Under the pieces are notes generated by a model, which had not been told where the DNA came from, made no database searches, and saw only the letters and a list, made by a program, of their open reading frames with translations. DNA of 64,000 bases, taken from Cloeon dipterum. Lineage: Eukaryota; Arthropoda; Insecta; Ephemeroptera; Baetidae. A program made the translations under genes and the position numbers. The stretch covers positions 35,078,335-35,142,334 of the forward strand of contig NC_088788.1 in NCBI RefSeq assembly GCF_949628265.1, in the 5' to 3' direction. Positions 1-64,000 of this stretch are shown here, one piece after another; the first letter of the stretch is position 1; the number at the start of each line of letters is the position of its first letter.

Positions 1-1744
1 GAGCACACAGAGCTCATCAGCCGCTGCAATGGGTCCGTGTTTATAATTAATTATTTGTCCACTTAAGCTCGCGAAGATTTCGACCAGAGTAACATTTTTG
101 GAAAGAACAAAAAATTGTCTTTAACTAGGTGCTAATTTAGATCGAGAGCGTTGATTATGCCAAGAGGGCAGCGGCTGACCTTGACCTCTTGAGGGCTTTA
201 AAATACATTAAGTCCAAACTACTCGTGAAATCGTACATAAAATGACCTCAATGGTGTCAATCGGTCTATTCGTTGCAAAATTATAAAGCCCAAAAGCTAC
301 ACGTCTTTGTAACGTTTTTAGTACATTTTAAATTTATTTAAATTCAACCAACAACTGTGGGGGAAAATCAACGGTTGAACAAACAACCCATAATTTTTTA
401 GCTGCGTGCAGTATTATTCATTAGCTATTGCATCAACAAAAACGACTAATTAAATACACAAAAAGGATAAAATTGTAGTTTAAGTCTAGATCTTTGCTTT
501 TTTCGGCAAACTCGTAATGAACTTTTGTATATAGAATTGTGATTTTATCTTGTGTAAAATATTCATTGCTTTAATGGTATGAGGGAGCGAAATAATGAGA
601 ACAAATGAAATTTTATACCGACTTTGGTCTTCTCGTATACAAGCCCGCGTCGATTCATTCAAGAGTGCTACCGGATTTTATTTTGCCCCAGATCGATCTA
701 TTCTTTCGGTTCTAATTGGCGTAAACGCTTCGGTCTTGAAAAAATATAGTTCAATTCTTAGTTTAGAAATTAATTGGTCATGAACAATTTTCCGCTAAAC
801 TTATTATAAACCGAGATATTAATTAAAAACACCAATTTTACAATATTTAAAATATTAAACCACCTAAAATACGACAGTTGTTTAACTAGTAAAAATATAT
901 TGCCTTCATTGATGTGGAAATTACCAATGTCAAAAGAAAATTTTGATCTAAATATTTCCATTTTTTAATTTTTTATTTAAACTTCGAACACAAGAATATA
1001 AGTTCTCTCCTGATATTTTTACGGTACAGATGTCGCCATTCCACTGCGTTTTACAAATATAAATAAATGTATACTCAATTATCGTTTCATTTGATTGCTA
1101 ACTTTTTAAAAACGATTTTAATTTAGAATACTGGTGTACGGCACAAATTTTTCCGCGCTTGATATTCGATTTTTGTGGATGAGAATTGAGAAACCAAGAG
1201 CGGTTCTTTCGTGATTTTTCACGCACCCGCAGCATCGCGCCAGTCAATGCATTATTGTCAAAGCACACAAAAGCGATCGGCTGCAAAGGAAAAGTTTGAC
1301 CTGCTAGCGATTTTTTAATTGTGAAGCAGCGCGCCCCCTTTTATGCACAGCCTAAATATGTGCACGGGCGAAACACCCTCGGAGGGTGCTGCGTTGCAAG
1401 CTCGTCTCTCGGTCACAGTTGAACCGAGTGAACGGCAACTGTGACTCGCGGCAATTGTGCCCAAAGTAAATTTTTCAGAATTTAATTTACTAAGAGCAGA
1501 CTCGATTTTCATGTTATTATCTTGATATCAACACACATTTTTAATATATACGATGCGAATTAAGCAGGAAATCAACGATATTGTAAGCAAATTTTTTTAT
1601 TTAAAGTAGCTTTATATTTAGGCAACAACCACCCTCAAAAGACCCTCCCTAAAGACCAAACCCTGATGCCACACTCCTCCTCTTCCCACCATTTTAACTT
1701 AGGGCACAGTTGCCGCGGGTCACAGTTGAAGTACCCTCAATTAT

Positions 1745-2027
1745 AAGTATATGGATCGATACAGGGTGACAGTTGAAAATTATTAGAATTGTTGAATGCA
1801 ATAAGCAGTTGATCAATAAAAAATTTGTATTACAATTTGCATTAATAAAAACAGGACCTTTTTCTACAGTAAAAACTAAAATTTCTCAATTTTTCTCCAA
1901 AATTTACGGCACTGGACCACAGATATTCTTGGCAGATTTCGATTCCTCTGGTCGACATCTGTCCAACAGCGTTTTTGGGGAAACTCTTTGTTGTCAAACA
2001 AAACATGGTTTCAAGTAAGGAGACAGT
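1745..2027 (+). repeat. Partial copy of a 472-bp MITE family (ACTGTCTCCCTACT ends)
   Basis: The sequence is clearly related to 39430-39718 and, inverted, to 27374-27670. Shared blocks include the string GCAGATTTCGATTCCTCT and the terminal string AGTAAGGAGACAGT. Only the right half of the family is present. It is old, judging from many mismatches among copies. Confidence 0.65.
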
Positions 2028-2339
2028 CCGCCTCACTATTTGAAAAGCATGCTAACTTTGCAACCACGTTTTCTCAAAAATTTACTTGGCTATATATTCT
2101 GGCTTAATCACTCAGCAACAACGATTTTCCAGGATTTTGCAGTATCAATCCTCTAGAACTATAACTAATTATAATTAGAGCATACTTTTTATCCCTAAAA
2201 TTGTATCCCTATGTAAATACATTTTATTCGGTATGTGATGTGCTCATTCGGAAACTCTCAGAAATAAATAGTCAATCGCTGAAAAGAAATACAGAGATGC
2301 AAATACCCGAATTAACAATGCAAATATATTTTGGCCTTC

Positions 2340-2640
2340 GTAAGAGCGCGCTGGCTGGCGTTCGTTACAGTTGGCGCACGGCTCATTTCGAGATCGACGG
2401 GGATAAAAAGCGTCGGCCAGATAGTGATTAATTCTGTCCGCAGACTGACACACAGGTAGCGAAGGGGCCAGACGGCGCCCGTCACCGCTCCAAGAAGCGC
2501 GGCGCCTCTCGCTCTCCGCAGCAGCCCGCCCGCTCGCCTATACATACACGTGTACGGCTCCTGAGTGCCGCCTCTCTGCAGATCGATTCAAACTTTTGCG
2601 CCTTCTCAGTGAAAAGCTACAAAAAAATTGGCCGGATTAA
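2340..2640. promoter_or_regulatory. CpG-rich promoter-like patch with no gene assigned
   Basis: This patch is far richer in CpG than its surroundings. It ends with an initiator-like TCAGT near 2606, but no coding exon could be attached on either strand. It could be the non-coding first exon of a gene outside the window. That is an inference from composition only. Confidence 0.25.
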
Positions 2641-3136
2641 TAAAATCCAACGGTCTGATGCGACACACGTTATTGTTAACGTGCGCACAGTTATCGCAAA
2701 AAATGAATGAATTTTTATGACATATCCGCTCTTCTCACGCACGACTTGCATTTTATCAGTTTTGTGAGTAGTAACGACCTTGTTTACATTTGCAGTTTTT
2801 ATCTTTCTAATTTCTTTTTGGTGAAAATGTTGTAATATGGTGATTATCAAATAAATATTAGTCCTGTTCAACACGATGCAAACGGTTGAGTGTTTGTCTC
2901 TGTCTCCCAGCAGATCATCTTGATTTCTAATGCTAGAAAATTAAATTTAACCTGCTAAAAGATGTCCATTAAAATTTGAATTTAAGCCACATTTATTTAA
3001 TTTTTCCAGATTTTTTGAACAGCAAAAATATTGTATTTTTAAGTTTTTTCTTGATAAATTGTTGCCCTGAGGGTGTGTAACATATATATATATATATCTA
3101 GGATTTCTCGTCTTAGTTTTTGAAATAATGAGGATC

Positions 3137-3430
3137 GGAAGGTTGAAAAACGGGCATTTTTAACTCAGGTAAATTAAATGAGAATATTAATGAAAATCTA
3201 TATATTGATCATTAATCGGTCGATTTTGGCTTGGGGTCATCCCTTGAGATCATGGTAGCCCTCCAATGATCTATATAACATTAAATTAGCTTGTGTGACC
3301 ACTTTACCAACGCCTAACGGGCTCCGCAATCGTTCGATCTGCAAGATTTGTACACCGTTGGGACGGCAAAGTCGAGCGCTTTCCGAATACGTGTAATTTG
3401 ACCCTTGGGAAGTCATCGCAGGTCTCACAG
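3137..3430 (+). repeat. Half copy of a foldback MITE (family with 20340-21010)
   Basis: Aligned blocks with the copy at 20340-21010 include ACCGTTGGGAC, TTTGACCC and an ACGGGCTC-like stretch, in the same order. Only one arm of the palindrome is recognisable. Confidence 0.6.
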
Positions 3431-4264
3431 ATTACACCCCGATTTACCCATAATCTCGTTCCTGAGCACGCTGAAGGTTAAATAATGGAAAATATGAATA
3501 CATAATACTCAATTTACTTTTTACTGTCAATAAAAAAACAAAAAATTAGTGGTTTTTGATAATTATTACTAAGTCTGACGGTGCATTCTGGTGGAACTCT
3601 CCTCTTTCATCCTGTTTGCAATTTCGGGGTGTGTCCTTCCCTTTATTTTTTTTAATTCGGTTGAATACGTAATGCATGGTCTTTCGGATGTTTTAGTCAG
3701 GTTCTGGTCAATAATTTAAGTGAAATTTTGAGAGCCAAATTTAGTGCTGATTATCTATTAGACAAAAATGATTTTCAATGTTGTGGTTTAGGGAAAAACA
3801 GCAGTTTAAGTTCTATAACCCAGCCTGCTTACCCTCGTAACATAAATAATCATCATGTTTATTTGTATCCTCAAACGTACATAACGGTAGTGGTTGCGAT
3901 CCCATATTTCTTTTATTAAAAATCGATTTTTAATATTGTGTGATGAAGCTCCATTCCATAAACATGACCAAGTGATGCTACTTTTATCTTTTACGTTTCA
4001 AACGCATACACATTTAGTTTTTATGAAGTGCATGATTTAATTAGGTAATAAATGAGTACATTTTGACAATGTTTGACTCTAATGATTTGATGTGAAGCTA
4101 TATGTATTATTACAAACAAGTTATATAAATTACAAAAATGAATGTCCCTATTATTACAGGGCTGATTTGAACAGCATGACAAAATTAAAGAAAAATCATC
4201 TCATTGGCACTAACACAGATAGCTTTTAATAGCCCAGAACTCAACTTGTTTATAACCGAATCAT

Positions 4265-5229
4265 TCATTCCAGCTCATCTTTTTCTGCACTGCTGTCACT
4301 GGATTTGTCCGCCACTTTCATTTCAACATCTCCTCCCTCAGCGTCCAGCTCAATGTTCTTCATAATTGCCTCGAACTTGAGCTTGCTCACCCTGGTCTTG
4401 AACTTTTTGTTGCCCAGAAATGTGGGGGACGACATTTCAAGTCTTTTCACCATTTTTTTCCTCTGCTGCTTCTTGGCTTTGGTAGTGATTAGAGGAAAAG
4501 TAATTGCTCTCTTTTTCTTTTCAGTCTTGGTCTCAGCAGTGCAGGTTTGTTCTTCCTCGTTGCTCTCTTCGTAGACGGTCTCCAACAGGTTCTGCTTTGG
4601 CGCCCTGAAGTTCTCGTTCAGGTACAGTTTTGTGAGCTCCTTCTCGCTCAAGTCTTTCTTGTTCTCCACGAATCTGAAAGCAGGTTTTCTAATCAGGGCC
4701 AAGGAACAGTTAAATTTCAGGTTACGCCAAGTTTATCGAAAAATTAAGAAATTTTTCGCTTGATAAGCAATCTCTATCATCGCGATCTATCCAACGGTGT
4801 GCGAATTTCAAGGAAAAATTCCCTAAATTGTGATAGATCTGATATAAATCGTGATTAGCATGCAAGACAGCCGACTTTCTCGCAAATTTAAACGGCAACC
4901 GGGGATATTTTGGTTCTTTTTTAGCTTTTTCCTTATTTTCAAAAATAGATTTTTAACAAATTTTCTGTACATAAAGACTTTAATTATGTATGTATGTATG
5001 TTATCTCTTTGTAAACAAATTACAGAAACCATAAATATGTATGTTTTCTTTGATTTGGAGGATATTAATCGTTAAATTCATACCGTTTTCTCTTTACTGT
5101 GGACTTATCATCCAAAGGGTTGACTAAAATCGGTCTTTTGCGAAGCCTGCGAGAGCTGCAGGAGGCAAGGATGATTTCTTCCTCCAGCTGCAAGCCCTCG
5201 ACGTCGTCGTTCAACTCAGAATCCTCCAT
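4265..5229 (-). CDS. Tantalus-like domain protein, 2 exons, about 189 aa
   Basis: The exons on the minus strand are 5229-5084 and 4688-4265. They join in phase 2 and give one frame of about 189 residues plus stop. The first ATG at 5229 opens an acidic stretch, followed by a basic segment SSRRLRKRPILVN and a KRKRK cluster spanning the splice. Exon 2 then has RKPAFRFVENKK and, about 30 residues on, LLETVYEE. This layout resembles the Tantalus domain of Drosophila tantalus and vertebrate PRR14/PRR14L, which are chromatin or nuclear-lamina associated proteins. The C-terminus is lysine-rich and then acidic, ending SSAEKDELE. The family call rests on recalled motif similarity, not an alignment. A nuclear location is inferred from the basic clusters. 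The intron holds a degraded MITE fragment (about 4740-4865). The gene is divergent from the GT11-like gene, 910 bp away. Confidence 0.6.
4740..4865 (-). repeat. Degraded MITE fragment in the Tantalus-like intron
   Basis: It shares the blocks CGATCTATCCAA, GTGTGCGAATTT and AATCGTGATT with 36395-36545 and, inverted, with 39247-39410. It is a solo half of the ACTGTCTCCCTACT-ended family. Confidence 0.5.
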
Positions 5230-6139
5230 TTCTATTTTCACACGCAGCCGGCTTAACTGGCGAATGTTTCAAGAGCACACTCTCATCTCCTCCTATCTCT
5301 GCACTTCTTATCTTGCAGTTAATGCAGATTCGAAGAACACTACTTCAACTTTGGTTGGATTTAAATCATAATTTCTTCTCACTTTGGCCACTGCCTTCCC
5401 GCTTTGTCATTGTATTGTTGTGATTGAGCGGAGCAATCATCGATCAGCGCCCAGCGGCGTTGGCTGCAACTTTTGTAGGTGGTTGGCGGGAAAACGCACG
5501 TGTGATGTAAATTAGGGCTTCAAGGGGGGCGAGAGGGGGACTGCTTGACGGTGGGTTAGCGAAAATTTCAAAAAGTGGGTGGAGTAACCAGAAAAATTGC
5601 CAAAAAGAGGCGTGAACAGGGGCGTTCCACTCCTAAATTTCCATGTAATTATATAATATAAATACGATAAATACCTAAAATTCGGCCAAAACCATAGGAT
5701 TTGGCATCCCGATCTTAAAGGGATAAATACGATTAAGAGCTACAATAATGTCATAAATATTACGGAAAATGTATCATTTCACAATAAAATTCAATGATTT
5801 GCAAAAATCGACTGTAAAAGTGGAAAATAAAAGAGTTATTATAATTATTTCATTATTTCTCACTTTTTTTCCTTTTTTTATTTTTGTGTACAGATGAGTA
5901 GATTATTATTACTCGTTACAAAATACCTTTTCATTCATTTGATGTTTATCCGCAAGAATAACAGGAATAGAAACCAAAACCTGCCCGAGTGACCGCTTTA
6001 AAAGTGTACCGGTGATGGGGAAACGAGAACGGAAGCTGCCGCGGCAGAACTGATAAAAAAAATAGGAAAGTGCATCATCGGTAGAAATTTTCAACAGTGT
6101 TTGTGATCTATCACAACTCGCCGACCATACTCGATTTGA
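5230..6139. promoter_or_regulatory. Intergenic region between divergent Tantalus-like and GT11-like genes
   Basis: The two start codons face away from each other across 910 bp. The half near 5400-5600 is richer in G and C, as expected for a shared promoter. No TATA box or initiator could be assigned with confidence, and no further coding sequence is visible. Confidence 0.35.
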
Positions 6140-8217
6140 ATGAGAGGGATGCAGTTTTATTCACCACAGCGAGTCCTGAGCAGAATGCGCGTCAGGGACT
6201 TGCTGGGATGCATTTTCGTGGTCACCTTTTCCGTGTACGCGGTTTATACCATACTTTGGGTCATTGACGATATCATGCTAACGGTCAGTTTCTGTGTGTC
6301 AAAACTCAAAAAGTACGTTTTTTTCGTGTTTTGCAATTATTGCTAACTCCAAATCTCGTGTTTTAACCATCAGAATTGCAAAATATGCACACCGTTAGAC
6401 TTGTCCCGACCTCCCCTGACCAGCTGAAGGTCCTCTCCCTCTCTATTTTTATATTTAAAAAATTTATCTACCGCAGAAATTAAAAAAATGATGTTTCTCC
6501 AGCTTTCAAAATTTATGGAATTAATTTTTATGATAGCTTAAATGATTCTAGAACATAATGATTTGCGGAATAATTTAATTTTTCTAACATTCACTGCAAA
6601 TATCCCGTCAAAATAAAAATAAATTGAATGAAAAATTTATTTTAGAGTCAATTTTGAAATTTTAAGCCATTTTGAAGTGTTTTTAAAATTGATGAATCTT
6701 CCACAGATCTTGATTTCACCGCCAACTATTAAAAAACTCCTCCAATAGAGTTTCCATGATTCACAGTATAAATATTTATCACATTCTAAAAAATAAAAAT
6801 AAATTTTCTTTCCAGAATCTCGACCTAGAGGGTGAACCCAACGAAGACTCCGACGACCAGCAATGTCCAAAGGTTGGCGAGGGCCCCAAGGGCATGGTGG
6901 TGACGGCGGTCGTGGCCGCCGGAGAACCGTTGCCGGCCGTGGCGATGCGCTACCTCGGTGTGTGGGCCCTGGCGCGCAAGGAGGGTGCCATGCCGGCCTT
7001 TCCCCAATCCGCACTCGAAATTCTGCGCGATGCGTTCGCCAACCTGAGCGTCGTTGGGCTGGAACAAGTGGTTGACCAGTGCAACGCCAGCCACTTGCTG
7101 CAGGAGTTGGACGCGGCCGGCCCTGAGGGCAACCGAGCCGACCTGCTGAAGAAGTCGGCCTACAATAGAAAAAGCGCCCAGCTTTTGGTCATCGGCGACA
7201 AACTGCTGGTCAACGAACTGACCGAAGCGTGGCGTTCCTTGCCGGCTGTGCTCACGTTCAAACGCAGCCTGAAGGAGAAAGCCAGGAGGATTCTGCAGCG
7301 AGCCGCAAACGCCATTGAGGACAAGGTTGAAATATTTTTTGCGTTCCCTATAATGTGATGTAAATGGGATAAATCTGGGACCTATACTGGGAAACCCCAG
7401 GCGGGTGCAGTGAACTAGCATAATTATCCAAAAAGAAGCGCTGAGATCTGCCAAATTTGATTATTACCAAAATAGGGAAAATATTTTTGAAGGTGAAATT
7501 GAAATCTCCAGTTTTTCGATTTAAACTTAAATCCTTCCTTCCATAATTTTTTATTCAAATAAAAAGGTCAAGGTAAAGTGGCCAAAGCCAATCAAATTCC
7601 ATTGATGTATAAAGGAGTGAGAATTATTAATGGACATCATGCTGTTTAAAATATAAACTCCATTATTTATTATTTTAAGTCATTGCTAGTTTGGGAAACT
7701 TGACACATTATAATCATTTACATCTCTACAATAATTAAAATATCCAATTTTGAGACTTAGACATTTGCATTATTTTTCACTGATTAAGTAATTCTTCCAG
7801 GGGCACCACAACCGTGTAGAATTCATCGGCGTGTTGGCAATGCCCGGGGCAAAAAATTCCTCATCTTTCTTCATCCAAGCGCTGGCAATGATGCGTTTCA
7901 GGCTGACCGGCCTTGGGGCGCCGCTGTTCGTGATTGTGTGTGGCGCCGACGACGGCAGCTGGTGCTCAGCCAATATTCCAGGCGGCGCCGACGTGTTGCA
8001 CGCATCGCCGCGCGCCGACTCTCCACTCGGCATGGCTCTGCTCGCGGCCTGCAATCACTCTGTGTTCGCGTTCGGCGCCACCGGAGTTGGCGCCGCGCTG
8101 CGCACGCGGGACGGCTCAAACTTTGTTTACCACTTCGGCGGTTCACTCACTGAAAGGAGGGATATGCTCAGATTCGTGCAACGTGTCAAACCTCCGTGGT
8201 TCCAGTTGGAATTTTAG
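6140..8217 (+). CDS. GT11 (alpha-1,2-fucosyltransferase)-like protein lacking the HxRRxD motif
   Basis: The exons are 6140-6283, 6816-7325 and 7801-8217, all joined in phase 0, giving 356 residues, about the length of vertebrate FUT1/FUT2. A type II membrane topology is visible: a basic start, then a hydrophobic segment at about residues 17-39. The lumenal part tracks GT11. LGVWALARKEGAMPAF matches the conserved N-terminal helix, LTFKRSLKEKARRIL matches the segment before the catalytic strand, FFIQALAMM and LFVIVCGADDGSWC match the central strands, and ACNHSVFAFGATGVGAAL matches the C-terminal nucleotide-binding loop. Known GT11 enzymes carry GxxGN near the start and HVRRGDY in the donor site. 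Here those places read LPAVAM and IGVLAMPGAK, so GDP-fucose binding is doubtful. It may be a Golgi pseudoenzyme or have another donor. The frame and splice sites look intact, arguing against a dead gene. Confidence 0.72.
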
Positions 8218-10097
8218 TTTCTTGTTTAATGCCAAAGGCTTGCAAGTTATATCCGTAATTAGACGAAATTTTAGTACTGTTAAAGAAGTCATGTAAAATC
8301 TGATTTATTATATTTTTCTATTATAAATTTTGTTTTATAAAGTTCTTACATGGATATATTACAGGAAAATTTACGAAACATAGTGTAGCTAAAAATGCGT
8401 AATTTTTGTCTAATATGTACCATGAAAAATGGGGAAACAATAATGCTTTTGTTAATCTCAGATAAAATCTGAATAGTTTTTATGTATAAAAAATCTGCCC
8501 GTTTGTATATCCAGTAAAAAACCTTAGGATGTTGATTTGATCATTTTTCACACTCATATAAGTAACCAATTCGGTGAATTCAGCAAAATTTCTAGTATCT
8601 CTACAATTTATTTTACAAAAATGTACAAAATATTATTTCTTATTTTAATCGCAAAATTGGTTAATCACAGCGTAGAAAAATTGTCAAATCCGACATTTTA
8701 AAGGTCGATTGCCCAAAATTAGACACCAAACTCGCTTTTACTGTGACACTGAATCAACGCTTTCTCGAAAACTCGTCTCACAAGGCAAGGGGGTGATATT
8801 AATGAATATTTTAGGGCTGAAAACTGTCAAGATTGGTTATAATTTGTGAGGCATTAAAGGTAAAATCCAAGCTAAAAAACATTTTTTGATACATACATTT
8901 TTTGCGGGGGGAAATCCACGTTCTAAATTATTAAAAAATTATTTAACTTAAAAATAGACTGTAGACCAATTCAACTTACTTTATGGCTACATTTCGAGCA
9001 AAATATATCACCTTTGTGGGCACGTATATTACGTGCAAAGATGAAACAGCGAGAACGGCTTGTTTGCCACACCTTATTAGGTGGAGGACCGTTGTCAAAT
9101 TTGACCTGTGACCTTGGGGATGAACTCAAAATGAAAAATCGGAAATTTAACTGTTTCACGGTCCTGATTTCTTTATTGCACGTATGTAGTAGAGAAACTG
9201 TCGCTATAGATGCTAAATTTCACAAACTAACAATATAATATATCATACTCAATGAACTATGTAATTGATTTATTTTTACACGTATACGAATTTTCCTATA
9301 TATTGTCATGTTGCTGGATGCGCGTAGCTCAGCAACCAAACTCAATTTTTGGTCAACAAATCATTTCAACAATTAAAATTTGAGTGTTTGTTGAGCTATG
9401 CGCAATTTTACTGGCACCCTGAAAATACGTGTTTCCTATCGTGGATTTTTTTCACAAATTTAGTAGTGTTAAACAGAAAACTTGAAAATTGAATGGGTGC
9501 TCTTGGCCGTCCTTAAACATCTGAAGCAACCCTAAAATGCTGATATTTGACACATTATAGTGGATAGGAAAGATTTCACACTAAAATCAATTAATCATTT
9601 TTCACAGTTACGTGCTCCCCAAGTTTGTTATTGCTTAATTCAACTTAAATTGATTGTAACAATAATTTCCACCAAAAAACTGTATTCCAAGTTTTATAAG
9701 AATTTGTATAAAATTGTGTCTGCTTGATACCGCCAAGAAATGAAATCTCATTTTTTTCAGCTCACACGGCGCAGAAAATGTGCTGTTTTAAATTCAGGTC
9801 ACAGCCTTGCGCAATTAACAGTAACTATAAAAAACGATCTCGGTGGCATTCAGCGTGGAGAAGGTTACGCGGGGGTGCATAAAATGCGCGTGCACTGACC
9901 TTAGACACCCCCTGGCGCGGGGCCGGGGCGGCTCTCGGGGGTGGTTGGGGTTATCTCGGTCACCTAGGCGACGGCGGCGAGCGTGTTTGTCCGCGCTGTG
10001 CTGCTGATTGTGTGTGTGAGAGAGAGAGAGAGAGCGAGGAGAGCGGGGCGGGCCGGCGGGCGGGAGGGTTCGCGGCGGGGTGGTGCGTGTCGGCTAG
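8218..10097. other. Spacer and GC-rich promoter of the CAP-Gly gene
   Basis: The interval 8218-9850 is AT-rich with no credible exon. From about 9850 to 10097 the composition shifts to CpG-rich with a short GA dinucleotide run near 10018-10035, ending at the CAP-Gly start codon. This is a plausible TATA-less promoter. Confidence 0.45.
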
Positions 10098-13000
10098 ATG
10101 TCTCTGGAGTGCGGCGTCGATAATGCGACGAGGTCGATGGGCACCGTGCGGGCCCTGCACCAGACGGTCGTGGGCCTGAGAACGGCCCTCGAAAGCTGCA
10201 AGCAGCAAGGCGAGCGGCTGAGCTCGCAGAACCGCGAGCTGCGAGAGCGCCTCCGCATGGACGACGAGGACGACGAGCTTGACGACATCGAGCTCATCTT
10301 CACGACCGAGGGCGCCGGCAGCGTGCCGCCGCAGGAGCCCCTCGAGTCCATCATCGAGGATGGCGGGCCGCTCGCTGCCCCGGGCACCCGCCCCATTTAC
10401 AGACCCCTGGCGCACAGGTAAATTGCATCGCCTATTTGGAGGGAAAAAAGGGTCAAAGGGTCAACGACTGCTGCGTGTAAATGGGGTGCGGGTTTCCCGT
10501 CTTCGAGATGCGTTTCTAGGGGCAGTGTGTGTGTGTTTGGTTTCGTGCTTTCGTTCCCCCTGCCAGCTTGTTTGTTACGAATTGATGCGGCTTTTGACGT
10601 GCTTGAACAAAGCAAACGCGTGTCCGGAAAGTTTCTTTGAGCGCACGCATGTTATTCTGAAGTTCTGATTTCTGATGCGTAGTTCATTTGATCTACGCTT
10701 ATTTCAGAAATAAAATTTGGAGCTCCAGAAAATGTTATCGTGAGCAAACAGTATTATAACAGTATTATTTTATATGATGATAATATTATAGTCAATATGA
10801 TCTTTTTAAAATTTAATTTAGTTTTGGGTTTAAATTTTTTATATACTCTCAGTTTGGGTTGTTCCGAACGATATTAAATTTAAATTCTCGAAATTCTATA
10901 ATTATGAAGAAATTATGGAATGCCCCTGAACAGAATTGACGAATGATTAATCACTTTGAGATTAGGTTTTCTTCCTTTTTCATTCATATCCACCCCCATC
11001 CTTTGTTAACTCCACGCAGAATAACAGAGCCATTTCCAAAGTTATTATTTTTCAAAAAGGGTGTTCCCAGGAAAGATTTAAATCTTTTGATTCTGTCTGC
11101 AATTCCCAAATACTTGTTTTTTCTGTTTTTATTTATTTTATTTTTTCTGTTTTTTGGTGTGTTGTTGGGGGCGTATAGGGGTGTCATAATAACCAAGTTC
11201 CGCGGGAAATATCTTAATTAGTACCTTTCCCGGAAAAACGGGCCCGCCGGATTTGCCAAATTGTGAATATCTCGAGTTCTAATGAAGCTAGAACCTTCAA
11301 TTTAGTGTCAAACGATGGCCGACAACTTTATGTGTTCACTCAAATTAATTTTGAATTTTCGGAATACCCAAATTACGTCATCTTAATTGTTTATTCTAGG
11401 TATATTGAGAAAAATGTGTCCCAACTGCGTTTCTTATTATGCCTGAACGATAGAGAAACCGTTTTTGCAATACGGAGGGTCATTAAAGTTGAAATAAAAA
11501 TCGGCATTTTCTGCATCTGGTGAATAGTAAGAAATTAGATATCACGCGATCGTTTTGTTTTGACGCAGCGAGCCTGTTAGGAGTCAGAAAAGACATTGAA
11601 AAAGGTTGAAATTCTAACCCTGGCGTCAGGGTCAGGGTTAGCTACATTTGCAATGCGCCAAAAACCACCAGTTTTGGGTTTTTCGAAATTTTTTCAAATT
11701 TAAACTCCGGAAAGGTCACGTTTCGCGACAATAAAGTCAGAAATTTGGGGAAATTACGAAGATCGACTTCTAAAATTGTTGGTCTTTTATTGAAAACCAG
11801 TCGATTTTTTTTATAAAAATCCCTAATTTTGGTCAGCCATCATGAGAATGTTTCAAGAGAAACTTAAATAAAAACGCATATGTGTTTCTGTAAGATGCGC
11901 TAAATTGCAGGAAAAACGCAAAAACAGTTTTTCGCAATACAGTGTAGGTTTATTTCCAGAAAAATGCAGTTTTTGCCAGGGTACTGCTAGGATACACATT
12001 CAGAAGAATTCTTTTAACTTTTTCCCACTCTCCACCTGCCTATAAAACTATTTATTTCTGCTCTCAATGTGCATACACACAAAAGATCTCATGCGAATCA
12101 ATTTTCAATATTTATAGAGACGCATTGCGCGCGACGCGTGCGCCCGCAGCGTCGCGCAGCAGTGCCGGCGCGCAGACGGATGTGACGGCAGTGCAGTGGC
12201 GCAGCGAGGGCTTCCTCAACCGGCGGCCGCTGCGGCCCGTGCTGGCCCTGCCGCGGCCGACGGCCTCCAAGCAGCTGTCCAACCTGGGCTTCACGGCCAT
12301 GGTGCCCGAGCTGAGCCGCTCCGTGGACCACGACCTCGCGCGCCAGCCGCCGCGCACAGTCGAACGCTGGCCCTGCGAGTGTCTCGCCGCCTCCACGCAC
12401 CACTGGGACTCGTTGCGCAGTCCCTGGTGCGATAAAGGTACGCACATGAGTCGGTTTGAATAAACTAATTTGCAGCAAAAGCGAAAATTTAAAGAGGAAA
12501 TAATTCCTTGCAGCTCGTAATACTTAATATATATCATTTAATTAAATTTGAAAATAAGAAAAATCCTTTCTGCAGATTTGATTAAAGAGGGGTTTGATGT
12601 GCTGGTCGTTGAAAACGGCACTCGAAATTTATAATCCATACAATTATTTGCTAACGCGTAAGTTGTCTGAAACGAATTCTCCAAAATTCGTCTGAAAGCA
12701 AAAAAATGTTATATCAGAAATGTTCACTGTTTTTCTAAAGGCTGATATAGGATTGAATGTTTACTTCTCGATCTTTTACACTCTTCGTTGAAAAAAATAG
12801 TATTGTACTATAAGTTTAAGCACTGGTCAAAAATTGTATTTTCAGTATCTTTCGGACGAACGAAAAATTCCGTTTTTGGCGTTTCAGATAACTTTTACGG
12901 CCAAAAAGGGGAATTCTATTTTAAAAATCTCGAAAACGCAGACTGAAAATTCATTTTCATGTGCCTCATAATAGGAATACTGCGGGGTAAACCATTGAAG

Positions 13001-15966
13001 GAGAATTTTTGCGGCAGAGTGCCATGATTTACCCACGTTTGATACCGATCCAATATTAATAGCGCCTGCGATTTAAAAGGGTTGGCAAAGTGCACAACTA
13101 ACAAGTCTAACTGGTTGCATACATGACATTATTTTACCATGCTATGAAATATTAGAGAGGACTCTCTTGCTATAATCATGGGATAAATAATACAAAATTG
13201 GTAGAAAATATAGGATTTATTTTTTCCATACAATTTGCACGCAATTGGATAAATCGCGACGACAGGGATAGATATCAAGCAAAAATATCATTTAATTTTG
13301 CGGGTAATTTAGCAAAATCTGATATTTACTTGTTCCTCGGCAGGTTCTGATTTTAGAGTTAAAAACTGTTGCTAAATTTCGCAAACAATAAACTCAATGA
13401 ACAAATTTTACTAAATGCAAAATGATCTTAATAGTTGTCCTGTAAAGCTCTCCTTAAAATACTAATTTAAAGAGCAAAAAGTTAATTGAAAGATTAATTT
13501 TTTTGTTATTTTACAGAAAGAAGACGTTTTTCGTGGCGAACGGCGCAAAGCAGTGCGGAAACTAATAGAGGAACATTAACCAGGAATAGCGCAGTCTGGG
13601 GTTCAGTTCCCGCGTCACCGGACGTTCCTCCTCCTGGGTAAGCCCGTGGATTATCCACCCCCAAAACATACTATTTAATTGTTTTCTCGTGAAGACCGTA
13701 CATTGAGTGGGCTGGAGACGAGCAATGCTGCTGTTGCCGGCGCCGCGTATTCTTCTCATCGCCGTCGCTGGCGGCGCCGCCAGCGGCGTGGCTGTGCCGG
13801 GGCTCGCTGCCCGACCTACGAACCACGGAGCCCTTGCTGCTGGACCTGCGGCCGCCGCTGTCCTCGCGACCCTTCCTACCACGCCAGCCGCGCGACCTGA
13901 AAGAGGACTGCCTGGCCAAGGTGATCGGCCCTGAAGGGCGCGTGCTCGTCGGCAAGGTGCGCTTCGTCGGTAGCGCCACCACTGCCGGCTTCAAAGAGCC
14001 GGTCGTCGGCCTCGAGGTGGCCGAGTGCGGCGACTCGGATGGCACCGTCAACGGCCACAGACTCTTCACCTGGTGAGTGTCCGCGCTCGCTATCAAAGTG
14101 ATATATTTTATTTAGAGATCAAATGCAGTTGTTTGTTGAAAGGAGATTATTTTAAAGATAACTTTTTAGAAAAAATCCTTTTTACCTTTATTGAGGATAA
14201 CACTACAAATTTCCTAGGTTGGTTGAAATTAAAAAGAAAAACAATGAGAAAATCGGAATGCAAAAATCAAGCATCCCTCCTACTATAAAATCACGATTTA
14301 TTTCATAATTTAGGGAGTGTTTTCCTTAAGATTCGGCACACCATTGGATAAATCACCTCGAGAGGAACCGAAATCAAGCGAAATAACATAATTGAATTTT
14401 TCAAGAAATTTGGTAAAATCTGAAATTTAACTGTTATCCTTGGTCTGAGAGTTAAATGCAAAATTTAACAAATAATAAACTCAATGAACTACTTGCTAGA
14501 GTCGGGAATGCAAAATTTTCCTTATTGTCAGCCTCTCAACTTAAATTTTTTAAATGTTGTGATTTAAACTGATGCAAAAATTGAAGTTAATCAGGTTCAA
14601 ATTGCCACTAAAATCCGACAATGTTTGTGGTTTTAGAGGGTGCAGAGAAGAACTTGACCTCCTGTTCAAGTTGAAAATGGGTAAAATAAACGACAGTGTG
14701 TAAAAAATTATATCCAATTATGGGTAGGTCAACTAGCACTGCGCATTCTATAGGGATGGTTGATCAGGTTGAATTTATTTGTTTTTAATTTTTTTGCACT
14801 CAAACGTTTATAGATGCTTCAATTGCTTGCAACCTGCGAAAAATTCATTTTTACTATGTATTTACTCTGTATTTTATGTCTGTTGTACACCTTTTGGTGT
14901 TTAATAAATATTTCATTCATTCACTATGTATTTAAGAAGGGGTAGTAAAGGGGTTGAAAGACACACCATGACAAGTCAAATGGTGGGTAGTTTTTTAAAA
15001 ACTGATGCTTATAGAAGCCAAAAAATTGGTGAAAAACATATTTTCCTCGCAGGCCGCCGTAATCAATTAACAGATTGTCGGGTTCTTTAATTTACAAAAA
15101 CTGTGTATAATTCACGTCCTATGATTCACTGACGGAAGTGGTTACACAGTGAAAAACACAGTGAGGAGTAAATACCAATAATATTTTTGGTTTTGAAGGG
15201 TACAAAAAGGGGGGTTGAAGGACTCTTGTTGACTCTGTTTCGGCTGTCATTTCGAGATTAATACCTAGTCTAGCAGCGCAGTGTGCGGTTTTTTAAAATC
15301 CAACCATTAGAAGCTTGAGATTCAGGCGAGAAAACATATTTCAAAATCCAAAATAGCGAAGTTTTTGCAGTTCATATTTTTCACTATAAAATTATAAGGC
15401 AAATCAACCTTCTTTCTAGCAAATCTGACTACTAAATCAAAATTATTCAAAATTGAGTTATATTTTTAAAATTCGATTTAAGTGACCTTAACCTTTGACT
15501 TGTCTTACAACTTTTGGGGTCAACAACTGAGTTGAGATGAGTTCAACGGCGTGTCTGAAGTTTTTTCTACAGCCAACACGTGATCAAAGTTATACGTGAC
15601 GCATTCAAAATTCCCTCGTTTTGTTCTTTGGACGCTTAAATGGGAATTTCTCAACAAATTTGCTGATGGTTTTTTAGCATACAAAAAACCATCAAAACTG
15701 ATATACCCCATGAGAAACTGGCTCTTTTCCGGCTTTTCTAGGTTTCCCAGTCACGATCGTCTTTATGTAACAATTTTTCAGTCATGAATTTTATTTTTAA
15801 GGTCACAAAAACCATAATTCCATTTTGCAGGCATGTCTTATAAAAAAACCTCTTTTAACTATTGAAATTGTTACGAATAAACTAAGATATTAATTTCTGT
15901 TGCAGTGAGGCTGGCCGAGGCCTATTTGTACCGTTCCGAAAAGTCATCCTTGCCTGGCACTGCTGA
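10098..15966 (+). CDS. C-terminal CAP-Gly domain protein, 5 exons, 399 aa
   Basis: The exons are 10098-10417, 12118-12437, 13517-13637, 13695-14072 and 15906-15966. Lengths and phases close exactly to 399 codons plus stop. Residues about 15-55 form a short coiled coil. A very acidic stretch follows with DDIELIFTTEG. The middle is proline- and arginine-rich and low in recognisable domains. The last 75 or so residues are a CAP-Gly domain: GKVRFVGS, then VVGLEV, GDSDGTVNG (the GKNDG-like loop), HRLFTCEAGRGLFVP, and a stop soon after. CAP-Gly domains bind the EEY/F tails of tubulin, EB proteins or CLIP partners, so a microtubule or centrosome role is likely. The two-lysine GKNDG core is altered to GDSDG. 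I do not recognise the orthologue. Introns carry MITE remnants and a 17-base artificial-looking tag. Confidence 0.75.
13200..13350 (+). repeat. MITE remnant in CAP-Gly intron 2
   Basis: It shares ATTGGATAAATC, ATCAAGC and GCAAAATCTGA blocks with 14280-14480 and 39247-39410. It is degraded and without recognisable ends. Confidence 0.45.
14280..14480 (+). repeat. MITE remnant in CAP-Gly intron 4
   Basis: It begins CTACTATAAAATCACG, close to the left end of the full copy at 39247, and follows that copy through TTGGATAAATC, AAATCAAGCGAAA and TTTGGTAAAATCTG. Only the left half of the family is present. Confidence 0.55.
15742..15758 (+). other. Exact match to a laboratory PCR tag (GTTTCCCAGTCACGATC)
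   Basis: These 17 bases equal the constant part of the random-priming tag derived from the M13 forward primer. A chance exact match in 64 kb is very unlikely. The site lies in intron 4 of the CAP-Gly gene, next to a short perfect hairpin (GATGGTTTTTT and its complement near 15664-15692). It may mark an assembly or library artefact. Confidence 0.6.
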
Positions 15967-16618
15967 ACCTCCGCCAAGTGTATGATAACTGTGTAAATGT
16001 TTCTCTTCGCGCAGCTTAAAATGTGTGTCATAAAAAGAAATTAAAAAACCCTCTGAAGAGTTTACCAGTGTCGCATCAACAAATATATAATAAATATAGT
16101 TTTCTCTTCCATTTACATGCGCAGTCCTCTTTAAATAATTGTTTAGAACCATTACTTCATAACACGATTCAAAAGAGAACTTTGCCTTACGAATTCGTTA
16201 AATTGATGGAAGCAAAAACTGCCTCTCGAAAAATGGCTTTAATGTTCAAGAGTATGCAAATAATAATTAAAATAATATCTGATTGTTTAACCAAGACTGT
16301 GAAATAGAAAGAACAGACACAACAGTCCCGCGGACGTGTAACTAGATGTTCTGAATAAAAGGGATGAAATATAAAAACACAAAGAAGAGTATCATTGAAT
16401 TTCCTTTATTGAAAATATTTTTTCCAATACAATTGCTTCGCAGCTCGCAGTCTCTTTTATTTTTGTAAATCAAGGTACGTGTGATGCACCAGACACTAAA
16501 ACCTACTTAAATTGTAATAAAAAAACGATCTAAAATCAATACGAGGTCCTAAAGGCGATTTGAATCGAAAAATCAGTTTATTAAAAAAGCAAGGCTTGAT
16601 CGATTAGAGCCGGGTGCA
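15967..16618. other. Spacer between convergent CAP-Gly and ZC3H3-like genes
   Basis: This 650-bp AT-rich stretch should hold the 3' untranslated regions of both neighbours. An AATAAA-type signal lies near 16353 (GAATAAAAG). No other coding exon is seen. Confidence 0.4.
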
Positions 16619-17806
16619 TCACAGTGGAATAAAAGAGGGCAGCTCACCTAAAACCTTGCTTCTCTCTGGCCGCACGGCTTTGCACTCCTGCTCCTCGGTG
16701 GTCTGGTAGTACCTAGTTTCTGCTTTCTTCGTAGCCCCTTCAGCCACCTGAATTTTTTTAATCCAGCATAGCACTTCAAGTAAATGAACAGACGGAAAAA
16801 TCACCTTGTTTGCTGTTCCCTTAATCGGGGTGGGTCGTTTGTATTTGAAAAGAGACACGGGAGACAGGTGCGAACGCTCGCAGGCGTCACCTTTGGGGCA
16901 ACGACCCAACTTGTGGAATATGGTGCACGGCAATGAGGTAGATTTCCTTTTGTTGGACAGAATCAAGAGGCTTTTCTGCTTGGCTTGCCTGTTGATAAAA
17001 ATATGGTATATAGTTGGTCCCGATGTAATTAATTTAGATTTATCTACCTCTGAATGGTTTGGAGCCTTGTTAGTCTCGTGCCACCATTGCTGACGAATCT
17101 CTCGCCGCTAATCAGCGTAACGTTTCCTAAAACAAACACACGGCAGAAGTCTGCTTGTAAAAATAATTTGTTCCTGGAAATATCTAACGGATGAAAAAAT
17201 ATGTAACCTGGTCTCGTCTTCTTCCGGTCTGCGGGACTCTTTTTAGTAACAACTGTTGTTTGCCTGACCAGCTTGTTTTTACTCTTGAATATGAAGGGCG
17301 AGCTCTTAGGCTTATTTTCAAGAGAAGCCGCAACAGGCTGTTTTTTCAAAATGAGTTTGTTTTTGCTCTTGTACAGCACTCGAGGGCTCTTCGGCAATGA
17401 AAGCAATTTCGGATTGACGTGGATGGCCGTTGGTTGTGAAAAGGCTGGATTGACCAGTATTTTCTTTGGCTGCTTGAAGTTTGGATTGACCAGTATTTTT
17501 GCTCCTTGCTGGAAGTTTGGATTCACCAGAATCTTCGTGGGTGCTGGAGGAGCAACCACCGCTGGCAGAGGAGGCTGCAGAAGAGCTGGATTGCGCCACG
17601 AACGAGAGGGGCCCTTGGGAGCTCTTCTTATGGCGGGGGCGACCTTGACTGGGGAAACATTATGCCTCGCCAGGAAACCTGCGAGTTCAGACGGACCTTG
17701 AGTTTGAATAAGGCGTTCTATATCTATAATTCTTTCATTAATCACCTTTTAAATATTCTACTTCGTTGCGGATCCGTTCCGTTTCTAAATAGCTCGGATA
17801 ACTCAT
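16619..17806 (-). CDS. ZC3H3-like CCCH zinc-finger protein with one finger
   Basis: The exons on the minus strand are about 17806-17208, 17126-17048, 16988-16805 and 16747-16619. The N-terminal MSYPSYLETERIRNEVEYLK resembles the start of ZC3H3. Next come four spaced copies of an ILVNP/IHVNP motif, then two SKNKL(I/V) motifs, a segment ISGERFVSNGGTRLTRL, a basic stretch, one CCCH finger (C-x8-C-x5-C-x3-H), and the ending VRPERSKVLGELPSFIPL. ZC3H3 acts in polyadenylation and mRNA export and normally has several CCCH fingers; here only one is present, and the intron after it is 57 bp. The first 20 codons lie one base out of frame with the rest at a TTTAAAAGG run (about 17747-17754). No intron of normal size fits there, so an assembly indel or a real frameshift is implied. 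The downstream part alone is about 310 codons. Divergent from aladin. Confidence 0.62.
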
Positions 17807-18298
17807 TGTAATCGTCCGATGGGCTAAACAATTCGTCGCGAACTTTCCAACTAGATAAATGCTTTACAGTCAAAGGTGCAGAAAGATTGTCTTTTCCTAT
17901 TCCTGTTGTTGTTTCGTAACACGTTAAACAGAAACACCAACCTTACAAAATTACACATGAGTTGTTCTTTTTTCGAACATAACTCAAAAAAGGGTAAGGA
18001 AGATAAAAATAATTTTTTTAATATTATGTATGTAATATATTCAAAAATAAAACTTGAATGGATGCAAAACACTAACATAATTGCAAAGGGGGACTTACAA
18101 AAACTTTATCACGTTGGCTAGCTTTTATTCCCATTACGTTGCTAAAACAATTAATGTTTCCATTCACTGGATGGCGCCACGGGCTACACAACTGCAACGA
18201 AACGAGGGAAAATCGCTGATCAGCCGGCACAAGAGGAATTTACGGAATTTACAAACAAATTAGAAATTTCATCCAGGTTTTTAGTTTAATCTTGAAAA
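17807..18298. promoter_or_regulatory. Bidirectional promoter region of ZC3H3-like and aladin genes
   Basis: The two start codons are 492 bp apart and point outward. A GGATGGCGCCAC string at 18169-18180 resembles the insect CTCF-type core (GATGGCGCC), also found at 42778 and 43039. No TATA box was recognised. Confidence 0.4.
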
Positions 18299-19861
18299 AT
18301 GACAGACATTGGCATGGATTTCTCCGTGACGTCTGTCCCTCCAGACGGCCAAAGATGGTTCTGCGAACTGGACGGTCGTCTACACAGTCGGCCTCGACAG
18401 GGATCTTTTAACCCTGAGTCACCTCTGCTGGCGGCCCTGACTGTTAGTTAATTAATAATTTTTAACGTATCATATAAAATATTCGTTTTAGGCCTACTGC
18501 GAGAACTTGGACGCACCGAGTGACAAAGCGCATGACCACTGGCGTGCCCCTCTGGACCATCAGCCCGGCGGCCTCTTCCTGTCCGCCCCGACGTCAACGG
18601 CGAAAGCTGCTGTGGCCGCCTTCTACCACCACGGCTGGGTGGCAGGCCTCGAAGTGCTCTCTAAACAAAATCGCTTGCTGGACCGCGTCCTCCGCTCATT
18701 GGCTCCCAAGCACCAGGTCGGGGGTCACCGGCCTCTGATGGCCGCCCACCCGACGGACAAAGAGCTGGCCGTCGCTTTCCGAGAGGATGTTGTGCGCGTA
18801 GTTGGTTGGGCCAAAGGACAGGCACACGACTTCAAGTCTAAATTCAGGGTGCTCTGCCTTGGTTGGCGGCCGTATGCCCACCACCTCGTAGCTGGTTGTG
18901 CTGCTGGACTGCTCGTGTGGAGTGCCAAACAGGTGAATTGTGTATTAATTTTTAAATAAGAATAACCTAAAGAGCTTTTCTACAGTTCTGCACAATATAA
19001 AACAGCAAAGCAACGGCAGAACCAAAGCCAGAATATTAATAAAAATTAAATATATCTAATTGACAGGAAAACAAACAGTATTCAGATCTGCCGATGAGCA
19101 CCGGGCGGCACTGCCTGCTGCCCAGTCCAAACAGCTGTCCAGTTGCCGCCGTGGCGTGGCAGCCAAAGGGTGACTACCTGGTGGCCGCGGCCGGCAACGA
19201 GCTGTACCTGGTGCGGCCCGAGACTGAGCATTGGTGGCTTCTGCCACGGGGAGCGGCCGCTCATCTGCTGCTTTGGTCACCATGCGGCCGGCGCCTGCTG
19301 GCCGCCTCATCCGGAGCCTCCTTCCACCTGTGGAACGCGGCCACCTGGACTGCTGAGCGGTGGACCGTTGCGCGAGGCTCCTTGGTGGCCGCCGCCTTTA
19401 GCCCAGACGGCCGCCTGATGCTGTTTGGCGATGAGGCTGGCCTCTATTGTCTGCCGACGGACGGACAAGCTTTCCTTATTGAGCAAACGCGCGTGACCGC
19501 CTTGGCCTGGGATGGGACGGTCCTGGCCGCTATTCATCATGGCAGCGCTGCGGTTCATGTTTACAGCACCAGAACTGATCCCCAACTCAACATTAGACCT
19601 TAGTAAGTTGCTCATCATTCAAACAGTTAGAAAATTTTAATTCTAACAGCGCAGAAACTAATTTCTTTCATAAACAACATTTAATTGTGTTTCAGTTTTG
19701 TAATTGATGGCAAGGAAGGCGAAATAGCATCATCTATCAACTTCTTCCCTGGCGCCAAGGGCGCCTCCTTGTTGGTGATCCTTTGGTCTTCAGGCAGAGT
19801 CCAATCCTTCCCTTTCACGACACAAGAAGCCTTTAGCAAAGCCAACAGCCGCAGATTCTGA
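18299..19861 (+). CDS. Aladin (WD-repeat nucleoporin), 4 exons, 428 aa
   Basis: The exons are 18299-18442, 18492-18932, 19067-19602 and 19696-19861, closing exactly to 428 codons plus stop. The beta-propeller blades match aladin in order: MAAHPTDKELAVAFREDVVR, then PYAHHLVAGCAAGLLVWS, SCPVAAVAWQPKGDYLVAA, LLLWSPCGRRLLAASSG with FHLWNAATWTAERW, AAFSPDGRLMLFG, and near the end LLVILWSSGRVQSFPF, matching the family's WSTGRI...IPL segment. Aladin is anchored at the nuclear pore and takes part in NLS import and spindle assembly; human AAAS mutations cause triple-A syndrome. The protein is somewhat shorter than the human one (about 546 aa), mainly at the C-terminus. Introns are short (49-134 bp). 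It shares a promoter region with the ZC3H3-like gene. Confidence 0.9.
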
Positions 19862-19907
19862 GACTGAATTGTGATTTTTTTGTACATGTCATATATAATC
19901 TCGCAAA

Positions 19908-19913
19908 AATAAA
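19908..19913 (+). terminator. Polyadenylation signal of aladin
   Basis: AATAAA lies 47 bases after the aladin stop codon, at normal spacing for a short 3' untranslated region. Confidence 0.6.
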
Positions 19914-19993
19914 TTCGCTGTGAAACTCAACACAGATGGACGTTTTTATTTGATCAGAAAGAGATCTGGGTTTGCTTCGGATGGCAGGGTGAT

Positions 19994-22900
19994 TTAGTCT
20001 TCATGGTCGGGCCAGACGCTGTCGATTTCCTCCTCGGCCGGCTTTGTCGCTTCCGCAGCAGCCTTGGGCACCAGCAGGTTGTGTACTGCCGGCAAACGGA
20101 AGAAGTAAGAGGAAGCCACGCTGCCCAAGGTGGCGCCCAGCCAGTAGACGACGAAGAACTGCGCGAATGTGTGTCCCAGGCAGCCCATCTTGAGTCCCGT
20201 GGCCAGCAGGGGGTTGTAATAGCCGCCAGAGTAGTTGAAGCCCATCACCACCTTGCCATTGGAGAATTCGATCAGATTGGTAGAAAGAAAATTCGGTAGA
20301 TGGCAAAATCCGGAAAAAACGGGCTTCTCGTAAACAACAAGTTGCAAAACGAGTATTTTTGAGTTCAGGAGAAAGTGATAAAATCAAAATTGCAGGTGGA
20401 ACATCCCTAGATTATGCCTGATGTCAAATAAGACCATAACAAATTGTAAAAAATCGAGCCCTGGCGTCAGGGTAGCTCTCGAGCAATCGATATCATTAAA
20501 TTCGCACATGTGGCTAATTTAATGACACCTGACGGGCTCTGTATTGGTTTGATCTGCAAGAACTGCACACCGTTGGGACAGCAATGTCAAGAGCTTCCAG
20601 AATTTGTCAATTTGACCCTTTGGAAACCTTCAGAGGTAACTCAGGAACGAGATTCTGGGCATATCAGGGTGTTTCCTGATCACCCTGATGGCTTCCACAG
20701 GGTAAATTGTACATATTCTGGAAGCTCTTGACTTGCACGTTCCAAAGTTGTGCAGTTCTTGCAGATTGAACCAATACAGAGCCCGTCAGGCGTCATTAAA
20801 GTGGCCACATATGGGAATTTAATATATCGCTTGCTGGAGAGCTACCCTGACGCTACGGCTCGATTTTTTTACCTATTCTGATGGTCTTATCTTACCTCAA
20901 GGGATGGGTCTAAGCATGTTCCACCGGCAAAAATCGACTTATCATGCGATTTTTATTTTATCACTTCACCCCTGAACTCAAAAACACATGTTTTTCCAAC
21001 CTTTTTTACTCTCTGCGTAAGTGCGTATCTAGAATTCTAGGAAAATGAAATTCACTAGACATTTAGATCCTGAACTCAAAAAAATACTTTTTGAAAATAA
21101 ATCCGTGGAAAAGCCCAGCAAGCAATATTTTCATTAATTGATTTACGCTTTTACCAAAGAAGTGGCGATGAAAGAATCAATGGCGGCGCCTTGTTTGGGA
21201 CCCAGCTCGCTGATAGTCCTTGAGGAGACACGGCAGATAAAGGTGGCGCCCAATTCTACCAAGGCACCATATAAAACGGGCACCTGGAAAAATTGGGAAA
21301 CATTTTTCAGTGAAAGTGAATTATATGACACATGAGCAGAGTGTCCATGCTATTAAAAATACCTGCAAGTCGGCGGTGCACCTGGCGGTTGCCCTGCCTT
21401 TGTGGTTTTCGACCATTTCAAGGCCCCAAATGAGTTGAATGTACTGGAAAACGGAGAGGGCGCCGATCAGGCCGAAGATTGTCTTGAGCACGACGACCCC
21501 GTAGTTGGTGCGGCGCTCGAGCAGGTCCTCGATGAAGGTGTAGGGGCAGGCGGTGGCGTCGCCCCAGTGCTTCGACCACCAAATCGTCAGCAGGAACAGT
21601 GACACCGCGTACGCTCCCACGCCGTAGTTGTCAGCGACTGCAAAGTGAGTTATAGTTATGAGGAAGGCAGGATATTAACGATTGAGCTGAGGTTGGAATT
21701 GTTCTGAAGTGTCTTTACTCGAATTAAATCAATCTGAGCGCGGGTCAAAATTCAAAATCAGCCGCAGCAGCATTTATCATTTTAATAGGTGAAAATTTTC
21801 TTGCATAATATTGTTCTCCTTGGTATCTTTAATTGTTTACACATTCTGTTAAGAAATTGAGTTTTATTTTATTGAGGGCTGTGAATTTTAAACATTTTTT
21901 TTTTTTCGGAAAAATAGTCGACTATTTTAAGACGGCATAGGATTTCAACTAATTGCATTAAATCCGCTGTCGGCAAGGGTATCGGATTTTGATGTAATTT
22001 GGTGGGGGTGTTTTGCCCTAGTGGACCTAAGGCCAGCCCAATAAAATTTATAATTTCAAAATTGCCTACTTTATAGGGGCTCAAAGTTGGCCAATTTTTA
22101 AAAAGTTGATTTTTCAGGGAAACTATTTAAGTATAAAGATAAATATAAAAAGGCGTCTAAAATTATCTACGCCCATCAACTTTGCTACGTTGACTAAATT
22201 TCTTGGTCAAAGGCCAAGGTCACTAAAATTTGACCTAAGATATCAAGAAATTCCTGATTATCGAAGAGAACAAAAATGTTTATTTTTCAGATTGCCAAAA
22301 TGTGCCTCATTGAATAAGGAAAAAATAAAAAATGATTTTTCCGCATTTTTGAGAAATTTGAATTTACATTTTGAAAACGTGGTTAATTTTGCCCCAATAT
22401 TAGACTCTGTAATTGTAGTCGTAATACTTTCACGCGGTCAGATTTGGTTAGTAATTTAGTTAGTGATCCCTTTTAAATTGATATGAGTTTTTAAAAGGGT
22501 TAAAATTAGCCCTAGAGAGATAAGTTTATTTTTTCTTTGCTGAGAAAAGAGTACATAAATAAAAACTTTTAACCCTTTAGCTAAAAATCACGTTGTCCGT
22601 TACGGACCCCACCGCTGAAGAATCAACGAAATTTGAGAAATATGGTGCAACGTATCTGATAAAATTATATTTGCCAACTTTTTACCCTTAATATTTTATC
22701 GCATTTTTCTGTCAAAATTTAACTCTTGCAGTTCCCTCTAATACCCCATTTTCACCCCCTTGTTGATTTCCGATGAGTCGTTGACTCAGAAATAATTTGT
22801 CATAGCAATGATTACGCGGTCTGCAACGGTTGAGAAAAACTGTCAATTATATTTCTAGATTTTACAGCCCTGTAAAATGAATTAAAACGCATACTTTTTT

Positions 22901-23706
22901 AAGCATTTTTTAGCATTACAAAGTGGTCGAAGGAGAGAACGTCAACAAGAAAACACGCGGTATACAATAACCGTGCGCGAAAATAAATTTTGGCCAGTGG
23001 AGCCACGGGGAGGAGGCGGTCTACTGAAATGAACAAACCGAAAGACACACGCGACGATCTTCGCCAGTGCCAAAAAAAACTATGTTCGTTCTGACACTAT
23101 GTTGAAATTTTCTAAAAGTGGTGTATAAAAATATGATTCGCTTACTGATGATGAGTTCGAAGCAGCATCCGCAGAGTTCGAATGCGGCGACCATTTCTTC
23201 GAGGCATTGTCGCCAGACGCCAGGGTCGGAGGCGCTGCGCACCGCATTCCGCAGGTACTGGCTCAGGGAGGCGGTGAAAACGATGCACAACACGGAGTAC
23301 GCGAGTGGACTGATCTCCAGCACATCTCGCACCCCTATTCCCACCAAATTTACACATTTTTAGTTAAATGACAGCCAAACAAATAATAAAAAAGATTAAA
23401 CCTGAAAATTTTTACACAAGAATCAAAATTATTCTTGCAACAATATATGTTTCAGTTTAAAGTAAAGCTTTATAGAAAATTTTTGAAAACTTCTTTTTAC
23501 CTTTTATACTTGAAAAGGATAAAAACTTACAGGATTTTCCGATTAAAAAATTGCTGATAAACTTTTTACTTTAAGAGTAAATCATTGACAAACACAGAGC
23601 ACAGTGTCTTCAATTAAATTGGACCAGAGAGAGCCTAAATAGGAGTGATAAGTATACGAATAAAAGAGATCTAACCGTCGAGAATCTCTGCGATGCTGAT
23701 CCTCAT
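19994..23706 (-). CDS. Aquaporin-11/12-type (unorthodox) aquaporin, 5 exons, 293 aa
   Basis: The exons on the minus strand are 23706-23676, 23334-23146, 21637-21363, 21283-21155 and 20251-19994; phases close to 293 codons plus stop. Exon 1 supplies only the first ten residues; its choice rests on phase and a GT donor and is the least certain join. The protein has hydrophobic segments typical of a six-helix channel. The first pore motif reads ACPY (CPY in place of NPA, as in insect AQP11/12 types) and the second NPL in GGYYNPLLATGLKMGCLGH, followed by FFVVYWLGATLGSV. Known members sit in intracellular membranes and pass water or glycerol. The tail is acidic (AEEEIDSVWPDHED). Intron 4 is largely filled by a 670-bp foldback element. 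Confidence 0.82.
20340..21010. mobile_element. Foldback MITE, best copy, in aquaporin intron 4
   Basis: The two arms are inverted repeats of about 300 bp. For example GACGGGCTCTGTATTGGTT (near 20531) pairs with AACCAATACAGAGCCCGTC (near 20771), and TGAGTTCAGG near 20360 pairs with CCTGAACTCA near 20975. Other matched blocks are CGAGCC...GCGTCAGGGTAGCTCTC and GGTGGAACAT. Related copies are at 3137-3430 and 30165-30560. It encodes no protein. The transposase family is unknown. Confidence 0.8.
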
Positions 23707-25707
23707 CGCGGCGGCGGCCGTCGCACCGAACTGCAGTGATATTCGCTTTCGGCCCCGCAGCGGCTATTTTCGGCGGCCCCCCTCGTCCCGCTCGCCCACC
23801 GACCCAACGCGAGGCCAAAGAGCCCCTCAACCCCTTTGCGAAAACGCTCTCGCACTTGTTGGCAGTCGCCCGCGCGACAAACAAAAGCCTCCGATCCGCC
23901 GTTGTGCACATCTTTTCGCACACCGTTTCAAATCAGTTGCTTTTAATTAATTTCAGCAGAAAATCGAAATAATGAAAAATCATAGAATTATTAAGGGACA
24001 TTAAGTTTTGATAAAATAGTTATTTTGGCAGCTAATTTGATTGTATATTACTAGAAAATAAAATGAAATCTTCATTATATGATTTGAAATGAACGTTGTT
24101 GGCGTAAGTAATCAGATTTAACGCCCTCTTGTTGCACCACGGACGTTTTTTTTTAAATAGGACGGTGGTTTACCATTGGTATCGCGACTAAAGGGACCGA
24201 GACGCGATGAAATTAAATAGAAATTTAATAGAATTGAGTTCTCGCGGCAAACAACATAGGCAATAACATAAAGAACACTCAGTTCTAACAGAGTTAATAT
24301 TTAACTCGAAAATTTCACCCCCGGAGGCAGAGGGGATGGTTCTCAGTCCCCCGAATATGACCTCGAAAAGATAAAATTAAGTAATTTAAATTAAATTTGG
24401 GTCAAAGCCGCTCGAAATCTGCACAAAAATGGCATGCCACAAAACCTCGATTTCCAGGGAGCAAAAAATCCATGTATTTTCGACATTTGAATTAAATTAT
24501 CTCGAAAATAAGAGTAAACGTGTGTCACCATTATTTGAATTTTGTTTTTGCGAAGTTTATGGGGAACATTTTGGCTATTTTGGATTTTCGAAATTTCATA
24601 TAAGGCAAGCCAGGTATTTTTTTTAACAAATTTTTACTACATTTTGTTGACCAACTTGATTTGCATTAGTATTGAAAAATTTTCTCACCAATTTTCTTGA
24701 TCTACCTCAATCCAGGCCAAAGTTCTAATTCTCTGAATCCAAATCACCTGTTCAAAGAATCGCAAATGTTATGAAAGCCCTTTAATATTTTGACCCAATA
24801 TTTAAAGGTGACTAATATCTGGATAATCGTCCAGAAAATATTTCATTCAAATCTAAAAATGGTAGGAAATGAGAGGAAAATTACTATTCAACTTTTTTTA
24901 TTTGAGAGAGTCACAATACATATTGGGGTATAAAGCTAAAAAGGGAAGGAAATGTTTTGTTGAATTCTTAAATTTTTATCTGATTATGAACTGATTCAAA
25001 TTAAAAATACTTCAATTTCATTTTCATCTTTATTGTTCTGGAAATGAGGTCCAGAAAAAAATAGCGTGATTTACATTAGTTTATGCGACGTTTCTTGTCA
25101 ATTATATTATTTAAACAACCAACTAATTTTCTTCAGGTATTGGAACACAATAATATATATTCATTCTGAAAAGCTAACATGCAGCAACAGAAAACAGGAA
25201 ATACAGCTCCCTAGAATTTAACGTTTAAGTGAGCGAGTAACTGAAAAATCATGAATTTCTCACCAGCAGGAATGGAATGATCAATTCAGTTAATAGCTTC
25301 GTTTATTTGAGATTGCTTAAAATGCTCCGTACGCTTAAAGGCAGTAAACAGTTCCTATTGCAACGTTATTTTGAGTCCTGCTAATTTTAAGAGGGGTTGA
25401 AGCCGAAAATTGTATTTATTCTGTATCTTCAGGCAAAGGAATTTGTGCTTAAACCTTCTCTAAGTATTGTTGTAAAGCAAAAAAATTGTGTGCGAGAGAG
25501 TTTGTGTTTTATACAGAAGGGAAGGCAATAAGTTAAAGGCTTCGACTCCAGCTTCTAAACTCGTGTATCACAACTTTGAATGATTTGGTTTGCCACCAAA
25601 CAATTCCAAATGGCACAAACGCTGTTTCTTATGTGTGTCAATACCTTTTTATATTCGATGACCGAGTTTATCACAAAAGGTCAGTTTCTTAGTCGGTTTT
25701 AAAGCTC
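23707..25707. other. Aquaporin upstream region and NT5C2 3' region
   Basis: The first 220 bases are CpG-rich and probably the aquaporin promoter. The rest is AT-rich with no coding exon visible. A minus-strand AATAAA near 25299-25304 could end the NT5C2 transcript, leaving a 3' untranslated region of about 400 bases. Confidence 0.45.
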
Positions 25708-37617
<11,910 letters not shown>

Positions 37618-39246
37618 CTGCAACACAGCGCCCATACTGCGGTCAATCGAGCGTTCCAGACTCAAATTATCCAATTATTCCAATTGGTTTTCTAGACAGC
37701 CCTCTGTCTAGACCATTTGATTGTTTCACTTTCAGTTTGATTAGACGAAAGTGGCATAGGGTCTAACATAAGTAAAATTGATAGGTTTTCACTAGCATAG
37801 ATTGCGTGTCATAAAAACTTTGCTATTATATAGAGAGGGTTTACGGGACAACTTTGAGACCATCTGTTAATGGTTAATTCGTTAATTCGTAGTGAAATTT
37901 AAAAAATTAAGCGGTTTTTTAATCTCGATCGACGTAACAAAATATTTGTGGTCGTAAGTCAAGGTCAAAGGTCACTGCAGGTAATTTTAGCTACTAGTTA
38001 AAATTTTGGAAATGCGCGAGCTAAGGATTTTTTAAATGAGCTTAAAAATTGCGTGCGCTTGTGTGGAAATTTGAGACTGGTTTTTTTCGAGTAATTCCCC
38101 TCAATAAAGCTTGATAAACACGACTTATTCGTGTTTTGTAAGCTTCAAGACTAAGAATTGCCAGAACTAACGACCAATCGACTCTTCTAGACCTCCCCCT
38201 GAGCTCACCGAAATTTGATTTAAATTTACCAAGTTATTGAAATTGAAACCACGGAGATGTTGAACGGAAATTTGCGGCCAAAGATTCAAATTTATGGGTT
38301 TTGATTTAAAAGTAAAATTTGATCTACCAGAGTCTGATACTTATAGGAAGTTTAGTGACCCCAAGGTCAAAAATAGATATAGACTTTTGATTTGTGATGA
38401 ATCCTCTAGACTGAAACAATGTTAAACGGTTACTGGAGGGGACCAAATGCTGAGGATACAGAATTACATTTACTCGATTTGCATGCCTTTGCGGGCATTT
38501 GAACCCTGACATTTTTGTACAAATGTAGATTTTGTTTGTGGTGAACGGTGTGAAAAGTATCATATTTTAAAATGTTCAATAACAAGAATTAGTTTAAAGC
38601 GAAGCAGCAAAAAGAGTTGTAAAAATTGATTTGGACGATTGCATCGGCTTAGTGTTGCACGCATAATTGCGTTTAATAAATTATTCATCCGTTCACAATT
38701 TGTGGGGGTCACGTTTGCGCCTTTCATGAAACAATAAATTACCGATCAATAAAATTTTAACCCAGATAAATGAATATAAGTCAAATTTATGTTAGAAAAA
38801 TAATCTTTTGTTTATTCCAATGAATAAATTGTCGGTTGGTTTCAAACCACGAGCCTCGTGTTGGCTTGGTTTAATATCACACGACACAGCGATAGAAAAA
38901 GTTAATGAAGCACAAAAACAAATAGAAAAATAATATGTATAAAAAAACAGATGGTGCTGGAAAGGTCACCGCCAAGTGGAAAGCCGTTCAAATCACCCTG
39001 GCAACAATCTGCTGGAATCCTATCAATCAGCTGCTCCAACATGCGAGATTAAGAGCAGTGGAAAATCACGGAGTGATACATTCTAGCTTACCGGTGTTTA
39101 CGGGAAAATGTAACAAAAAGCTTTACAGAAATCTTTTTAAACATTTTAGCTTTACTTGAAATTTACTGTCTAAAAATTAGGAAAAATCTCAAATTTTCCT
39201 AAATAGTTGTTTAAATTTTAGAGAATTTTTTGCGTGCTAATCAAGC

Positions 39247-39718
39247 ACTGTCTCCCTACTGTAAAATCACGACTTATGTCACAATTTGGGTAAATTTTCC
39301 TTCAAATTCGCACACCTTTGGATAGATAGGGATCAAAATCAAGCGAAAATATCATTAATTTTTCAAGAAATTTGTCAAAATCTGAAATTTAAATGTTCCT
39401 TTTACTCTTGTTTCATTTCTTTAAGTACTGTATTAAAGTGGATCGGTACAGGGCGACAATTTAAAATTATGTGAATTATTGGATGCAATAAGCAGTTGAT
39501 GGACGAATTTGTTCTACAATTAGCAATAATAATAAAAAAAGGACCTTTTGCTTTAGAAAAATCAAATGTTTCAAATTTACTCCAAAATTTGCATCGTTTG
39601 ACCACATTTTGTTGGCAGATTTCGATTCCTCTCGTCGAGATCTGTCCAAGAGCGTATGCAACCTTTTAGGGAATCTCTTTGTTGTGAAATAAAATAAGAT
39701 TTCAAGTAGGGAGACAGT
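39247..39718 (+). mobile_element. 472-bp MITE with ACTGTCTCCCTACT terminal inverted repeats
   Basis: The left end ACTGTCTCCCTACT (39247-39260) is exactly matched by AGTAGGGAGACAGT at 39705-39718. There is no coding capacity. Its two halves match the partial copies at 1745, 4740, 13200, 14280, 27374 and 36395, so this copy defines the family. No clear target-site duplication is visible. Confidence 0.75.
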
Positions 39719-40421
39719 CCTCACCATTATCAATCCTATTTAATTGCTGTTAAGATTTATTTTAATATTTCGAGATTTATTCCGTCCTGGTCGCGGTAAA
39801 AATGCACAACTTTCCACAAAATTTCATTGTCGAATTGATTGTTTGCGTTTGGTTGTTGAAAGTTGCGCAATTTTGCCGCTACTATATATTCATTATCTTG
39901 AATCCAAGAAGCTCAATGATTCTGGTACCGTCCAAAATCGAAATCAATATTCAATAATGTTTTATCTAGTGAATTAAAAAGTAAACTAATATTTTTTATA
40001 AATCTTTATTCGGAATGAAGTGTGAGTCAAGCGTGGAGTAGCAAAGCGGATATTTTAATAATGCGCAGAACGGATCTGGCAAGCATCAGAAAATAAGTGG
40101 AGAGAATGGTGTCGTCTGTCGAGTGTTTGAGTGCTCGAGTGGGCCCAATTAAAACTAAAAAAGGCTGAATAGGGTTCGAACAATTATGCCGCGGCATTCC
40201 GACTCAAAGTAGACGCACAAAAGCTGAATATCGATCGTCTGCATTGTTCGACAGCGTGTTGCATTCAAAGAAAAATACCGCAATACCAAATATTTATGGA
40301 TTTAAGGGGAGAAAAAGCAGCTAACTCCCATCGACAGCTGTGCGGTAACAAGGGAATCTGTAGCGGCATCACAATAAAAAATCTCTGCACCTTAACCCCT
40401 CACTCACAATCAGTCACTCAC

Positions 40422-40560
40422 CTAATTAACTAGGGTGTCAACCGTTGGTCAAGCTCTGTCGATGACTCGAATCCCAGTGAGAGATCTGAAGACACTCGCT
40501 CGGCGCCTCTGCAGCTGGACTAGATACAATTTAGTCTTCGAGTCTCAACGAAGACAACAC
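40422..40560 (-). other. Probable non-coding first exon of the NT5C2-type gene
   Basis: A consensus donor AG|GTGAGT on the minus strand ends at 40422, after a GC-richer stretch with promoter-like composition. The acceptor TGTTGCAG just before 37617 sits seven bases upstream of the main NT5C2 start codon and would receive it. The 5' limit is a guess. Confidence 0.4.
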
Positions 40561-41787
40561 GACGATCGCGCAGACTAGAAAAGTTTGTGATTGAAAATAG
40601 CGCAGGACGCAAGTACTGCGAATTCCGAGCACCAACACAAGGTGGCACCACTGCCGGTATAGCTGCACCAAAAGCATTATCGTCATTATTCGCAATAAAT
40701 TCGCACACGCCAATAATACGTTAAAAATATAAAAACTGTTTTTTTTTTCAAAATTTACCAATCTCAATATGATATGGCAAAATGATGTATGTATGTTTAT
40801 CTAATAAAACTTCAATAAATTTATATCAAAATAGCCAAAATAGTTATTGTGGAGCATAGCACGTTTCCCAGTTTTCCCACGCAAATGTAGCAGAATATAA
40901 AAGGCATTTTTTCATTTTCATTCAACAATAACAGTAATGATTATTAGAGGGTGGCCGCTATATAAATGATGTTTTATTACTTTTATTATGACTAAGCATT
41001 TTCACGCATAAAATTTCAAAACATTATAACTGCGCATTCAGAAATCGATAATTTAAGCGGGATTCTAGCTAAAGTCTCGCAGTCAGAAACAAAAGTCTCA
41101 AATTCTAAAATTTTCCTGCGTTTGCTGCGCGTTGAGACAGCTAACAAATAAGTGCACGCCTTCTTTTATGAGTTTTCAGTGCTCAATCAACTTAACATTT
41201 TCTTGAGCTATGCGACAACATGCCAATTGTTGAATTTTCCCGAGAAACACTGATTGTCTCTTTTCAAAATTCGTGAGATACGCTATACGCTCTATTCCGC
41301 AAGAATGCAGTATAGCCGTTGTTTTGTTTTATCACAATCACAATAACAATACAATTAATTCCTCGACGCACCGAACACGCATAGCTTTTTCCTTGCCGAT
41401 CATTGGATCATTTCGCGCCGCTGGAAGAGACGAAGGAAAGCTACGATTTTCCACCGATAGATGTCCTTCCTCCTCTTCACTCATTCCCCTTGGTCTGGTC
41501 ATCTGTTCTTGTTAAAGTTTCGAACACCGAGACCTGACCGAGACCGAGAATCTATTTTGATTAATTCTTTCGGCGTTTCTTAAACAAAATTTAGATCTGG
41601 AGAGAAACTCCGATCTCAGGTGTGTAATAATTTTTGGAGTTCTTGTTTAGAATCTTAACCGGCGGAGATTTTATCCATATACATGTATTAAGATCTACAT
41701 TCAGCGCAAATTTTTCTTGAATCACAATTCGCAGGTAGAGGTAGTTCATTCAAGTTTGAAGTTGTTAGGAAAGAGAAAGACCCTCCA

Positions 41788-42735
41788 ATGAATAATGGTG
41801 ACAAAATTATCTCCTAAATATCAAGCACATCTTATAGAATTTTATATATTTTTAAAGGTGATGATGGCTTTACTCTTGTAACACGGAAGACTCGTTCCCA
41901 GAAAAAGGTCCGACTGCCTCTAGCCTCTAATTCTTCGGACAAGAAAAACCTTGTGATCGCCGAGGTTTCACGGGATTTAGCTATCAAGTGAGCTACAAAA
42001 AGTGGAATCTCTTAAGAATATTTTGTTATTTTATCGAGCTAGAAGACAATTTAATTATTTTAAAATTGCTTCTCCAGGCAGGTGCAAAAGTCTCGCTCAG
42101 AGATAGAGGCTAGTGAGTTCTTCAAGCAGGCGTTGTGCTCGCTGCAGGAAGGTCTCGAGTCGATCAAAAACGGCAGCGTCAAACATTTCCTCTGCTACGG
42201 CCTAGGCTGCTTCTCCAGCTGTCCAATAGCCAGGCATCAGCTGGGCTTTCTGCTGGCCCTGAAGGGGCATCTGGCGCCCCTGAGTGTGCTCCTCTACGAC
42301 CCTCTGTTCACGCCGCTCGAACGCAGTCTGCTAATTGACGAGTTTGGCCTCTCGCTGATCGACACGAACGAAGAGGGCAAGCGTTCGGTGTCCAAGGAAG
42401 GCTGCACTCTGGTGTTCGCCCCGCACTGTCCCAAGCAGCTGACCAACAACCTTCTCTGGGCCAACTGGCACCCTGAACTGCTCGGCCGTTGTCTGCTTCT
42501 GGCCAACAGTTTTAACTCCGTGGCGAACAACCCTGCCAGCCAACCTGAGACGGCAGAGTACCTCTTGCGCATTCACGAACACACCTGCGAGGTCGGCCTC
42601 AAGAATTCGTTTCGCCTCTACGACGTGTTCAACGACCTTGCTTTTCACTCATTCGACACTGAAAAGGTCACAATTTCTGAAAGAGATTCCACTTTCCCTA
42701 AACATGATTCTGCTCAAATTTTTGACGGGTTTTAA
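41788..42735 (+). CDS. SRR1-like protein (SRRD family), 3 exons, 265 aa
   Basis: The exons are 41788-41797 (ten bases), 41858-41987 and 42078-42735; phases close to 265 codons plus stop. The start is MNNGDDGFTLVTRKTR, like the family's short N-terminal signature. The SRR1 core is clear: FLCYGLGCFSSCPIARHQLG, LLYDPLFTPLERSLL, NEEGKRSVSKEGCTLVFAPHC, NNLLWANW and YDVFNDLAFHSF. SRR1 proteins affect circadian light input in plants and heme or circadian gene regulation in animals; the biochemical activity is not firmly known. The tiny first exon with a 60-bp intron is inferred from phase and splice sites. Confidence 0.85.
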
Positions 42736-43641
42736 ACATTTAGTTGATTTAAGACAGTTTATACATGCATCACCAATAGATGGCGCCAGCGGTTACTCTC
42801 ATCGTCAAATCCAAAAATGTGCGAATTAGGGACTTTACCGGAAAGTTTTAAAAGAAATTGGGCTTTGAAAATAAGACGATTTTTTTTCGGGAACTAGTCG
42901 ACTATTTTTTCCTTATATTATATATGTGGTACAAAATATAAGATTTTTGACGGTTTACGATCCGATTTAGACGGTTTTTGAGACGTACTTTTTGCCCAAT
43001 ACCAGTTGTTTAAGCCCGTGGTGCTCAAAGCCACCAACAGATGGCGCCACCAGATTTTTCCGATGTTCTTGCCATAGAGCTTTAATAAATATAATTTTCT
43101 TGACGAGCAGGGATGCTCCTAACGCTCAAAAATAAAAACTTACGATTTGAAGTAGGAATTGTTGAGCTAATTTATTGTCATCTGCTGGGAGCGACTCAAG
43201 TCGTGCTCATTGGATGGTCACGCAACGACTGGAAGCTTACAAAAAATTTCACAACCTTAAAAATGACTCATTAAACGATTTTTCTTGTCAGAGCTAAAGA
43301 TATCATCACAGCTGAATGAAAACTGACATTACAATTTGATTTTGAATATTTCCTAATCAGGATTTTCAACCATCGGAGCTCCAAAACTCTAAAACTTCGT
43401 CAAATTAAAATTTTCTGTGGTGATAACTTTCAACTCGATTTCAATAGTATCGCCAAAAGCTAAAACGTTTCATTTAAAGATTTTTTGGAACTAAACTATC
43501 CCTCCACTAATTAGTCTTAAACAGTCAAAGATGGACGGATGGAGTAACAACATCGTGTTTCATTACAGATCAGCCAAGATTTTTGGGTAAACCACCCTGA
43601 ACCTATCTACCCTGAGGACGATACAGGCCAAGTGATCAGGA
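42736..43641. other. Spacer between SRR1-like and FMC1 with two GATGGCGCC motifs
   Basis: No exon was found except a possible FMC1 leader near 43570-43641. AGATGGCGCC occurs at 42778-42787 and 43039-43048, both in a CAA(T/C)AGATGGCGCCA context, resembling the insect CTCF core site. Confidence 0.4.
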
Positions 43642-44009
43642 ATGGCCAACAATCTTAGAAACCTGAGGCGGCTGCTGTCCGAAATTCGTCTGTCCTCTAC
43701 GGAAAAAAATGTCAAAGACTCCCTTCTGGTGCAGCACATAATGCAGCTCTACAGGCAAAATCAAGTGAGTATAACCAACCTAATAAATAGTCCTCCCTAA
43801 AAATCTTTCTATAATGGAATCAGGTGACTGATGAGCAGCTGTGTCGGGCGCAGTCCGAGTTGGCTCACCTGTCAGAAACGTACTCGTGCTACCTGTCGAG
43901 TCTTCGCCGCTACTCTGCTATCAAGGACGCCTACCAAGGCAAGGGCGAGCGCACCGTGCGGCAAACGGCAGACATGGTCGGCTTCAAGCTGCCCCACGAC
44001 CCCAAATGA
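43642..44009 (+). CDS. FMC1 homologue (ATP synthase assembly factor), 2 exons, 102 aa
   Basis: The exons are 43642-43764 and 43824-44009, joined in phase 0, giving 102 residues, close to the human FMC1 of 113. Matches to the family are LRRLLSEIRL at the start, TDEQLCRAQSELAHLSETYS, LSSLRRYSAI, and YQGKGERTVRQTADMVGFKLP at the end. FMC1 is a LYR-fold mitochondrial protein needed for F1 ATPase assembly. The exon carrying its stop codon also carries the start of POMK: FMC1 ends TGA at 44007-44009 and POMK begins ATG at 44006. There is no polyadenylation signal between them, so both frames should be on one mRNA. Confidence 0.88.
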
Positions 44010-45586
44010 ACTCGCTTAATCGGATTCGTGCCATGCTCAGTCCGCTAGTGTTGCTTGCCGCGCTCGCCACGGTCGGCGGCGGCCCTGAGGAGGCCACGGG
44101 CCTCCGCCGCTGCCCCCGTGGCCACTACAAGCTAGCTGACATGGCCGAGTGCGCGCCCATGCTCACCTGCCCTCAACTTGGCAGCCTCCAGGTGCGCCGA
44201 TCTAGATGCATTGTATAGATTTTATCTGTGTATAAATGAAGCTCATTTCCTTCACTCGTTATTTTTCTTTTATTTGAAAATTCTCAATTGCCTTGATTTT
44301 TAAATTTAAGGTTTGAAATACTTTTGTCGTGATCTTGTTAGCTAGAGGGGTTGCCCTAAATCCTATGTCGCACCCTTAAATAGTGTGCCAAAATTCCTTA
44401 AATTGCTTTTAAGATTGTGGGTTTTCAGAGAATAATATCTTACGCCTAGATGAATAAATCTATTAGAAAACTTTTCCATATTTCACGCAGAACACAAAAA
44501 TTAAGTTGAATTAAAAAATTATATTTAGCATTTAATTTTAAAAAAAATCTAAAATAGACAAAATGTTGCCCACACAGAGACATAGACATTTATCATAAAC
44601 TGGTGTTTTCCTTCTGACAAAATAAATCATAAAGTGGCAGTGCTCGCCTTTGGAGCCGATATAAAAAAAATTAAACGGCAACCTGGGAAATTTTCAGCTT
44701 GTTTCCTCATTTTCCGTACAGCTTAATCCTCTATGGTCTCAGGTCGGCAAGTTGATCGGCGTAGGGGGAGTGAAGGCGGTGTACAACGCCACCTGGCGCG
44801 ACCAGACAGTCGCCCTGTCCATCCTGAACAACCGGCGCTTTGCCGAAGACTTCGCCTACGGCCAGCAAATGCAACTTCTCTACTCTGGTCTGCCGAACTT
44901 CATTCAGGTGGTTGGTTTCTGCGAGAAGCCGGCGCTCACGCTTACTGAGTACCACCCCCTCGGCAGCCTGGCCAATCTCTCCGCCATCGTGGCCAATTAC
45001 AACCTGGAGGATGACGTCCGGTTCAGGTTGCGCCTCTGCCGCGGCTGGGCGGACATCCTCAGGATACTGCATGGAGAAGGACCTATTAAGGTGAATCTTT
45101 AAAATTGCTCGAGGAATAATTTTTTTAATTTCTAATCTCGATTATTTTATTTAGGAAACAAGAGTCATGTGCGATTCCAACTCGATTTCAAAACTGCTGA
45201 GTCAAGTGCTACTGGAGGCAGTGACCCTGGAGCCAGTGCTGAACGACGTGGACGCCCTGCCAGTGGTGGGCCCAGGAGGAGTGATATGCGGCAATGGAGG
45301 GCCCCTCGAAGGGGACCTGGTCGCTCCGGAGCAGCGGTGGCCCTTCCCTGACCTGCCTTATGACGCTGCCCTCATGCCCGGCTACTCTGAGAAGGCGGAC
45401 ATTTGGAAGGCGGGCGTGGTGTGTGAGCACCTGCTCAATGTGACCGGTGGCGCGTGGGCTCGCTACAGACTCTTCCGGCTGCACCGCCGCTGCCGCCACG
45501 AGGTGCCTGCCCTTCGGCCCTGCGCCGCTGAACTGCACGCAGAGTACTCCAACGCCCTAGCCGAATTAACCAGAGATGAACTCTAG
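44006..45586 (+). CDS. Protein O-mannose kinase (POMK), 3 exons, 321 aa
   Basis: The exons are 44006-44191, 44743-45090 and 45155-45586, all phase 0, closing to 321 codons plus stop. It is a type II membrane protein: short N-terminus, then a hydrophobic segment at about 10-24, then the kinase-like domain. Landmarks are CPRGHYKLADMAEC, then GVGGVKAVYNATW (glycine-rich loop), VALSILNN, LTEYHPLGSLANLS, TRVMCDSNS (catalytic loop), LNDVDALP (metal site), GDLVAPEQRWPF and EKADIWKAG. POMK phosphorylates the mannose of the dystroglycan core M3 glycan in the ER. The start codon overlaps the FMC1 stop (ATGA), implying translation by reinitiation from a shared transcript, unless an internal promoter or an unseen upstream exon is used. 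Confidence 0.9.
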
Positions 45587-46446
45587 CATATTATTATTCC
45601 TTGAGCCAGTTGTAATTGTAAAGGGCTGATATTAGCATGTAGGAAAATTGTTCGATATTCCAAAATGAATAGAAACTAAAAATTTCTTCCACGATCTTTC
45701 AGTTTTTCTATTAAAATTAATCAAATGTCCTCAAGCGATGATTGACAGTCGAGAATCCCAATGTTTCCTGGTCGCTTAAATCACTTTTGACACCTTGAAG
45801 AATTATCAAGGGAGCTCTGTCGAAATTCTAGAGATGATTTGTACCCGCTTGTTGATTTAATTGATTGATAATACTTTTGTCCTGATAATCATAAAAATAT
45901 AGCTTTCTCTAGTATAATTAATACACGACATTAAAAAAATTAAGAAGTAAAATTCAATTTCAAATAAATTATCAAAACCGGAAAATCAAACAGAATATTT
46001 GCCATGTTGCAATAACAAAATTAAAACGCTCTTTCTTACTAAACGAGGGCTGGGCGCGCTTTATCGGCTTAAAAATATTGTTTCGCAACGAGATAACTAA
46101 CTCATCCGCCTGCTGCAACAGTTTTATGGCGAATGACATCAATCGGAAAGAGATAGGCTCTCATTTTTCCTCAAATTCTTTCAAAACTTGTCAGTTGTTG
46201 TCTTATCAAAAATTAGGTGCGTATTCAAAAAACTGACTCCTCAAATCAGGCAGCTTCCTTTCTCTTTTAACCTCGATTGAATGCGCGTATTCCGGCGACT
46301 CAAGTCGATGTTTGTCGAAGCACAATACAGCGAGCACCACGAGGTCTCGAGCAGCGTTGAGACCACCAGACCGAGACTCTCGGCCGGTAAGTCAACAAAA
46401 GCGGGAAAGCTGAAAGCTCATTACTACATATTTTTGTAAAAAAGCG
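45587..46446. other. Spacer with possible leader exon of the coiled-coil gene
   Basis: It is AT-rich. A GC-richer patch near 46265-46385 ends with a consensus donor CCG|GTAAGT at 46386, about 60 bases upstream of the next start codon, and may be its non-coding first exon. Nothing else is visible. Confidence 0.4.
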
Positions 46447-47673
46447 ATGGAATCGAGAAAAGCTCTGGTTGAGGAAGGACTGCGATTCTGCGACCACGTC
46501 AAGGACACGCTCAAGAAACTCGACGATGACCTGTAAGCGCGCGCTGCTTGACTAAATATCCTCGACCTGCTTATCTGCTGGGTATATTTTTTTGCAGGGA
46601 AGGTGCACTAATTTTGGTTTATGAAAAGGAGGAGCACATCAAAGTGCTCATGATCCAGGTATTATCCAATTTTGTTGAGCAGGGCTGTGAAATATAAGAT
46701 TTTTTAGCTTCCAATAATCGTTGCGCGACAATTAAATGAGCACTAATCATGCTAAGCTATTTAAACCTTTAATTTTGCCACCAAAATCATCTTAAAAACC
46801 AAGGCAAATAGCAGTTTTTTCCGAAATTTTTCGCGTTGTCATGACGTGATTGCCCCTATACACGTTCGCTCAACGATTATCTTATCTTCTTTAATCAAAT
46901 TTCAGACACACTAGAATAAACCAACATTATTTTATAAATTGACGTAATTGAAAACTGACTTTCATTCTGTTTTCAATAGAAAAATTCAACCAAAGTGATT
47001 AAGTGCAATTGACTAAATTAATTATTCTTTATAATTTTTCTTCTTGTTAATTATTTCCTCATTTGACTTATAACAAAAACAGACTGTTTTGCAGTTAAAA
47101 TATTTTTCTACTCTTTAAGCTTTGCCTAATACAAGTGTAGGTTTTGAACTATGACATTTTATCTCTGAAAGTGTGCATTTTCAACGCAAAAACAGGAAAA
47201 CACCAAAAACACATCACGTATAATTTCCTATATATATGTAGATAACCGAGTTTGAGGAAAAGCTGAGCGAGAAGTCATCAAAGTATGAAGAGCTGAAGGA
47301 CGAATATGAAAACTTCAAATCAGAATGTGAGCAGAAGATGGACGATCTGAAGGACAAACTGAAGGATTTAGATGATTTGCGCGAAAAATTGGACGACGCC
47401 AAGTCGAGGGCTGACGAGGCAGACAGTCTCAAGGACAAAGTGTCCGAGCTGGAGGAGAAACTTTCAGAGGCAGACAATTCCAGCAAGAACATTATTGATG
47501 AACTCAATAAAAAGCTAGAAGAAAAAGAGGCTGAGAATGGTTATTTCCTGCAGTGGATTTATGCGCATTATTGAAAAATGTATTTTGCAGACGAGCTGAG
47601 AAAAAAATTGGAGGCGCTCATGGCTTCAAAGAAAGATGACGGCTCAAGCAGTTCCTCTTCAGATGAGGAATAG
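46447..47673 (+). CDS. Small acidic coiled-coil protein, 4 exons, 175 aa
   Basis: The exons are 46447-46532, 46598-46658, 47242-47539 and 47591-47673; phases close to 175 codons plus stop. Residues about 45-150 are a continuous heptad-patterned coiled coil rich in E, K, D and L, with repeats such as DDLKDKLKDLDDLREKLDD. The last residues are a serine and acidic tail (DDGSSSSSSDEE), a typical CK2 target. No enzymatic or binding domain is seen and I do not recognise the family. It is convergent with the helix-loop-helix gene 194 bp downstream. Confidence 0.7.
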
Positions 47674-47867
47674 AAACGTCTCAATAAGGATCAATTATTT
47701 TAACAATCCTATATGTGTTGACTAGTCACGTGTTGGCAAATGAACTTTTCAATTAAAGAGCTTTAGCGGAGCATAATAGAAAAATGCCTTTTTCAGTTTG
47801 GTGCACCTGCTGGAAATCAACATATGAACGAAAAATCTTTGCAATTCTGAGCAATTTTCAAATAATT

Positions 47868-49018
47868 TTAGATAATAACTTCCTCCGCCCCGATATCAAA
47901 ATATTCAACTTGGCTATCCTCTTCATATGAGTCTTTATCATTTTCGTTGGAATTTTCATCATCTCCAACGTCGTCTTCACCAGAATCAACATCTCCGTCA
48001 TAAAGATGCTCACCCTGATGAGAAAGGATCTCCATAATCTCATCCATATTCAGACCCTCGCAAAGTTCTGCAGGAACATACTGCTCTTGAGTAAACATAG
48101 CAAACTGGGCCTTGTTTTTCTCGATGTGCTCTTTCATTTGTCTATAGGCTTCGGTCATTGTGCCGGTCCTTTCGACATTTTCCATCTCTTTGCCTGAAAG
48201 AAGTTGTGTGATTAAAAAATAAATATAGTAAACTCTCTCGTGAAGAACCATAAAAATAAACACCATGTCGTAACCATTGATATTGTGTTGCCTTACCAGA
48301 TTATGCGAACCATATAGAGGTAAAATTTTACAGTTCAAAGATTTGAGTGGCAAATGGAGGTAATAAGAAAATTATTATTTTAATTTTTTTTAGTTTTTTG
48401 TCACTTTTTAAGCTATGAAGTTGGGCATTAAAGACTTTTTTGGGCAGGGTGCACACTTACGAAAATCATTCATGTATTTCGAATTCTCCTGGAAAGCTTT
48501 CAGTCCTTCTTTGCTAAGGTCAAAATCTTTGCTCCAATTTTTTATCAAGTCCGCAGCTTTGGTAAGGACTTTACCGCGAGAGGGTACCGGGTTCATTCCC
48601 TTCAGGCCAGGACAAACATGGATCAGGGCGTCAAAGCTTTCTTTCAGGTCATCTCTTCTTATCTTCTTGAGCTTGATAAAACGGCCTCGCCTGTCACTCT
48701 GAATTAGCACCAAATGATTTTCAATTTTGAGACTTATAACCAAAAAGCAATCTACTTACCGGTACCGCTACTCCTTCTACATTACTTAATACGTCAGAAG
48801 ATTCATCTGAACTACTTGAGCAGCTCAAAGCGTCCACTTAAAAAAATGGAAGTCAATTTTATGGGACATTTTCATTGAGAACATTGCACGTGTGTGAAGG
48901 TAAGTTAAGCTTTTCTCAATAATTTAAGAAACTTACTCAACATAGCTTCTGCGCGTGCTCGTTTTTTGGCAATCGAGACCTTCCGACGAGCTAGTTTGGT
49001 TTCGGCTTTCACTTCCAT
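47868..49018 (-). CDS. Divergent (b)HLH-like protein with acidic tail, 4 exons, 240 aa
   Basis: The exons on the minus strand are 49018-48937, 48836-48760, 48698-48461 and 48193-47868; phases close to 240 codons plus stop. The N-terminus is basic (ETKLARRKVSIAKKRARAEA), followed by a serine and acidic linker. Exon 3 resembles a Max/Myc-type helix-loop-helix: KIRRDDLKESFDALIHVCPGL for basic end and helix 1, a loop, then RGKVLTKAADLIKNW for helix 2. The glutamate that reads E-boxes in the basic region is not present (lysine instead), so standard CANNTG binding is uncertain. The C-terminal 50 residues are strongly acidic and end GAEEVII. The fold call is by pattern only. Confidence 0.6.
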
Positions 49019-49944
49019 TTTCCGATCTGCAAATTAAATATAAAAACTTAAGTATGAAACAGCGTTTTTATACAGCACGTTTTTTAGAAGGATGAATGAG
49101 AAGTCGCCTATCAAAATTCAAAATTACTATGTTTACTGAGATGTTTTCGTTATAGGTATTTTCGGCTCGTAAAACGTTTCATAAACCGGCTTTCTCGAGC
49201 GTATGCCTTTGCTGTTGAGTTGATATATACATATGTAATATTAAGAGTCGCGCTTATCATGAATAATGTCACATCTAAAATTACAAAAAATTCCGAAACA
49301 AAAAATTCCAAACACTTCCCAACAAATATCACCCATACCTACTCATGAGACAGTTCGTCCAAAGACCAAATGTGAAAATTCAAAGTCCACCACATTGTTA
49401 AAAATATACGTGCACAGGTGGTATAGGGAACCTTTTTGTTCCGCGTGAGCTAAAATTTCTCCTTTCAGCGCGTAAAATATTCTGATATTCTTCCAAATAT
49501 CACAAAGCAGGTGGCTTGGGCCCGGGCCTCAAAATCTGAAATTACTCCTTTACTTAACAAAGTACTTAAATACATACAATTTATCAAATAACAAATTTTT
49601 AATGACTTAAAATCCCGTCCTAATCGACCATTATTTTATAATTAAATTGCTCGATTCAACTAAAAACTATACTAGTGCTTGTCCTTTTCAATTAATCGTC
49701 AAACTAAATTTATCTTTAAATTGCCTCTGAAAAATACAATAATACATATATAACATAAAACTAAAAAATGCGATGAAACAATGAAAAATGAAACCATCTA
49801 TAACCGACTAATTAGCTCTTAGAAACAGTCTAAAATAGTCGGCTATTTCGGCCAAAAAAATCGTCTAAAACTCACAGCCCTATCCGGCCCTATCTATCAT
49901 GCAGCAACACAAAAGCCGAAAATTTGTATTGATTGAAGGGTATA
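49019..49944. other. AT-rich spacer before the large transposon
   Basis: No coding exon, RNA gene or clear repeat is visible. The HLH-like gene promoter should lie in the first few hundred bases. Confidence 0.4.
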
Positions 49945-50175
49945 GATATATATACAACAAAGTTGTATATACAACAATGAGTAACCTATATATACAACAA
50001 TGTTGTATACCTACAACAACGGTATATCCTATATATACAACAATGTTGTATACCTACAACAACGGTATATCCTATATATACAACAATTGTTGTATACCTA
50101 CAACAACGGTATATCCTATATATACAACAATTGTTGTATACCTACAACAACGGTATGTCCTATACCTACAACAAT
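49945..50175 (+). repeat. 43-44-bp palindrome-rich tandem repeat
   Basis: About four copies of a unit containing TATACCTACAACAACGGTAT and CCTATATATACAACAAT follow one another. Each unit contains ACAACA(A)TTGTTGT palindromes. The array abuts the GC-rich left end of the transposon. Confidence 0.75.
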
Positions 50176-50179
50176 AGCA

Positions 50180-50363
50180 ATCTGGCAACATCGCAGAATG
50201 GGCGGCAACGACAAGCACTGAAAAGCCCGTGGACGACACCGACTGCCGGCGCCGGCTCACGGTCGTCGCCGCCATCTTGCCAAGCGGAGAGCGGAGCGCG
50301 GACCGGAGCGGAACTGTGAAAATTCCGGAAAACGAAGCCACGAGCACCAGAAAACAGGAAATG
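50180..50363 (+). promoter_or_regulatory. GC-rich outer end of the left inverted repeat, promoter-like
   Basis: This stretch is CpG-rich with a CCGCCATCTTG string (YY1-like) near 50269-50279. It is followed by a consensus donor GTG|GTAAGC at 50370 and an acceptor TTGTTCACAG ending near 50438. The layout looks like a promoter and first exon transcribed inward. Confidence 0.4.
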
Positions 50364-51407
50364 CTAGTGGTAAGCGAACAAAGAAAGCGGTCGCCAACTT
50401 TGCAAATCACACAGGAAGATTCGCCGTATTGTTCACAGGGACAAACGACCTGGGGACGACCCTGCGCGTCCAAGTCTGGACGGTGCCGATTCCCGCGTGG
50501 CATGGACACGACCCGAGGAAGGAAGGATTTGGCCTTGTTGAGGTGAGTTTTAGCAGTGAAATTAGCACTGTGGGCTAATAATAAACCTGCCTTGTCTAGG
50601 TTGAGCAGCAGGCCCAGCAAATGTCGTCCGCAGTGGCGACGAAATGCAAAACAGGACACCTGGACGGTGCCGATTTTTGTTCGGTCGAGGAAGGAAGGGT
50701 TAGGCCTTGTTGAGGTGAGATTTAGCAGTGAAATTAGCACTGTGGGCTAATAATAAACCTGCCTTGTCTAGGTTGAGCAGCAGGCCCAGCAAATGTCGTC
50801 CGCAGTGGCGTTCAAATGCAAAACAGGACACCTGGACGGTGCAGATTTTTGTGCGGTCGAGGAAGGAAGGGTTAGGCCTTGTTGAGGTGAGTATTTTAGC
50901 AGTGAAATTAGCACTGTGGGCTAATAATAAACCTGCCTTGTCTAGGTTGAGCAGCAGGCCCAGCAAATGTCGTCCGCAGTGGCGTTCAAATGCAAAACAT
51001 GACACCTGGACGGTGCAGATTTTTGTGCGGTCGAGGAAGGAAGGGTTAGGCCTTGTTGAGGTGAGTATTTTAGCAGTGAAATTAGCACTGTGGGCTAATA
51101 ATAAACCTGCCTTGTCTAGGTTGAGCAGCAGGCCCAGCAAATGTCGTCCGCAGTGGCGTTCAAATGCAAAACAGGACACCTGGATGGTGCCGATTTTTGT
51201 TCAGTCGAGGAAGGAAGGGTTAGGCCTTGTTGAGGTGAGATTTAGCAGTGAAATTAGCACTGTAGGCTAATAATAAACCGGCCTTGTCTAGGTTGAGCAG
51301 CAGGCCCAGCAAATGTCGTCCGCAGTGGCGACGAAATGCAAAACAGGACACCTGGACGGTGCCGATTTTTGTTCGGTCGAGGAAGGAAGGGTTAGGTCTT
51401 GTTGAGG
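50364..51407 (+). repeat. Left inverted-repeat array of exon-intron-like units
   Basis: Five full units start at 50600, 50772, 50946, 51120 and 51292 (spacing 172-174), after a related but distinct first unit ending at 50541. Each unit has GTTGAGCAGCAGGCCCAG at its start and GTTGAG|GTGAG(T/A) at its end, then a 57-59-base AT-rich segment with GGCTAATAA and CTTGTCTAG. That equals a perfect donor, branch-like site and acceptor. The exon part is 115 nt, which shifts frame by one per copy. Confidence 0.85.
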
Positions 51408-51541
51408 TGAGTTTTAACAGTGAAATTAGCACTGGGCTGATTTGGATCTGTATTTTGGGCCATTATTTCTCGATTTTCTTTGGTGGAACTTGATTTTCTA
51501 TTCATAATAATCATACATAAACAGATTGCATATAATATGTA

Positions 51542-52977
51542 TGGCGGAGACACAATTCTGGGCCAGTCCACACTTCTGGGCCACTTCCATAAGAAAAGCA
51601 TTGATTTTATGGATTTTATTGTTGTGACCCACGTGATTTTAAATTGAACCAATTGGTTCAAAGTTTTTTGGTTCAAAGGGGGACAAAAATTGAACCAAAT
51701 CCTTAATGCAATGATTTCAAATAAAGAACCAATTGGTTTAATGAATAAATTTTCAAAATTTTAAATATATTTTAAATTTAGATGCAATTTGCACTTTTCG
51801 CACCTAAGGATGAATAGACTGATTAAGTCTTGTAATTTAATTGGCTGAAAACACATAACTTAATTAGTTCTTACCTGGATTCGAACCTTGTGATTTGTGA
51901 GCACATCCTCTACCCTCTGCACCACTCGCGTAACGGTATATGTTTTAAAAATTTGACGTATATATATCAAATAGGAAAAAACCGTGGAAGATGCGCCTGC
52001 TTTTAGTGACTAATCAGCCATTATGTGAGAAAACGTCCTGATTTAACTTATATTCTACTCTCATTGGGCCAGTTGCAACATTAAATATACCTACAAAAAC
52101 TTATTAATAAAGATTTCCGGGGTTATGTACCAATAAAATTTTCAAATTTTTATAAAAGGTTTGTTTTTTGGCATTTGGTTATTTGCAAGAAATTAAAAAA
52201 TGATTGCACACACCATTTGATGTTGGCAAATAATGAGTTAATAAACTGAAAAAAATTGAGAAATTTTTAATTTTGTGGTACTGAAACATATGAAGTTTTT
52301 GGTTCTCTGAATGAAAACAGCAATGTAGCAAAATTATACATTCCACCCCATCAATACTTAAAATGTTATTCTATATTGAAACCTAAAAAATATGAACCAA
52401 ATTCCCTGTTTTCTTGTGCATAGTGATTGTTTAATTAATGAAAGGAGTTAAAATTTAATCGGATCATAACATAATTTTTAAGATGTTCATATGGAAAAAA
52501 TCCAAAGTTTTTATTCGTTTTTTCCTAAATATTAACCAAAATATTTACATTATTCTGAGTCAAAAATACATACGAATGCTTGAAGTTTTGATTCTTTGTT
52601 GCAAATTATTGAACCAATAGATACTCTTAAACAAACTTTGCTTCTATTTTTTAGAAATAAAGAACCAAAACTCTGTTACAGACATGATTTGATTCTTTAT
52701 TTTAAAAAATTGAACCAAAACTTCTGTATGTTGCTTCATTAAAACAAAAAATTGAACCAACTTGGTTCATTGATTTGATTTTGAACCAAAATTGGTTCTA
52801 TTAATAGGATAATTGCATCAATTGGTTCAAAAAAGTGCAATCTTTGAACCAAATGACCAAAATTGAACCAATTGGTTCAATTTAAAATCACGTGGGGACC
52901 CATCAACAATGAAAACAATGCTATTTAAATGGAAGTGGCCCAGAAGTGTGGAATGGCCCAGAATTGTGTCTCCGCCA
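51542..52977. mobile_element. 1436-bp inverted-repeat element inserted in the MULE
   Basis: The termini are TGGCGGAGACACAATTCTGG and its complement, flanked by TA on both sides. The inverted arms extend about 120 bp. TA target duplications suggest a Tc1/mariner-type mover, but no transposase is encoded. The interior carries repeated GAACCAATTGGTTC palindromes near both arms. Confidence 0.75.
51880..51940 (-). repeat. tRNA-like pol III promoter fragment
   Basis: On the minus strand, TGGTGCAGAGGG fits the A box and GGTTCGAATCC is a perfect B box about 35 bases later. A proper acceptor stem and anticodon arm cannot be drawn, so it looks like a tRNA-derived SINE head or tRNA relic inside the TA-flanked element. 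Confidence 0.4.
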
Positions 52978-53054
52978 TATGTAAAATATTATCAAAATGC
53001 AAACAGAGAATGTATACATGCAAATATATGTACCATAACTTTTAGCGCATTAAA

Positions 53055-53209
53055 ACCTGCCTTGTCTAGGTTGAGCAGCAGGCCCAGCAAATGTCGTCCG
53101 CAGTGGCGTTCAAATGCAAAACAGGACACCTGGACGGTGCCGATTTTTGTGCGGTCGAGGAAGGAAGGGTTAGGCCTTGTTGAGGTGAGTTTTAGCAGTG
53201 AAATTAGCA
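53055..53209 (+). repeat. Isolated unit of the MULE end array
   Basis: A single unit begins CCTGCCTTGTCTAGGTTGAG and runs through GTTGAGGTGAGTTTTAGC. It is the inner continuation of the left array, separated from it by the TA-flanked element and cut by the Penelope-like insertion. Confidence 0.8.
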
Positions 53210-54472
53210 ATTCATTTATTAAGGAAATTTATATATAAGGTCAAATTCAAGTACATTAGAATTTTGGTAATATATCACGCAAGACGTGGGAAAGGAGTGT
53301 TTGATAGGAGTCTTGTGTACTTACTTGTTGATGTTACGAACACACAAAAGATGAGGAGATAGTTTGTTTGGAGAAATTTTCGGCACTGCATGTGTGAGTG
53401 CCTTCGTCAGCTCGCGTAGGTAGAATGAGATGAGAGCGGTGATGATGTAGGAGTACACACGTTATGGTCAGGGTTGGTGGAGGGGGGAAGGGTAGTTGGT
53501 GGAGGTGGTTGTGTGATATATTGCTTGATCTTAAAATTTCTATTTTTTTACTTTTTATTTACATGGTTAAGTCTTGCTCTGAATTTATTTAAATGTATCT
53601 ATTTATGCCAGGGACGGTTTGAGATTGGAAATCGTAAATAAAGGCCTGTTCTAATCTACGTAGGTCGCCGGGGGTTGATTTTTTTGGGAGTGATGTAATT
53701 ATTTTTACTGTGAAACATTTTTCTAATTCTCTTTTATTGTGACAGAGCGCATGTTCAGCTACCGGAACATCTGCTTCACGCCGTACCGTTTGTCTGTGGC
53801 CATTCATTCGTGATCTCAGGGTATTTATTGTTTTGCCAATATAATGGGCGTCGCAAAATTTGCATTGAAGGAAGCAAACTAATTTTTCAGTTGTGCAGGT
53901 GTTATGGCCTGAAATAAGGTAATTTTTGCCTGTGTTTGGGGCTGTCACAGACTTTGCTGGTTTGTGGATTTGGCATGTTTTACACGGCGGGCCTCTTGTG
54001 GCTTGGGTTTTGAATTGTTTGCAAGGGTATGAGCCTTGTGGGCCTTTTGGTGGCGCCGGGTTTAGATTTTCCGTTGTGGGTTTTTTGCAATAATGTTTGC
54101 TAAATTGGCGCTCCTTGAGAATGCGAGAGTCGCTGGCTTTTTAAAGATATCTTTTGTGACTTTTGACGAAGTAAGGATGTTGGAGGCTAAATTTATTACT
54201 TTGCGCATTTTTTGTAAGCTGGGTTGATAAGGGAGTACTAGCGGAGGTATGGTATTTTCCCTATTATTTTTAGATTTTTTGTGATATATCGTTCTTTTAA
54301 TTTGCTTTTTAATTAATGACTCGTCATAACCTTGTTTTTTGAAAGCATCTGAGATCCTTGTTTTATATTTTTCAAATCCTTCTTCTGTCGTGCATATTCT
54401 TTTTCCTTCCTTTACCAAAATTCTAATGTATTTGAATTTGACCTTATATATCAATTTCCTTAATATATGAAT
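53210..54472 (-). mobile_element. Penelope-like element fragment with inverted ends
   Basis: About 60-bp inverted repeats (53210-53272 and 54413-54472) bound the fragment. Between them, minus-strand coding remnants show the post-reverse-transcriptase region (LVLPYQPSLQKMRKVI, SRSANLANII) and a GIY-YIG endonuclease-type segment (HYIGKTINTLRSRMNGH). The reverse transcriptase core is absent, so the copy is 5' truncated. The insertion interrupts a MULE end unit, with GCA on both sides. Confidence 0.75.
53378..53410 (-). ncRNA. Hammerhead-ribozyme-like motif of the Penelope-like element
   Basis: On the minus strand CTGACGA is followed by a six-base-pair stem (GGCACT with AGTGCC) and GAAA, the hammerhead core order. 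Hammerhead ribozymes are known in the pseudo-LTRs of Penelope-like elements, and this lies downstream of the GIY-YIG segment. One extra A separates the core from the stem, so activity is uncertain. Confidence 0.5.
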
Positions 54473-54522
54473 TTATATTTCCAAAATGGATAATATTTTC
54501 ATGAAAAATATTGCAATAAGCA

Positions 54523-54600
54523 CTGGGCTAATAATAAACCTGCCTTGTCTAGGTTGAGCAGCAGGCCAGGTGAATGCCGTCCGCAGTGGCGATTAAGATT
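54523..54600 (+). repeat. Truncated MULE end unit after the Penelope-like insertion
   Basis: GCACTGGGCTAATAATAAACC and CTTGTCTAGGTTGAGCAG continue the unit interrupted at 53209, then the match decays after CCGTCCGCAGTGGCGA. Confidence 0.75.
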
Positions 54601-55222
54601 CAGTGCAAGTAACCATGGATATGGAGGGAGCTGTCATAATCTCCTTGGACTTGATTGGATATCCATGGTAATTAAAATTTCAGAGTTGCATTGACAGCAG
54701 CAATTAAAAGTATTGGTATATGGAAGCATTTATAATGCAATTTAATTAACATTGTTTCCATTAATAAATATTGAGGATTTTTTAAAACATTTCCGTAATA
54801 TGCGATATTAATGGAAGTGAATATAATTTCTATCAATAATATGCGACTGAATGGCAATGAGAGTGTGACCTTCAAAGACACAAGAGTAACTGGTAGAACT
54901 GCGATGTTAAGAATTTGCATTTAATCATCATAGTCAAAAATTAATTCACATTTTATTTGGAAAAGGATTTTGTTTAAAATAAATTGTAGATCTGCTTGTT
55001 TTATGAATGAAAACTAATGTTCGCGGCGAGTATCTACCAGTATTTTTAAATTTTTAAGAATTAAACGCTGAGTGTTAATGAATGGAAATTTTATTAAATT
55101 TTGCTTTTATTGACAAGTATTTGTAATAAATAATTGTTTACAATCAAATGTGAACCTATTGAACTGACACACATGAACAGAAATTCATATTGTTTTACAT
55201 GTTCACAACTTGCTCTCTAATG

Positions 55223-58200
55223 TCAATCATTTACTTGCGAATCTTCACAAGTTGAACTAGCACTGTCTGAGTCATTTAGGCCAAACTCTTTGATTGGCGT
55301 CTGCCTGATAGTGACTGTTGCACTCAAATTTTTGTCACCACATAGACCACATTTCCAGTTGGCAATTTCCTTGAATGATAAATTCAGGTCACCCTCAATT
55401 TCTGCTCTAGGGTGTCCAATACACCTTGGATGTAGCCAATTTTCACAAACAGGACACTGCATTGTGCGTTTGTCAAACGATTGGGGCATTTTGCAAATGC
55501 AGTAGAGGGGGACAGTAATGACTTCTCGGACAGAAGTTGTGTTCTTGGGACCAGGCTTTGCCTTCGAAGGGAAAGCAATCAGTTTGTCAGTCACAAGTAA
55601 ATAGGCCAAATGGCGCTTCATCAAATTTGTTACAAAATGCTTGTTGGGATCAACATGGCCATACATAGCAATCTCTGTTGCATTTGCAATAGCAAACAGT
55701 CCACAATTGTTAGCATCCTTCTTTTGATATTGACAGACCATCTTGTTAATTTTCAACTCATTTAAGTCACAATCTTTGGCGATATGAGCAAACTGAATTT
55801 CTGTAGAATCTGCAATTGGCCTATTTCGCTTTGAATCGTAGTAGAAAAATTCCTTTCCATCAAACCTAACGGTAATCCAATGCGCAAGGGTGTGCAAAAT
55901 CTGCACGTATTCTTTTTTAAGACAAGCTTGGTAACAGTCTACTTGCAATTGCACCAGTGCAGGTGACTGAAGTCCTTGATATTTTTCTTCTTTGTCCAGC
56001 TTCTCAATAAACATGGCCACAAAGTCATCAGGCACCTCAATGTTGTTGTCGAAAAATTCTTCAATCAGTTTCACACTAAAAGGTGTTTTTTCCATGAGTA
56101 GCTCCTTCAGTTTTTCTATAATATTAAGAAATTTTGCAAATTTCATTAACGTAACTCATTTGATCATTATATATGCTTCATAATATAATTGCAAATTGTA
56201 ATTTTTTTACAATATACCATCATCATTTCCAGCTGGATTCTTGCTCTGCGCGTGCTTCTTCAGCTTGTCCCGGTGCTCGTTACTTGTCCCTTTTGGTCGA
56301 CCACGGACCTTTGGTTTTAGTGGAAAACCAATCTTCTGCTGAGAAGTGATGTTTCTCAAAAACTCTGATGCTGGAAGAAGTGAGTTATAATTAGTATGCT
56401 CATAATTTATTAATCATGATTTTTGTACCTGAAGTAATTCTGATTGTATCAAATCCAGGCTCAGTTGCAATATCTCTGCTCTTACTTGCCTCATTTCTGC
56501 CTGCATTGTTCTCTGAAATCGAATACATTGTTTTGGTGAAAAATTTACATTTGTCTTACACACATACCACCTTCTGATTGCTTGCTGTCCAAGCCAGAAT
56601 TGATTCCAGTGCTGAGAGCTGAAATCTCAGCCTGGCTTATCTGTTGTAAACCATACTCGCTGATTTCATCTGAACGCAGAAAAAAGAAAAATTAATAATT
56701 TCATACTTTACAATCATCTCAGTACCACTCAGTTTGCTCTGCTCCTGCCTCTCTCTCTGAGAAAGAGCAATGTCTTCTATTTGTGAAATTTGTCTCAGCG
56801 CCTCGTCATCGAGAGCTACGGGAGATAGTTTTTATCAACATTATACAAGATATTGTTGCTGTAAACTAAAAATACCATCATCCTGTTCAACAGCATCAAC
56901 CTCTGCTTTCTCACTTTTGGTAACGCTTGTTGTTGCATTTATCATTTCATCAGATTCATCTTGTAACATTGATTGTTAGTGGATAAAATACTCTTAGGGA
57001 ACGGAGTTTTTACCTATTGTAAGATCAATTTCTATCACTTTTTTAGGCGTGCTGCTAATTAGTGGTGGTCCAGCTTTGGCCTCTTTCACATCATCGCTCT
57101 TCTCATAAACCTCGACTTCCCCAGAGCTATCTTTCTCATTCTCTAAATCCTTGCCAGCGTCTTGACCCCTAGAGCCAAATTCCTCAATTGCAGATTCTTC
57201 TTCATGAGCCACTGCAATTTCCACCGAGCCATCTTTATCCTCCTCGAAATCCTTGCCTGCCTCTTGCCCAGCAGATTCAACTTCTGACACTTCAACCAGC
57301 GCCAATCCGTCTTCCGCAGAGCCAATTTCCCGACCCTGTGACTCCTCAGCTTGCACAGAATAGTTTGCCTGTGCCTCAACATTATTTCCATCATCTTCGC
57401 AAGAGACAGAGCAGACTTCTTCAACGTCAAAAACTCCTACGTCTTCCACTGGACGCAACACATTCGCATTTCTGCCAGCTATAAATGTGAATTAATGTAA
57501 ATTTCTAGTACAAATCATATTATTATGTAAAATTACAATTTTTTCCAGCTACAAAGAAAGCTCCTTCAGTGTCAATTAATTGCTTAATCTGCTGCAGGTT
57601 CAATAGACTATCGTCAAATTGCTTTGTGCCAAGGTGTGATGCAGAATCAGCAATTTGCTTGCAGATGGCCAGAGCTCTGTTGTATTTTTGTTCTCGGCTC
57701 TGTGCTTTGGTAGCCCTTCTCGGAATTTGCACTAGCTGACTCTGAAATACATTTTAATTAAAAATACTAAACCAAAGTTCAATATTGTACCACATACCTC
57801 ATCATTTGTTTCAGAAGGAGGCAGCTGCTGCTCACAAGTTTGGTATTGAATGGTCCAGCGCATTGGGATTTCCACAGCATCGATCATGGGAAGCCCAATT
57901 TCCTTCCTCAGAGCCATGATGTGGTAGCAAGGTAATTTAATGCCCTTATAGAAAGGGCATTGACAGTTTAGCTCTGTAGTTTTGTAAGTAGTGAAGTATT
58001 CCCTCTTGCACAAAGGCACATATTTTTCTTGCTTTTCGAGCAGAGTGATGCAGTACTCGGTATAATCTTTGAGAGCTTTTCGTGCCTCCGAGACCACTGC
58101 TCCCTGTTGTGGCCTGTATGTGCTAACCTTTGTTGTGTAGCAGTGCTTCTTGTATTCAAGGCTTACGGTTTTGTCATATTGGAGCATGATGAGCTTTTTG

Positions 58201-60367
58201 ATAGTAAACACTAGGGATCCATTCCGTTTAAGAACCATGGATAAGGCTTTATTGTGCGATTCACAATGATTTGTCGTCCGGATTCCGAAGTTCTCTGACA
58301 TGGACCTGCCAAAAGCAGTCCACATTTCTTTGCAACTGTGCCAATTCTTGTCATAGTAGGCCCTGAACTTCTGCTTGCTATCCGGAATCAGTTGGCACAG
58401 TTTGTTGTAGAGTTCCATGTATACAGCTTCTGTTCGTGCTTCGAACATTAGTTTCTCGACAATGGCCTGAATTTCTTCTTTGACTTCTGGTGGTGCTGCT
58501 GTTCTAGCTTCATTTCGCAAGTGCTTGCTGCTATGGAACAGACAGTAGTCAACTTGAGCATGTGGGAAAACAGCTTGAATGGCTGCGAATTCTGACATGT
58601 CCTTATCGATAAAGACAGTCTTAAGCTCCCCAGTGTAATTCTTGTGTGCTTCTTGCAGTGCTTGCAGGGCAGATGTCACTGTTGAAGCCCTCTCGTCAGC
58701 CAAAACACTATAACCAACCACTCTCCCTGCTCTATTTCCATCGACCACCATGAAGCATGTGATTGGTAACCGATATGCATTTTTGTTGTAGGTTGAATCA
58801 AACAGGAGCAGCTCTGGAAATTTTGCGTAATTCTTCTTCATCTCTGAGGTTGCGATGAAAAGACATGAGAAGTTGCCCTCCGGACCAGTGATGATTGTGT
58901 ATGATCCTAATTACAAACATAATATGCAATGGTAAGCTCAATTTAGCTGACATTTTCATAAACACTGGATACCTTCAGAGTCCTTTTCAAACAAATCCCT
59001 CATAGTTTCTGCTGCAAGCATCAATTCCCTCTCATGTGGCTCAAAATTTGCATATTTTTCGGTTTCTTCCCTCTTCTTCCTTTGTCTGTGATAAAAAGAT
59101 GAATATAAACCTGTTTCAAGTAAATTCTAAATTTGTTTATTTTTTTTCAGGCAATCTATTGGCATGATATGGTTCAGGACTTGGGGTCTAAAGGATTGAG
59201 AAAGCCTGGTGTCAGATAAGTGAAACATAACAAGTTGATAAATGTGTACTTTGTGAGCTCCTATTTTTTCAGATTCCGGATGGTGGATCTCCATTGGCAA
59301 AAAAATAAGCTGGTATGCGAATGTCATAAATAATATTCAAACCCTCTGAAACGAGAACTAAAGGTGCATGGAGACAAGATAATACCTAATGAAATCAAAA
59401 TGTGCTGTCATCGAGAGTTCACTACTTGAGAAACTCGATTTTAATCATATAACCATCTTTAGAATATTTACATGTGAAAGTATACCATTTTATAATCAAT
59501 AGAAAATTTTGTAGCCAGATTTTTATGTGTTATATTGATATATTACTTCTCATTGTCCAGATCCTTGGGTAGGACTGCTTTCCCCGTCTCCTTCATGATA
59601 ACCTCTCTTATCTTGGTTGGATTCACTCCAAGGTCGTCAAGCTGCTGCAGACGCTCCTTCTCTGTGTTGTTCAATCTACGCTGCTTAGGGTATTGTGCAA
59701 AATCAGCCGGACATGGTTTGTGCACCTTTTCATGTACGTCTGTGGTCACGTGACAGTCGTAGATGTATAGCATTTCATTACGAGTGCCCACCTTGAAATA
59801 GGCACCACAGCCAAGTTTGTAGGATCTGAAAAATTATTGTTCCTTATAACAATGTAGCTAATGATATGCAATATTGAAAGAAAAAATTTGGATAATATGT
59901 ATTGCATACAAAAATCAAAATAATATGTGCTTAGCATTAAGGATATGTGAAGTTTTTGTATTAATGTATTACAAATAATCACAATTTTCAAATTAAGGGC
60001 ACAGTGTAGTGCAAATTATTCTCATGTTTCCAATTGCTCAAAATCCCTCATAACTGAATGCACATGTTGGAAAATATGTAATGTATATTTACTTCTGATT
60101 GGGGCGCTGCCCTGTCGAACGACCATCAACGGGATCTCCATAATGGATACATGCATATTTGGCAGATCTAATGACCAATTTGTTCTTCTTTGTCTCCAAT
60201 TTGGCCCTGGCCGCTGCATCAACCACCTTGTCAGAGATTTTTATGTAGTTGCTGCTTAGGCATGTATACACAATGAAGGTTTCTTGTTCCAATGCCTTAA
60301 TTGCCTCTGAAAGATCACTAAAACTTTTGAAGGTCTTGCCATTTGTGATTGACAGTGTTTGTGCCAT
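55223..60367 (-). CDS. MULE transposase fused to Ulp1 protease and PHD finger, 12 exons, about 1282 aa
   Basis: The exons on the minus strand are 60367-60093, 59825-59547, 59085-58973, 58906-57798, 57741-57537, 57478-57014, 56959-56876, 56815-56726, 56669-56571, 56512-56429, 56370-56218 and 56115-55223. All phases agree, with no stop over 1282 codons. Residues 1-185 form a zinc DNA-binding region (C73, C98, H117, H123). Residues about 245-450 are a DDE MULE transposase: FDSTY (D259), VFIDKD (D323), HCESHNKAL (E438). A SWIM finger follows (C537, C539, C549, H551). Then come an acidic region (about 680-840), an AT-hook RGRPKG (957-962), a C48 Ulp1-type protease (H1064 in AHWITV, D1079, C1123 in DANNCGLFAIA) and a C4HC3 PHD finger (1191-1244). 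All catalytic residues are present. Inferred role: transposition, with possible deSUMOylation and histone-tail reading. Transcription may start in the right end array. Confidence 0.85.
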
Positions 60368-61473
60368 TTTACAAAACCGCTTGAATCACAGATCACATAC
60401 AGACTAAAGAGCAGGAGCACAAGCAAAGAGTACCCAGAGCTGCAGATCTAATTGAATTTGAGCAGTGTTGAAACATGTTCTGTTTGCCTGCTGTTCCCCC
60501 TCTTACACTCTCAAAGTTCCATTCCCTGATTGCAAGTGAAGATGCAATAATAATACTGTGCTGTCACCTCTTTTTGTTTGGAGAATGATGTTTATGTATT
60601 TGTAGCCAATCTAGCTGCCGCAGATTCACAAAAAAATTATTGTAAAAAATTGTATTAATAAAACACTGATTGTGTTTTCCCATCGACACCAGAACATTTA
60701 TTATGAATTTCATAAACATTGGAGTTCTCTGCTACTTACATGTACAGTCGATTCCATGATGCTAAGATTTACAGTGCAAGCGATATACATCTTGACGTAT
60801 GAAATCTTAAATACGGGAATGGATATAATCACAACCTCTGGCGGCTTTACCTCCTGAATTTCCTGGCTAAACCAGGACCCCCAGCCAACAAAGGGGTGGT
60901 CCGAACCGAGGGATTAATAAAATTTAGTGGGTACAAAATTATGACTTCCAATCAGGGCCCCCAGCAATGAAAATCCACTTGTGTACTCTACAAACACGTC
61001 TGAGAGTCAAGATATCGAAGTGGTCAAAAATGAGTAATAAGTATTTATATTCCATTTCTCGGACTATGGGTAGTTCAAAATGTGTATAAGATCTTGGGTG
61101 TGATGAAAAATTCAAAGCAGGAATTCATCAGCGGGAGATAAAATTTATTGATAATGGTTCCAATGCAAGTTATAAAATTTGACTGCCTGTGTAACAATAA
61201 TGCAAATCATAGTAGGTACCGTTAAATTTAAGAGAATTGAATTACAGGTTTGCTTATGTAACAATAAATTCCAGGTATAGCAAAATATGTAATGCTACAC
61301 TGAAAAACTTTTAAGAGCTGTCGTAGCTCTTAAAAATACTTGTCACAGGACGAAATCTCGTGCGGTCGTAGCTCTGTTTAAGGCCAATGCTCGCTCTTCA
61401 GAACAGCAGCCGCAGCTCGTCCTAAGTGCTGTAACAGCAGGAACAGAATAATTTTTGCAAATTCCAATTTCAC
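60368..61473. other. Leader region between the transposase gene and the right array
   Basis: No coding exon is evident. It should contain the transposase leader intron; an acceptor-like CAAG just before the start codon context AAAATGG is present. A perfect small hairpin lies at 61309-61335. Confidence 0.4.
61309..61335. repeat. Perfect 11-bp hairpin
   Basis: TTTTAAGAGCT, a GTCGT loop, and AGCTCTTAAAA. It lies inside the MULE. Its role is unknown; it may be an element end or a terminator-like structure. Confidence 0.5.
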
Positions 61474-61834
61474 TGCTTCTTTCTACACATTCCTCAAATT
61501 GATGGTTCAAGTGATTGACAGTCATCCGTGAAAAATGTTTACTCACCACTCATTTTAGCATCAATCTAATGGATCACCCAATCCAAAATCCACCTCTAAT
61601 TCAACCAACGTCCAGTGCACCCATCATCCATAATATAATAAAAAATTTTACAGTAAACTAGGTACAATTGAATTCACGGTTACTGTAATTTAATTATATT
61701 TTCTCCAAAAAACTGACATACCCCCCCTTTACCAATATTTTGGATTGGGAGATCATAAGATTCATGCTAAAATGAATGGCGAATAAACATTTGCAAGGAT
61801 GACTGTCAATTTGAGGTATGTGTAGAAAGAAGCA
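61474..61834. mobile_element. 361-bp hairpin MITE inside the MULE
   Basis: TGCTTCTTTCTACACAT at the left is matched by ATGTGTAGAAAGAAGCA at the right, and the inverted similarity extends about 110 bp inward (TGACAGTCATCC, ATTTTAGCAT, CCCAATCCAAAA). It has no coding capacity and sits immediately inside the right array. Confidence 0.75.
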
Positions 61835-61837
61835 TTA

Positions 61838-64000
61838 TTAGCCCACAGTGCTAATTTCACTGCTAAAACTCACCTCAACAAGGCCTAACCCTTCCTTCCT
61901 CGACCGCACAAAAATCGGCACCGTCCAGGTGTCCTGTTTTGCATTTGAACGCCACTGCGGACGACATTTGCTGGGCCTGCTGCTCAACCTAGACAAGGCA
62001 GGTTTATTATTAGCCCACAGTGCTAATTTCACTGCTAAAACTCACCTCAACAAGGCCTAACCCTTCCTTCCTCGACCGAACAAAAATCGGCACCATCCAG
62101 GTGTCCTGTTTTGCATTTCGTCGCCACTGCGGACGACATTTGCTGGGCCTGCTGCTCAACCTAGACAAGGCAGGTTTATTATTAGCCCACAGTGCTAATT
62201 TCACTGCTAAATCTCACCTCAACAAGGCCTAACCCTTCCTTCCTCGACCGAACAAAAATCTGCACCGTCCAGGTGTCATGTTTTGCATTTGAACGCCACT
62301 GCGGACGACATTTGCTGGGCCTGCTGCTCAACCTAGACAAGGCAGGTTTATTATTAGCCCACAGTGCTAATTTCACTGCTAAAATACTCACCTCAACAAG
62401 TCCAAATCCTTCCTTCCTCGACCGCACAAAAATCTGCACCGTCCAGGTGTCCTGTTTTGCATTTGAACGCCACTGCGGACGACATTTGCTGGGCCTGCTG
62501 CTCAACCTAGACAAGGCAGGTTTATTATTAGCCCACAGTGCTAATTTCACTGCTAAAATACTCACCTCAACAAGGCCAAATCCTTCCTTCCTCGACCGCA
62601 CAAAAATCTGCACCGTCCAGGTGTCCTGTTTTGCATTTGAACGCCACTGCGGACGACATTTGCTGGGCCTGCTGCTCAACCTAGACAAGGCAGGTTTATT
62701 ATTAGCCCACAGTGCTAATTTCACCGCTAAATCTCACCTCAACAAGGCCTAACCCTTCCTTCCTCGACCGAACAAAAATCGGCACCGTCCAGGTGTCCTG
62801 TTTTGCATTTCGTCGCCACTGCGGACGACATTTGCTGGGCCTGCTGCTCAACCTAGACAAGGCAGGTTTATTATTAGCCCACAGTGCTAATTTCACTGCT
62901 AAAACTCACCTCAACAAGGCCTAACCCTTCCTTCCTCGACCGCACAAAAATCTTCCTTCCTCGACCGAACAAAAATCGGCACCATCCAGGTGTCCTGTTT
63001 GGCATTTCGTCGCCACTGCGGACGACATTTGCTGGGCCTGCTGCTCAACCTAGACAAGGCAGGTTTATTATTAGCCCACAGTGCTAATTTCACTGCTAAA
63101 TCTCACCTCAACAAGGCCTAACCCTTCCTTCCTCGACCGAACAAAAATCTGCACCGTCCAGGTGTCATGTTTTGCATTTGAACGCCACTGCGGACGACAT
63201 TTGCTGGGCCTGCTGCTCAACCTAGACAAGGCAGGTTTATTATTAGCCCACAGTGCTAATTTCACTGCTAAAATACTCACCTCAACAAGGCCAAATCCTT
63301 CCTTCCTCGACCGCACAAAAATCTGCACCGTCCAGGTGTCCTGTTTTGCATTTGAACGCCACTGCGGACGACATTTGCTGGGCCTGCTGCTCAACCTAGA
63401 CAAGGCAGGTTTATTATTAGCCCACAGTGCTAATTTCACTGCTAAAACTCACCTCAACAAGGCCTAACCCTTCCTTCCTCGACCGCACAAAAATCTTCCT
63501 TCCTCGACCGAACAAAAATCGGCACCATCCAGGTGTCCTGTTTTGCATTTCGTCGCCACTGCGGACGACATTTGCTGGGCCTGCTGCTCAACCTAGACAA
63601 GGCAGGTTTATTATTAGCCCACAGTGCTAATTTCACTGCTAAATCTCACCTCAACAAGGCCTAACCCTTCCTTCCTCGACCGAACAAAAATCGGCACCGT
63701 CCAGGTATCGTGCTTTGCATTTCGTCGCCACTGCGGACGACATTTGCTGGGCCTGCTGCTCAACCTAGACAAGGCAGGTTTATTATTAGCCCACAGTGCT
63801 AATTTCACTGCTAAAACTCACCTCAACAAGGCCAAATCCTTCCTTCCTCGGGTCGTGTCCATGCCACGCGGGAATCGGCACCGTCCAGACGTGGACGCGC
63901 AGGGTCGTCCCCAGGTCGTTTGTCCCTGTGAACAATACGGCGAATCTTCCTGTGTGATTTGCAAAGTTGGCGACCGCTTTCTTTGTTCGCTTACCACTAG
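61838..64000 (-). repeat. Right inverted-repeat array of exon-intron-like units
   Basis: Eleven units begin on the minus strand at 61988, 62160, 62332, 62506, 62680, 62852, 63049, 63221, 63395, 63592 and 63764, plus the divergent outer unit that mirrors 50364-50541. Spacing is 172 or 174, with two units of 197 that contain a 25-base internal duplication. Donor and acceptor consensus are kept in every unit. Transcription from the outer end would run directly toward the transposase start at 60367. Confidence 0.85.

What the first reader, a model, noticed from the sequence alone, without database searches (positions are those of the whole stretch)
55223..60367. A single transposon protein joining MULE transposase, SWIM, AT-hook, Ulp1 protease and PHD finger
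Seen: twelve exons keep one frame for about 1282 codons, and all catalytic and zinc-binding residues of five domains are present. Known: MULEs in plants have captured Ulp1-like sequences (Kaonashi-type), usually as separate genes, and animal MULEs often have SWIM fingers. Inference: an animal MULE that carries its own deSUMOylating or deubiquitinating protease and chromatin reader in cis could counter SUMO-linked silencing or choose chromatin targets. I am not aware of this exact architecture being described.
Basis: partly seen in the sequence, partly recalled or inferred. Interest (0 to 1): 0.88.

Follow-up and report, generated by a model that had tools for sequence, protein, structure and literature searches.

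The report
Rehavkus-like transposon with chromatin toolkit
This looks like the transposase gene of a large transposon, probably in an animal, lying between inverted arrays of short repeats; its one protein joins DNA-cutting, SUMO-binding, protease-like and histone-reader-like parts, a known kind of element in a combination that could let people test whether transposons interfere with SUMO-based silencing.

Summary
A predicted 12-exon minus-strand gene (60367-55223, 1281 aa, all 11 introns GT-AG) joins a MULE/ZSWIM1-3-type DDE domain, SWIM finger, AT-hook, CE-clan-like cysteine protease and C4HC3 PHD finger, with the expected residues present. The protease call is weaker than stated: no Pfam C48/Ulp1 match was listed, only weak matches and a complete H-D-Q-C motif. 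I add a SUMO-interacting motif with a PIAS-type core (VIEIDLTIDESDE, aa 808-820).

The larger point lies outside the given coordinates. The gene sits between inverted arms of 172-bp tandem repeats (left 50514-51434, right 61834-63850), each followed outward by the same non-array sequence (150 of 151 bases identical). This resembles Rehavkus, a MULE relative with a PHD-finger transposase and satellite arrays in its inverted ends. Published TIR lengths (26-400 bp) are shorter than these arms, and target-site duplication and sequence relatedness to Rehavkus could not be tested. Ulp1 domains on hydra and lancelet Mutator elements, and an Ulp1-PHD tail on Ginger1-9_HM, were published in 2010, so the broad architecture is known. 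Verdict: Rehavkus-like element, new variant of a known kind, with a plausible but untested SUMO- or ubiquitin-directed function.

The parts
55223..60367 (-). Transposase gene, 12 predicted exons, 1281 aa
   Evidence: Exon model with GT-AG introns and consistent phases
59547..60367 (-). Exons 1-2: N-terminal region resembling ZSWIM3_N (aa 8-108)
   Evidence: Pfam ZSWIM3_N E 0.0021, 19 bits, below cut-off 27.8
57798..58906 (-). Exon 4: DDE catalytic domain (D259, D323, E438; C344/H347) and SWIM finger (aa 537-551)
   Evidence: Pfam ZSWIM1-3 RNaseH 2.5e-26, MULE 5.9e-16, SWIM 7.7e-4; residues
56876..57478 (-). Exons 6-7: acidic linker with SUMO-interacting motif VIEIDLTIDESDE (aa 808-820) across the exon 6/7 junction
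   Evidence: Motif scan; (I/V)DLT as SIM core in a passage of PMC4907222
56571..56815 (-). Exons 8 and 9, similar to each other, possibly duplicated
   Evidence: Local alignment score 36, reached by 4 of 500 shuffles; best of 6 exon pairs tested
56218..56370 (-). Exon 11 with AT-hook core RGRPKG (aa 956-961)
   Evidence: Motif position only
55223..56115 (-). Exon 12: CE-clan-like cysteine protease (H1063, D1078, Q1113/Q1115, C1122) and C4HC3 PHD finger (aa 1190-1243)
   Evidence: PDB sequences: PHF2 1.9e-7 and BPTF 1.5e-6 for the PHD, ULP_PROTEASE chain 7fiu 0.033 and 0.0095 with the core alone; ElaD/SseL-like 0.0071 and Josephin 0.0098, both below cut-off
50364..50514 (+). Outer non-array part of the left inverted arm (may extend further left)
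   Evidence: 150 of 151 bases identical to the reverse complement of 63850-64000
50514..51434 (+). Left array, 5.3 copies of a 172-bp repeat
   Evidence: TRF; unit mapping, 5 full-length and 1 partial hit
53053..53209 (+). Further copy of the 172-bp repeat in the left arm, between two insertions
   Evidence: 157 bases, 100% complementary to 61849-62005
54529..54619 (+). Innermost diverged partial copy of the repeat in the left arm
   Evidence: 82% over 91 columns
61834..63850 (-). Right array, 172-bp repeats in opposite orientation
   Evidence: TRF, whole span as period 346, to 63496 as period 172; 11 full-length hits (one of them the query unit itself, two at 84%) and 1 partial
63850..64000 (-). 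Outer non-array part of the right inverted arm, cut by the end of the window

Best explanation
The region is a Rehavkus-like DNA transposon of the MULE superfamily, at least 13.6 kb as it stands and roughly 10.4 kb or more without three apparent insertions, with one intact predicted transposase gene. Shown: the gene model, the domain matches and motifs, the inverted arms with 172-bp repeats. Inferred: the transposase recognises the repeat-rich arms with its N-terminal region, SWIM and AT-hook; the DDE domain cuts and joins DNA as in other MULEs; the C-terminal tail works on chromatin or repair factors. In that tail the SIM would hold SUMO or SUMOylated proteins, the protease would remove SUMO (or ubiquitin) from proteins near the element, and the PHD finger would hold the complex at histone H3 tails. 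The likeliest benefit is to loosen SUMO-dependent silencing of the element. The confidence given is for the identity as a Rehavkus-like transposon; I put the anti-silencing role of the tail at about 0.4, beside the repair role listed as a rival.
For: Gene and domains. Inverted arms with tandem arrays around the gene, 150 of 151 outer bases identical. Dupeyron et al. [quoted passage not shown] PMC10218199 (passages): Rehavkus-1_TC is 9.5 kb with a 164-bp satellite in its inverted termini, mostly five and eight monomers per array; here 172 bp, 5.3 copies plus two isolated ones, and 11 plus a partial. AATAAA at 55111 and 55095, about 110 bases past the stop, and no methionine in aa 593-820. SIM: the only strict hit (shuffled proteins average 0.38); the DLT-type core appeared in 11 of 20000 shuffles, pattern chosen after seeing it. 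SUMOylation is needed for Argonaute-directed silencing in C. elegans (PMC8131101, abstract).
Against: No Rehavkus sequence was at hand, so relatedness was not tested. Dupeyron's table gives Rehavkus TIRs of 26-400 bp and its text a minisatellite before the 3' TIR only; here arrays lie on both sides and the uninterrupted left arm alone spans 1071 bases (the outer non-array part, at least 151, would fit). The table lists only PHD, not SWIM or a protease, for Rehavkus, and insect or annelid hosts; the host here was not identified. The TSD could not be read. No second copy was found, but the host genome is not held and the scans of viral and prokaryote collections reach only close relatives. No C48 profile was listed; ElaD/SseL and Josephin would fit a deubiquitinase as well. 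Two of four histone-cage positions (recalled) are not aromatic. No functional data.
Confidence: 0.7

Rival explanations
1. Identity rival: a host or domesticated ZSWIM3-like gene that happens to lie between two inverted copies of an unrelated repeat-bearing element.
For: Best Pfam match is ZSWIM1-3; the gene is intact, has 11 introns and is the only copy in the window; no TSD can be checked; the arms are longer than the TIRs tabulated for Rehavkus.
Against: The arms mirror each other with the same non-array ends and resemble the layout reported for Rehavkus-1_TC; [quoted passage not shown]
Confidence: 0.2
2. Structure rival: two adjacent genes, a MULE-SWIM transposase (exons 1-5) and a protease-PHD gene further on.
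For: ATTAAA in intron 4 (57758); AATAAA in exon 4 (58253) and intron 10 (56411); a stop if intron 5 is kept; GC3 0.49 in aa 1-592 against 0.39-0.40 after.
Against: Same strand, introns of 54-66 bases from exon 3 to exon 11, consistent phases; no methionine in aa 593-820; no AATAAA or ATTAAA on this strand between 57758 and 56411.
Confidence: 0.1
3. Function rival: the tail serves DNA repair or transpososome turnover, removing ubiquitin or SUMO from repair proteins or from the transposase.
For: Proposed for Ulp1 and OTU domains of transposases (PMC2836005 section 9); weak ElaD/SseL and Josephin matches hint at ubiquitin.
Against: A PIAS-type SIM core and a PHD finger fit SUMO and chromatin; nothing here separates the two roles decisively.
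Confidence: 0.35
4. Function rival: the protease-like domain is catalytically dead and only binds SUMO or ubiquitin.
For: Low similarity to known families.
Against: H1063, D1078, Q1113/Q1115 and C1122 are present in the usual order.
Confidence: 0.15

Closest known systems
Rehavkus (Rehavkus-1_TC, Tribolium castaneum)
   Same: MULE-like transposase in one ORF, PHD finger, satellite-like tandem arrays in inverted termini (164 bp there, 172 bp here), similar size (9.5 kb; at least about 10.4 kb here without insertions)
   Different: SWIM, AT-hook, SIM and protease are not listed for Rehavkus in the sources read; tabulated TIRs (26-400 bp) are shorter than the arms here; TSD and sequence relatedness untested
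Ulp1-bearing Mutator transposons of hydra and lancelet
   Same: Animal Mutator elements encoding an Ulp1 domain; PMC2836005 Fig. 1e legend speaks of an alignment of Ulp1 and PHD domains of Ginger1 and Mutator transposases
   Different: Which of them carry PHD, SWIM or SIM, and their termini, is not in the text read
Ginger1-9_HM
   Same: Transposase listed with C-terminal Ulp1 and PHD
   Different: Gypsy-integrase-type DDE and 4-bp TSD; here a MULE-type DDE
Kaonashi (KI-MULE) and other plant ULP-containing MULEs
   Same: MULE carrying a ULP-type protease domain
   Different: KI-MULE has no TIRs and has ULP in reverse orientation (other plant MULEs have it in either orientation); here one protein and inverted arms
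Tm1 (Mutator/Foldback element of root-knot nematodes)
   Same: MULE-type transposase inside composite inverted ends built of tandem repeats
   Different: Units of 13-15 bp, Phantom-like transposase with FLYWCH; the words Ulp1, PHD and SWIM do not occur in that text
ZSWIM1/ZSWIM3 proteins
   Same: RNaseH-like domain (strong), N-terminal domain (weak), SWIM
   Different: A protease and PHD tail is not part of those Pfam domain models

Membership tests
MULE superfamily | MULE-type DDE domain with C-x2-H between second D and E (motif recalled) | tested here: met
   PF10551 5.9e-16; D259, D323, C344/H347, E438
MULE superfamily | Inverted termini | tested here: met
   Inverted arms around the gene; no short inverted repeats directly beside the gene (best inverted match E 0.010)
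MULE superfamily | Target-site duplication of about 8-11 bp | not testable with these tools
   Right end lies beyond base 64000
Rehavkus | PHD finger in the transposase | tested here: met
   PHF2 1.9e-7; PF00628 20.2 to 22.7 bits, cut-off 24; C4HC3 spacing
Rehavkus | Minisatellite in or next to the inverted termini | tested here: met
   172-bp arrays on both sides, as for Rehavkus-1_TC; Dupeyron's text names only the 3' side
Rehavkus | TIR of 26-400 bp | tested here: inconclusive
   Left arm 1071 bases to the first insertion, arrays included; outer non-array part at least 151 bases; true ends unknown
Rehavkus | 9-bp TSD | not testable with these tools
   Right end outside window
Rehavkus | Transposase groups with Rehavkus sequences | not testable with these tools
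   No Rehavkus sequence was available
Peptidase C48 (Ulp1) | Match to the C48 family profile | tested here: not met
   None listed at E up to 10 (two queries) or up to 1 (exon 12); filters drop most matches above 0.1. One ULP-type PDB chain at 0.0095
Peptidase C48 (Ulp1) | H-D-Q-C catalytic set in order | tested here: met
   H1063, D1078, Q1113/Q1115, C1122; signature in 4 of 5000 shuffles, pattern chosen afterwards
Peptidase C48 (Ulp1) | deSUMOylating activity | not testable with these tools
   Needs an assay
ZSWIM1/3 | ZSWIM1-3 RNaseH-like domain | tested here: met
   PF21056 2.5e-26
ZSWIM1/3 | ZSWIM3 N-terminal domain | tested here: inconclusive
   PF21599 0.0021, 19 bits against cut-off 27.8
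Kaonashi-type MULE | ULP domain in reverse orientation to the transposase gene | tested here: not met
   Same strand; definition from PMC2528002 passage
Ginger1 | Gypsy-integrase-type DDE | tested here: not met
   No integrase family among the 11 Pfam families listed for the whole protein

The most novel reading that the evidence does not exclude
A transposon encodes, within its own transposase, a complete SUMO-targeting module (PIAS-type SIM, deSUMOylase, PHD reader) that strips SUMO-dependent silencing from its own copies in cis, a counterpart to the plant anti-silencing protein VANC.
Probability: 0.2. Interest if true: 0.8.

Novelty: new variant of a known kind. Interest (0 to 1): 0.45.

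Why it matters
ULP and OTU proteases recur on unrelated transposases, and the 2010 Ginger paper could only guess why. An intact gene that joins such a protease-like domain to a SIM and a histone-reader-like finger makes the anti-silencing and DNA-repair ideas directly testable. Rehavkus elements are, by Dupeyron et al., described in Repbase only; a mapped Rehavkus-like gene helps there.

Tried and rejected
Structure: exon 12 folded without relatives gave mean pLDDT 32.9, too poor to search, so I ran no fold search; the second structure job was not used. Relatives: scans for transposase exon 4 in viral contigs (3 pattern matches, none confirmed) and in prokaryote genomes (12 pattern matches, none confirmed), for exon 12 in viral contigs (none) and for the repeat in viral contigs (exact pattern, none). 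The host genome is not held and the host was not identified; 'animal' is an inference. Short terminal repeats right beside the gene: best inverted match E 0.010, 41 columns at 73%, rejected in favour of the distant arms. PDB search with the SIM peptide: nothing. The DNA comparison of exons 8 and 9 is void because the flanks overlapped. Rfam at gathering level: 0 matches in the window. Josephin (weak match) is, as I recall, a different protease clan from Ulp1, so it does not add to the CE-clan case. Literature searches on the architecture; they cover only the held open-licence papers. Repbase reports and supplements were not readable, so a Rehavkus protein with this same architecture may already be on record. 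On checking, I lowered the main confidence from 0.72 to 0.70 and raised the host-gene rival from 0.18 to 0.20 and the two-gene rival from 0.08 to 0.10, because the tabulated TIR length and two extra poly(A)-like sites had been left out.
Full report
Gene. Twelve minus-strand exons from 60367 to 55223 join in one frame to 1281 residues, with 11 GT-AG introns. In one search, 8 chains were open; they differ by single residues at three junctions, two of them true alternative donors (exons 8 and 9). Introns are 17-33% GC, the coding parts 40-45%, and 9 of 11 introns hold an in-frame stop. Splicing is predicted; there are no transcripts.

Domains. Pfam places a ZSWIM1-3 RNaseH-like domain (2.5e-26, aa 217-341) and the MULE domain (5.9e-16, aa 256-350) above cut-off; SWIM, PHD, DUF5575, Transposase_mut and ZSWIM3_N fall below theirs. 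The PDB sequence search supports the PHD finger (PHF2 1.9e-7, BPTF 1.5e-6). The protease is the weakest part: no C48 profile was listed; ElaD/SseL-like (0.0071) and Josephin (0.0098) are below cut-off; one ULP-type protease chain, 7fiu, matches at 0.033 with all of exon 12 and at 0.0095 with the core alone (0.022 for the aligned stretch), lining up the His-Trp and Asn-Cys-Gly motifs. All expected catalytic and zinc residues are present. I call it a CE-clan-like cysteine protease, not a proven Ulp1.

SUMO motif. Residues 808-820, VIEIDLTIDESDE, hold the (I/V)DLT core reported for SIMs that prefer SUMO2/3, and resemble the VIDLT core of PIAS1 (PMC4907222 and PMC3901395, passages); the acidic stretch after it is also typical (recalled). 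It was the only strict hit in the protein, where shuffled versions give 0.38 on average, so the loose form alone is not striking; the DLT-type core occurred in 11 of 20000 shuffles, with the pattern chosen after seeing it. It spans the exon 6/7 junction.

One gene or two. No methionine occurs in aa 593-820, no AATAAA or ATTAAA lies between 57758 and 56411 on this strand, and AATAAA occurs at 55111 and 55095 after the stop. Against one gene: ATTAAA in intron 4 (57758), AATAAA in exon 4 (58253) and intron 10 (56411), a stop if intron 5 is kept, and a GC3 drop after aa 592. Exons 8 and 9 resemble each other (4 of 500 shuffles reach the score; best of six pairs), which hints at exon duplication in the linker.

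Surroundings. A 172-bp repeat forms an array at 50514-51434 and, inverted, at 61834-63850. Beyond each array lies the same non-array sequence, 150 of 151 bases identical between 50364-50514 and the reverse of 63850-64000. Copies of the repeat at 53053-53209 and 54529-54619 appear to continue the left array across two insertions: one of about 1.6 kb with inverted ends, one of about 1.3 kb holding a GIY-YIG-like frame. A palindromic insertion of about 0.36 kb lies at 61474-61834. The right terminus is cut by the window.

Identity. Dupeyron et al. (PMC6446971, section 4) describe Rehavkus as MULE-like, with one ORF, PHD finger, minisatellite, TIRs of 26-400 bp and 9-bp TSD. [quoted passage not shown] PHD finger, single ORF and repeat arrays in inverted ends are met; TIR length is inconclusive because the arms here exceed 400 bases if arrays are counted; TSD and tree position could not be tested. 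I file it as Rehavkus-like, not as a proven member.

Novelty. The Ginger paper (PMC2836005, 2010) reports Ulp1 domains in hydra and lancelet Mutator elements and lists Ginger1-9_HM with Ulp1 and PHD. A 2026 survey of arthropod MULEs (PMC13359780, abstract and passages) names Rehavkus as part of the superfamily and uses it as outgroup; PHD, Ulp1 and SWIM do not occur in its main text, though its domain figure was not held. The combination with SIM and protease in a Rehavkus-like element was not found in the searches named under Tried and rejected; Repbase itself could not be read.

Mechanism. Best reading: a cut-and-paste transposase with a chromatin-acting tail. Argonaute-directed silencing in C. 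elegans requires SUMOylation of a histone deacetylase (PMC8131101, abstract), which would give a deSUMOylase a target; the DNA-repair role proposed for such domains is a serious rival. In the alignment the PHD finger keeps a tyrosine and a tryptophan at two of the four positions that form the methyl-lysine cage in PHF2 and BPTF (cage positions recalled), so binding of methylated H3K4 is possible but uncertain.

Noticed in passing
53210-54516: Insertion of about 1.3 kb in the left arm with a GIY-YIG-like frame (E 0.0029, 18.3 bits, cut-off 22.6) overlapping a second frame, and an inverted repeat of about 70 bp; resembles a Penelope-like fragment (recalled).
   Followed up: partly
51442-53052: Insertion of about 1.6 kb with inverted ends that interrupts the repeat array.
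   Followed up: partly
61474-61834: Palindromic MITE-like insertion of about 0.36 kb between the gene and the right array.
   Followed up: partly
49947-50175: A 44-bp tandem repeat (5.3 copies) just outside the left arm.
   Followed up: no
50268-50279: GCCGCCATCTTG, like a YY1 site (recalled), in a GC-rich stretch next to the outer left arm; could be promoter sequence.
   Followed up: no
20390-20930: A palindrome of about 540 bp (81% self-inverted) with related stretches at 30277-30534 and 3250-3479.
   Followed up: no
19064-19600; 31336-31767; 42064-42732: Ordinary gene fragments: Aladin propeller (2.9e-27, a fragment below cut-off), 5'-nucleotidase family (4.3e-33), SRR1 domain (5.3e-36).
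   Followed up: partly
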